This document shows positions 1 to 64,000 of a DNA stretch of 64,000 bases, in pieces; within the stretch, counting starts at the first letter, position 1, and each line of letters opens with the position of its first letter. The DNA lies in contig JAVHKY010000010.1 in assembly GCA_035079385.1 (NCBI GenBank), forward strand, positions 5,270,001-5,334,000, given 5' to 3'. This DNA comes from Aspidiotus rigidus. Its lineage: Eukaryota > Arthropoda > Insecta > Hemiptera > Diaspididae. The translations under genes were made by a program, and so were the position numbers. The notes beneath the pieces were generated by a model. It was not told where the DNA came from. It did no database searches and saw only the letters and a program-made list of their open reading frames with translations.

Positions 1-1725
1 TGGACCGAACAACTTCAGCGAACGTATGCTCTGCACTTCAATTGCACGGATGCAAAAAAACGTTAGATGTATTCATGATTTCAGTTCTTCCAGATTTTTC
101 ATACAATTTCGTTTTCCAACGAGTGATTCCTTACTCTTGAGACCTAGACGAATAGAATGGCTACAGGGGAAGTGTATATTACTTTTTCTGACGTAAAAGT
201 AGCAAAAATTAGAACGTTCTCCCATCATTTCTCAAAATTCCTTATGACTGTATCACGACTGTATTGAATTTCGTTCGCACGTTTCAAATAGTATTTTGTT
301 ATTATTGACGTACTGCTCAAACGTATATTTTCTCATTAACGTGGAATTAAATAACCCAAATCTTCTACTTTCTGATCTAATACAAAATAATATTCACCAC
401 TCGAGTTGACACAACTCAACAACATTGAAAACAAAAATAAAAGAAAATTGTATCGATTGCAATCTTTTAATGAGTTATGAACAGACGTTATTACCAATAT
501 TTTCATTCATTAAAGCCATCTGTTTCTTAACATGTTTCGGAAAAAAGATAGGTTAAGAAATGGAAAATTCACTTTTGATCACCACCGCACGCCGTAACGG
601 TAAAACTCGAACGCAAATTCAACTTCATTTCATGATTTCACTTATTTCCATATCTAATGAACTTCGGAAAACACATTTTTTAAATACAACATTTGTAAGC
701 TCATCGGCAAGTTGAAAATAAATTTTATCGCGCACATGCAATATTGCCTTGTAAAGACGAGAACCTTAGATTTCTTGTTTTTTGTACTCCTCAATTCTTC
801 GAACACAGATAGAACAGAAAAAAAAAAAGACATGCGCTAATGTTTCAACAAATTTACATCGTATGACTTAAAATAAATCCAATCGATGAATCGAACAAAT
901 GCACGGTAAAAAAAATAGAAATGTAGTATTTCTTTCGAGTCACTTTGGTATCCTATTCAACTTTTTATGAAAAATTTCAACTCGACCTTCGTTACTGCGT
1001 AATTACTGCGCTACTAACTCCTTTTGCGTATCCCACAATGACTTCACCAATAAGCAAAAATTATTCGTTCTTGTTCTCATTCGATAAACACACCTAGCAT
1101 CGAAAACGATTTTCATTACGAGTATTTCTTAAAATGACCACATTACGCGTCGAAGGTCGGTTATCGTGACAAAATAAGCACTGCGACTGACGAGAGTAGA
1201 GAAAGAAATAACAGAGCTAAGTCGTTCTTTTCTGTTTGAGATCACGATAGAGCGATAGAAAATAGATATAAGATGAAGGAGTAAAAATGAGACACAGAAA
1301 AGAAACGATAACGATGTTACATCAATTCTTCGAACTTACAATTACTTTGAGTGAACCAACGAAATACAATTGCTTTTCTGAGCACTAAAAGAATTGACGA
1401 TACTCTTGTTCTGTTGTTTCTTTCTTCCACTCTTTGATCGGGTAATTTCGTCTGAACAGGAACGGCTCTTTGTCACGAAGATGCTGATTTTCTTTTTCAT
1501 ATGCTCCATAAAAACGTATTTTAGCTATACAATAATGAGAACGAGACAAATTATCAAAAATTTCGAGATTTGCACTTATCGATTAAATGACTATAAATCA
1601 AGGTATCCAGTAAAATAATATCGAACTGACGCCAGCGATACTCGAGCCAAAAAGATACCACATCTCTATTAAGTTGTACGGTTTGAAACGCTCGATTCGA
1701 ACACCAACGAAGAGGGCGAGTCCCA
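1..1725. other. Intergenic, no gene recognised
   Basis: AT-rich sequence without a convincing coding exon, RNA gene or mobile-element end on either strand. The short open frames lack splice context or recognisable protein similarity. The right edge is the 3' side of the minus-strand SEC11 gene, so part of this stretch should hold its 3' untranslated region. Confidence 0.5.
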
Positions 1726-2627
1726 TTATTCCCGATGAAGCAGAACATATATTCCTAGACATGCTAGAACAGCGTACTACAAACACATAAATTGAAACAA
1801 AAATTCTGACTATATACAAATAATGACACACGAAAAATCCTAAGCTAAATAAGGAAGCCACATACTTTCACTTTTGGATATTCGTTCATATAGATAGTAA
1901 CCAAACCGATGTAGGGTAAGAAACCTTGAGCTCGACCGACCACGTCTTCTTTGGTTAACCACTTTTGGCCGGGAGCGTACAACCCTCGATCATCAACGTA
2001 ATTATTATCTCCTTTCGTTAGAAATTTGATGGTTCCGTTACTCCTGCAAGTATAAATATTCGGCAAATAAATACCAACGTCTAGCTCAAAAGCAGATCGT
2101 GAAAAAAATCCCTTACTTTTCATGCAATTTGAGAACACGATGTACAATAGGAATATCTCTTCCTTCGATCTTAAACACAACAATTTCACCGGCTCGAATA
2201 GGAATCTCTTTATTGTTTGTAAGGAAAAGTAAATCTCCACGATGGAACGCCGGTTCCATACTACCGCTAAAGGACAAAAAAGAATGGGATCGTATAAAAC
2301 ATATGAAATTAAAGTGCTCTAACTCGAGTAAATATTGAGTCGCTTGCCTTAGAACGACTACAATAGGACTCTCACTACCGGTCACGACCATCAAACCTTT
2401 CCACAACATCAATGCAGACGAAACGATCATTCCAAAACTGAGTACTTGATATAGGAACTGTAACATAACGAATTAGCAGTTTAAATCTAGGTCACACGAT
2501 GAGTCAGAAGTATTTTGAGAATAAAATAATTGCATTACAAGGCAATTATCCATTCTGAGAATGATTTAACTTCATTTACCTGTCGTTTATTCATCCGCTT
2601 TATTTCTTCCAGCGTACCTTGAATCAT
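1726..2627 (-). CDS. SEC11A: Signal peptidase complex catalytic subunit SEC11
   Basis: Membrane-bound serine protease of the endoplasmic reticulum that removes signal peptides from nascent secretory proteins. I assembled five exons on the minus strand: 2627-2580, 2457-2348, 2266-2117, 2043-1866 and 1776-1726. All junction phases agree and give 178 residues, against 179 in the human protein as I recall it. The start is chosen because the peptide runs [16 protein letters not shown] into [14 protein letters not shown], the usual N-terminal amphipathic stretch and membrane anchor. The catalytic serine lies in SGSMEP (about Ser55), the base histidine in IPIVHRV (about His95), and KGDNN follows (about Asp115). 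The C-terminal hydrophobic segment ends in VLLHRE, typical of the family. Intron 2 (2347-2267) begins with GC rather than GT (AAG then GCAAGC); the other three start with GT. It lies head to head with LYRM2. Frames are open and consensus residues are kept, so it should be functional. Confidence 0.96.
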
Positions 2628-3176
2628 GGTTGTGCTGTTTCTAATAAATAAGGAAAGAGAACGGAGACGAAGCAATAAATTTATGAAATTTGAATATTAT
2701 TCTCGGTGCTAAAGCATTACGATTAAAACTACACGTCAGTTCTCATTCAGTAGTCTGAATATTTTCATACGTGTTGGAAGTAGATTGTTTGTTGATAAGC
2801 CGGCCCAATTAGCGAAAAAAATTTCGCTTCAACGCCAACCACGATAACAAATAGGGTGCTACGTAACGTATCTCGGTAGTAATGAAACGCCATCTTGTTA
2901 GGAAACAGCGATTTGGAGAAAAGGATATCTTGCTCATCAAGTAACATCGTTCAAAGAGCCTATTTCTCCGGTTTCAATTGAGAAGGACATCGTGATAGCG
3001 CATGTCGGCTTCCAAGCTCGAATTCTGATTCTACAGAAACATTGATAAGAGAGCTTTTCCCTTTTCGAAACCAAAGTCATATTATGATATTACAGAACTT
3101 TGGTCTGGTTTCTAGAACATTGGAATTTTACTAGAATGTCAATTCCCTCTTCAAAAATAGTTACAAGCTGACAAAA
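2628..3176. promoter_or_regulatory. Shared upstream region of SEC11 and LYRM2
   Basis: About 550 bp separates the start codons of two divergently transcribed housekeeping genes, so both promoters and both 5' untranslated regions should lie here. I see no clear TATA box or CpG island. A minus-strand frame of 60 codons inside it (2947-2765) has a hydrophobic middle but no family resemblance I trust. The promoter role is inferred from gene arrangement only. Confidence 0.4.
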
Positions 3177-3608
3177 ATGAGCAGAAGTACTGATAAGATT
3201 CTCAATTTGAAACAGGTTAGGAAGAGAAACTTCAGCTAATATTTTGGTTAGTTACTTTGATCTTCTTGTGAAAAGAACTCATTTTGATCACTTGCTCCTG
3301 TTTTCTTCTTAGTTCCTCCATAGGCAACAAGTTCTCAGACTGTATCGCACTATCCTGAAAACTGTGCGAAAAGTTCCCGACCAGGACAACCAACTGTACC
3401 TTCAAGAATGGGCGAAAAAGGGTTTCCACGATCATCAGCATTTGACCGATCCAGTGCGTGAGAAATAGTGAAATTTTATTATTTTGGTGGTATTCGAAAA
3501 TCATTGATCGTAATCCTTATCTTCTCACAGTATATAATCCAGAGCCAATTAAAGTATGCAGAAAGTATACTCAACGAATTACGACAAAGTTTAGAGCTGA
3601 GTAAATGA
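3177..3608 (+). CDS. LYRM2: LYR motif-containing protein 2 (LYRM2)
   Basis: Small mitochondrial matrix protein of the LYR family, which binds acyl carrier protein and assists assembly of respiratory complexes. Three exons on the plus strand: 3177-3215 (MSRSTDKILNLKQ, donor CAG then GTTAGG), 3313-3453 (starts FLHRQQVLRLYRTILKTVRK after TTCTTAG) and 3531-3608 (after TTCTCACAG, ends LRQSLELSK and a stop). The total is 85 residues, against 88 for human LYRM2 as I recall it. The defining LYR tripeptide sits in VLRLYRT, followed by the conserved YLQEWAKKGF helix that matches YLKDWAREEF in vertebrates. The second donor is the least certain: I used GTGCGT after CCA because it keeps the frame into exon 3, although GTGAGA four bases on is a stronger signal. 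The gene is divergent to SEC11. Confidence 0.88.
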
Positions 3609-5570
3609 TCAAACGTGATCGAATCATCCGGTGAACAGGTAAAATTAATTTTTTTGAGGTATCACAGGACTTATGACATTATCGTTATTTCGCAGGACCC
3701 CTAGAAATGAGAGTAGTGAACTCCATTTCACAAACTCCGTAATTTTTAATCACGTTTTGAGACAAAATTTGGATATCAATTTTAATAATTATGGAAGTAT
3801 GTATAAAAATATTACTTATTTCGAAGCATAGAAGGAATTTTTATCTTGGGTGGACCCATTATTATCTATTCTATAATAGTACTACCATTTCTCTTCTTCA
3901 TGAACTTTTTGAAATGCTTATTTATTTTCGTCTTTTTTGGTAAATTGAGAAAACAGGCAGAAATTAATTAATTTTTTCGCTCCTAAGGACATTTAGAGCC
4001 AAGAGATTTACTCTTGGTAACAAAATACTGTCTTTTGATTTTCAACGAAATCTACCGACAAATAATGATCGAATTCAAGTTGTATTCAGCTAACGTTGCA
4101 ATCTTGTCTACAAGAAATTCTTTCAACTTTCTTGATTGGAGAAATCAAATTCATCATTCAAAATCAATTTACTGAGTACAAAAGCATTATCGAAATGGAA
4201 TCAACAATAATCACATGACTTCGTTGAAATCGTTTCATTCCAGAAATGAAGTGACAATATCTCGGGAACAGGAAACGAAAAACTTACTATTTGGTGAAAG
4301 TTACGAAAAAGAAGACAGGTGACATGGTGGTCGACTTTCTATTGCACTCGATTTTTCTTCCGCATTTAAAGTACAGGGTCATTATTTTGAATTCCGCCTT
4401 TCTGAAAATTTCTCTTGCTCCGCTGCTTACCTTGAATCCTCTGTTCTTGAATTATTCAAACTTTAGAAATTTCTGGTGTTGGTTCATCCCAACGATAATG
4501 AAGAATATTAAACTGTACAAAAATAAAAAGGTGTTTGAACGAAAAACAGCATTAAAAAATATTATCTAATAGAACGAAATAATGAGTTGTGGTAACAAAA
4601 AGGACACTCGAAATTTTCAACTGTTCTTCCGAGATGAGAAGAAAAATACAATAACTTTTTAGTGTTTTCTCAAGAAAACAGAAAAAAATAGATTTTTCAG
4701 TACTTGAAGGTTTCCTGCATCTTCGAAATTCATTATTTTTTGAATTTTTTTTAAATAATTTCGATCACTCCTTTTTTTTGTCGGTAATTACGGGAAATAT
4801 TTTCAATTGTCCATGAATTCAGTCTACGGTTTCTTTTCTCTTGTCAAGATCTGGAATCCAAAAGATCTGAAGTTTTTTTTCTTACCGAGATTTAGTACTT
4901 ACTCAAGAGATTTGAATTGCTTTTTTTTGTCAAGATCTACGCATGATAAGATTCGAATCTTTTCGTTCTAGTCAGATTTGGAATTCAATTTTTCATTCCA
5001 TAATTTTTAAAATTGATTATTTACTCCAAATACTGTGTCGAAATTTCTTTCAAGGAATACTATTTTTTTTTTTTTTTCAGATGATTAGAAGCGGTTGGAA
5101 ACAAGTGTAATATGATCATTAGTTTCAAGATTTGCAATGGACTGCATATCAAACCAGAATAACGTGGCGATTTTGGAGGAATTCCCATTCTTCGAAAAGA
5201 TTCGAGATAAATTTTATTCATCGTATCACTGTGACAACAATAATCGTTATTGTAATGAACAACGAGGATGATCAAAATCCACTCTGTTACGTTTCGGCTC
5301 TTCTCCCGATGACGACCAAATTGAATGCTCGATGATGGAATGACTATATTCTTTGTATTTGGAAACTGCTTAATATTCTCAATCGATTATGGCCAACTCC
5401 ACTACCTGAGATGCAAGACTTCCATTGTAGTTATCATAATTAACTTCATTTGTTTTGAAATTTAACAAATTAAATTGATGAACAATATTGTCACAATTTG
5501 TTTTTAAAGTTTTCTACTCAGTCATCTTCACTGCTTCGTTTACGCAATTATGCTATTTTTGATTTCGGTG
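3609..5570. other. Intergenic, no gene recognised
   Basis: AT-rich, with several poly-T runs. A strong acceptor-like tract (T-run then CAG) at about 5063-5081 precedes 40-50 codons open in more than one frame near 5100-5270, but no family is recognisable and no partner exon was found. A frame at 4291-4569 has low-complexity composition. Confidence 0.4.
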
Positions 5571-6204
5571 CCGCCACATTGCGGCCCAAATTGTAATTTT
5601 CATCCAAATTGCGGCCCAAAAAAATCATTGATACATCCAAATTGCGTCCCAGAAGACAACTGAATTGCGTCCCGCAGAGGAAAAAAGACAACTGAATTGC
5701 GTCCCAAAAAAATTTATTATGCATGAACATAGTTACTGTTTCTTAGGTAAAAATTTTCGCGATAAACGTTTCACATAAGTGAATCTATCAATGATACCAC
5801 ATTCAAAGTCGTTCATAGCGTCACGAATGAATTCCTCTTTGGTGATTCGTTTTTTACTCGGTTTTACGGTATTGACTGACAGAATTTTTGTGTACGTACT
5901 TTCTTGCTTTTCGAGCAGCGCGTCAATGAGAAGAAAAATATTCGGATGGCTTTGATAGAACATTTGGTTTATATACTATTGAAAGACTCGCAGGCGTTTG
6001 TAGTCCGTCCAATGTCATTACTGTACTTGGCCCATATATGAGGAGGGAGCATCAGAACGATTCCTTTTCTTTGGCCGCAATTCAGATGTACAATTCCGTT
6101 TTTTCGGCCGCAATTCAGATGTACAATTTTTTTTTTCGGCCGCAATTCAGATGTCTTAATTCTTTTTCCCGGCCGCAATTAAGATGTCCTGTTTGGCCGC
6201 AATT
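5571..6204. mobile_element. Decayed MULE-type element with inverted motif arrays
   Basis: A fragment of MULE transposase is bracketed by two arrays of the same short motif in opposite orientation. The left side carries ATTGCGGCCC or ATTGCGTCCC five times (motif cores near 5581, 5611, 5644, 5667, 5699). The right side carries the reverse complement GGCCGCAATT five times (6073, 6106, 6138, 6171, 6195). Spacing is about 32 bp, with one shorter interval of 23-24 bp on each side. This fits a transposon whose terminal inverted repeats are built from tandem subunits. No target duplication could be fixed, so the outer limits are approximate. Confidence 0.6.
5733..6056 (-). pseudogene. MULE transposase fragment, frameshifted
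   Basis: Two minus-strand frames follow one another. The first contains PPHIWAKYSNDIGRTTNACE and ends at 5969; the second starts with FYQSHPNIFLLIDALLEKQE at about 5963. Together they read as the segment after the catalytic domain of MULE (Mutator-like) transposases, where an RTTNxxESF motif is followed by HPNIxxxIxxLxxxE. The frame break between them and the lack of upstream catalytic residues show it is a relic. Its upstream reading frame runs into the right-hand motif array, which is not coding. Confidence 0.65.
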
Positions 6205-6212
6205 TGGATGCA

Positions 6213-7533
6213 GCCTTTGATTTTCGGGTTTGAAATCTTGAAATTTGCTCTTGGCCTATACTTCAAATTATCCTTTACGCTGCGAAAAAGCCATCATCAC
6301 TTGTTTCAGAAAGGTTCTCGACAACATCTGGCTTCATCACTTTGTCTTTCTCTCTGCATCATGAACAGCTGGTTACAACAGATGAACGCGAGATCGGAAT
6401 TTGTGGGTAAACAATATACAAGCAATGATACTATCCTACTTGTTATGAGTAAAAGTCAAATCCAGCGTGTTGTCTTGTAAAACCACACGTATTTCATGGC
6501 TTTGCATGCACCTACTACGTATGGTAAACAAAATTACACAATCAAGGAATTGATATTTCTGCAAATTAATTGGTAGGAACATCCTTAAAAAGCAGATTGT
6601 CAAGCTTGAACGAGCCGTCTCCTACTGCATATATCTTTCATTCAAAATTCCGTGTTTATAACTACGTGAATCTTTTCTTCATTGAAATTAATGGACAATA
6701 GTGTGATTAGAGGAATGCGATCAGCAATGTAGAAATTCAAAGTCCTATTAGGAAAGGAGCTGCAAACAGCTCGAAAGCTCACTGGCCAAATTTTTTCTGA
6801 ATTTACCAAATATTGTTGATGCATTTGCAATATGAAAGGCCAATTTCACGAATAGATGGCGAAAAACTTCCGCGATCTGTTTCTTTTTCAGCTTCCGAAT
6901 CGATCTCGTTTTTCGTCAATTTATTCTTTCTCAGCCTTTCGATAGTACAAAGTTCAATTCATCGCTGGATGAGTCAATGGAGTGTTCTGTCGAATTTTTG
7001 TCTCCTCGTGAAGTTTCTGTTACTGTTTTCACCTGTTCAGTTTTTCACAAGCTTTGTTTTGAAACGATGTGCGTTTAACCAACAAGTCGTCGACATAGAT
7101 TTAGAACTTATTTGAGAGATATGAGTAAGATGTTTTTTTCAGGCAGACGATCGACTAAATTGTACTCGCCTACCGGTATAAGGTGTGAATGTTTCCTGAA
7201 CCAGGACGAATAAAACGATTTTTCGACGTCGTGTCCTCCCCCAAAATAACGAACATCAAAACTTTCGTTTTCGTTTTAAACCTCAAAATATTTCACATCA
7301 CTCCTATATGAAACAATAACGAAAACTCCCACGCTGAGAGCACGAAATAGCTTAATTATAGGTATTAGCAACTCAATAGTCTGTAGGTATAGGCCTACCC
7401 ATTTCGTCTCGCCTACATTAGGTCGTGTGGAGGCCTACACAGCTGGACAAACCAATTTCTCAGAATCTTAGGTATCTTTATAACGGTTGCAGCGAGGCCA
7501 ACTTTCTAATTTTTCTTGCAAATCTAATGATAC
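6213..7533. other. Intergenic, no gene recognised
   Basis: Short frames occur (6184-6480 and 6813-7115 plus), but they have no recognisable domain or splice partners. The sequence may include degraded transposon material up to the 5' breakpoint of the gypsy fragment. Confidence 0.35.
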
Positions 7534-8246
7534 AGTCACGTGACATCAAACGTTCTAGTATAGTCATAAAAGAGTTCATTATACATGGGCTGCCATACAC
7601 TGTAGTAACAGATAACGCTACATATTTCACGTCCAATGAATTTTCACAGTTTTATGAAGCATGTGGTATCACCCACATAACTTCCCCTCCAGATTTTCCA
7701 GCAACCAATGGCATTGCAGAACGGACAGTCCAAACGTTAAAGAAGAAACTTTTAAAGATGCTTAGTGAAAACCCAACAAATTTATATGAGAAGATACAAC
7801 AAATTGTGTTCCAGTATCGCTGTACTCCACTTGAATGTGGTCAAACGCCTGCCGAACGACATTTTGGTCGTCAATTACGAACTCGGTTACACTTGCTAAA
7901 ACCAGAAACCACTGACCGTACAGAATATAATGCTGATGCCAAAAAGCATATCAGGACTTTTAAAGTTGGTGATCAAGTCCTTTCCAGAAATTATCATGGG
8001 TCAGCTAAATGGAAAAAAGCATCAATTGTCAAGGTACTGGGTTATCAAACATATTTAGTTCGTCTGCCATCAAATCAAATACTCAAGCGCCATATAAACC
8101 AATTAAGAAGTTCCTCAATCTCTAAATCATCAATAACTCCATCACCATCACCAAATGGCAGCAAGAAGAAAGTAACAATTACTGAACCAACAGAACTTCG
8201 TAGATCATTACGTGAAAAGAAAAGACCAGTACGTCTATCTTTATAA
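7534..8246 (+). pseudogene. Ty3/gypsy integrase, C-terminal part (truncated retroelement)
   Basis: This is the 3' part of the pol gene of a Ty3/gypsy LTR retrotransposon; integrase inserts element cDNA into the genome. The frame keeps the second and third catalytic positions of the DDE core (VVTDNATYF and GIAERTVQTLKKK), then the usual C-terminal region with QYRCTPLECGQTPAE and VGDQVLSRNY. The first catalytic aspartate, the zinc-binding domain, RT and protease are absent: similarity starts abruptly near 7534, although the frame stays open back to about 7425 with unrelated residues. No 5' LTR is visible, so the copy is 5'-truncated or recombined. The downstream context (purine tract and LTR start) fits its 3' end. 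Confidence 0.85.
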
Positions 8247-8453
8247 AACGCTTACTCAAGTCTTAATATTTTGCAGCACCCCATTTAAAAAATTAATTGA
8301 ACACATTGTGTCAATTTTTTGCTTTCTTTATTTTGTAATGACGTTATTATCTCCAAAAAAAAAAAAAAAAAAAAAATGCAATTATAAGTTAAGATTTTTT
8401 TTTTTCCATGTATTACTATTATGATTATTATTATTTTTCACGAGGGGGTGACT

Positions 8454-8793
8454 GTTATGACTATATCTATGGTTAGCTTATTGGCAACACTGCTCTACGC
8501 AGCAATCATTATCATCATTATTAATTGCATTACTATTATTATTATGGACTGTACTGTTCTCGTTTATTATTGGAATATATTCATTCTCCACTAATCTTAA
8601 CAGAGTGTAATATATAAGCACACATTTTATTTTTCGAAAAAAAAAAATGTGTGAATGTATCACACTTTTGTGACTACTCATACTTCTCTCATCTTTTTAC
8701 CCGTAATTTCTGTGGCTCTTGTAGAACCCTTTCTGTTTACTCGTTTTGAGTGTCTCTTTTTTCAATATAAAATTCATTTACATCACTGAGTGA
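8454..8793 (+). repeat. Probable 3' LTR of the gypsy fragment
   Basis: A purine-rich stretch (GAGGGGGTGA) just before 8454 looks like a polypurine tract and is followed by TGTTATGACTATATCTATGG, a TG start common in gypsy LTRs. The region shows an internal poly-A/T hairpin near 8630-8655. The end near ATTTACATCA is a guess, because there is no second LTR to compare with. Confidence 0.5.
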
Positions 8794-9432
8794 GAAAGCA
8801 ATTTAAAAATTGAAACCTTGTTCTGGATGTTATGAAGAAGATGGCTTCCTCGATTGCAAGAAGTCGTGCAGCCGGTATAGGAATTATCTACGTTCGATTG
8901 TTCAAAAAATGCAAATTCAGTTCACATAAATAATCCACACTCCAAGTTTCTTTGTCATTTGATATCCATGTGAAATTACTAGGGACGTCAATCTAGGACT
9001 TTTCACCTGTCCATGAATAGTAATCTCTTGGATTTAAATATATAATGAATTCCTCGGTGGCTCACGACCTGTCAAATCAACAGGAAGCTGAACAGAATTC
9101 ACTGATACAACAAATGCGTAAATCGATTCCTGAGATTAATTACTTACTAAGATATAATTGGATCAAAGAAGATATTATGAAATTAGGGTCTACTTGTTGT
9201 ATCTAATTTAATACAGCGCTCCTAGCGCCCGTCAATATATTGTGTCAATCTATGCAACCTGTTATCAAAAGTATCAATTACAGTTTTCTATCAACTCATT
9301 GAATAAGGTTGTCGTCAATTGACCTACCCAAATATAAAAGGTCTCTACAATGAATTTTTGAATTTGAATTGTGAGAACAGCTGAGTAAAGTCAGCAGAAA
9401 CGCAGGCCTTGTCTTATACAATAGTATATTTC
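8794..9432. other. Intergenic, no gene recognised
   Basis: No exon, RNA gene or element end is supported. A 33-codon frame near 8831 has no known similarity. Confidence 0.35.
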
Positions 9433-9547
9433 ATGACAAGGTGCGAAAGCGACATTTTGAGTGACGAGCTCGGTGTAGTTGCGACGCGAGTCGAAGACGA
9501 GCGGAGCAAGCCGAACGAGTCACTCGAGTCGCTTCGCTCCTTGTCTT
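9433..9547. repeat. CpG-rich imperfect palindrome
   Basis: The ends GACAAGGTGCGAAAGCGAC and its near reverse complement GTCGCTTCGCTCCTTGTC enclose a CG-rich centre and would fold into a hairpin of about 110 bp. It resembles a miniature inverted-repeat element, but no target duplication is evident. Confidence 0.5.
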
Positions 9548-9753
9548 GGAAGATTTTTTTTATAACGACGGCTACGAGTGTGCGTTTTTTGTTTTGTCGT
9601 CAACTCGTCACCGGGTCGCCGTCACACGCAATTTCTCCTGCTGCTTCGTGAGTACAATTCAATTCATGCGTGCAACATAGAACATTATCACTCACTATCG
9701 ATATTGGAGCAATGCGGCGCAGCTGGTAGTGCAATGGCTTGCGAAGTTAGGAG

Positions 9754-10533
9754 CAGGGCCGGCGAACATCCAGGTGCCACAGGTGCGCTTGCACCTGGTG
9801 AAAAATTGAAAATTTTCTTGAAATTCTTGAAATAATAATCAGTATACTTCGGAAGAGTTAATTTCTTTTTACGGTACGGAACATTTTGATTCTGATCGTC
9901 TAACTCTACATCGTGATGTGGTCTATGACCTTATGAAAAACTCCCCTCTAGAATATGGTGTTCCAAAAAGTCTCGCAGATGTGGTTCATTTTTTGAGAAA
10001 AAATCAACATGTTCTGAATTTGGTTCCTGAAATGACGAAATTAATTCGGATATTGTTGACCATCCCCGTTTCCTCGTGTACGTGCGAACGTTCCTTCTCT
10101 GCTATGCGTAGATTAAAATCATATTTGAGATCGACAATGAAGGCAGAAAGGTTAAATCACGTGGGTATACTGAACATCCACCGAGACCTTGTGTCAGAAA
10201 TTGATATCGACGATTTGTTGAACGAGTTCATTAATAAGACTCAAGTCCGAATGAACACTTTTGCACGATAAATGAATGTAAACTTTTTAGTATTTACCTT
10301 TTTGTTATTTCATTTTCGCAGTGGGAAATTTTTATATAAAAGAATAGATTAAACTTGAATTCAACATTTTTTCAACTTTTTAAGTTATTGAAACGAACAT
10401 TTTACAACCCTTGATACCCATAATATTATACATATATGGAGGTGATTTAGAGAGGCGCGGGGAGCATTTTCAGGGGGGCAAAAAAAATTTTTTCAGTTGC
10501 ACCTGGTGAACAGATTGGAAAGTGCCGGGCCTG
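9754..10533 (+). mobile_element. hAT element with 8-bp target duplication
   Basis: Termini CAGGGCCGGC (9754-9763) and GCCGGGCCTG (10524-10533) are inverted with one mismatch. GTTAGGAG flanks both ends (9746-9753 and 10534-10541), the 8-bp duplication expected for hAT. Subterminal CCAGGTGC/GCACCTGG motifs occur at both ends. At 780 bp with only the C-terminal part of a transposase, it is an internally deleted, non-autonomous copy. Confidence 0.93.
9831..10271 (+). pseudogene. hAT transposase, C-terminal dimerisation domain
   Basis: The frame opens right after a stop near 9830 and runs to 10271. It contains IRILLTIPVSSCTCERSFSA and MRRLKSYLRSTM, the signature of the hAT C-terminal dimerisation region, in the arrangement typical of ZMYM1-like hAT transposases. 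The catalytic core is missing, so the fragment cannot transpose by itself. It ends with an intact stop inside the element. Confidence 0.9.
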
Positions 10534-10863
10534 GTTAGGAGTGCGTGGTTCGAGCCCCGATCGGGGAGACAAAAAAAAAATAATAAAGAGAAGATGACCG
10601 TCCAGAATGGAGCGGGCAGAAAAGTGTAAATTATTCAGGGTGGTAATGTAGCAAGCGGGCGGTAAAATGAGAGAAGCCGATAGAAAAGTAAATAGACGAC
10701 CTGCAAAGTAGATGAATTCTCAAACATCTACTTTCGCGCCTAAAATCAACCAACAAAAAACGCACTTTCGTAGCAGGAGTTATAAAAAATATTTTTGCCC
10801 TAGTCTAGCATCGGCAATCTTCATTTTTCCAAGAATGTTCCTTATTGCCTCCTTAGTCCTTAC

Positions 10864-11355
10864 TATAGATACCTAAAAGAGACAAGATAGCTAACTCTCC
10901 ATATGCGCTGTGTTAAAATTCGGTACCCGATTTTTGTCGAGCTAATTTACGTGCCGAGAGATAGCGCCACTGTATTGTAGGACTAAGTTAACATTGCGCT
11001 TATGGACATTTTTCAGTATTCATCAATTATCTCGGAAACCGTTTATTTTTACGAAAAAATGAAAAGAACAAAATTTATTCCCCTTGTAATTTCCTATCGT
11101 ATGAGACCTATTTCATATTTTGAAAAAAAAAAATTCAAAGTAGGTCTCATTTGATAGGAAATAACAAGGGGAATAAATTTTGTTCTCTTCATGTTTTCAT
11201 AAAAATGAACGGTTTCCGAGATAATTGATGAAAACTGAAAAACATCCATAAGCGCAATGTTAATTTAGCCCAAGAATACTGTGTCGCTGTGTTGGCGTGC
11301 GGTGGAACACTAGAACTAACGAAGTTAGCTATCTTGTCTCTTTTAGGTATCTATA
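10864..11355. mobile_element. Foldback element with 8-bp target duplication
   Basis: The outer 32 bp are perfect inverted repeats starting TATAGATACCTAAAAGAGAC, and inner arms (for example ATTCCCCTTGTAATTTCCTA against its complement) extend the palindrome over most of the 492 bp. GTCCTTAC flanks both sides (10856-10863 and 11356-11363). There is no coding capacity. An 8-bp duplication fits hAT or P-type mobilisation. Confidence 0.85.
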
Positions 11356-11363
11356 GTCCTTAC

Positions 11364-11744
11364 CAGGGCTTGCGACCGAAATTTTTTCAACGGTTAACGG
11401 TTATCTAGGTTAACGGTTATCGGTCAAATGACCTCACAAATTTTTTTGGTTATCGGTCAAAATGATCCTCCCAATTTTTTTGGTTATCGGTCATGCTGTA
11501 TTTTGACCAATAACTGTTAAATGTTGGAAAATATTTCGGTTGAAGTCCTAAAATTTTCGGTTAACGTTGTTAGAAGACCTAGAATTTTCGGTCAAATAAC
11601 AGTTATAACCGAAAAAATAACGATTAACAGTCAATCGGTCAAGATCGATGTCAATTATAAGGAACGGTCAAATCGGTCAAAATTGACATTTTCATTTTGG
11701 TTACAACAGTTAACCAAAAAAAAACTGTTATTGTGCAAGCCCTG
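11364..11744. mobile_element. hAT-type MITE
   Basis: Termini CAGGGCTTGC and GCAAGCCCTG are perfect inverses, and the interior is rich in GGTTAACGGTTATCGG-like subrepeats on both sides. Flanking 8-mers (GTCCTTAC and CTCGTTAG) match at 5 of 8 positions, so a decayed duplication is possible. The foldback element lies immediately to its left, one target copy away. Confidence 0.75.
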
Positions 11745-12284
11745 CTCGTTAGGTACCGATGTTAGAAGGGAGAAAAAACAGTAAAAAGGAAAAAAAGGTC
11801 AAAATCTCGAAAGGTAGATGTAAGGTGTTCTTTTTAAAATAACCTTTCCTGATACAGTTTTCCTTATAAGCATCGGTGTATTCAAAATAATTTCGAGATT
11901 TGTGATCCATGGTGCATGAGGGAAAGTAAACAAACTTTTGAAATACTAACACATGATCGAAATGTTCCCTGTGTATTCTCATGGGAGTCGATAATGTTCT
12001 AAGCACCATCGCATGATACTATCGCAAAATTCTGCGATACTATCGCAGAATATCGCGCACTATCGATCAAAATTGCTCGATGTTAGCAGTTAGTGACGTC
12101 ACATGAACGAAGAAGATTCACTCGGTAGACCAAATAAAGATAAGGGCGTTAGGTACAACCTCAATTCGATACATCAATTTCAAATCTGCTTATCCCAAGT
12201 TTCTTACTTAAACCTAACAAACTATAATTCTACCAACCCCGCAATTTACCGCTCCCTCTTTCTAGAAATACTCGACTCTTTTTC
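11745..12284. other. No gene recognised
   Basis: Contains a short run of ACTATCGCA-like repeats around 12015-12070; nothing coding is supported. Confidence 0.35.
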
Positions 12285-13556
12285 CAATACGACCCACGGC
12301 TGTCTTCAATTACTCGTATCAGGCCGCAATACTGAAAATTGACAACGCTGTTCAAAAGGGAGATGTTTACCTTCCTTTTTTCCTGATGAAATCGAATACT
12401 ATAATTGAGGAGTTATCTGTCAAAAGGGCGTCCTTCGGTCAAAACATTGATTGAAAAAATCGTTTTGAAGTTTCAATGTGAAGTAACTTTTGATGGAGTG
12501 ATTTATTGTAAAAAAGTTATTCTTTGAAATTTGTTCAGTTTTTCTCTGTGAATATAACGCTCAATTATCTTCTTTGTAAAATGAGTAATATTTATTTAAA
12601 AAGGTTAGAAAGTAGAGTACCTCGGACGCCCTTTTAATCGAAATGAGGAAATTTAGAAAATTTTTGGTTTGGGCGGCCATCTTGTTTTTGTTATCAGTCT
12701 TTGAACGCGTTACGCTCTTTGAAGTTTGAACTTCGAACCGCTCCTTCATTATTGTCTAGTTTACTTCTTTTTGAGAATATTTTTAAAAAATACATATAAT
12801 CCTGGGCGGCGATTTGACTAACAAAACTTCAACAAAGTATGCACGCATTTCCATAACTGAATAAGTACCTACAAACGGCAGTTGAACAAAGTTCGCGATC
12901 TTTGTTCCTACTTCATCAAAGTTTATCAGTGGAATATTGCCACCCGCCTCGTATTTAAATCTTCGTCTGCGTGTATAATTCTTGAGTATTTTTATCTAAT
13001 ACCTGACCCATCTCCTTCATTCTCACATCTTCCTCATTAATATTATAATGATGTAGATGTTGGATTATCAAGTTCTAATATAATATCTATATTGTTCTGA
13101 AGCTCTGGTTTGTTTATACCTATTTTTCAATATTCTTTGAGTTCCACTTCATGATGTACATTTCAAGTTTGCTATGTAAGTTCATAAAAGATTCAAAGTG
13201 ACGTATATAGAGTAGTACCGTACGTGCGGGCTATTTTGAGTACGCATGTTCAAACTTTATGATGTACGTCTACTCAATAATATTCTGATTTATGACCCCT
13301 ACAAAGTTCACCTAAAATTTCCGTATTTTAGCAGATATGAGGGTTCAAATATGATGTTTTGAAGTTGGAATATAATAGTTTGAATCATAAGGAATTCAAA
13401 AATTACAAATTTCCAAAAAAGGGCGTCCGCCCGACAGACGCCCTTTTGACAGATAACTCTTCAATTCACAATTAATGACGTTAACGCGGCATTGCCAAGT
13501 TTAGTATTCCGGCCTGATAATTGAAGACGGCCGTGATACGACCCTTTGTTTCATTG
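12285..13556. mobile_element. Long inverted-repeat element (non-autonomous)
   Basis: The left segment (about 12285-12445) and right segment (about 13420-13556) are inverted copies. They share GAGTTATCTGTCAAAAGGGC (or its complement), GTCTTCAATTA and ATCAGGCCG blocks with small insertions. The interior has no transposase frame. Exact ends and target duplication are not resolved. Confidence 0.6.
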
Positions 13557-14212
13557 ATGTATCAAAAATCGAAAACCGAGTCGGTTTCGCGTTTTCTATT
13601 GGCAACATAGATCTTTTCTCATCGGCATCCCAACTATGTAATATGTTAATCATAACGGCCGAAGTCCACTCTGTCCAAGTCATCTTTCAATGCTTGGAAA
13701 AACAGAGATGTCATAACGAAATCCAAAACTTTCGTTTCGGTATATTGTTTCGTTAATCGGAGATTTCTTATCATAACGAAATTATTCTGAGTTTCGTTAT
13801 CAACTTTCATTTCCGGTACATACTACTGCAGTACAAAGTTAAATTGACGTATGTGCGAAAAAGAACGATCACAGAAAAGTATCATCTAAAAGAATATAAA
13901 AATGTGTTCGAAAGACATTAAGATCACTTAAGGTGCTCACTTATAGCAATTTACTACGCAGAATTCAGATACGGTACATTTTTCACCTCGCGATGCATAT
14001 ACGTCAAAAAATTGACGTATATGCGATCGAGCGTGATAGTAGTGGTGTGTGAATACGGAGCGTCGTTACCAACACACAGTCATACAGCCCATTGATCCGA
14101 ACGCTTCGCTCGGTGATCGTTGTTTTCTCACATACGTTAATCTTTCAACTTTGAATGGCAGACTACCTTTCGTTTCGTCTTTGACTACCTATATAATTAT
14201 TACTTTGTTGAT

Positions 14213-14345
14213 CTGCCGTACAAAGTTGAATTGACGTATATGCAGACAATGAATACAGGGAAAAGAGGTTATGGGTGTACTTGATTTAGCCTCTTTTTCT
14301 CGTATTCAGTATTTGCATATACGTCAATTTAACTTTGTATGGCAG
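14213..14345. mobile_element. Palindromic MITE (CTGCCGTACAAAG ends)
   Basis: Left CTGCCGTACAAAGTTGAATT and right AATTTAACTTTGTATGGCAG are inverted with few mismatches, and TGACGTATATGC follows inside each end. Related single ends occur at about 13826-13855 and 13993-14015, and again near 63680-63716. This is therefore a dispersed family in this genome. Confidence 0.7.
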
Positions 14346-14728
14346 AGATGGAAGGAGGTAGGTCAGAAACAAATTTGAAAAATCGAAGGGTTTTCGGGTC
14401 GGCCGCTCTGAGAGGGATAGAGAATTGTAGATTGATGGCTTCTAAGTGTTGGATATTTCTGAACATTTGAAAAGATAATGATTGATGTCGCCTTTAGAAG
14501 AATTTTCTGCATGCAGGGGACATAGATGAGATTCGGAAAGATTTAAACATTTTAGGTGAGCGGAGAGTCGATTGTGTCCAGAACGACGACGACTGAGTTG
14601 AACTGTAAGGGAGCGGGGAATAGGCTTATCGTTAAAAATGTGGGAAGTAGAGTTATTTCGTATAGGAATAAAAGAAGGTCTGCGAAGTCCTGTGCATCAA
14701 CATGGTGGATAAAATCAAGGTCGAAATG

Positions 14729-15002
14729 AAAATATACTGAAGAGAGTGAAAATGCAAAAACAGAAATTACTCGCGCGAGTATAAGGAAAATTACAAAAAC
14801 CACAGAAACAATTTCGAAAAACGAAGCGCTTTCGGTTAAGAAACCATCTTTAGCGAGAACAAAAAAGCAAAAAACCGCAGAAACAATTTAACCGAAAGCG
14901 GTTTCGTTTGTCGAAATAAGTTTCTACGGTTTTTGCAATTTTCCTTAGGTAGATTGTGAGTAATTTCTGCTTTTGCATTTTTACTCTCTTTAGTATATTT
15001 TA
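14729..15002. repeat. Palindrome with PLE-type internal hairpin
   Basis: Arms of about 90 bp (AAAATATACT-AGAGAGT-AAATGCAAAA on the left, complement on the right) flank a centre that reads, on the minus strand, GATGGTTTCTTAACCGAAAG. The same hairpin is present in the arms of the Penelope-like element at 31-34 kb. There is no coding content. Confidence 0.7.
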
Positions 15003-15115
15003 ATTCTGAATAGCTCTCGTACCTTAGGCCTAGGGGATCGAATTGATTTCAAAATCAAAGTCGCTTATCTCGTACGTGTCTTCTTTCATATTATTGTATT
15101 GGGAATATCTTAATA

Positions 15116-15875
15116 GCACGCCGTACAAAATAAATTTGAACGCCGCGGGGGTGAGACGTCGAGAAAAAAGAAAGAACACCGATTGAAAGAAAAAAGAACA
15201 CCGAATGAAACAGAATTGCACGCCGAAAAAAAACGAAAAAAAAAAAAAAAAAAAACGTTCATACTTGAAGCATTACATTAATGGGATGTAGGATGGAAAC
15301 TAACGATTCTTATGGGAGACGCGAGTAATGCTATATCTTCAGACTGTACCGCCGTTTTGGGGAGAGCCAGATGTGTGGCTCATGTGTAATTTTCGTGTAG
15401 TCCAAAACAACGAAACATACTTGAAAACAGTGAGTAAAGGTGACCGTAAAAATTTGAAGGACGATATCCAAGCATTACATCTTTGTGAAAATGAAGACAC
15501 CTTTCAAAAAGCGTCGAAATTATTTTTGAAAAAGTCGAAACGTAATACAAACGCGTCCTTCAAAATCTACAAAACCGTTGATGATTCAATAGAATTATTT
15601 AATTATTATTGTTTCAGTTTCAAACATTTATTGTACATTCGCCATTTTCAACAGAAGTTATAATTTTTCTGCCATTTTATACCTTAACATTATATATGCG
15701 GAAATTGTGATTTTAAAACTTTCATTTTTAGGCATTGAATATATTCCGAGGCGTGTATTGTTTTCTTAGTCGTGCCATTTCATTCGTACCTAAGGCGTGC
15801 ATTTTTTTCAAGTGGCCGTTCACCCTTTCCGGCGTGCAATGCCATTTCTTGGGGCTTGCTGAAAAATGCATGCCT
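15116..15875. mobile_element. Second MULE-type element with inverted short motifs
   Basis: The left side has GCACGCCG, ACGCCG and CACCGA copies (15116, 15138, 15177, 15199, 15218). The right side has the opposite orientation, GGCGTGC or CGGCGTGC (15750, 15794, 15830 and a decayed copy near 15868). A transposase-like fragment lies between. The architecture repeats that of the element at 5.6-6.2 kb with a different motif. Outer ends are approximate. Confidence 0.5.
15328..15663 (+). pseudogene. MULE-like transposase N-terminal fragment
   Basis: The 111-codon frame contains DIQALHLCENEDTFQKASKLF followed by KKSKRN, resembling the helical segment ahead of the catalytic domain in MULE transposases of arthropods. 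The resemblance then fades into AT-rich sequence before the stop. No catalytic residues are present. The first 30 codons may be random open frame. Confidence 0.45.
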
Positions 15876-16240
15876 TATGTAATTAAGGTACAGGCACGTA
15901 TCGTCTTCTTTCCTTTTTTCGTTATCACTCAGTTAACCAAGATATATCCTCTTTCTATCTCGTTAGCTATATTCCGGTGTACTTTCACGAGTACCACCTG
16001 GGTAGAAATTAGAAAGTCTAACCAGTATGAATATGTCGTTATCTTTTAGTGTCCCGCAGCGCAGTTTGTGTATCAATGTTTGAGTATTTATCATCGAAGG
16101 AAATTATCTTCGAATTCCGCAATAATCAAAATCAAATCCGTATGCCTGGTACGACAACACGTCGAATGATTACACAGTATAGGTACCGGTACATGAAAGA
16201 GACGTTGCTGAATTCAAAAAGCTTTTCAATGTACTCAGTG

Positions 16241-16984
16241 ATAATATTTGATCTTTAAACGTTGTATACCTATCAGAAGAAAGTTATATGCGGCTTTCAC
16301 AGATATTTGGGATCAATTTTTATCTATAACATTAACGATTAGCCATTGAAATAAAGTCACGTTTTTGAAAGAATCCTCGTACTTTGGTCATATAAAGAGA
16401 ACGAGAAAATTCTTTTACTTTCCGCAAGTCCAAACGTAGCACGAGTTTATAATCGACCTTTCTAATTTAACACATAATGTTTTTTAGAAAGGTTCAATTG
16501 TATGGAAATAGAATTGAAAAGTTTCCTTTTATATAAGCCGTTTAATTCACTTCGAAGTCATCGAAAATTCGTCCATTTTCTGACGTTGTAAAATTTTTAT
16601 AATATTTGATCTCTAAACGTTGTATACCTATCAGAAGAATGTTATATGCGGGTTTCACAGATATCCGGGATCAATTTTTATCTACAACATTAACGATTAG
16701 CCATTGAAATAAAGTCACGTTTTTGATAGAATCCTTGTACTTTGGTCATGTCAGAAAATGATTTATAAAGAGAACGAGAAAATTCTGTTACTTTCCGCAC
16801 GTCCAAACAAAGCACGCGAGTTTATAATCGACCTTTCTAATTTAACCCATAATGTTTTTTAGAAAGGTTCAATTGGAGGCTGTATGGAAATAGAATTGAA
16901 AAGTTTCCTTTTATATAAGCCGTTTAATTCACTTCGAAGTCATCGAAAATTCGTCCATTTTCTGACGTTGTAAAATTTTTTTAA
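16241..16984. repeat. Tandem duplication, period 358 bp
   Basis: Two neighbouring copies start ATAATATTTGATCT (16241 and 16599) and remain closely similar to TGACGTTGTAAAATTTTT. The second copy carries two extra short segments (TGTCAGAAAATGATT near 16749 and GGAGGCT near 16875) absent from the first. Neither copy shows a coding frame. Confidence 0.9.
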
Positions 16985-17600
16985 AGCCAAAATTCGGATT
17001 TCTGTTCCGATACCGACTTCGGTTGGATTTTTCTGTTCAATAATGTCAGAACTTGAAAAAAAATCCGATGGAGAATAGAGCTTTGAGAAACTTTTTCGCG
17101 AAGTCATTCCTCGTTATTTTTTACAAGGACCACCCATGCACGCCCAATAAGCGTCGCGTAAAGACGCCGATATAACGGGTCTTACAAACTATTAGGGGAG
17201 TGTACACGCAACCTATGTGTTACCATTCAACGAGCGACTAACGAGCGGACACACCCTTCAGACTTCCTAAATATTATTATTTTTATTTATTTAACGGGCC
17301 ATATCAACTATTAAAAAACAATTTCAAGTATTTGTTTTAAATCACTGCGATTCATGTGTGATTTGGAAGTTGCAATTTTTAAACATTTTTAAAATGAAAA
17401 TAACGAGCCATAAAACTGGAGACAATAAGGATACGGTGTTATAGAAATAGGTGAATTGGAGGTAGTTCCTCGTGCGAATGACTTTTTATGATTGTTTGAG
17501 GAGTTTTTTTTTTTATTTTTTATTTTTACGAGCACTAGAGCTGCACGAGGGCTATTGGCTCGGCGGTACAAAAGTTATGAAAGTAATACATTATAAATAA
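16985..17600. other. No gene recognised
   Basis: Nothing coding or structured is supported here; the right side grades into the non-LTR relic. Confidence 0.35.
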
Positions 17601-18060
17601 CACATAAGAAAGGGAGGTTTTAAGGAAGTTGGTAGAGTAAGGAAAAGTGAGGAAGGATAAGAGGATGGAATATAATGTCGAGTGTAACTGCTTCAGGTAA
17701 TGGTGTGTAAAAGTTTACAATGTGTGTATGTAGAAGGTTGTAGAGGTATAGTCGATGTATGTGTTCAAATGTGAGCGTAAAAGTCAGTTTGTCTTAGGTA
17801 ATGTAGGGTATTCGAAATGATGCCCTGGTTGTTTTTGAGTGCTTGGGTGAGTGAAGAGGGGGTATCCGAAGAAGAGCGAAGGGGTAAAAGTCTGGGGCAT
17901 GAAAAAAAGTGTTCCACTGTTAATTTGTTTTTGTGAGGCAAGGAGAGACTGCATGGTAAAGCTGGAGATTTTGGGAGCTGAGTAAGAGAAGAAATGTTGA
18001 ACGGGTAGCTTACCAGCATTGCGGTATAGGTATGAAGAAAATAAAATGCATGAAAACATG
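17600..18060 (-). pseudogene. Non-LTR retrotransposon 3' end (ORF2 C-terminus)
   Basis: On the minus strand two frames carry the cysteine/histidine tail that ends ORF2 in I/R1-type elements: LTVEHFFSCPRLLPLRSS and IISNTLHYLRQTDFYAHI. A second VQHFF-like block in another frame (near 17990) suggests a small internal duplication. The upstream RT and RNase H portions are missing, as expected for a 5'-truncated copy. Confidence 0.7.
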
Positions 18061-18104
18061 AAAAGAAATTTATGCGAGCGAGCCTTTAGTCCCTATCACG
18101 GTAT

Positions 18105-18259
18105 CAACCTCGGATTTAGGATTTTTGGGCCCGGGGGCCAGCGGCGGTGGAGGCCCCTATTAAATTTTTCCACCCAATTGCCCCCCCCCCACCAAAAAAG
18201 TGAGGGTGGTGGAGGCCCGGGGCCATGGCCCCCTTGGCCCCCCCTAAATCCGGGGTTGA
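18105..18259. mobile_element. GC-rich MITE with 6-bp flanking repeat
   Basis: Ends CAACCTCGGATTTAGG and CCTAAATCCGGGGTTGA are inverted; C- and G-rich tracts fill the centre. CGGTAT flanks both sides (18099-18104 and 18260-18265). No coding capacity. Its GC content stands out against the neighbours. Confidence 0.7.
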
Positions 18260-18269
18260 CGGTATTGTA

Positions 18270-18600
18270 CGTTCTCTACAAAACGGAGGCAGCACCTTTC
18301 GTTAGCAGCCACTATTCTAAACGAGGGGGTTATTCGCGTTCAGGTACTCATGAGTGACTCATACATGAGACCTTCCTATCAACGTTGAAACAAAGTCCAA
18401 GCTTTATCATGAATGAGTCATTCTGCTCTGTACCCCTGGTCCAAAGGTTGCTGTAGAAATAATTTAAAAAACACAAGACAATAATCTTGCGTTTGTATAT
18501 ATATTTATAAGAACAGATACGAGTTATCATTGGCTCACTTAGCAATCGAAATTGAGGAAGACGTTGATAATGTCTAATGACCTGACCAGTGAACAGCATT
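18270..18600. repeat. Partial third copy of the 20/24-kb duplicated segment
   Basis: TCTACAAAACGGA, GACTCATACATG and TATCAACGTTGA blocks occur in the same order as at 20608-20790 and 24597-24780, with more divergence. No coding function is seen. Confidence 0.55.
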
Positions 18601-18789
18601 GATGAGTAAAATGATGTTAAGCTTCCCCTCTTTTCGTAATAGCCTAGAAATTAGGACAGGCAGTGTTCTGATAGTTTCTTAGGTTAAATGATGATTCATT
18701 CTTAGACTTGGCAGGTTCAAAATTGCCCTAAACTTTGTCTTCATATTGGATATACCGCCACTTTCGCCCCATTTTCTAAAGATTGTGTT

Positions 18790-18950
18790 TCCTTCACCAT
18801 CGGTTTATTTTCACCTACGCTTATGTCGCAAGTTTCACGCCTAACTTTCTGCTGGAATAAGCTCACCCATCCAGGACAATGCATCTTCCATCGAACGGCG
18901 GCGAAGCTAGAAATTAGAGGAGAGCGGTGGTAACAGCTCTTTTACCACTA
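18790..18950. repeat. Dispersed repeat, inverted copy at 30.1 kb
   Basis: Blocks TTTCTGCTGGAATAAG, CATCTTCCATCGAAC and GAGGAGAGC match, in reverse complement, the segment at about 30110-30310. Both copies are non-coding. Confidence 0.6.
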
Positions 18951-19189
18951 TATTTTCAAGCAAACTTTAGATTATTCCTCAAAAAGCGATGTTAGGCACC
19001 CTCCTCACACGACTACCAACAAGAAGAATCGCCGTAAGAGAGAAATCGCTCGCGTTGAATTCCCCTAAAATCATTCCTCTGAAAGTTCGGACGAGATTAA
19101 TGAAAAAAGTGACTTGATAAATTCGACTTTCCCAAATAATCTACGGTAGGACAATAAATTTTCTCGAAAGTGCGTTAAAATATTATCGC

Positions 19190-19920
19190 TTACTCTTCGA
19201 TTCGAGTTTTTTTAGCCGGGAACCCGCTATCTCTTTTGTTGGGAGTACTTTCGGGAAATTTTCGTCCGCGAACGGCCCGAGGTTGATGAAGTCACGGAGG
19301 GGGGGGGGGGACTTGGAAAAATGTCGCCTCTCGAGCTGTGTATCGATACCGTAGAACGAATACCTCGTAAGCCACAAAAAAATCGACATGACTGCTATTT
19401 TACACGTTTCTCATACTCCGCAATCCAAAAATGACCAAAAAAATGTCAATTTTTTGTGGCTCACGAGGTATTTGTTCTATGTTGTCGATATGATATGAAC
19501 CAGACTTGGAGAAATTTTGACACTCGAGCTTATATATGATAGGAGGGAAACTTGGAAAAATTTTTACTCTCGAGCTAGGGACCCAGAAAAATTTCCAAAG
19601 TTGAGGTACATGTATATGACAAGAGGGGGACTTGGAAAAACACGGCTTCCATGAAATTACTGCGCGTTCAAGTTGTCACGTCACCATTTTCGGGACTTAG
19701 AAAAACTTCAGGCTCTAAGCTTCATACGATGTGAGGGGGAGTTGGAAAACATCTCGGGACAGCGGGTGTTCCGCTGCCATTGTATTCCTGCAATGTTATT
19801 TTGCCAAATAATGCGGAAAATAAGAGTTTTCCTTGCCAATTTGAACCACGATTCGGACTGCTATTGTAGGTGCGCCAGCGTCGATTGAAGAAATATTGAT
19901 AAATGGAGTAACATCCCGAA
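19190..19920. repeat. Modular repeat cluster 1 (GGGAACC/GACTTGGAAAAATTT)
   Basis: Opens with TTTTTTTAGCCGGGAACCCG and TTTTGTTGGGAGTACTTTC, followed by a G-run and several degenerate units of GACTTGGAAAAATTTCGACT plus CTCGAGCTATATATGATA. Similar starts occur at 21885 and 26853. There is no stable reading frame across units. Confidence 0.8.
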
Positions 19921-20210
19921 CACAATAGGTAAGGGGATTCTTAAGTTTTCTTCAAATTACTCAAAACACAGCGATTTTGAAGAACAAAACACTCAGAACC
20001 AAATTAAAAGAGCGTTCAATTTCCTACAAAATGATCTGATTTTAGATTAAATCGAAGCAATTTTTCGTTTCCCATAAGAATAACATTGAAGAAATTGTCG
20101 ACGATAGCGACTCCTAAAATATGCTCAGTCCGAATACACTCTGTTGATGGTAATCAAAATCGAAAAATCGTTTTCAGACCAGATTCCGTCCTTGCGGCAA
20201 AATAAAACGA

Positions 20211-21110
20211 TTACTTTCTTATGTGAAATTTTACAAATTTTACTCTTGTTTTAGAGGAGGGAGGCTGTAACTCGTATACAAGTTGCCTCTTTCCGTTGAT
20301 CCACGCGCCTTTATTTTGTAACTAAATGTCTCGATCTTACTCAGAGGACAAGCTGCTCGAAACGTCACCGAAAAATAGAATTAATGTATTTCATTTTATC
20401 TCGGAGAATGTAAAATTGTAATTCTGAAACGAAAATATAATTAGCTCTGGATTCAAGTTCACAATAGAAGTAGAGAGAAGAATAAAAGGTTATCGTTCAG
20501 ATAATAATGTCTTCCCCTAGTCTTTATTGCACAAGTCGAATGAGTGTAGAGAATTCAATAGTTCGGAATTCTTGTAAGCAAGTTGAAAAAGCCTGTGGTA
20601 TACGGTGCGGTTTCTACAAAACGGACGCATCACCCTTTGTTAGAGGCCGTTATTCTCAAACAAAAGGTAATGGTGGAATTCCCGAATTATGGGGTTCTCG
20701 TGTATGACTCATACATGTTCCCTTCTTATCAACGTTGATCCATTGTCTGATCAACTTTTGATCATCCCGATCGATGAGTCATCGCATACATAGATATAGA
20801 CCTCTTGTACGTGTACAAATAATTTCATTTTTCGCGTCGTATCACATTTTAAAATTACCAAAATTCAGACTTCAGGAATGGGATCGTTGAAGAATCAAAA
20901 ACTTCTACTCTCACCAATCTTATGACACATTATAGAACTGAATAGTTGAAGCGTTGACGCGAGTAGCTAACCAATTGCAATCTTCTGGCTATCCACTGAC
21001 ATAAAATTATACGAGTGCCTTATTCTGGTAATTGTAAGACGTTATTCATGTGAAGCTCGAAGCACTGACGGCGGAATATTTTCCTGACCCCAACTTGAAC
21101 TCTAGTAGGC
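20211..21110. repeat. Segmental duplication, copy A
   Basis: About 900 bp matching 24162-25100 in the same orientation, from TGTGAAATTTTA to GACCCCAACTTGAACTCTA, with scattered substitutions and small indels. No gene was recognised inside. It is flanked on both sides by the modular repeat clusters. Confidence 0.88.
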
Positions 21111-21159
21111 ATTCCCCGTTCCTTCAATGAATTGCCGTAAGGGAGAAATCGCTCGTGTT

Positions 21160-22660
21160 GAATTCCTCTAGAATCGGATGAGCCTAATGAAAAAAGTGAC
21201 TTGGAAAAATTTCCTCCTCCAGCCATATATGATAGAAGGGGGACTTGGAAAAATTTCGACTCTCGAGCAGTATTATGATAGAAGGGGGGCTGAGCTCGAA
21301 AAAATTTCATCCGGCAAGCTATATATAATAGGATTCGAAATTTTTCTGTTTAGAAAAATTTTATACTCCAAGCTGTATACGATAGCAGTCAACATTTTTC
21401 AGTTTTTCGCCGGACGGCGCACAGCGAATTTCTCGAAGATACCCCATAGTTTAGGTTTCCTGTAAAAATTTCAACTTTCGAGCTACGATAGGAGGGGGCA
21501 CTCTCTAGTTATATGTGATAGTAGGTTTTCGGCTGTTAGCTCGAAATAATGCATACAAGACAGAAAAGGGGGGCGAACAAGCAAAGTGAGTAAAATCTTG
21601 AAAATTTTTCTTCATACGAGGCCTAATATACATCATACTAGACTTGTTTATGTGTATTTATTTATTATTTTATACGTCATAAATTTGCACACGATTCGAT
21701 AGCATTGAAAAATTTCTACTTCCGAGCTATATATAATGGAAAGGGAGACTTCGAAAAATCTCGAGCTGTACATGGTAGGGGTGACCGAGCTCTATTAAAT
21801 AGAAAGAGGACGTGCAGAAGTTTCGGATGTCACATGACTAACCCTACTTGTGAAACCACTGAAAAAAATGCACCTAGAACTTGTTTTTTTAGCGGGGAAC
21901 CCACTATCCCTTTTGTTGGAGATATTTTCAGGAAATCTTCGTCCCGGGGACTTCACGAAGAGGGGAGGGGGACTTGGAAAAATTTCGACCTCGAGCTATA
22001 TATGATTGGTGGGGGACTTGGAAAAATTTCATCCTCCAAGCTACGTATATACGATGGGAGTCGAAATTTTTCCAAGTTTTTTGCCGGAAGGCAAACGCCG
22101 CACGGAAAATTCCTCGAAAAGTCCCTCTAAAACTTCATTCACGAGCTATAATTATTATAATAGAAGTGGAACTCCAAGAAATTTCATCCTCCAAGCCATA
22201 CACATTAGGATTCGAAATTATTTTGTTTCGAAAAATTTCATGCTCCAAACTATATACAATAGGAGTCAAAAGTTTTTAAGTTTTTCTCCAGACGGCACAC
22301 AGCGCGCTCGCGGACGGAGAGGGGAAGGGATTTGGAAAAATTGCGTCCCTCGAGCTATATATGATAGGAGGGGGACTTGGAAAAATTTCGACTCACGAGC
22401 TATATAAAATTTTCCCAAGTTTTTTGCCGGACGGTGTACGGCGCGCTGCTACCTCCAATAAAACAGATTCACTGTTAAAATTCCCACTGTTGAGCTATAT
22501 ATGAACGGGGGGGGGGGGACAACGTCTTCCTTTAAATCGCAGCGCGTTCAAGTTGTCACGTCATCATTTTCGGGACTTGGAAAAACCTCAAGCTCTAAGA
22601 TGTATATGATAAAAGGAGGACTCGGGACAGCGGGAAACCATTGCAGTCCTGCGATGGCAT
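21160..22660. repeat. Modular repeat cluster 2
   Basis: About a dozen units with GGGACTTGGAAAAATTTC and GAGCTATATATGATAGGAGG, interleaved with GCCGGACGGC modules and a GGGAACCCACTATCCC start near 21895. Long open frames here (for example 21705-22130) simply translate the repeat units and should not be read as proteins. A run of eleven G lies near 22505. Confidence 0.85.
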
Positions 22661-23739
22661 CTATTTTTGACATGTTTCATGTCTTTTCTCTCGCCGGACC
22701 CCGATTTTGAAACTCGCGAAAATCTCTATCCCGTGGGTGATTCAGAAATTTGCGAGTACAATTTAAACATGGACAATTTTAAAATTTTTCGAGATTTTCA
22801 ATATTGCTTTTCGAACAAGCATTTGTGCGGCTTAAAATTGCGTAATGAAATATAAAGACATGAAACATGATCTTCATTTATTTGGCTACGCCAGAAAATT
22901 TTTTTCTTTTTTTATTTTGCCAAATAACTTGCGGAAATTAGAGTTTTCCTTGCCGAATTTGAACCATGATATTGTCAAAAAATCCACACTCCGTTGATGG
23001 TGATCAAAAGATCAAAGAATCCTCGGCATTTGTAACTTTGTTCGGAAAGTAATTAGAGAAGTACCGATAAGAAATTGGTACGAAACAGGGGAGAGAGGGG
23101 CTGTAGTTGAATTTTTATTTTGCCGAAAAATGCCGAGAGTGGCTATAAAAACCGAAAGTTGCTATAAGAGCCGAAAATGCGAATAAATGCCGAAAACGGG
23201 TTAAAAAGTTGGAAATTTCAGGAATGGGAAGGAAGAGGAAACAGAGGATGATGAACGAGAAAGAAGATTGAACAATACTAGAAGAAACCTTGATGTCGTA
23301 ATCACTCGGTGGAGGACGTGGATCAAAGCAGCAATTTTTTTTGCGAATATATTTCAAGAATTCTTTTAAGTTGCGCATTGACCTCACTCAGACATCTCAC
23401 AAGATCCCAGTATTTTAAGTGCGTACACCAATACTCCGCTAGTATCCGTCAATGTAGGAACATCTTTCTCTGAATATAAATACTTGCTGAGCGATCGTCG
23501 TCAAAGTTTCACGCAAGATAACGTTGAAAAGCATCTCATTGTTATGCTCTTTTTTTGTCTCCTCTAAATACGGGGCACCTCTACGCGAGCGCCCACTAAT
23601 CAGAGGTTTTACTGTATCATTTTTATTCTCCTCTCTTTTGTGATTTCCCACCGGACAAAACTTTTTTACTTTTCGTTTTTCCATTTGTGTTTATTTTTTT
23701 CAAATATCGGGTGACCAAAATTTTCGACATTAAAAACAT

Positions 23740-24060
23740 TAGTTCGTGACTTACTTCTTAACAGTTACGTGATGTACTTCTCCTAACTCAATTATTATAA
23801 TATGGATGTAATACTTACAGGAATTTCGACTTATGAACCCACCACAAATGTGAGACTTCGAAAATTTCGACGATTGGGCCTTAGATGTGGAAGAAACAGC
23901 TCGGAAAAATTTTAGCGGGGGAACGGAACCGAAAAACTCGTGTCGATGTGAATCTAGACCTCTGGACGTATCTGTACGTATGAGAGTATAGAGACTTGAA
24001 AAATTTCGAGTAGTGAATCCCTGGTCTGAGGCAAAATACTCATTTACGATGTACATTCAC
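23740..24060. repeat. Modular repeat cluster 3, degraded
   Basis: Isolated GACTTGAAAAATTTCGA and GACTTCGAAAATTTCGACG units with AGCGGGGGAACGGAACC between them. It is much more decayed than clusters 2 and 4. Confidence 0.5.
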
Positions 24061-24161
24061 CGATTCTTATAAAACAAACAAGTTCCTTCTTTTCATCAAT
24101 AACTCTGTTAATGATAAAAGATTTTTCCAAATTCCCTTTTTCGGTCCTCTCTCAAGATAAT

Positions 24162-25100
24162 ATTTTCTTACGTGAAATTTTAGAAATTTTACTCCTGTCT
24201 TAGAGGAGTGAGGCTGTAACTCGTATACAAGTTCTTTGTTTCCGTCGATCCGCACGCCTTTATTTTCTAACTAAATGTCTCGATCTTACGCAGAGGACAA
24301 GCTGCTCAAAACGTCACCGATAAATTAATTTAGTGCGGGAAGAGCCTCTTTCTTAATATTCATATTCAGAATTAATGTATTTCTTTTTATCTTGGAGAAT
24401 GTAAAATAGTCATTTTGAAACGAAAATATAATCAGGTCTGGATCCAAGTTTACTATATAAGTAGGCAGATGAATAAAAGGTTATCGTTTAGCTAGTACTG
24501 TCTCCCCTAGTCTTTATTGTACTCGTACTAGTCGAATGAGTGCAGAGATCGGAATTTATGCAAGCAAGCTGAAAAAGCCTATAGTGTACCGTGCGGTTTC
24601 TACAACATAGACGCCGCACCCTTTTGTTGGACGTCGCTACGCTCAAACAAAAGGTATCTGTAAAATTCCCGAATTAGGGGTTTCCGTGTGTGACTCATAC
24701 TTGTTCCCTTCTTATCAACGTTGATCCATTGTCTGATCAACTTTTGATCGTCCTGATCGATGAGTCATCGCATACGTAGATATAGACCCCTTTGTTCGTG
24801 TACAAATGATTTTATTTTTCGTATCGTATCACATTTTAAAATTACCAAAATTCAGACTTCAGGAGTGGGATCGTTGAAGAATCAAAAACTTCTACTCTCA
24901 CCAATCTTATGACATATTATAGAACTGAATAGTTGAAGCGTTGACGCGAGTAGCTAACCAATTGCAATCTTCTGGCTATCCACTGACATAAAATTATACG
25001 AGTGCCTTACTCTGTTTATTGTGAGACGATATTCATGTGAAGCTCGAAACACTAACGGCGGAATATTTCCCTGACCCCAACTTGAACTCTAGGAGGTATT
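24162..25100. repeat. Segmental duplication, copy B
   Basis: The direct counterpart of 20211-21110. It carries an extra segment of about 43 bp (24329-24371, starting TTTAGTGCGGGAAG) absent from copy A. No gene was recognised. Confidence 0.88.
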
Positions 25101-25309
25101 CCTCCTGCTTTCAAAAAAGTGGAACCAGGGAGAAATAGGAAATTGCAAAATTGATAAAATACCGACCAAACAATTTTTAAAATTTTTGCTTTTCGTTCCA
25201 TTTTCCAAGAAAAATTTATCGTTCGAAAGACGAAACTTCTGAAATTTTTTTCAAATCTTTTTACTGAAACTTGAAAATTTGCAGTGCACCGTGTGATGTC
25301 GGGTAAAAA

Positions 25310-26200
25310 ATTACCTACCGTAATAAATGGCTTTTGGACTTGGAAAAAAGTTGTATCTTTTGAAGTCGGAATTCTTTACATCGACATTTTTTCAAGTTCC
25401 CCTCCTGTCGTATATTAAGGCTTGAAAGTCGAAATTTATCCACTTCCAGAACCTTAATAAAGGTGGGTTTTTCGCCGGATATCGCGTGGCGAACGGGGTA
25501 CGAAAAATTCCTCGAAAAAATCGCCATAGAACAGGTTCTTGTAAAAAATTACGACTTCTGAGCCATAATACGAGTATATGATGCTAGGAGAGGAACTTGA
25601 AAGAATTCAGACACTTTGAGACTTTAATTCCGAATTCAATTTTTAATCAAAATTTTTTCGGATTATTTCTTTTCGGTTCATCTTCTATGAAAAAATTATC
25701 GCTCGAGAGTCGAAATTTCTAAAAACTTTTTCAAATCTTTTTACTGGGAACTTGAAAGTTTGCTGTGCGCCGTATAATGTTCGCTGAAAACCAACCTATT
25801 TCGATAAAGGACTAGGACTTTCAAAAATTTCCCCAAATCCTTTATTAGAAAGGGTCAGTTTTTGCCGGAAATCACGTAGCGAACGGCGTATCGAAAATTC
25901 TTCGATAAAATCGACATAGAACAGATTCCAGTAAAAATTACGACTTCTGAGCCATAATACGAGATATAACGCTAGGAAGAAGACTTGAAAGAATTTCGAC
26001 TTTCGAACCATAATATACGATGCTGAGAGAGGATCTTAAAACAATTAAGACTCACTGAGACTTTCATTCCGAATTCAATTTTTAGTACCAAGATTCATTT
26101 GACCCATTGAACGCGGTCCCTGCGTTCCTCGTTAAACTTCGTTAAGGAAACCGTCATTTCCTTCTTATGTACGGAGAGTCAAATTCTTTTTTACCATAAA
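25310..26200. repeat. Modular repeat cluster 4
   Basis: Units around TTTTTCGCCGGATATCGCG (25452) and TTTTTGCCGGAAATCACG (25860) lie amid degenerate ACTTGGAAAAA motifs. It closes with TTCCTCGTTAAACTTCGTTA (26134), the terminal module seen again at 54494 and 56139. Confidence 0.65.
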
Positions 26201-26849
26201 GCCCCATTGATGGTCGAAATTATGATAGAAAAGCTGCTTTGTGGATGTATTTTTGGTGAAAATTTTGACCATACCGCCTCGTTGCACGCAAACCCGAGCT
26301 ATCTTTGACCAATTTTCCGGAACTCGTAACAGTCCCTAGCCATGGGATTTGAGAATATTCTGAATTCGGATGCCCTATAGATGGGGAATACGCGTATTGA
26401 AGTATTCCGAACTACGAACCTTCATATTATGTGAGAATTGGAAAAATATCGTCCTCTAACTGAAACCTATGAATGAGGATTGTGACTTGGATAAAATCGT
26501 GCTCTGGATTTTCATAGATGGATGATTTGTAAACTTATTTTATTTTGCAAAGTATTTGGGGAGTGTATATGCAACTTATCGTATACCATGATTATTTGCG
26601 GGGAGTCTTTGTACTTTGGATGTCAACAGGCAAAGATGAATCAAATCTCTTGGTTTCCAGATCTTGATATAGAAAAAAATCGTCATCTTTTAAGCTCTAG
26701 ATCTCAGTAGAAAAAGAAGCTTCGGTTCGTTCCTTCGGAAAAAAAATTAAAGAAATAGAAAAATGAATTTCCATTATCTTACAGTTAAGGGGGAAAATGA
26801 AACCGAGAGAGACCCAGATACTGAGGCGTATGACGACTCAGTATTGTTT

Positions 26850-27260
26850 TTTTGTAGCAAGGAACCCGCTGTTCATTTTGTTGGGGGGTACTTTCAGAAA
26901 ATTTTAGTCCGCGGGTATGAGGGGTCGAAGGTCGATGATGTCACGAGGTTGATGACGTCACGGAGAGGGGTGTCGACTTGGAAAAATTTTGACTCTCGTA
27001 GGAGAAGGACTTAGAATAATCTCGACCTCCAAGCTATGTATGGTAGGAGGGGGACTTGGCAAAATTTCGACCCTCGTACTAGGGACTCAGAAAAATTTCC
27101 ACTGTTGAGCTATATAATGACAGGGGGGGGACTTGGAAAAACGACGGCTTCCGTGAAATTGCAGCGCGTTTGAGTTGTCACATCATCATTTTCGGGACTT
27201 AAACTTCAGACTCCAAGCTTTATATGACAAGAGGAGGACTTGAAAAAATTTTCGGGACAG
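26850..27260. repeat. Modular repeat cluster 5
   Basis: Starts TTTTTTGTAGCAAGGAACCC and TTTTGTTGGGGGGTACTTTC, the same opening as clusters 1 and 2, then GACTTGGAAAAATTTTGACT, GAGGGGGACTTGGCAAAATT and TGACAGGGGGGGGACTTGG. No protein is supported. Confidence 0.8.
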
Positions 27261-28650
27261 TGGGTTGCATCTAGTTTTTCGTGATTACAGACTTTTCATT
27301 TTGTACTTTTTCCCCTCAATCGTGACAAAATTAGTCCACAATGTTTGAATTTCTGATGCAAATAGCACTAAATCTCCATCAGCGTGGACAACGATTCCTT
27401 CGGGATGGCGGAAATTTTTGCCCATGAATTTGGTGCACGCAAAACGTCTTCAAATGTTTTTAGTACAACCCTCACTACAGATTTTGCTGCCATGACGAAT
27501 TTACAGCGCAATTCAAAAGTAAAAAATATTATGATATGATTAGAATATTACGTTTTTCTTCGAAGTACTTAGTCTAGGATAGGTTCCAATCTCTTTTTCA
27601 GTTATTGTTTCAAATGTATTAACAACCCAGCCGTAACAAAATACTCGAATTTTGTGGAAGACTGTGTAAGCCGTGGTGTCTCCCGGGTAATGCTAATTGA
27701 CTCACATTAAGAATAATTTTCGAGTCAGTCAAATTTTTGTAAAGCAAACTTTCTGAAGCAAATTTTCCTGTGTCGGAAATGCTATCTTAAATCCGACAAT
27801 AAGATTTTCAAACCACGACCATCAATTTTTCTTTGTCCCTTTTCCTTCACTCATATATACGGCCTTACGTTTACAGAAGTGGAATTACTCGAGATGACTG
27901 ATGAAAATCTCAGAAGAAATGATATTGTTCGAGTTGAAGTTTGTGGATTTGTCCGAATAAGAATAGCCTCAAGACCTGTTCGTACACGGTTCTTGGACGA
28001 TGTCAAAAGTTTGATGCTGCTAACCGAAAATTGTAAATTCAATGTCATACTAATGAAAATAATTATAATTATTAGATCCAGGATTTCTTGGTCAAATTCT
28101 GAAAAGGCAAGAAACGAATACCAACATGGTCGTTTAGTTGTACTAGGCCTATTCATGTATTCTTAATCGAAATGCATAATTTTTAACAAAAAATAATGCC
28201 AAAGGTTGATACCTTTTTCATTAAGATCGAATGAAATCAGAAATCTCCCTCCATAAGTGCCGTAAAATCCGGCTAATCATTTTTATTTTCGTTATTACAT
28301 TACCTTATGTTGTACAATAGATAAGCATTTAAGAGCGCTCCAAACGCTCCACCCTCTTTTTTTTATCACGGCGCGTTCGCGCTCCGCGCTTCTAGTGGTA
28401 TCCTGGTAAAAGTCCTTTCCTCGTTTACTTCGGTGATTAAAGATTTTCGATCAGTCATTCCTGTTTTCATCGTCTTCGAGTATTCGTACCTTATTTTGTG
28501 AACCGAGTTTAAGCTGTTTTACTTGCGATTTATTATTATTATTATATGATTATATTTCGTGAGCCGAGTAGTAGACTACTTCGAGTTTAACCTGTTTTAC
28601 TTGTGACTTATTATTATATTCGAAAATTATTCGTATTATCGCATTTCGAC
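27261..28650. other. Intergenic, no gene recognised
   Basis: A 95-codon plus frame at 27879-28166 has no recognisable domain. Around 28490-28640 a stretch of about 80 bp is imperfectly repeated (GAGTTTAAGCTGTTTTACTT / GAGTTTAACCTGTTTTACTT). Confidence 0.35.
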
Positions 28651-29348
28651 ATGGCAGATCAATATTTCGACAAATCTGATGATTTTAGTAATTTCGAATT
28701 CGAAAGATTCCCAGGACCTGTTACCTACGAAGATGTGTCTGACATTTCGGAGAGTAAGTACGAATTCTTGTTTTTTTGTCCTCGAAATTTTGAGCTACGA
28801 TTTTTAGAAAGTGAAACAAAATTTGAATTTAGTTCGAAAAATTTCATCTCATTTAAGAGTTTTCGAAGGATACGTGCGAATATCTTTAGTTTTGCCATTG
28901 AAATTCTATAAATGGCTAGGGCTAGTTATTCTTTTTACCGTAATTTTTTCGATATTTTTAATTACGGTGAAATAACAAGAAAAAATTAGGACGACGAGCA
29001 CATTTGTGTACCGTAATCTATAAGACCGTGCAAAAGATTGAATTTGTCACTTCATTTTTAAGAATCACAACTTATTTTGAGTAGCTCATGTTATCAATAC
29101 AAATTTATTCTAGAATATTTCTTTCGAGTGCTATCGCAAAAATCACTCAGCATTTTTTTTAGTACTCATCAGTCGGGTCAAATTAGATGTAAAACTGGAA
29201 ACAAATTTTTTCTCAAATTCGTTGAATATGGTTTTCTTATGAATTGCCCTGAAAATTTTTACTTCTTACAGTGCAGTCGGGCATTCTCCCTCAGGGAGCC
29301 CGACGAAGATCAAACTTTGTTAACTTCAAAGTGAAGCGTGTTCGGTAA
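28651..29348 (+). CDS. Possible small two-exon gene, unrecognised
   Basis: An ATG at 28651 opens 34 codons of acidic sequence (MADQYFDKSDDFSN, then FPGPVTYEDVSDISE) that end exactly at a consensus donor (GAGA then GTAAGT, 28754). An acceptor ACTTCTTACAG at 29271 would join in frame to 25 strongly basic codons (SGILPQGARRRSNFVNFKVK) and a stop at 29348. An alternative acceptor near 29161 gives a different tail. No family is recognised. It could also be the 5' end of a mobile element, because the leader just before the ATG is duplicated. Only the donor and open frame support it. Confidence 0.25.
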
Positions 29349-29597
29349 TTAATCGTTAATCTAAAAACACTCAGAAACGCGGAAAAAGTCCGTCTTTTTA
29401 ATTTTCCCGCGCATAAACCACGACGAAAATTTCTCATTGCATAGTTATCTACGTAAAATTTCGGTGAAAATAGTATATTACGCTATAAGGGACGGAGGAG
29501 AACGATTTCTATACGAGCGCTTTGGCGACCCGAGCCGCGGCGAGGGCCGCCATGCAGCGCGAGTATATCGCTTTCCTCCGTTCACGTGTGGCGTACG

Positions 29598-29926
29598 CTA
29601 TTTTTCGGTTCACACGAATAAAAACGCAAATGCGAGATGATCTATAACTAAAATTTTCACTTTTTTATTAGAGCATCATAACATTGTTGATGGAAACACA
29701 CATAGAATAACGAAATTGTAATTTTCTTACAATTAATGAACACAAGGAAAAATTCGAGTGTTATATTTAAAATTATTAAAAGATCAGATAGACCAAGAAC
29801 ACGCATGCAAAATGCGCGCATGCGCGCAACCTAACTCTTCGAGCCCTAAAGTAAAAAAACGCGTCTTCGCGTCTTACAACGAAGCACCGAAGGAACGCGT
29901 TTTTATTCATGTGAACCGAAAAAAAT
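29598..29926. repeat. Inverted repeat pair (possible MITE)
   Basis: TTTTTCGGTTCACACGAATA at 29600 and its near reverse complement ending at 29926 bracket about 280 bp without coding content. No target duplication was identified. Confidence 0.5.
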
Positions 29927-30109
29927 CTTGGTTCATGTGACTTTTTTCATTAAGCTCGTCCGAACTTTCAGAGGAATGATTTCAGAGGAATTCAACGCGA
30001 GCGACCCTTTTTCTTGGTTTCAGTTACTTAGTCGTGTGGGTTGGGTCCCTAACATTGCTTTTTGGAGGAATAATCTGAAGTTAGCCGAAAAATATATAGA
30101 GGTAAAAGA

Positions 30110-30310
30110 AGTGTTACCACTGCTCTCCTCTTAATTCTGGCCTTGCCGGTGTTCGATGGAAGATGAAACTCACTGAAGGTATGAACTTATTCCAGCAGAA
30201 ATGTAGGTGTGAAATAAAACGATGTTGAAGGAAATACGATGTTGAAGGAAATACGATTCTTTAGGAAATGGAGCAAAAGTAGACCTATCCAAAATTCCGA
30301 TCCCCCAAGT
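30110..30310. repeat. Dispersed repeat, inverted relative to 18.8 kb
   Basis: Reverse-complement counterpart of 18790-18950, recognised from CTTATTCCAGCAGAAA and GTTCGATGGAAGATG blocks. Non-coding. Confidence 0.6.
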
Positions 30311-30474
30311 CTTAGGACGAACCATCACGTACGAGTAAATGAAGAAAGTGCCTGGTGTAAACTTTTATGAAAACCATTTTTTGGATTATTACAAACAATG
30401 AGAAACCAAATTTTTTTCTATACATGTTGAAATAGCGTTTTGATTATTTATTTATTTATTGGTTGATTGATAGG

Positions 30475-30712
30475 TTTATTTATTTATTTATTTATTTAAT
30501 TTATTTTATTTTATTTTATTTTATTTTATTTTATTTTATTTTATTTATTTAATTTTATTTATTTAATTTATTTTATTTTATTTTATTTTATTTATTTTAT
30601 TTATTTTATTTATTTTATTTATTTTATTTATTTTATTTATTTATTTTATTTATTTTATTTATTATATTTTACTTATTTATTTTATTTTATTTTATTTATT
30701 TATTTTAATTTA
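30475..30712. repeat. (TTTA)n/(TTTTA)n microsatellite
   Basis: Almost pure TTTA and TTTTA units over about 240 bp, next to the 3' end of a minus-strand non-LTR relic. Such tails often arise from the 3' repeat of the retroelement, so it may mark that element's terminus. Confidence 0.95.
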
Positions 30713-31098
30713 CGAGCTGCTGGCAGTCTGCCTTCAGGGCTATGAGCTCGGCGAGATTGCATGATTATATTATGCATGAAGGAAGTTGGCTTGTTGCAAA
30801 AAGTTGAATATGTTGGGGATTGAGGGGAAGTCATCTAATAGTGTTTCTGCATAGTTGTGAGGGATGGATAAGTAATTACGGAGTTGGGTCAAGCTGGGGC
30901 AGCAGAAGATGTGTTGAACGGATAGGGGGTGTTCAGATTTGCGATGAGGGTATGACAGAGGCATAAGATGAGAGATGAGATGGGTGTGAGGAGTCTGGTG
31001 TGGTCGATTCTGAGACGGGTGATGACTATTCCTTCTCTGCGTTTTGACAGTTTTGAAGAGTCCCATGGGGTGGGAATATTTTTAATTCGGGCTAGTTT

Positions 31099-33910
31099 AA
31101 TTGAATCGATTCGTTCCTGCAAGTTACGGCCCGACATATTGAGAACGACAGATACCACAATGAGTAAATGAACGAAAACCGACAAATACTACAAAGAGTA
31201 AATGTACGTACCTAGGGAACTTGCGAAAAGCCGCAGAAATAAAACAAACAGAGTACCGCAAGCACTTTCGGCTAAGAAGCCATCAACGGGCGGAGAATAA
31301 AATGCGACTGACAGAGGAACAGTCGACGACAGAAAACAACGGTGAGGTCATGATTGAACTAACGACTCCTCGCGATGTGAGTCATACTCGTAAATTAGTT
31401 CAACCAATCCCTCGTCCGGAATATACCTGTTAAGTACGGTTACGTTATCGCTGTTCAGGTGGCGAATGATTTCGATATTTTCTAACGCCATTCTTTTTAA
31501 ATACGATCTTTCTCCATGGAGGAGGGTCTCTGACCCCTCTCTGAAACTGTGGCCACAGGAAGTGAGTTGGAAAAATTTACTCAGTCTGTTAATGTTGATT
31601 GTTTTAAGTTTGAGGCTGACCTCAAAGAGGGAAAAAACAAAAAGATTTCCTCCCTTTTGGACGTGAGGGCCCAAGCCCTCGGAGATGCCCATGATGAGGT
31701 TGAGTTGGTCTGGGAATTTCACCCCCGTGTTATAAATAACAGTCAGATGGAATTCAGTAGTGATGAGCTGAATCTGTTAGAGAAGGGTTTGAAGTTCAGT
31801 TTACCCCCTCTCGATAATGCCGATGCCCTAGCTAATGTGGTCGCTGATTTAACCGTGAAGATTGGTCCCGGTATCAATACCCAAAAAACCTGCGCTGATT
31901 TAGTCCGAAACAACCCCCTTCCGCGCATAAATAATACTGCAAAAGAGTTGATCACAGGATTGAGGAGGAGGGTGAGGAAGGAGGAGACGGTGCTTACAAA
32001 GGCCGACAAAGGGAATTCTATCGTTGCGATGGATAAGGCCACTTACCACTTTAAGGTGGAACAGGTCCTAAGCCAGTGCGGGGCCACAGAAAACCCCCTT
32101 TTCAATTTCCCTCACTATGTCAAGGAGGTTCGGAATGCCATTAATAAAAGCTCCGTTATCATTACTAAACCCTCAGTGAAAAAACACTTGCTCGAACCTA
32201 ACCCTGTACCTCCTCTGTTGTACGGGTTGCCTAAAGTCCATAAGGCCAATACTCCCATGCGACCTGTTGTATCCTACGTCTCCTCCCCCGCCTACTCGCT
32301 CGCGAAATACCTGGACCGCTGGTTTAAGTTTCATATCGAATACGAGTCTCCTTACTCCGTCAAAAATTCGGTCTCCTTGGCCAAGAAGCTCAAAGACGAA
32401 ATGCTCCCTCCAGGTACTATTTTATGCTCCTTCGATGTGGTCGGTCTGTTTCCGAACATCCCAAAAGCGGCCACTTTCCAATACTTAGGCGACCTTCTTG
32501 TTAAATTTAATACTCCTCATGAGGAGCTACAGGAGTTCTTCGACCTCCTCACCGTTTGCTGGTCTCCTAATTTTTGTAAATTTAATGATAAATATTTTGA
32601 ATTCCCGGAGGAAGTGGGCATTCCCATTGGATCCCCGTTGGGTTCCCTCGTTTCGGAGGTCTTTATGTCGAGATTCGAGGCTGACCTCTTTTCCTCGGGC
32701 CAGTCTTTCTTAAATCATGTTCACTATTGGCACAGATATGTAGATGACGTGCTATGTGCGTGGACAGGTCCCCAAGAACTCCTTGGTGAGTTTCTTAAGT
32801 ATCTAAATGCTCAGTTCCCCTCCATAAAGTTTACTTTGGAGGTAGGTAATTCTACTATCAACTTCCTGGACCTTACCATCTCCGAAAGAGATGAGGCCCA
32901 TGAGTTCGCAATATACAGAAAAGATACTTCGACCGATATTGTTGTCCACGACGCGTCATTCTGCCCTGTCGCCTACAAAATAGCTGCTTTTAATAGTTTC
33001 ATCCATCGACTCACTAACATCCCTTTGAGTCAAGCAGCCTTCCAGAAAGAATTACGTACTATCAAATACTTGGCTCGGGTAAACGAGGTCAACCTGGACA
33101 TTGACATGATGGTCCGTAGGAAAATCACGCGACAATACCTTGACTCTACTACCTCCCTCCCTCGGGAGGGGAGTCGTGAAGGCAGAAAGCGGTGGATTAA
33201 GCTCCCCTTCCTGGGTCACTTTTCGTCGAAATTGAGTCGCGTCCTTCGGCCTTTTGGGTTCCGGCCGGTTTTCTATAATTGTAACACATTAAAAGGCCTG
33301 TTCGTTAGATTGAAAGACCCAACACCACCTTTACAGAGGAGTGGGATTTATAGTATAAGGTGCAACGACTGTGACGGAATTTACATAGGTGAGACCGGTC
33401 GCCAGCTCCAAATAAGAGTGGCTGAGCACTTAAAGGCCTGGAGAAAGGGCAAATTGGGGGAATCGGCCTTCGTGGACCATTTGATCACCTGTGGCCACAG
33501 TTTCAGAGAGGGGTCAGAGACCCTCCTCCATGGAGAAAGATCGTATTTAAAAAGAATGGCGTTAGAAAATATCGAAATCATTCGCCACCTGAACAGCGAT
33601 AACGTAACCGTACTTAACAGGTATATTCCGGACGAGGGATTGGTTGAACTAATTTACGAGTATGACTCACATCGCGAGGAGTCGTTAGTTCAATCATGAC
33701 CTCACCGTTGTTTTCTGTCGTCGACTGTTCCTCTGTCAGTCGCTTTTTATTCTCCGCCCGTTGATGGCTTCTTAGCCGAAAGTGCTTGCGGTACTCTGTT
33801 TGTTTTATTTCTGCGGCTTTTCGCAAGTTCCCTAGGTACGTACATTTACTCTTTGTAGTATTTGTCGGTTTTCGTTCATTTACTCATTGTGGTATCTGTC
33901 GTTCTCAATT
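31099..33910 (+). mobile_element. Penelope-like element (PLE) with inverted 5' arm
   Basis: It is flanked by GGGCTAGTTT on both sides (31089-31098 and 33911-33920), a 10-bp target duplication confirmed by continuity of the interrupted host element. From the left: a 42-bp tail, an arm (31141-31559) that is the reverse complement of the element's own 3' end (33489-33906) with hardly a difference, then the coding body. This head-inverted arrangement is characteristic of Penelope insertions. The near identity of the arms suggests recent activity. Each arm includes the hairpin GATGGCTTCTTAGCCGAAAG. Confidence 0.93.
31549..33699 (+). CDS. PLE polyprotein: reverse transcriptase and GIY-YIG endonuclease
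   Basis: An open frame of about 716 codons without internal stops. It codes for the Penelope reverse transcriptase (copies element RNA) joined to a GIY-YIG nuclease (nicks the target). RT motifs appear in order: LCSFDVVGLFPNIP (motif A, about residue 294), GIPIGSPLGSLVS (motif B, about 357), HRYVDDVLCAW (motif C, about 396) and INFLDLTIS. The nuclease shows GIYSIRCNDC, GIYIGETGR and AEHLKAW (from about residue 599). The frame enters directly from the inverted arm with only a GTG at 31549, and the N-terminal part seen in the 43-kb copy is missing. The copy is therefore 5'-truncated although the enzyme domains look intact. Confidence 0.93.
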   Translation: MATGSELEKFTQSVNVDCFKFEADLKEGKNKKISSLLDVRAQALGDAHDEVELVWEFHPRVINNSQMEFSSDELNLLEKGLKFSLPPLDNADALANVVADLTVKIGPGINTQKTCADLVRNNPLPRINNTAKELITGLRRRVRKEETVLTKADKGNSIVAMDKATYHFKVEQVLSQCGATENPLFNFPHYVKEVRNAINKSSVIITKPSVKKHLLEPNPVPPLLYGLPKVHKANTPMRPVVSYVSSPAYSLAKYLDRWFKFHIEYESPYSVKNSVSLAKKLKDEMLPPGTILCSFDVVGLFPNIPKAATFQYLGDLLVKFNTPHEELQEFFDLLTVCWSPNFCKFNDKYFEFPEEVGIPIGSPLGSLVSEVFMSRFEADLFSSGQSFLNHVHYWHRYVDDVLCAWTGPQELLGEFLKYLNAQFPSIKFTLEVGNSTINFLDLTISERDEAHEFAIYRKDTSTDIVVHDASFCPVAYKIAAFNSFIHRLTNIPLSQAAFQKELRTIKYLARVNEVNLDIDMMVRRKITRQYLDSTTSLPREGSREGRKRWIKLPFLGHFSSKLSRVLRPFGFRPVFYNCNTLKGLFVRLKDPTPPLQRSGIYSIRCNDCDGIYIGETGRQLQIRVAEHLKAWRKGKLGESAFVDHLITCGHSFREGSETLLHGERSYLKRMALENIEIIRHLNSDNVTVLNRYIPDEGLVELIYEYDSHREESLVQS

Positions 33911-34416
33911 GGGCTAGTTTGTTTGAGTATGATTTAAGATCAGACCAATGAGTGAACCATGTTTGAGTGATGAATTTCTTGATATGTTTGGAGAGATCTG
34001 AATGTGAGATGAAGAGTAATGGGATTGGGATGGTGTGAAAGGTGGCAATTAGAGTGTGTATACGACTTATGAGTGGGTGGGAGGAAGTGTGGTTGGATAT
34101 GGGGTCAAGTGATGATAAAGAGTGGAAATGACCAAAAATGGGTTAAGAGGAAGAGGGGAGGGTAGGTTGGTGAGGATATGTTCTAAACAGCTAAATATTG
34201 CTTGTAGTTCAGTGGTGAAGACGGATGCGGTGTTGCGATGTGAGTGGGAGACTGTGATGTTTTAAAAATAATAGAATTGATCCAAATTTCCAAGATTACG
34301 ACTTTTGAGTATACCTCCCCATTAGAGATATTTTTCTTCTGTACTTTGAAATGATAGAAATCATATTGATTTCAAAACATTCTCGTGTTTTTTTAGTGTT
34401 AACGGACGCGCTGGGT

Positions 34417-37400
34417 ATGATTCCTGGTGAGCTGTCAAACACATGGAGGGAATGGACCGTGCCGGCAAACGGCTACAATGATTGGACTGGAAGTACGAGT
34501 ACTTTACCACGGCAGGTGGACGCTGCCTCGTTGGTAGCAAATAACAGTGTTTTAACGGAAAATACTGGGGCGTGGGCCAATTGCAGTTTCTCGTCTGCAA
34601 TAACGAATTTTACACCGATGACCTCGATGGATTGCAATTACCCGAACACTACACCGATCGAGAATACGCCTGTATTGACGGAAAATCAAAAAGGACGCGG
34701 CGATAAGAAAGAAACCTCGCGGGTAGAAAATAACAGTGTTTTAATGGAAAACACCGGGGCGTGGGCCAATTGCAGTTTCTCGTCTGCAATAACAAATTCT
34801 ACCCGGATGACCTTAATGGATTGCAATTACCCGAATACTACACCGATCGAGAATACGCATGTATTGACGGAAAATCAAGAAGGACGCAAATGTGCAGTCT
34901 GTGAAGAGTCGGCCACCGGCCGACATTATGGTGTAATCGCTTGCGACGGCTGCAAAGGCTTCTTTAGACGATCAATCCGTAGATCTAATGATTACCATTG
35001 CAGGTAAGAAAGTCTCCTTACTTTTTTCTTTCAAAGATTACAAAGCCATAGTAAAAAACAATAAAGAGGAATACTCCGACGCTCGAAGATGGTTGTTTAA
35101 CCGAAAGCGCTCGTCGTATTTTCATTTTTTCTGCGGTTTGCATTTTTTTACTCCACGTCGGAGTATTCCTCTTTATTGTTTAGTATGGATAGCCGTAACT
35201 TAAAGGAACGGATTCGTGCCATAGTAAAAACTTAATGCTCTGTACTACTTTAGATTCAATAGAAGTTGTCGGATCCTGGGTGAAGACCGAAACGTGTGCA
35301 GGTACTGCCGGCTAAGCAAATGTTTACAAGCTGGGATGAAAATATCGGGTAATTAGAAAAAATTATACTTCTTTAGCCCAAACATATTGGTACATATAGT
35401 TTATTTTGGTATAGATCTTGTTCCTAGAATCGATGGCGTAGCTAGGGAAGAGGATAGTAAACGAGAAAGAAAATTGATTCGTATGCGTGTGAAAAAGGAA
35501 GAGTGGGGCTAATACGAGACGAATTATTTTTTTTTAATTCTTAATTTCGATCTTTGACTTTTTGCGGGTGAGTTTTATTAAATTGAGTGAGAACGACGAT
35601 TGATTCATACGATTAATAAAAATCGACAAGAAATTCATATAACTTTTAGTCATACCAAAATCAGCGATTGAACTTAGATTAATACCTAGTTTTAAAACTG
35701 GGATACGAAATTTTGAATTTTGATGAAGCTTTCTTTGGTCGTTTTTGTCTTTCTATAACTTCTATTTTCAAACACTCGTCGAATTTCCGGGAAGTATTGG
35801 AATTAAATAGATCAATAGTAGTAAGTGGATCGGAGAAAGTTTGAAGTGTTAGTGATGGTTTCTGGATTGTTGGGAAGAGCAGAAGGGGCTTGAGAGGAAA
35901 CAAAAAATGAATGTCTGATGTTTATGAGGAGAATGACAGGTGAAAAAATGTGTGACGAATTAATTTTCAGTTTGGTAGTATTCGCATGGGGGAGGAGCAG
36001 AGAGTCCAAGAAGTAGAAAGGAATGGGTTAGGAGTGTGTCTGATTCGTTGTCGAGTTACCACCATTTCTTCACGGCGTGAAAAGCGGATTGAAAAAGATC
36101 AGGAGATCGGGGATTTTTCAGTTGAACGAAGTTCGTTGCACGGTTTAGAGGACCAAAGGATGTGCTATGATGAGTTGATTTCGGTATGGTAGAGAGATTT
36201 CAAATCGTAGGCCGGTGAGGGGGAGTGATCAGTAATTGAGGGGAGAGCAGAGCTTGCTTGGCAGCTAGATCCACTGCGTCGTATTCCGGTAGAACGATAT
36301 GACCAGGGATCCAGAGGAAAGAAGATGTTAAGGGAAGATGAGAATGCGCTGAACGATAGGATTGGAAGAGTTGGTGTTTTGCATGGCTTGGAGAGAAGAT
36401 AGAAAGTCAGAGAGAAGGAAGTTACTGGGTTGAGGGGGAAGAGTGAGATGAGTAAGGCAAGAATAGATGGCAGATAGTTCAGCAGAATATATGTAGGTCG
36501 AGTTTCTCATGCGAAAGAGTGAGACTTCACTATTGATGGAGAAAGCGTAGCCAGTTTTGGAGCCCGATTCGGATCCATCTGTAAAGCCCAGGTTGTGGGA
36601 AGTTATTAGTTTAATGTGACTTATGTAGATTATGTTGGGCGATTGTGGTAAGTTGACCAGGTCGAGACGGATGAGAGGTGAGGAGGATGTCCATGGAGGA
36701 GTGGATGAGAAGAAGGGGGCGAAGTGGCTGAAATTTGAAATTGTGGTCTAGATGAGACTGTAATGAAAGCAGTAGAGAATTTTAGAGGGGATAGAGGAGG
36801 AAGGCAGGGAGATGTGGGAACTGCGCAGTGGACGCGGCTGTAATCAATACTGAATAGGATTGTGGAGTAGGAATGCCAGCCTCAGCGCAGAGGCTAAGTA
36901 CAGGGCTCGTGCGCAAGGCACCAAAGGTTAAACGTAGGACTCCGGATTGTGTTGTATATGGGGATTTTAAGGAGAATTTGTTAGCCCGTCTGTCGATAGG
37001 GGATACATAGTCCAATCGAGATCGGTTTAGAGAGTTGTATAGTTGAAGAAGGAGCTTGCGACCGCAACTAGTGACTGTGTGAGATAGATATGGGAGGGTA
37101 TTTAGTGAGTTTAGACATTTGGCTCTCAGAAGTTGAATGTGGGGAGTCCAGGAGTGTTCGAAATCGAAAGTAAGACCGAGGAATTTAGCGGAGGATTGGA
37201 GACTGAGCAGAAAGTTCTGTAAGAGGAGTTGAGAGGGAGTGGGAAAACGTGAGTGTTTTTACGGTACATAAGTAGAACGATTTGTTTGCTAGAAAATTGA
37301 AACTCACGATCCGAGGCCCAAGAGGAGACCTTATCGAGGGTGAGTTGGAGAAGACGAGTTGCTTTTTTGGGATTTGTAGAAGCAAAGGAGATCCTGAAGA

Positions 37401-40400
37401 GTCATCTGCTGAAAGACGTTTGGAAAAAGGAAACGGACACAGTTTATTAAGTCATGTATGGCGATTAAGAAGAGAGGAATACTCCAAACCTTTCCCTAAA
37501 GGACGCCATTTTGAATCCATTGGAGGGAAGAGTAGTGGTCATGAATTCGAACTGTTACGGCTCCGTCATCGAGGAATAACTGGGGAAGGGAGGGTAAATT
37601 GCCTCGAAGGCCTATTTGAAATGATTTATAGGAAACGTAGTGTCGCCAAACACGGGAAAGCTTCCTGAAGATCAAAGAATATGATGTAAAGGGAGAGTTA
37701 TTAGAGAATTTTGGAGGTTGAGGTAGGAGATGGTTTGTAAAGTGTTTCTACCTTTACGGACGCCGTATTGACATGGAGATAGGATGTCGTTAGATCCGAG
37801 AAAGTAGAACAACGTTTTGTTGAGGATTTTTTGAAGGAGTTTGCGTAGAACGGAGGCTAGGGCGACAGAATGATAAGAGGAGAGAGGAGATTTTTAGAGA
37901 ATTCTAGAATTGGGAGACCAATATCCAGTTTCCAGGCTGAGGGGTAGTTGCCTTGGGGTAGGATGGACTTGGAAAGAGAGAGAAGGTAATGAAGGGAATT
38001 GATGTGGAGGATGTAGTCAGAGCCATGAGCGTTTTTTTGGAGATTCTTTTGAGTGGTAGAGTCGAGTTTGGACGGAAAGATAAGGACATTGTAGGGGAGG
38101 GGATACGATTCGGTGCTGATACAAACAAAGAAGTTGTAAGAAAGGTTACTAATGGATATCTTTATTATCATAAGAGTTCGAAAAAAAAGTAATGTCATAA
38201 TTAAAAATGATAAGAAAATTATCGTTGTCGAATTTGTATATGAAAAATTGAAAAACAATATTAGGTATTTTTCCGTTCTATTTTTTCAATACTTGCGTTG
38301 TTCCCTCTTCGTAGCGCATAGAATATTACGTATTTTGATCTCATAAAAAAAAAAAAAAACGGTCGAAGGAAAAAATAGGCATTCTGTTCATTGCGATGAT
38401 AAAATGAGAAAAAAAAATCATAATCCTCACGATCACGTCATATCACGAGCGGAGTCGAGCACTGAATTCTTCCGACAGAAAGGTGGTAAGCTTTGTGTCT
38501 CATAATACAGTGAAGAAGAAAACGCTACAGAGACGTAGGTATGCATTTTTTAGACAAATGAAAGTGCACGTAAGTTACACGACAAAGTGTATGACACCGT
38601 ATTGAGATTTTGTTTTATTTGTAATCTATCTATGCAGCAAGTCCTCACACGATTTTTATTGATGTGAGACCTCAGTATTCATCGTCTTCTTTCTGAAATC
38701 TCGTCAGTATTTGTTCATTTCTTTTGACTGTTCGTATGTGAAATCTTGTCACTATTTGCCGTATCCGTTGATTTTGATTGTTCGTCTTAATTGCTTTCTA
38801 CGTTTGCTAATTATGGAAGGAGACAATAATAGTGAGTTAAAATTAATTTTTAATAAAAAAGTGAAAGAGCCAAGGGTTGCTTGGAACAGTGCATTTCTCG
38901 ACTCAACATATCGAGAGCATTGAGCGTATCAAGAGTGATGGTGAAAAATTTTCGTGCGATGTATGATGTTCTAATGGTAGATGGCACAAAGAAACTGATT
39001 TTAACTGTTTCATATATTCATTTTTACCAATGTAACTTAATTAATAGCTAAAATTTTTTTTCTTACCTTCTGAGTATGCCCTTTTTTCTTTTTTGAACTT
39101 TCACTACGCGCTGGGTGCTAAGAGTTGAATGCAGTGGTTTAGCAAAGACATAATGCATGTCAACGCCTGAAAAGTTGATTTTATCGCGATTACTTTATCT
39201 CGCTGGTGGAGTCACACCTACGTTAATAGAAATATTAACTTTTCATCAGATTAATTGTAACCAATTAAAGAAGAGTCAATAATTTGTGTAATAATTGTTT
39301 CAACGGTGTTGAACTAACGAAAAAAGTTTGTAAACGTCGTGAATTATTAGTATAAAATTCTTTTATTTTACAGCCATCCAGAAAGAAAGAGACCAAATTA
39401 GACCCGTACCCGCAGTGTTTGGTCTGCCCTCGCATAAAACCTATTCAATCAGAAGCCTACTACAAATTGAACTAAGCACCAGGGTTTCGGGACCTCAGGT
39501 TGGTTTAATGATACAGTGTCTAGCGACGAGATCGTGTATGCTCGAGATAATTATTTCTTCAACTTTGTTTCTCTAAAATTTTGCAATCCTTGCAATTTTA
39601 ATCCTCTTTCGTTTCTATTAATATTATGATCTCATGATACTCGTAGTTGTCGCTTGACTGCGTGTACTTACGCGTATTTCATTTCGGTGCGTAATTTCGA
39701 TGGTGTGGAATGAAAACCACGTAAGTCCAAAAATTCAAATTTTACAGGAGAAAAAAAAATTTCTTTTAAAGTTTAGTTCTGTTCTTATGGGTATGAAATT
39801 TTCGTTCTGTATTTTGTGGGTGGTACTCAACTAATTTATCAATTTAGCGGATTCTTAGGACAACATGAGGAGAGGGGGGGGAGTAATACCGATTGAAATG
39901 GACTTACGTGCTTTTCTTTTTAGTGTAACTCGACTTCCGTGGATTTCTTTCTCAATGTTACTCGATTTAAGGGTGTTTATAGGACTTACGTGTCTTCTTT
40001 TTTTAATACGCGTACATCTCAAACTACTTTAGAATAGAAACAACGTATGTCGGACTTACACTGATTTTAACCTCAGATAAAATCCTGGATGACTTACGTG
40101 ATTTTTAAATATCTACTAGGGGCGTTGTTGTGCATTTTAGAATTACGGGAATTTCATATCCGGATTCCTCGATTTTTTTCCCTACAAGAAACCACCATAA
40201 ACGCATTTTCGATAAAAAGTGGACTTACGGGGTTTTTATTCCACACCGTCGATTTGTCGTAAGATCGACGTTAGAAATATTGCGACGAATTGATAGTACG
40301 AATAAGAATAAGTATGCAATTTGTGAAACAGGAATTGGTCTTTTCGAAAACTTATAATTTTTGTTTGTCTCTGAAACAGAACTTAGTGGCAGTGAACGTT

Positions 40401-41886
40401 TTAGAGCTGTTTGAAACGATGAAGATTCAACTTCCCGAGTTCGTAAGATGGGCAAAACTTCTGCCCATGTTTGCAGAGCTTTCTAGGAACGACCAGGTAA
40501 GGTTTGAATTAATTTAATATTTGAATTTTTCGGGAAAATATTTGACGAAGTATTCAGTGAAGGGAGAGGAAGGTTCTCAAAGTTCACGATACTCATGACG
40601 GGAACTTTGATAATCCCCCTCCCCCTTTTCACTGTACGGAATGTACCGCGACGAGACTGAATGTACTTACTTAAATGATTTCAGATGGCCCTATTACGTG
40701 ACAACGTCGGAGAGCATTTCCTATTGAAATTAGCCCACCAATCGATGCACCTTCGAGAAATATTGTTGTTAAGAAATAATTTCGCATTGTTTAAAAGTAT
40801 GAATAATTCAACTTTTTCATTTTTGGTGTGATTTCCCTGTAATTTTGAAAAAAATCTCAATCTTCTTGTCCTTAGCACACATTCTGAACGCAGCAGGAAC
40901 GGACGCGTTGGGTGTGGCTGTTAGCCGTTTTGTCGCAGAAATATTCGATCAACTGCTGAACCCATTGCAGGAGTTAAACGTGGACGACACAGAAATCGCG
41001 TGTCTGAAGCCTATTTTTTTCTTCAACCCAGGTAAATACCTTGCTCCTTGTTAAGCAATAGTAAATCCTTTTTTCCTAGTTTCTATCTCACGACTTTCTT
41101 CCGTTTTGATTTGGTATCTAATTTAGATTAATCACTTCTAGTAGTATCGACTGGCTGTGATCAAAATTTTATTACGAGTACGTAAATAATTTCATTTAGG
41201 TCGGAAGTTTCAGAAGCCTAAAATAGAAATTGGGTAGCTTTTTGGTCAGGCTCACCCTCACTGATTTCTTAGAGCAACGCCTCTTGGCCTAATCCGTAAT
41301 CCAATTCCTGTTCATATCTTCGGTTTCTTTTTGTATCCGCTGTTCTCTTCGAGTTTTGGGAGGAAGGCTGTAGAAATTCGAGCTCCCCTATCATGAGTTT
41401 TGGCCTGAAAATATGCGGAATAATTTGTGGTGAACGTGTGGTGTTTTTTCCCGCGTGGACTGGAAGATATTTACATGCTGTACCATAGAGAAATCGATTT
41501 TAGATTGAAGATGAAGCTATCAATTTTTTTAATTAAAGAAAGTATTTCGTCTAGTCAAGAAGATTGCTTTTCTTCATAGTTATATACACGTATTTGCTAA
41601 ACAAGTTAATCTACTTATTTATGTTACAAAAAGAGAATAATTAGAAAACCTTATTTTGTTTCGAATTAAAGGCGCATTCGACTTGTCGAGCATAAGCCTA
41701 ACTCGCGTTCGAGCGTTGCAAAATGAGATGCAGAAAAACCTCGCAGATCATCTCTTCAGAAATATCGGTCGCTGTGGTGCGTTGTTGCTTTTACTGCCCG
41801 TAATACAAAGTTTGTCTACGACAATGATGGAGCAGATAAATAATCTGCAAATACCAATATACTCGCTGCTGGAGCAGCTTATTTGA
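34417..41886 (+). CDS. Hnf4: HNF4-like nuclear receptor (NR2A type)
   Basis: DNA-binding transcription factor of the nuclear receptor superfamily. Seven exons: 34417-35003, 35254-35348, 39374-39498, 40380-40496, 40685-40796, 40876-41031, 41672-41886; all splice phases agree, giving 468 residues. Exon 1 ends in the first zinc finger ([15 protein letters not shown]-box [14 protein letters not shown]). Exon 2 holds the second finger ([24 protein letters not shown]), then AIQKERDQI. The ligand-binding domain follows: [59 protein letters not shown] and a short AF-2 helix (SLLEQLI). HNF4 order and P-box are kept, but Cys-Gly-Asp of finger one reads Cys-Glu-Glu and there is no long F domain. Residues before the fingers contain a 63-residue tandem repeat. 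The exon begins at an acceptor (34396), so an upstream exon may supply the true start. Confidence 0.9.
34540..34887 (+). repeat. 189-bp-period tandem duplication inside receptor exon 1
   Basis: Two copies of 159 bp (34540-34698 and 34729-34887) start AATAACAGTGTTTTA and end AAGGACGC, with 30 bp between. They encode [17 protein letters not shown] and [17 protein letters not shown] and stay in frame. The differences include amino-acid changes, so the duplication is not brand new. Confidence 0.95.
35058..35217. mobile_element. Short PLE-related insertion in receptor intron 1
   Basis: 160 bp flanked by a perfect 13-bp duplication GCCATAGTAAAAA (35045-35057 and 35218-35230). Arms AACAATAAAGAGGAATACTC and complement form a 25-bp stem around GATGGTTGTTTAACCGAAAG. 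The last bases (GCCGTAACTTAAAGGAACG) match the minus-strand tail of the full PLE (GCCGTAACTTGCAGGAACG, left end). It fills most of the 250-bp intron between the two zinc-finger exons. Confidence 0.85.
35790..38130 (-). pseudogene. Non-LTR retrotransposon relic in receptor intron 2
   Basis: Decayed ORF2 on the minus strand, antisense to the receptor. Reading down from 38130: RT pieces, [20 protein letters not shown] (about 36900), an RNase H piece [18 protein letters not shown] (about 36450), and the C-terminal [19 protein letters not shown] (about 35850). Many frameshifts. Plus-strand frames here (for example 37282-37668) are its shadows. It explains much of the 4-kb intron. Confidence 0.75.
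38640..39060 (+). other. Degenerate coding fragment, possibly mobile-element 5' end
   Basis: A duplicated leader (CTCGTCAGTATTTGTTCAT / CTTGTCACTATTTGCCGTA) precedes an ATG at 38813 and about 36 codons ([30 protein letters not shown]). After a stop, another frame continues with [15 protein letters not shown]. The mix of open frame, frameshift and zinc-finger-like CxxC hints at the N-terminus of a dead transposon protein. No family is assigned. Confidence 0.3.
39698..40251. mobile_element. MITE in receptor intron 3
   Basis: Inverted ends of about 33 bp (CGATGGTGTGGAATGAAAAC and the complement of GTTTTTATTCCACACCGTCG), with ATTT on both flanks as a possible target duplication. Four or five internal copies of GGACTTACGTG. 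No coding capacity. It makes up over half of the 881-bp intron. Confidence 0.8.
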
Positions 41887-42402
41887 TGTACATTTTCGGA
41901 ACATTTGAACGCAATATTTCTAATATCTATACTTATACCTAACATAATTTTAGAGAAACTACAGACTTTATTACTTATTCTGCGATAAGAACTGACGTAC
42001 ATGATCTATTGTTAAAACAATTTGGTGATATTTAGCGCCCACGTTTTGAATAGTTTTAATATCGATACCTACCTATGACATAATTTTAGAATAATTATAA
42101 ACTGATTTACCTATTAATTATTAGTGCAATTTTTGTGATGTTTACCTATGTAATGTTTTATTGATAAGTAAATGACGAATTATTGTAGAATATTGTAAAC
42201 CACAATTTTGAAATGTTGTGTAGTAAAATTTGTTGACCTCGGTATCTGTGTTTTTAAGAACAGTGAATATTTTCGATGTTTTACTGACGAATTGTTTCTA
42301 GCCTGGAAAGTAAACTGTGCGGTATGTTCTTGAGAATATTTTACGAAAGGTTTGCTATTAATGAGAGAAAAATTGTCACGAGTCTCTCAGTACCGGTTAG
42401 AA

Positions 42403-42737
42403 CAGCGGTATTCAACTTTTTTGAGCCACGATCAACTTTCAAAATTTCCAAATGTTCCACGATCGATCAAAAAAAAGAAAAAAAAAAGAGTAGGAGGAAA
42501 CATTATATGATTTATTGAAACTTTTTTACAAAAATGATAGAAATTAGAATGGTACTCGCAAATTTTCACACAATATATTTACGTTTCAGGTTATGAATCA
42601 TCGAAAAAACGTGAATATTCGTATGCTTCCGCGCACTCGATTTTTAATCTTTATCAAGAATTTGAGATATTCATTTTTTTTTTTTTTTTTTGACAATTGC
42701 TCGAGAACGCTAGCGATCGACCCGTTTAGGTCCGCTG
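42403..42737. mobile_element. hAT-type MITE with 8-bp target duplication
   Basis: Ends CAGCGGTATTC and GTCCGCTG are inverted over the terminal 6 bp, and GGTTAGAA flanks both (42395-42402 and 42738-42745). Subterminal GATCGATC/GCGATCGAC motifs resemble other hAT MITEs. It lies shortly downstream of the receptor's stop codon. Confidence 0.85.
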
Positions 42738-43059
42738 GGTTAGAAGTATAGTGTCACTGAAGGTTGCGTCACTCGTAGTTTTTTTAACGGAAGTTCCTAT
42801 CCTTTCCAAGAGAAGTGGGGTCTACAAGCACAATTATTCTCCTGCATGGGAGACAAGCCGGCAGCTAGGTATCAGTATTTAAGAACATCATCACGAATCC
42901 TTTGAAAAAGCTAAACTGTTCCTGAGCACCTTTCTAATTTCGACCATAAATTTGATCACGAATACATTGTCGTCAAGGACGGTTGCAGGAACTTCATATG
43001 ATGATACCTAGTGTAGACAAATTGCAGCCATATTGAAAAAAAAAAAAACATTTTGCTGG

Positions 43060-43200
43060 AGCAAACGTTTCTTTTCTGAAAATGGTTCAGGACTTGGTCC
43101 TGAACAACATGCTAAAAATCCCGCGTCTTCCCCCAGGAGCTTCTTTTCTCATGGGGGTTCGAACACCCCAAAAATTAGTTTTTTGTCCCACCGTTTCCTA
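43060..43200. repeat. Dispersed repeat, second copy at 61.7 kb
   Basis: GAAAATGGTTCAGGA, CTAAAAATCCC and CCCCCAGGAGCTTCTTTT recur in the same order at 61710-61800. A GGGGTTCGAACACCCC block looks like a T-arm but has no tRNA around it. Confidence 0.7.
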
Positions 43201-43319
43201 CTATCAAGGTGCGAATCCCGGGGGGGGGGTGGTCGTAGAGTCGAGACTTTTTCTTGTAGCCCTCTACTAACCACAAGATCAACGTCTTACATGACCTGAT
43301 ACACTCGTGCAAGGTGCTT

Positions 43320-44900
43320 CATAGTTACAAGTTCCTTATGGAATGCGGCCCGTCTCAGGGGGATGTGGGTCAAGCGAAATATTAGGCTATTGAATGTAGC
43401 CATTTTGTGGGCAATTCAGGCACGAAAGACGACCCGTGGATAGCGATATCGGTCGATGTATCTCTTCGGTAAATCCCAAATTCATGGACACCGTCAGTAA
43501 CGGAAATAGTTGAGTCCAAAAAATTCTTAGAAGAGCCACCAACTTCCAGAAGTAAATTTTATCGAAGGGTATAGCCTATTCAAATAAGATCGAAACTCGC
43601 TAAGGAGTTCTGCGGGACCGGTCCACGCACACAAGATGTCGTCAACGTATCTGTGTCAATAGAAAACGTGGCCCAAAACCACCTGGCCCGAAGAGAATAA
43701 GTCAATCTCAAATTTGGACAAGAACACCTCCGATATGAGAGAACCCAAAGGGGATCCGATAGGGATCGCCACCTCTTCAGGAAACTCAAAAAATTTCCCA
43801 TCAAATTTACAGAAGTTAGGGGACCAACGGACCTTCAACAGGTCAAAGAATTTACTTATTTCCTCATGAGAGGCACCAGATTTAAGAAGCAAGTATCCTA
43901 TCCGTTCGAGGGTAATAGCCTTGAGGATGTTGGGAAATAGCCCCACAACATCGAAGGAGCATAAAATCGATCCCAGAGGGGGACATACATCCTTCAATTT
44001 GTCTGCTAGAAAGCCCGACTTCAAAACTGAATCGAGATTTAAACCACTGGTCTAAGTAGGTCGGGGAGGAAACAAATGAGACGACCGGCCGCATTGGTAT
44101 ATTTTTTTATGCACTTTAGGCAACCCGTATATGAGGGGAGGAATTGGGTTAGGTTCCAAAATACCCTTGTTTGTTAGAGGGCTCTTAATGATGACTTTAC
44201 TATCATTAATGAGACTCCTGACCTCTTTGACAAACTTAGGAAAGCTAAATAGGGCATTCTCCTTAGCCCCACATTGAGTAAGCACATTGTAAACTTTGGA
44301 GACATAAGAAGATTTCTCCATGACTACGACGGCATTCCCTTTGTCAGCTTCTGTAATAATTAAACCCTCCTCCTTGACCTTTGATCAGATCACTCCCAGC
44401 ATTACTTATACTGAGGAGGGGAGTGCTGCGAACCATTCCAGCGCATTTTTTCTGGATAACAACTCCAGGGCCGATTTTCACCGTTAAATCAGCCACAACA
44501 TTGGCCAAAGTGTCCCGATTTTTAAGAGGGGGTAGTCCAAATTTCATTCTCTTTTCCAGGAGGGTCAATTCATCACGATTGAAGTTAGTTTTACTATGAT
44601 TTATGATGCGTGGCTGGAACTAATGGATAATAGCATCGTCAGCACGGTCTATTTCACCAACTTTAGAAGGCAAGTTTACAATTTTTCTTAGGTTTTAATT
44701 TTCGCTCAAATTTACGACAATCAGTATTAACAGATTGAATAAATGGATCGAACTCACCAGGATTAAGTGAACCAAAAAGCCGAGAATGAACCAGTAGATT
44801 GAGCCTAGTGGTAACATTCATTTTACTGTACCACCTTTCAACTCCGTTCGGATCCATTTCTTCTCCAACTTTTTAGTTGTGGACTTACAGTCAGAACAAA
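43320..44900 (-). pseudogene. Decayed Penelope-like element copy
   Basis: Minus-strand remains of the same PLE family as at 31-34 kb. From 44857 down: RWYSKMNVTTRLNLLVHSRL and FIQSVNTDCRKFERKL (N-terminal part lost in the intact copy), LANVVADLTVKIGPG, PPLIYGLPKVHKK, SFDVVGLFPNI (motif A), AIPIGSPLGSLIS (motif B), RYVDDILCAWTGP (motif C, about 43640) and YRRDTSTDIAIHG. Several frameshifts, and a stop sits where a Trp precedes HRYVDD. The GIY-YIG part is not recognised, so the copy ends near 43320. Confidence 0.88.
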
Positions 44901-46240
44901 ACCGAAATCTAACGAACTTAGGCCTCGGATGAAATTCGACTCTCAACCTAAATATTTCGAAGTCTCTAAAATAGGTCCAGGTCACTGATGCCGTCCTATT
45001 TTATACTAGCTTTATATGGCTCTACCTCTTGTTACGACCCTAATTCAGATCCTATCTAATACTGACAACTAAGCAGGCTTTGGCCCAATTATCTCGCCTA
45101 AGAGACGCATGGCTTCTTAATTCACCAGTTTGGGGAGATTCCCGTATTAAGATCATCTATACTTGTCACTGCCAGGGCGGCGTTCTCTCCCTTTTCGGAA
45201 GCACTCGACCGGCCACCGGTTTCTTGAGTTACCGTCCTAAAAGATCACGTACGGCTGTGCGTGATGCACAGTCCCTCATTTCCTCCCAGTACGTGTGTAC
45301 GTTAACTTGGTAACTGCGTTTGAGGCAATCGGCCTATCTTTTCGCGAGGGCTACGGCTCGTTCTTGTCTTCTCTGAAGAAGTAGTAGCAGGTGAGGTCCA
45401 CTTCTACTACTTGAAGCCGAGTTCCCGGCAATGGCCAAAGAGAACTGATTCGAATGTGCTTTTAGAGCTGTTTTTATAATAATAGGTTGTACCATATCGA
45501 GAGGTCATGCGTTCTCTTTCTTGAAATTCTTGTCTAACTACTAGCGTTAATGGTAAAACCAATTCGTATTCACGTTTTTGCATCCTTTTGTACCAAATAC
45601 CGAATTCTTAGTCTTTCAACTAAAGGTCTACCTGATAATATTCTTTACTTGACGAGGTGACCAAATTTTTCGCTTGTATTCTCATCTACTAAGTACCCCC
45701 CTCCTAAAAAATTATTACTTCTCCTTGTTTAGGCGTAGTACTTAATTGGTTAACGGTCGTTCGTGTATACACACATGCGTTCATTTCTTTTATTCGAGTA
45801 TTCGTCTTCATCATTCGCACGTAACACTCTCTATCATATTACATACTTGTTTGCCGCAAGAGAATTGAGTATTATTTATTCCCCTGTCGTCGTCACATCG
45901 TTGCTGCTGTGCTATAGTATACGTAATATTACAGGTAAGAAAGAGGCGGGAAAGAATTGTACCTGTAAATAGTTATTGGGGGGAAATCAAGGTGGAGTAC
46001 ATACTACAGTCGAACGTATATTCGTGATTCTACCTTAGCGTCGCCATTCTGTCGATTAAGTATCGTCGTGCACTTCCTAACCAATTTCCGTTGTTTGAAC
46101 AGACATTTTTTTTTCTTATACAAACCTCCTGACATCCATTTTTCTTGAAAATGAGGTTTTCGCGCCGTTTGTCGAGCTTTTAGCCTCAAAAATAAATGAT
46201 CACGGCGAAATTAGCAAAAAAAAAAAAAAAATCCTAAAAT
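44901..46240. other. No gene recognised; hairpin 5' of the decayed PLE
   Basis: A relatively GC-rich stretch (45000-45470) with an open plus frame at 45080-45313 but no known domain. At 45376-45415, CTGAAGAAGTAGTAG pairs with CTACTACTT. A consensus donor (ATTACAG then GTAAGA) lies at 45935. Part of this may be the upstream region of the decayed PLE, which reads leftward. Confidence 0.35.
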
Positions 46241-46259
46241 TTATACGAACGCAATTACA

Positions 46260-46560
46260 CTATCCAACTCTTAATCGACCTTCAAACTCAAATCAACAAA
46301 GCTACACTCTGCAAATCCTGCACCCTCTACTCACTGTTTTTCGATCTTGTGGTGTCTCTCGAGGAGAAATAAATATTCAGCGTACCTACTTCTCTTCCTC
46401 AATGCGATCAACGATATTACTATAAACGTGTCGAATTCCCTTAACGTAAGTCTGTTCGCCGACGATTACAATATTTTCGTACAGTCAGTCTTCAGATCCC
46501 ACAGAGCTTACAGAAACTTTCAATTCTATCACCTATATTTTCATCTCTCAAAACTGTGAC
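46260..46560 (+). pseudogene. Non-LTR reverse transcriptase scrap
   Basis: LIDLQTQINKATLCKSCTLY leads to FFDL (motif A like), and after a frame change NSLNVSLFADDYNIFVQS shows the FADD motif C of non-LTR RTs. The region between is deleted. Short and dead. Confidence 0.65.
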
Positions 46561-47180
46561 AAACAGATATTTTCAGATCTTCTTCAGCGGGATTGACTTC
46601 GCCAAGGAGTGGGGTTTAGGTGACTCCTGAAAGTCCTACCAGCAACCACCTTTCACCTCCTTATTAAACGGTTCAGATGTAGGTACTGTCGAACCGGAAA
46701 ATACGAGTATAATAATGACCAATATTATTACTCACCTATTCTGACGATAACATTCAAGGGTTATCAGAATCAGCAAAAATCAACGGTCGTCTCTGATTGG
46801 TTAAGATGGGGGCTCAAGCCATATACTTACTAGTAAACTTAGCTCGTCAGACTGGTTCTCGCAATATCCGGTAAATGTAGGTACAGGTATTAATGAAAGA
46901 GCCAATGTGATAATTATAAGTGTTACGTATATACCTATATCGTCGCATTAAAAATTTTCTGTACTCTTTCTTATCTTTCCAATACATGTTGATTTTTCCA
47001 GAAAACAAACAGGGTATCGAGAACTGCTCAAAATAATCCGCCATTGATTGTACGATCATTACGTGATTCAATCTGGTCCAATTTGAATACCACCGCAGAG
47101 TTTTTCCAATGTAATCCAATGGAATTCCGTTCCAAAATTTTTCCAGCGTAGAATACCCCGTTAACCAAAATCCTTCATAA

Positions 47181-48414
47181 TCTAATATATAAAATAAAAC
47201 GTTTGTCTGTCTGTCTGTCTGTATGTTCGTCCATAACTTTCGAACGCCTTCAGCTATCGACCTGGAATTTTTTTTGAAAAATTTCGTTTTTTCTGGGTCA
47301 GGTTCTTAAATACATTTCGATGTTTTGACTCCCTGAAGGTGGAGTAGGGGGCGACAAAATTAGGAAAAACGGGCATTATCGAGTGCTGAAACTGCTTTGC
47401 GCTGTACGTTAGACCTACGCGCGTTGAGTGGCGCAGTTTCGAAAATTGAATTATTGTGATAACTCGAGTATAACTCATTTTTATGAAAAATTGAAGAGAA
47501 CAAAAATTGTAGCCCCTGTAATTTCCTTTCGAATGAGCCCGGTTCCAGATTTTTAGGAGGAAATTTTGTGACTACAGTATTCGCTGTACTTCCATACTAA
47601 GTAAGTTATTTTATTCACAGTTTTAAAAACACCTACATAAAGGATTTTACATCCGGTATCTCATACAAGAACCAATGTCTAGACACGGTGCGCACTGCGT
47701 ATGGGCTAGCGGAAATGACTCTTTTTTTTACCTGTTGTCCGTGTGTTTTCTTAGGGACTGGCAAAATGTCAATGGATTTGTCTGTATTCTGCTGCGATAC
47801 AGGCTTCACGCGTTAAGTCAGCTCTCAAGTGAATTAGTGTGTAAAAAATTTAATTTGGTGATTTTATTTTTGTGCGACTCGGAACTTTGATATTTTATAA
47901 GTACAGTCGCAGTTTTTGGTGTCTATTTTCTTATTTTTGAACAGAAAAAAAAATAATGTAATTCGGTAATTTTAATTTTTGCGCGACTCCGATCCATTCT
48001 TAATAATTTATTATCTCTTGGTTATGGGAAACTTTTAACCTCTTTTTCGCGCTTTGCATGCTAACCATTTATAAACATACCAGAATACAGTTTGTGTATG
48101 TTGAATTCTGCCAGTCCCAAATCTGGAAAATGAAAATGTGAGGGAAATGGTTCATCTTACATCTTACGCGCATTTTTCAATTTTTTCAACCTTCTCTTTT
48201 TCTTTACTCTATGTATGTTATCATTCTCGGTGAAAATGAAGTAGGCTTAACAGTATTAAATTTTTGAAAAACGTAGCAAAAAATTCATCCGAATTCCGCC
48301 AAGATACCTACAAAACATACATACCTACAAGATACAGATACCTATAAAACACAGATATCTACTCAACACACAGCTAGCGGTCAGGCGCGCCGGAGGCGCG
48401 CCGCAAACCGCTAG
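47181..48414 (+). mobile_element. Non-autonomous Helitron
   Basis: 5' end TCTAATATATAAAATAAAAC preceded by host A, followed by GTCTGTCTGTCTG as in many insect Helitrons. 3' end CTAG followed by host T. Just before it lies a strong hairpin: GGCGCGCC-GGA-GGCGCGCC, itself enclosed by CTAGCGGT and ACCGCTAG. No Rep/helicase coding sequence in 1234 bp. Confidence 0.85.
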
Positions 48415-49660
48415 TAATATATAATTGTATCATCAGCTGATATTTGCTCGTGAAGAATCAAAAAAGGGTGTTCTTTTTGGATGTTCGAGCTTCCATAAAA
48501 TAATTTATTTCTCTTTGGAATACATAATTGTACTTATGCTAGGTACCGGAACAGGTCTCGATTCGAATTCGAATTATATTGTAGAATTCCTGAAACAGCA
48601 TCAAAATTTAGATCTGCATACAAACATTGAGTTAAATGAGACATAGGTAATAATAAGCGCATGTATCATGACAAGCATTTAATAATTACTTACAAATGAC
48701 CATTGTTTTTTTGTCAAAAAGTTCCTCTATACAGCTCTATACTCCTGGGCCTTTCATGTAACGGGTAATCCCATTTGGCCTACAATAAGAGGTTAGTTTA
48801 TTAGCAGATGATTCGGACGATTTTCATTCGATCAATGAAATAAAATATTTAAGTAAAAAAAAAAAATCTGGTAGTGTTGATAGATTCCCAACTAGAAAGA
48901 GTAAAACAAGATTTGTACAACTCATAAAAAATAAACAAGAAATATTTAAATAATTCAGCTGAAAATAAATCGCACCATTTAGCTACTTGATTGAAAACTA
49001 TGAATTTAGTGCCATCAGCGCCGCCACGACAGTTCTCAAAAATCATAGAATGAAAAATACTTGTTTTGATCATCAAACTTTGTTTTCAGTCAAGTAAGTG
49101 GTTCATTTACAGCTAAATTATTTATGTACAGGTAGGTAGGTACCTATTAATTTCTCTTGTTTCATTCTTTTTAGTTGGGCTTCTATACAGCATCACCTGA
49201 CTTTTTTTTTTTAATGTTTTACTTAAATCATTTTCTGTTAGATACCTATCAATTTATGAAAATATATATAGATTTCGATGATTCGATGAAGAATGTTCGT
49301 ACACTCTCGTACATTTGAAACGTAGTCCGATAAACCAGATCGACCAAATATCTCAGTCAATTTTGAGTTAATATCGACCAAAAATAGACTGAGCGATTGC
49401 TCTGATACTTTTTCAGTTGATTTACTTCCGCTTGGTCCTTCCATATTTGGTCCAGATAGAGACCAACAAGGACGAAATTTTAAGTGAAGAGATTAGTCGA
49501 TGGTGTAGGTACGATAAAATGGTGTTTCCTCTCAGTCATTGGTCGTATTTCCTCAGCAATTGACTATATTTTGATCATTTTTGACCACAAAAACAGTCGA
49601 ATTTTGAGGTAACTTGACTGTACTTAGTCAATACTCGTATTCAGTCATAGTGTCAACAGA
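48415..49660. other. No gene recognised
   Basis: AT-rich. Frames at 48425-48646 plus and 49238-49444 minus have no supporting similarity or splice context. Confidence 0.35.
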
Positions 49661-49830
49661 CCACCATAATTAAACCACTTCTGACGAAAAAGATCGGTCG
49701 ATTTCTGGGAAATATAGACAATAAAATAGTCTGTCGTGGTCTATGTTCAAGCGACATTGACAGACCACTACAAATAGACCACCTTTGACAGAAAAGATTG
49801 GTCAGTTTCTGGGCAATAGAGACGCCATAA
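49660..49830. repeat. Short tandem duplication, about 104-bp period
   Basis: AGACCACCATAATTAAACCAC with GACGAAAAAGATCGGTCGAT, and AGACCACTACAAATAGACCAC with GACAGAAAAGATTGGTCAGT, are two adjacent related copies. A third partial copy lies near 50850-50905. Confidence 0.6.
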
Positions 49831-49935
49831 AGTTGAGGCTCTCTTAATGATGTTAACCTGTTCTACGGATCATCTCCCTCTATCATTATATTATGACAAG
49901 AATTCAAAATTTTTCAATTCTTATCTACACAAAAT

Positions 49936-49957
49936 GGATAAATAAATGAGTAAATAA

Positions 49958-50032
<75 letters not shown>

Positions 50033-50083
50033 ATGAATAAATAAATAAATAAATAGATAGATAGATAAAATAAATAAATAAGT
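49936..50083. repeat. (AAAT)n microsatellite
   Basis: About 30 near-perfect AAAT units with a few GATA variants at the right end. Confidence 0.95.
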
Positions 50084-50149
50084 AAAAAGGAAGCTTAGAC
50101 CTAAAAAAAGCTACTATAAAGAAGGCCTATCCCTACTATAAGCCTAGTA

Positions 50150-50460
50150 TAATATAGTTTGAGAGTCTAAATTTTTCTCGAATCTCCAGCTATATATGAT
50201 AGCTGGAGAGTTGAAATTGTTCCAAGTCCCTTTCATATCATATATAGCTCGAGAGTCGAAATTTTTCCAAGTCTTTCGCTAGACGGCAGACGGCAAATTT
50301 CTCAAAAAGCCCCCAATAAAACAGGTTCCCTGTTAAAATAAATAAATTAATTCAATTAATAAACAAAAAGAAGCAAAATTTTTCCAAGTCCATTTCAGAC
50401 GGACGGCAAATTTTTCAAACCCTCCCCTCCCCCAGAACAGATTCGCTGTTAAAACGGTCT
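50150..50460. repeat. Modular repeat, inverted orientation
   Basis: CTATAAGCCTAGTATAATAT, TCCAGCTATATATGATAGCT, GAGTCGAAATTTTTCCAAGT and AACAGGTTCCCTGTTAAAA are the complement-strand version of the 19-27 kb family. The order matches the left half of the palindrome at 55.4-56.2 kb. Confidence 0.75.
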
Positions 50461-50475
50461 CTAGTTAGATAATAT

Positions 50476-50842
50476 CAGTGTTGCCGGTAAAAGGTCTAGA
50501 TATTGTGCCACTCACAGAAAAAAATGTGCCACTTGCGTTCAACAGCTCCGGAACGATATAAACCGGCTCCGGAACAATATAGGTTGACTCCAGAGCGATA
50601 TGAACCGGCTCCGAAGCGCGCAAATGTTCTTTGAAATGTTTTTTTGAGAAAAAAATGTTTTTTTCAAAATAAAAACATGTTTTTGTTTAATAAAACATGT
50701 TTTTTAAAATAAAAACATGTTTTTTTCTCAAAAACCCGTAAATGTGCCACAATGTGCCACACAATTTTAATGTGCCACACAATGAGCCACTGAAATAGAA
50801 ATGTGCCAATGTGGCTCAAATGTGCCACCACCGGCAACCCTG
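50476..50842. mobile_element. hAT-type MITE with 8-bp target duplication
   Basis: Ends CAGTGTTGCCGGT and ACCGGCAACCCTG are inverted with one mismatch; GATAATAT flanks both sides (50468-50475 and 50843-50850). The interior contains repeated AATGTGCCAC and AAAACATGTTTTT hairpins. Non-coding. Confidence 0.92.
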
Positions 50843-51995
50843 GATAATATTGACATACCACTATAACATTAAGACCACTTTTGACGGAAAAAGCCAGTCT
50901 ATATCTTTAGGCTTTCCCCAAGTGAGAGAAGAGAAGAATGGAGATAGCAATCTTGTTAGCAGGGTTATATTGAGACGAGTACGATTTTGGTCTGCGAGTT
51001 CGCAAGCAACATGACAAACTCGCGGCCTCGTGGTGAGCTGCTCGGGGTTGCCTTCATTAACTTTGTTACTTGAGGCAAACCAAACCGGGAACCTGTTTTA
51101 TGGGAGTCACTAGTATGCATTGTCATTCCTAAACAGCTTGAACTTTGTTCCTCACCACCTCGATGGTTTTTTCTCATCAGGTCAAGTTCTAGGCGCATTT
51201 TGTTTCAGTGGTTTCCCTGGTAGGCCTCATCCACTTTGGTTGTGAACAACTCTGTGAAAAAGTTTGTTGTTGATAAATCTTGAGATGGCGTCCCCTCATC
51301 CAGTCATCTGTCTTCCTTTGGATCTTTTCCCATCTACGTACCAATTTGTGACTTCGTATGCAGACCTATCATCTGTTGTTGTCTCATTTTTTTCTTCTGT
51401 CTACTTGATTCATATCCCATACGATTAGGCGAAAATATCCGATGATCATTTCAAACAGCTGCTCAAAAATAGACTGGAAATTTTGGTCAGAATTGAGTGA
51501 CTGTACGGCTCGCCCGATAATACTAATTTTAGACCAAAGTAAAAATACTGACGGACGTTCAGGAGAAATCAACTGAAAATGGACTAAGGTATCTCCCAGA
51601 ATATCTGCCTAGGAATCGACAATAAATCTCACTCAAAATTGAGTAATGAATACAACATCAATTTTAGACTAAAAAACGATGAAAAATTCTAGTCTGTATT
51701 GACAGTATAACGACCAAAAATGGACCGAAATTTATACTCCGCATAATGATCGAAAATTACGAGTAAGAACCAACTAAAAATTATTATGATCGAAATTTAG
51801 TAGGAATCATCATCTGACCAACAATCAACTGAAATAAATAGTCAAAATTTGTTCGATTTATCTCAGAACGATCGCATATAGTGATGGTCGATTTGGTTTA
51901 TTGATGAAAAAAGAATGTAAATCGGGTGGGGCAAAATGATGTTACCAATTAAATGGGATTATGCGCTATAGCGGTATTAGTTTTATTGAAAAGAC

Positions 51996-52392
51996 CCGAA
52001 ACGTTACAGGTTTACTTCAAATCTATAGGAAATTTGTATGTCGTTTTTATCTTCAATTTGCCCCAAAAAACGAAGTTTCTCCGGTTTTTCTGAGCCGAGT
52101 TATGAATCAAAATGTGCCAAAAATTGACCAATTTACCAACAATATTTCGAAAATGAGAGTTCGAAAATTTCCCACTTTCAAGCTTTTTTTTCGTAATCAG
52201 CATTAAATTTCATTCCCTAAATCAAGTTAAATATGGAAGTTTCGGCAGAATTTCGGCAAATTGGTCAATTTTTGGCACATTCTGGTCCACAACTCAGCTC
52301 AGAAAAGATGTAGAAACTTCGTTTTGGCGCGAATTGAAGATACAATTAAGATACAAATTTCCTAGATTCGTAGCATACATCTAACGTTTCGC
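51996..52392. repeat. Long imperfect palindrome
   Basis: The left arm (51996-52145, starting CGAAACGTTACAGG, with CAAAATGTGCCAAAAATTGA) and right arm (52250-52392, complement) are similar over about 140 bp around a 100-bp centre. No coding content and no target duplication found. Confidence 0.7.
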
Positions 52393-52568
52393 GTTTTTGC
52401 ACTAGAAGAGATTTAGCGCGGAATCCTCTTCGACTGGTAGCCCCAAGCCTCTCTATACCCACATTCATGACAATACTCGTACAGCATCAAATTTTATACA
52501 GAGTATTAGATAGCAACACGAAGTTTACGATGTAGGCTTGTAAGCGGAATTACATTAATTTCTTTCTT

Positions 52569-52934
52569 CTATGTTACGCTTACTCTCTCTCTCCTGCGTT
52601 GAATCTTGCACCCTACGGTGACCCTTCTCAAATACCACTTAAATCTGGCCTTTTCTCTTTCCAAATTTCTATTGGTACGTCGTAAGCGCGATATAACCTT
52701 TGCGGCGTTTCGAGGAGCTGTTCTGAGTGCAGTTTGGACTTCATCTTCGTCTATCTGTAACTGCGCGGGGTATACTATGTACACAACAACATACCACAGT
52801 TAATGAAAGACTTACTGTTATACTGCGTTTACTTGAATATTATGTAGATTAATTTACTTACCAATATCGAATACCAATGAAACAGCGAGTAGTAGACCTA
52901 TTGCAATTCGTACGTATATTGTCGTCGTTTTCAT
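52569..52934 (-). CDS. Candidate secreted small basic protein, two exons
   Basis: Exon 1 (52934-52862) encodes MKTTTIYVRIAIGLLLAV then SLVFDI, a good signal peptide (basic start, hydrophobic core), and ends at a perfect donor (ATTG then GTAAGT). Exon 2 (52774-52569), after acceptor TGTGTACATAG, continues in frame as VYPAQLQIDEDEVQTALRTA and a highly basic helix-like stretch (RLRRTNRNLEREKARFKWYL), ending at a stop. The 87-bp intron is typical for this genome. The total is 92 residues. An AGA-GTAAGC donor near the end could lead to a further exon, so the C-terminus is uncertain. I recognise no family. The architecture (signal-peptide exon plus short charged mature part) resembles salivary or other secreted peptides, but that role is inference. 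Confidence 0.5.
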
Positions 52935-53299
52935 ATAGGTAATAGCGTTTGTATCTTCATACAAAAATGTACCTAATAATGTCAGATTGAGCTGAAAGAC
53001 TAGATGAAACCTGAGTCCCGCAGAGAACTTGACGGAAGAATACAATACAACACCTTAGTAAAGAGATTCGAATGTACGAATTTTGAGGTTTAATCACTAT
53101 TGTACGTACGTTTGAATAATTTCGATTAGGCACAAGTTTTTCTTGCTCGTTTCTTGATAAGAAATCAATTACATCATGATTATCATGATTGTTTTTTTTT
53201 CTTCTTTCTTGGAGGGGGCTAATAAGTACCGTCGCGACTTAGCAAAATGGGTTAAACTACAGGAATTTCGCCTATTAAGTACTGGAATGCAAGAACAGA

Positions 53300-53640
53300 A
53301 TCAGTAACGACTGTACGTCTCCTGCAAAGGCCGTAAAACCCTCCTATTCAAATCCGACTTGAACCACCAAATTGAGGAAGGTCTCCGCTCGAACTCAAAA
53401 CTTCATTTTGTTTTTTTCGACCTTCGAAAAGTGTTTCACCATATCTGGTGTCACTATACCTCCTCCCAATTATATAGAATTGGCCCTCGAGGCAATTAAC
53501 CCAACTCCTCCAATCCTTCCTCCATGACACGATAGGTTTCTAACATTAGAATTAAAGCTCATCTACGCATTCAACACGGTGTTCACTAGGGACAGGTATG
53601 AAGTATTCCCTCCTTCCTGATCGCTATAAATAGCCTAACA
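53300..53640 (+). pseudogene. Non-LTR reverse transcriptase fragment
   Basis: LLFKSDLNHQIEEGLRSNSK leads into HFVFFDLRKVFHHIW, the motif A region of I/R1-type RT. The frame breaks soon after; a few later residues near 53640 may belong to the same copy. Dead fragment. Confidence 0.65.
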
Positions 53641-53879
53641 AATAGAATCAGTTTTTCCCTTCCCAAGGAATACGACACAGTGGATCTTGCCGCAAAGCAG
53701 ACACTCCTTTAACCTTCCATAATTTATCTCTCTTCCTTCCCTTCGTATTACCTATACCTACAATCCTATTACTGCTCTTTCATCCTCTCCTCTGTTTTAC
53801 CCTTCTTCTTTTACCCAGCTCATAAAAACATCCGGCTTCACCTGTCTCTCTCTCCCTGTATCACAAACTTCCTCTCAAA

Positions 53880-55180
53880 TGATCATAAGACTTGTAAAGT
53901 CCCTCGTCTATGGATGCAAGGACATATCGACTCCAAGGGACTTGATGCGGGTGTCTTATATATACATTATATTGGCCAATTTTGGTAGGTTGGCCAGGTC
54001 GAGGCGAATGAGAGGTGAGGAGGATGTCTGTAGAGGGGTTGATGAGAAGGGGCTGAAATTTGAGTTATTGGTCGAGATAGATTCCAATGAGAGGAATGGA
54101 GAATTTCGGGGGAGGAGAGAGGTTTGGTAGGTAGGGAGTTGGGAAAACTGGGCTGTAGACGCGAGGAAATTGGCTGTAATCGATAATAATTAGCGGAATT
54201 CTAGAGGGGGAATGTTTACCTCGGCGCATAGCCTGAGCGCGGGGCTAGTCCGTAAGGTACCGAGAGCTAAACGTACTGCCGTAGTTTGAATTGTATCTTG
54301 GGATTTAAGGGAGGATTTTAACAGGGAACCTCTTCTCTGTTTTTTTTTTGAGAAATATGCCGTGCGCCGTACGCCGCGCCGTCCATAGGGGAGGGACTTG
54401 GAAAAATTTTGAATCTCGAGCTATATAAGATATTTCTGAGTCTCCCTGTTATCATATTACAATTTGACTCATAGAACAGGTTCCCTGCGATCCTCGTTGA
54501 ACTTCCTTAAGGAAGCCGTCGCTTATTAGCCTGTCTGTAGATAGGGGACCCTTAGTTCAGTTGAGAACGAATTAGTGAGTTGTATAGTTGAAGGAGGAAA
54601 TTGCGACTGCAACCAACGCGGAAGGATATTTGATGAGTTTAGACGTTAGGCTTCTAGAAGTTTAATGCTGGGAGTCCAAGAGTGTTTGGAATCGAAGGTA
54701 AAACCGAGAAATTTAGCGGAGGATTGATGGCTGATCAGGAAAATCTATAGGATGAGTTGGGGGGAGGGAGACGTGAAAGGCTTTTACGGAGTATAGTTAG
54801 AACGGTTGCCTTGCTAGAGAATTGAAATCCACCATCCGAGTCCCAAGAGGAGACCTGATCCAGGGTGAGTTGGAGAAGGTGAGCTGGTCTTTTGGCATCT
54901 GTGGAAGCGAGGGAGACCCTGAAGTTGTCTGCAAACAAAAAAATTGGTAAGGGGAAAGGGGACGCAGTGAATAAATAATTTATGGCAATTAGGAAGAGAG
55001 GAACACTCCATACCTCTTCCGGGGGTCGCCTTTAGGAATGTAGTGGAGTGGTTTCGAATTCGAACTGTTATGGATCTGTTATGGAGGAAGGACTGGAGAA
55101 GGGAGGGTAAGTTGCCACAAAGGCATATTTCAAGTAATTTAGAGGAAATGTGGTGTCGGGACTTTTCCTGAAGATCAAAG
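53880..55180 (-). pseudogene. Non-LTR relic interrupted by a modular-repeat insertion
   Basis: Its plus-strand text parallels the 35.8-38.1 kb relic (TTGTATAGTTGAAG, GAGGATTGATGGCTGATCAG, GAAATTTAGCGGAGGATTG), so it is another antisense ORF2 copy of the same family covering the RT region. No continuous frame remains. The alignment to that copy gives an empty site for the insertion at 54321-54532. Confidence 0.7.
54321..54532. mobile_element. 212-bp modular-repeat insertion with TTA flanks
   Basis: Compared with the uninterrupted homologous site near 36965-36985, this copy has an extra block starting ACAGGGAACCT and ending AAGCCGTCGC, with TTA on both sides. Inside are GCCGTGCGCCGT, GGGACTTGGAAAAATTTTGA and TTCCCTGCGATCCTCGTTGA. 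It shows that the modular repeat moves as a unit with these ends. Confidence 0.7.
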
Positions 55181-55439
55181 AATATTGTGTGAAGGGGAGT
55201 TGTTTCTGCGACCTTTACAAATTTATATTTTTGGATTACTCCGCTGAATATTCTTATTTCAATATGATCAAACGTAACCTACAGAATTGTATCAACTCGA
55301 TTGGAAATGCGCTGAGGAATCACTATCAATATTGTAGGTGTCCATCCTCAGATATGAGACTTGGTATATAAGCAATAGGGAACCTGTTTTATGGGGGGCT
55401 TTTTGAGAAATTTGCCGTGCGCCGTCCAGCAAAAAACTT

Positions 55440-56185
55440 GAAAAAAACGACGGCTTCCTTAACGAAGTTAAACGAGAAACGCACGAAGGGAACCTGTTTT
55501 ATGAGTCAAATGAGATTTGGTATTGAAACAAGGAAGCCTAGACCTAGATAAAGCTGGTATAAAGAAGGCCTAGACCTACTATAAGCCTAGTATAATATAG
55601 TTTGAGAGTCTCAATTTTTCTCGAATCTCCAGCTATATATGGTAGCTTGAGACTCGAAATTTTTCCAAGTCCCCCTCTTATCATATATAGCTCGAGAGTC
55701 AAAACTTTTCTAAGTCCCCCTCCTATCATATTTGGCTCGAGAGTCGAAATTTTAACGGGGAACCTGTTTTATGGGGGGCTTTTTGAGAAATTTGCCGTGC
55801 GCCGTGCGCCGTCCAGCAAAAAACTTGGAAAAATGTCGACTCTCGAGCTATAAGTAGCCTACTGCTATATATGAAAGGAGGGGGACTCGGAAAAATTTCG
55901 ACTATCGAGCTATATAATTATGATAGGAGGGGAACTTGAAAAAATTTCGACTCTCGAGCTATATAATTATGATAGGAGGGGGACTTGGAAAAATTTCGAC
56001 TCTCGAGCTATATATGATAAGAAAAGGACTTGGAAAAATTTAGACTCTCAAACTATATTATACTAGACTTATACTAGGTCTATGCTTCCTTGATTTTTCA
56101 ATACCAAATCCCATAAGACTCATAAAACAGGTTCCCTGCGTTCCTCGTTTAACTTCGTTAAGGAAGCCGTCGTTTCTCACATTTT
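55440..56185. repeat. Large palindrome of the modular repeat
   Basis: The left arm (about 55445-55760) and right arm (about 55830-56185) are inverted copies. From outside inward: ACGACGGCTTCCTTAACGAA, AGGGAACCTGTTTTATGAGT, TAAGCCTAGTATAATATAG, then several units of GACTCTCGAGCTATATATGA / complement. The right half holds four head-to-tail units of about 55 bp. No frame is protein-like. Confidence 0.85.
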
Positions 56186-58130
56186 TTTTTTCTTTTCTCC
56201 CAATATCCCACAAAACACATTCAACTTGATTTAGAATATTGTACACATCAACGTAAATTCGTATACAACTCTCTACCTGCACATCATATCTATATCTAGA
56301 ATATGATTATTTTTTGTAATATTTTTAAATAATTTTGTTATACCTCTTCATCCATAAGATGCCTATTTAGCTGATTAATATACGAGTACGTGCTGCTATA
56401 ATGCTTGTAAAATAATTTTTAAAAAATATATTATAAAAAAACGAGTAATTAATTTTACCTAAAATGATTATATGAATGATCCATCAGAAACAACGACAGG
56501 AAACGAAATTTCGGACAGAAAACGAAACTAGAGATAAGAATGAACATGCATAGATATATGAGATAAGATTACTGTGAAGTTTCTCAGTTATATGGGTAGA
56601 GTACTATGAGAAAAGATAATTTTTTCTAGTTCGTGTAATTAATCAAGTTCGACCTTGGAAAAGAATTGAGGTCGATTTTTGAGCTATGGAGAAGTATATA
56701 TCGAGGTTTATTTGCAAATGCTGAAGAGATTGGGATCTCTCTTGGAAAACCCGTCACGATTTATTTAAGGAAAAGAAGAGGTTTGGCCGAATTTCACCAA
56801 TCACCAAATCTCATATAGGAAGGGTTTTCCCACAAGAATGGAGTCTGAGATATTGCAAAACTTGAGTTCATTTTCCAGGAAAATATGTTTCTCTACTGAA
56901 CTATCACACACACTGACGAAATCAAGCACGGATTAACCTATTTACAACAAAAATAAGGATTTCAAAAATCTCACGAGATAGGGGGACAAGGGGAAGCCAA
57001 ATCTCACTATATCTCCTTATGGTGGCTGGACCTATCGAAAAATCTCGAAAAATTGTCTGACATAATTTATGAACGCACCTCTTTTGCGACACGGTTTTCC
57101 GTGTTTTTTTTTTTTTTGTAACTTTGACTCATCAATTTTTACTTGACCTAACTAAGGGGACTACACTTTGAAAAACCGTCATGATTTCACCGGAACGACT
57201 CCATCACTATGATGTCATCAAAGACCTTGACCTCAGCATTTCTGACTTGGAAAGCCGAAAGATTAAACATCAGCTTTCGATTTCGCTGTTGACCTTGGAA
57301 AATATAACTCTTCGCTTTTGACTTCTGACTCTAATTTTCTCTTCGGCTCTCAAATTTTAACTTTTTGGAACAACATTTTTCAGCTTTCGGCTTTTAGCTA
57401 TTAGCTCTTTTTGATCATTCTCAAAATGAGCAAGAAAGAGTGAAAGGGGTTCGCAACAAGGCCAGGATGTCGACTCTAAAGGAACACAATAAAAATAAAA
57501 CTTTTCTCTTACGTTACTCTTATTATTTTGGTGTTGTGAATATTAGTATGTGAGGAAATTCCTTATACGAACTGTTTTTGTATTGCGAAATATGAGAAAT
57601 TATTTCTTAAAAAAACGACTCTATTTATGTAGGAAATATTAGGCATGTAGGAATAGAAAAAAGTTATCTGTTTCTAAATAAAAAAAATGTTATTATTTTT
57701 GTTCCGACTATTAGAATCGCGATGCAACGTTCAACATGATATCTTTATAATACGAGAGGATTGAAAGAAAAATTTAGTAGCCTATTGAACAATTTCGATC
57801 TTAATTTTATTCTTGAGCTAATTCTCGCTTTAATTTCTACAAACACTGTGGAACAACTTTCATTGAACTTTCATTTACAAAGAAATTTAACCGTTTGATT
57901 TATATTTATGTAATTTATTTTTTGGATCAAGATACAAAATTGAGTACGTTCATACATTTATTTAATTCTTCTTTAAAGTAAAAACATATTATCTTGTTTC
58001 TGTCTCCAGATTGACTTTTTTTTTTTTTTTTTTTCTGTGATTTGTATAATAATATAGAATTAATTCTTCCATCTATAAATTACGGCACATTCTGAGTACG
58101 AAAGAGAAAAAATAAATTATCATGAATTAG
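56186..58130. other. Intergenic, no gene recognised
   Basis: AT-rich without recognisable exons. Between 56750 and 57370 GA- and TC-rich stretches occur, but no element ends were found. Confidence 0.4.
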
Positions 58131-58252
58131 TTTCATTTACAAACGGTATAAAAACAAAAAATAGGTTGAGCCAGCTTTCGGCTAAATAGCCATTCTCAAA
58201 GCAGTTCGAAGCCTATATTTTCGTTTTTTTACGGTTTGTAAATGAAACTAAT
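58131..58252. repeat. Palindrome with PLE-type internal hairpin
   Basis: Arms of about 43 bp (GAATTAGTTTCATTTACAAA and complement). The centre reads, on the minus strand, AATGGCTATTTAGCCGAAAG, the same hairpin as in the PLE arms and at 14.8 and 35.1 kb. Confidence 0.75.
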
Positions 58253-60490
58253 TCGAATTAATAAATTTCTTTTGATAATTTATTTTTTCTTCTTGGTATA
58301 ACAATGTTGTAATAATATAAAGCTTTTCGCCGTCCATGTAATCACGTATAATCAATAAGAACACGATGTCATATTATCGTATCCGTAAGAATAAGTTTCC
58401 AAAAGTGAACCAATTACAATACAGCATTCTTATGGCCAATAAGATCACATTGTTACACTATAAAAACTCATGGTTAAGGCCTTGTTCAGTTGCAACACAA
58501 CTGATGATGGGGTGACACACGAAAGTACTCTTGTAAAAGCAACTAATAAAGGAGAATTGTACACTTGAAAAACTTTTTCAATATCAGTGCACTACCTACA
58601 CCTTACTCACTCAATATGAGTTCTAATAATAGGTAATTCCAAGTCTGAGAATTAGAAAAATATTTCCATGACCGACCACAAATATGAAAATATATTTGTG
58701 AAGTCCGAGAATTGGAAAATACTAAGTATTCCTGAGTTCGAGAATTGAAAAATATTATAAGTTCGACAAACAACAAGGAAATGGATGTTTCTATCAATTT
58801 GCGGCAGGTGATGAAATTATTTACTGTCCATTGGAATTGCTGTTATAGATTATTTAACAATGATAAAACGAGGACTAGTAATGAATACGACAACCGGTTA
58901 TCTTCTTCGAGAGAGCAAAAAAAAAAAAAAAAAGGAAATAGAGGAGTGGAGAAAAAAATAAAAATAAAAGACCAATCTAATTCAGATGAACTACCGGAAG
59001 CATAATCGAATTTTGATCCTCTTTTCTTCCGGTGAACCTCCTCTATTTCAAACGCATAACTCAAGTTGTGAGATTTTTGGTTTTATTGAGTGAATTTTTT
59101 CTCCTAATTTGGCGATCTTCTGCCGCTGTCGTCTCTTCAGTATTTACGTTTCTTTTTCGTTAATTTTTTCCGCTGCGACTTTTTCCTGTCAATTTGATTT
59201 CGTGCCATTTCTAGTATGCGGCGATGGGGGAGACTTCACCTGAAATGTTTTCAGGATTTTGCGTCATGAATGTTGAAAAATTGAAGTTCTCCTACAATGA
59301 TTTCAAATATGATTGTAACAGACTTATTAGTTGCATATTTTCATAATTATTTTGAAAAAAACTGCAAATCATCTCTTAATTAAGTATATAACGGTCATAA
59401 CATCTTCCAACACCATAGAATAAAATTCCACTTCCATCAATATAGGTACAAAAAAAATCAGAAGTTATAATTTACAGATTAAAGGACAGAAAAAATTAAG
59501 CATCATACAAAATTCACCATGCGATCAAATATAAAAAAGAGAAAATATGTGAACTTCCCAACCCAAATCATAAATTTATACAGTAATTTAAATTAGTACG
59601 ACATAAGAGATTTTTTCATAACATGTAAAGTATTCTAAAAATGGTGAAATTTTACTAATCCCATCTAGCATTATAATATCAGGTATCTATACAAATTACT
59701 TGCGAATAAAACATGAATAAATTTCTAGTTACAATGTTTAATCAGAGACTTGTATTCAATTGTAGAAAGTCATTGCAAATTCTGTTTTGTTCCGTATATA
59801 TAGGCTATAATTCACAAAAAGGTTCTTCTATTTTTCTTTGAGGCCACTACATCAATTACTCATTTCAGAGGGAGCGATGCGTACGTAAGCTACCTATGTA
59901 AAATATTCTTACTCATTAATTTCCCAGTATGAGCAGGATTGACTTTCTACACAAAATAGGTACTATCGTATTTCGTGAAACTCTTGAGTGAAAGACACTG
60001 TTTCAGTCTATTTCAGCCTAGCCTATGTGATTATGGCACAATGTAGACCTACTTATATTGATTGGGTTGGTGGACTATGAGTACGCCTCTGTGCCCATTT
60101 GCAAGTAAATAACGGACATTTTATAGAAAAAATTTATCGCTCGAATTAGTTTTTGAAATATTTCAACAATACGGAAAGGTTTTTATATTATCTTTTGAAG
60201 TCACTATAAGTACACATTACTTACTCGAACAAGTACAAATGAGCAATGTAGCTACATGTTGAAATATTTTTACTTTTTAGCGTAAGCTGAATATGAATTT
60301 CTGCGAGAAAATTTGAAGAAAATCTTTTACTTGTGGAGAGTGAATACTATTTAAGTCTTGCAGTCTTATTCTTCGGCATAACGTGCATAGGTACACTAAT
60401 AGCTGCTAGGTATTTGGAATCATTACTCAGATTAGTGGTCTTTCAAATGTCATTGAAGTTGCTTGTTATTTGTTTCTTGCATTCAGTATC
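58253..60490. other. Intergenic, no gene recognised
   Basis: Three short direct repeats (GTCCGAGAATTGGAAAATA-like) occur near 58645-58755. Otherwise no coding or RNA features are supported. Confidence 0.4.
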
Positions 60491-60663
60491 TCATCACTAG
60501 TATTATCGATCGGCAGATGCTGCAAAAATGGAAAGATATTTGGACATTGTCTGATGTTGAACTTAGTTGTGGGTTTTCAAGATGGCATTGCGCATAACTC
60601 TCCAGGTCGCCGTTCAATTCATTTTGTTTGGATGATTCTTTGTCGTGATCGTCTTTTGTCATA
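60490..60663 (-). pseudogene. Out-of-frame continuation of the third repeat
   Basis: Directly after the stop of the 36-residue-repeat protein, the minus strand in another frame encodes MTKDDHDKESSKQNELN and about 40 further codons (GDLESYAQCHLENPQ). The first part aligns with NMTADGHEKRSFEH of repeat 1. One-base insertions around 60660-60690 explain the break. Either the C-terminus was shortened by frameshift, or an alternative exon uses this part. Confidence 0.45.
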
Positions 60664-61431
60664 TTAGATATTGCAAAGTGAAATTCTTTTTTCTTGAAAT
60701 AATTCTAGCCCTTTTTTCCAATCATTTGAATCAGCAAGATGATTAAATGAATGTTTCTTATGATCCTCCACTGTTATATTAGTATTCAAACTTCCTCCCT
60801 CTCGAAATAGTTTCAGCCCTTGTTTCCAGTCGATCAAACTATCAAGATGTTCGAATGAACGTTTCTCATGACCATCGGCTGTCATATTGGAATTTGAACT
60901 TTTCCCCTCTTGAAATAGTTCTAGCCCCTGTCTCCAGTCGTTCAAACCAGGCTGATATAGATCAGGTCCCTCCTCAGTCAAGACATATCTGAATGATAAT
61001 GACTTAATGGAATTATTAGGTCTTGATTCAAAACTGGAATAATTGAATTTGGATGTTTGTTTCTGATCTTTAGGAGTAACGGCTGCATCTGTAACATCCG
61101 TCAACTTATTCATCCGCAGTCCTTCTTGGTCTCTTATATGTGACCTTAGATGAGGGTTCTCCTCATTGAATAAAAGTGTGTATGAAGAGGACGCTATTGA
61201 ATCAAGTTGCCTTGATTGAGAGCTGGAAGTATGATCGGCAGCCTCCAAGGGCTGATCTTCGGCCACGACATTTGTCTCTTCAGTAGTCAAAATATTGTGC
61301 GACATTCCCGAGGAAGTGGTCAAATGCAGAAGCCTTGATTTCGAAATGGACGGATTATGGATTCTGGCCTGGATATCTGCGTCTCTGATAGTCAACATAT
61401 TTATTTGCGCTCCTATACTTTGCTTCCTCAT
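60664..61431 (-). CDS. Unrecognised protein with 36-residue repeats
   Basis: 255 codons from an ATG at 61431 that follows an in-frame stop. An acceptor (TTTGTTTGCAG) about 70 bp upstream suggests a spliced 5' leader. The first 150 residues are polar and Ser/Thr-rich. The C-terminal third contains repeats with a period of 36 residues (108 bp): NDWRQGLELFQEGKSSNSNM, IDWKQGLKLFREGGSLNTNI and NDWKKGLELFQEKRISLC. No signal peptide or membrane segment and no known domain. The third repeat loses its frame: beyond the stop, another frame resumes NMTKDDHDKESS, matching the end of repeats 1 and 2. The open frame is long for non-transposon DNA here, so I believe it is or recently was a gene. Confidence 0.55.
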   Translation of the reverse strand: MRKQSIGAQINMLTIRDADIQARIHNPSISKSRLLHLTTSSGMSHNILTTEETNVVAEDQPLEAADHTSSSQSRQLDSIASSSYTLLFNEENPHLRSHIRDQEGLRMNKLTDVTDAAVTPKDQKQTSKFNYSSFESRPNNSIKSLSFRYVLTEEGPDLYQPGLNDWRQGLELFQEGKSSNSNMTADGHEKRSFEHLDSLIDWKQGLKLFREGGSLNTNITVEDHKKHSFNHLADSNDWKKGLELFQEKRISLCNI

Positions 61432-61689
61432 TTCATATTATCATCAAATTTTCCAAACTTCGTGACACTTGTAAAGTTGCGTTGTGCAAACTATAGCTCT
61501 GCAAACAAATTTAAAAAATATAGTCAATATTACTAAATTAGATTATAAAAGACAGCAAAATGCAAACCGGGTGTGACGTCCGATCGCACGAGTTGTGTAT
61601 TGATTGCTATCTATGACCACGATTGGAGTATGTTATTTTTTCAAATCGAAATTCACTCCATAATAGTGTAGGTAAATAAGAAGAAAAAG

Positions 61690-62390
61690 AAAATGTTGCC
61701 TTCTTTACTGAAAATGGTTCAGGATGTGGTTTTGAACAACATACTAAAAATCCCCCATTTTCCCCCAGGAGCTTCTTTTTTTATGGAGGTTCGAACCCCC
61801 AAAAAATTGGTTTTTCGCCTATATCGGTGAACTTGACATTTTATTAAAAAATGTTTCAAACAAAAGTTGTTCCTTGTTAAATTTCTTACCAAATAACGTA
61901 TTCAACTTTCAGCCTATACCAATTAGTGCCTTTGTAAAGGCCGTTCAAAAGAGTCCCAAAATCAGTTTTTCCATACATCTCACAAAATTGAAATTTCATT
62001 AGAAAATATTTCAAACAAAAGTTGTTCCACGTTAAATTTTTTATAAAATGAGCTATTCAGCCTTCAGGAGGTTCTTTTTATTAGAGTTTAACCCCCCCCC
62101 AAGATTTAGTCTTTTGCTTATATCTTGTCTAATTGAAATTTTATTAAAAAATGTTTCAAACAAAAGTTGTTCCTCGTTAAATTTCCTATCAAACACCGTA
62201 TTCAATGTTCAGCCTAGGTCAATTAGTCCCCCGCCAAAGCTTTGAAAGGCCGTTCAAAAGAGGACCAAAATTATTTTTTCCATATATCTCCCAAAATTGA
62301 AATTTTATGAAAAAATGTTTTAAATAAAAGTTGTTCCTCGTTGAATTTCCTATCAAATGAGCTATTTAGCTTTCAGAATAGAGTAAGTAG
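61690..62390. repeat. Tandem repeat, about 145-165 bp units
   Basis: GTTTCAAACAAAAGTTGTTC recurs near 61853, 62009 and 62154 and in a variant near 62318, each after an AAATTTTATTAAAAAATG-like block and followed by CTCGTTAAATTTCCTATCAA-like text. The leading part (61710-61800) is shared with 43060-43200. Confidence 0.85.
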
Positions 62391-62575
62391 TCTGCAAAAA
62401 AGGGCTTTCGACGTTAAAAATATAAGGGTGTGCTATATTTTTCTGCTTGTGTTCAGATAGTTTCGGTTTTGATTTATGAAAGTCTTGCATCATTCCAGAT
62501 TGTGAAGACTTTTTTTTACCAATGGTAGAAATAATTAAATAAATATTTTTCTGTACACATGACTGTCAAAGTTCA

Positions 62576-62652
62576 TTTTGTTTGGCTAAAAACAGTTGGT
62601 ACCCACTGATTTCAGTGGGTAAAGTTAATTCAGTATTGCCAAACAAAAGAAT
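62576..62652. repeat. Compact hairpin of about 75 bp
   Basis: TTTTGTTTGGC at the left pairs with GCCAAACAAAA at the right, and TACCCACTGA pairs with TCAGTGGGTA inside. Possibly a tiny MITE or a structured RNA; nothing else supports either. Confidence 0.6.
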
Positions 62653-63157
62653 CAAACGCCCCTGACCAGTATCAGGAAACCTCATTCTCCCCGCTGTAAC
62701 ACCCTCTTTGACAACCATTTATACAGAAAAGCAACACTTACAATACAAGTTGGTACGTGAATTTTTACCATCTTGTATAGTAATTCACTATTTCTCATAT
62801 TCATGACTCACATGGTACTCAGGTATTGAAATAAAAACAATTGAAATCGCGTCGTATCAAAGACTCTATGGCAGCTGCGGTACTCTCTGATCTACGGTAG
62901 TTCAAAAGACAAGCCATTGAACAAATGTCGGTTTCAAGCTTTCGCGAAAAAAGTCCGTTGAAGAGTACTAGGCCTCTCTACCTCCCACTGAAGACACTGC
63001 AATATTTCATTTATACAGAGTATACCACCAAGTACAATTGTAGCTTGGTCATGAAGAAGATCCATTAGAATGGGGATGGAAGCGAATCGATGGAATATTG
63101 GAGCCTATAACAATGAACCGAGCCCCAGCGCCGCGCCAGACCACCTCCTACAACTTA

Positions 63158-63560
63158 CGAGGTCTGTCAAAAAAGTTCCCGGACGATTATTTGTACGCGC
63201 CAATTGGCAACACTAGCAAGGAAACCTAGTCTTGTTTTGTTGTACTATTGACTATCGACTATCAAAATTCAAAATTTCACGATGATTCAGCAAAGGGTTT
63301 GCCATAAATTAATCTTTTGGGGAATGTCCGTAAGGACCTGTGACGATTCCGTCTTGATGCCTTCTGTAGGCCCCAAATGCTCCCATCCCATGGCATCTCA
63401 TAGTCGGTCGATTAGGAAGAAGTCCCTACAAGTTAAATCAGGCGAATATAGGGGGTGGTCACGCACTGGTGTTTGATTTTGGGTAAAAAAACCGTTGATA
63501 CCGAAGGCCGTACCATAGTCGTACACGCCAAAAAACCTTCATGGTTGTCTCCATGTTTAA
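63158..63560 (-). pseudogene. Mariner-type transposase fragment with one terminal repeat
   Basis: On the minus strand TQNQTPVRDHPLYSPDLTC then RDFFLIDRL matches the HPPYSPDLAPCDFFL signature of mariner transposases (the third catalytic Asp is present). After a stop the frame goes on with GIKTESSQVLTDIPQKI. The 3' end is marked by TA followed by CGAGGTCTGTCAAAAAAGTT (from 63158). The N-terminal part is decayed or missing. Confidence 0.75.
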
Positions 63561-63680
63561 CTCATGCATCAATTACACAGTGCGGCTGATACTACTAGCA
63601 ACATCTTTCGACGACTTCTGGCGAGTTTTCGCTTCATACTGTTGACGAAAGATAGCGCGCACGTAGAAACCGGTTTACCA

Positions 63681-63716
63681 GCACTGCCGTACAAAGTGAG
63701 ATGGACGTATATCCAA
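63681..63716. repeat. Single end of the CTGCCGTACAAAG MITE family
   Basis: CTGCCGTACAAAGTGAGATG and GACGTATATCC match the left terminus of the palindromic MITE at 14213-14345; no matching right end is seen nearby. Confidence 0.55.
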
Positions 63717-64000
63717 AACAACGATTCGGAGAATGATATATTGCTTTCAAAAAGAACGAAAAAATTATTGTAGAAGAGAATAAAATTCACGTTTTTTCAC
63801 GACGTTTCGGCATAACGTATACCATCTTGGGGTCTCGGAACATACTGACAAAAGCTCAACTAAGTACAGTCAGGAGAGCAAGGATGGACGTGAGTGCGAA
63901 GATGACGAGTTCTATCGATGACGGGTAGGTCAAACCTGCGAGTAATGGACCTCAATGCGTTTACAATATGCGACGGATAGACCCTGTTCTTTTTGCATCT

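Follow-up and report, generated by a model that had tools for sequence, protein, structure and literature searches.

The window, by which we mean the whole 64,000-nucleotide stretch of the Aspidiotus rigidus genome analysed here, contains a host intron of 250 nt with GT-AG ends (35004–35253, plus strand), and each of the exons beside it encodes half of a nuclear-receptor zinc-finger domain; a Pfam match to zf-C4 identifies the first half, and the second was recognised by eye from its translation. Within this intron lies an insertion of 160 bp (35058–35217, plus strand), referred to below as the block, which is bracketed by two plus-strand copies of the 13-bp GCCATAGTAAAAA at 35045–35057 and 35218–35230; these are the only two exact occurrences in the window, and the edge of the block against the left copy is ambiguous by about two A's. 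The block is made up of two arms. The tailless arm (35056–35081, minus strand) is an inverted copy of positions 2574–2549 of an abundant Penelope-like element (PLE) family, here termed family B, while the tailed arm (35081–35217, plus strand) corresponds to positions 2474–2610 of the same family and is 100% identical to its longer copies. The two arms give rise to a perfect inverted repeat of 26 nt (35056–35081 and 35156–35181) that was absent from the description in the original prediction, and the tailed arm ends in a tail (35185–35217, plus strand) that corresponds to codons 1–11 (MDSRNLKERIR) of the family B ORF. We note that the exon preceding the zinc finger contains a 173-nt stretch that is tandemly duplicated at 91% identity (34526–34887).

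An empty site is available for the block. Its joined flanks with one copy of the duplication, used as a query, matched contig C59 (locus L068) end to end over 177 nt at 95% identity, and pieces of this duplicated locus are ~87–96% identical to window positions 30589–35770. Both the block and the 2.8-kb PLE that lies at 31 kb in the window are missing from the C59 copy, which runs through both sites with one GCCATAGTAAAAA and one GGGCTAGTTT, and its intron measures 77 nt against 250 nt in the window, a difference of 173 nt that equals the 160 nt of the block plus 13 nt. As GCCATAGTAAAAA occurs once and without an insert at C59, the pair in the window is a true target duplication, as had been proposed from the window alone, and as C59 lacks either insertion, both the block and the 31-kb PLE most likely arrived after the two locus copies had separated. 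The C59 locus has in addition an insertion of its own (L068, 1873–2933), another GIY-YIG-like element, whose inverted ends of 59 nt are 98% identical and whose arm polarity is seemingly opposite to that of family B; for this insertion the window is the empty site.

The 31-kb PLE (family A; 31099–33910, plus strand) contains an open frame of 721 codons from stop to stop with an RVT_1 domain (31534–33699, plus strand), inverted arms of 422 nt (31138–31559 and 33488–33909), the duplication GGGCTAGTTT (31089–31098 and 33911–33920) and, on the minus strand, a tail of 39 nt (31099–31137) that was read by eye as MSGRNLQERIDSI. It has the same design as family B and a divergent ORF start. A resemblance between its tail and that of the block had been pointed out in the original prediction and is confirmed, with 17 of 19 bases shared between 35192–35210 and minus-strand positions 31112–31130; the 19-base tail pattern has two matches in the window compared with a mean of 0.12 in shuffled sequence, and none of 100 shuffles reached two. 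The further proposal, that the block has the core hairpin of the PLE arms, is borne out only weakly by the 31-kb PLE (67.7% over 65 nt), whereas identity to the other, abundant PLE family is 100% over 137 nt. The partner of the block is this second family, family B, and not the 31-kb PLE; family B has no long copy within the window. A pattern for family A tailless ends returned no matches, but it does not admit C as the third base preceding the end, which is what the window's own copy has, so this negative result carries little weight. Two other relatives were observed in the window. A third, older foldback at 14728–15007 has diverged inverted arms and the hairpin AAGATGG...CCGAAAGCGC as in the block, to which it is 74% identical over 97 nt; no clear target duplication was seen around it, and it is probably a two-armed insert of another PLE family. 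On the minus strand at 43188–44757 there is a decayed PLE relative with broken frames, 64% identical to the 31-kb PLE over 1.6 kb.

A search of the genome (441 Mb, 102 contigs) with the block returned at least 86 match rows, a lower bound since 40 of 1399 first-look candidates were scored, and so the block is not single-copy. Among the 41 longest rows listed, 36 are 100% identical over block positions 23–159 and five span the whole block at 94–100%, and spacings of 2609, 2610, 2611 and 2614 bp in the match list reveal tandem pseudo-LTR (pLTR) units. The one unit that was read, on contig C11, has an 820-codon open frame beginning MDSRNLKERIRVIENAS, and codons 1–11 of this frame match the block tail ATGGATAGCCGTAACTTAAAGGAACGGATTCGT exactly. 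This ORF has an RVT_1 domain (E 8e-8, above the Pfam cut-off) and a weak GIY-YIG match (E 0.017, below the cut-off), with several of its relatives carrying PF01541; these database relatives are PLE-type reverse transcriptases, at 59% for a metagenomic protein and ~33% for the closest named one, from an insect. Many copies carry the tail, in line with the expectation that it should recur in other PLEs: there are 463 exact 33-mer tails in the genome (227 + 236; reversed control 0), together with 156 tailless ends (control 0) by a pattern that omits ends with a C two bases before AAAC. Family B thus shows several features expected of an endonuclease-type PLE, namely a tail within the range of 30–40 nt that extends into the ORF start, an inverted pLTR arm, a target duplication and tandem units. 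Mobilisation of the block by Penelope machinery, as put forward in the original prediction, is supported by the tail, the target duplication, the empty site and the identity to a PLE family.

The structure of family B insertions was examined at 67 loci, some of them mutual duplicates, mapped onto a linear reference of 2610 positions that starts after the tail and runs through the ORF to the next pLTR and its tail. Wherever two arms are visible they are oriented head to head. The tailed arm ends at 2610, after the tail, and the tailless arm terminates at TGTTTA near 2575, immediately ahead of the ATG, such that the tailless end sits 35 nt upstream of the tailed end; the arm lengths are unrelated in most resolved cases. 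In many copies an extra GTA is present between the tail and the duplication, and as this is the next codon of the ORF, the start site would lie after codon 11 or 12. For 22 insertions picked because both ends are in view (19 tabulated, to which L044, L054 and the 31-kb PLE were added), the target duplication is 10–14 bp in 21, with a median of 12, and only 7 bp in L020; mismatched pairs of flanks share at most 8 bp, a value reached by five of 462. The tailed arms of L044 and L054 are only ~11 and ~15 nt long up to position 2610.

We propose that the element enzyme would make a staggered cut leaving 3' overhangs of ~12 nt, this polarity being suggested by the fact that such overhangs yield a duplication once extension proceeds from both 3' ends. 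Each target strand may then use its 3' end to prime reverse transcription on element RNA, one strand at a site (RT1) after ORF codon 11–12 and the other at a site (RT2) 35 nt upstream, just before the ATG. Each cDNA would extend towards the 5' end of the RNA to an extent of its own, either stopping early or extending fully, and end joining of the two cDNAs would produce head-to-head arms with a tail on one side only. For the block, both cDNAs may have aborted early, after ~26 and ~137 nt, whereas in ordinary long copies one arm would be long and the aborted arm would form the classical inverted pLTR. The cutting, priming and joining steps are inferred from the structure of the insertions.

The explanation already proposed for inverted arms in Adineta PLEs is self-priming, in which one cDNA snaps back and primes on an antisense template (PMC3846280). 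Head-to-head inverted repeats do exist in family B, as this would require. Self-priming predicts, however, that the two arms meet at one position, and 24 of 27 foldbacks do not: their arm extents differ by more than 20 nt, with a median difference of 245 nt over all 27 (L061 was left out of this comparison as its second end is not in view). Three foldbacks meet within 20 nt and only one of these, L062, within 5 nt and at the same position. Extents of the two arms show a weak rank correlation (rho 0.39, p 0.047), and overlaps at 26 junctions are short (median 1 nt), apart from two that reach 13 and 17 nt. Self-priming also leaves unexplained why there is one end at each of two fixed sites, and we regard it as very unlikely.

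How often the two ends occur together was assessed from samples chosen in different ways, as loci L001–L030 had been selected by likeness to the block and are biased, whereas two further samples were chosen by one end only; a cluster of inner ends at 2456–2477 among L001–L030 was discarded as query bias. On contigs C1–C8, 21 of 36 tailless ends have an exact outward-facing tail within 7.5 kb, compared with a mean of 0.165 in a shifted control. Of the first 30 of the 156 tailless ends, a tailed partner was found for 21 (12 in view and nine farther away with an exact outward tail); the remainder comprise two that seem one-armed, one that is unclear (L040) and six with no exact tail within 7.5 kb. 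The second sample was picked by the tail, the first 32 listed tails less 11 that were paired with a tailless end or already matched giving 21 tails in 20 stretches. Here 13 stretches are two-armed, seven run out of view and none was shown to be a simple insert; an inverted arm adjoins the direct arm in 12 of the 13, and the other, L077, has a tailed arm of 32 nt against a long arm. One candidate two-tailed locus (C4:3362306/3362374) was rejected, being a long arm that passes through a tandem tail.

These data also bear on whether the block belongs to an undescribed short, non-autonomous family with source copies of its own that parasitises PLE machinery, much as a SINE does, which was the reading given in the original prediction. 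There are several short copies with common outer ends, target duplications and similar size, and a pattern for short foldbacks found seven places (reversed control 0) representing six insertions, since the flanks at C19 and C33 are shared. A SINE-like family would be expected to have several copies with target duplications, and these are present; the other hallmark, a shared inner structure with private mutations, was not found among the short copies. The six insertions have the same outer ends and six different inner junctions, one of them (C20) continuing into an ORF, so that the shared boundaries expected of such a family exist on the outside of the copies and fail on the inside. Moreover, the pLTR letters of the short insertions are those of longer, ORF-bearing copies, and because the 137-nt direct arm of the block is itself identical to longer copies, nothing points to a distinct short lineage. 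Spans of the 21 paired copies form a spectrum (86, 111, 141, 181, 195, 202, 670, 1169, 1192 and 1458 bp, the remainder 2260–6313 bp); in three of these the tailless arm covers a complete unit (2608–2612 nt), against only 195 to 451 nt for the arm opposite. Preferred stops can account for the similar size of the short copies. In the end-picked samples 40 arm ends lie at position 2400 or further on, and 19 of these fall in a U-rich stretch of 29 nt at 2508–2536 (window 35115–35143), and the densest 29 nt hold 21 arm ends against 11.5 under a uniform draw, with none of 2000 draws reaching 21, although this zone is rough and was chosen post hoc from end-picked loci only, a sampling that hides tailless arms shorter than ~22 nt. 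The short copies occupy the low end of a broad size distribution, and a separate SINE-like family is highly improbable. The two places that share flanks (C19:8499825 and C33:5712164) are the same short insertion, present through segmental duplication or as an unmerged haplotype.

A further alternative is a one-ended target-primed insertion followed by an independent second insertion, or a rearrangement, at the same site. Two copies look like one-armed, 5'-truncated tailless inserts in which the second arm was not seen, L065 with a clear duplication and L047 with repeat-rich flanks and a doubtful one, and their existence speaks for this alternative. Nevertheless, a single target duplication surrounds both arms in the 22 insertions, and a second strike inside the first is improbable at the frequency observed, which makes a two-step origin extremely unlikely. 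That the block is a retrozyme, a short element with a type I hammerhead ribozyme that moves via circular RNA and accumulates as small circles, is scarcely credible, for although its size and long duplication are near the values for animal retrozymes and a GAUGG...CCGAAA-looking hairpin is common to the block and the 31-kb PLE, an Rfam search of 30900–35400 (E ≤ 5) found no hammerhead and only one weak snoRNA-like match, and the hammerhead core motif CUGANGA...GAAA is absent from both strands of the block. A hammerhead motif has been reported in many PLEs, and to our knowledge its presence in the pLTR is not required of all of them; the family B unit has one strict hammerhead-pattern match per strand, outside the pLTR hairpin.

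We therefore conclude with considerable confidence that the block is a dead-on-arrival copy of the abundant, probably endonuclease-type Penelope-like family B, formed by two-ended target-primed reverse transcription. The Anolis element needs a template that includes the first 172 nt of its ORF (PMC11167929) and the block keeps 33 nt, so it is probably unable to be copied again. We also think it likely that these Penelope elements normally integrate by such two-ended priming, in which the two ends of the break go to two different fixed RNA sites, the tail represents the interval separating them and the inverted pLTR is an aborted second arm. Several observations run counter to the two-ended explanation, namely the one-armed appearance of L047 and L065, the unclear L040, the six of 30 tailless ends without an exact tail, the 7-bp duplication of L020 and the weak correlation of arm extents. 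Another is that in vitro the Anolis PLE showed no difference in start site between strands (PMC11167929), as against a different site for each end here.

The architecture of inverted pLTR, tail and duplication is already known (PMC3846280), and the steps after first-strand synthesis are described as yet to be validated in PMC11167929; a reading of the two insertion ends as the two start sites was not found in print, within an open-access literature that leaves most subscription papers outside. If the two-ended mode is general, it would take the place of self-priming in accounting for Penelope structure. Taken alone, the block is ordinary, and it is the genome around it that is informative, with hundreds of young, near-identical Penelope ends, readable junctions and an empty site, which make Penelope integration, inverted pLTRs and one-sided tails testable at base resolution. 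A 160-bp relic of this kind could also pass for a new SINE-like family in repeat annotation.

The two-ended pattern can be compared with several known systems. In LINE-1 twin priming an inversion likewise arises when both target ends prime on one kind of RNA, but this is occasional and occurs at variable sites, whereas in family B the two-ended pattern is present in most resolved copies and at two fixed sites. Animal retrozymes are short and non-autonomous, with RNAs of ~170–400 nt, and have been proposed to be moved by PLEs (PMC7229834); the block differs in having neither a hammerhead core nor a separate lineage. Adineta vaga Pen2a, as described in PMC3846280, has an RT ORF, tandem pLTRs, an inverted pLTR and a target duplication, the latter of 9 bp compared with ~12 bp in family B, and a 31-bp one-sided tail extending into the ORF start, family B being likewise tailed; unlike Pen2a, the block has no ORF beyond 11 codons. 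The inverted repeats of Pen2a are attributed there to self-priming, whereas the hundreds of young copies here have two fixed ends and independent arm lengths. A further comparison is with Poseidon of Anolis carolinensis, the purified protein of which cleaves and extends both target strands in vitro (PMC11167929). Poseidon has an active hammerhead, whereas a hammerhead core was not detected in the block; the Poseidon start sites lie ~111–118 nt into the ORF and show no strand preference, as opposed to flanking the first 11–12 codons with one used per end in family B. In both elements, however, the layout is the same, with two adjacent internal start sites bounding a tail that lies in the start of the ORF.
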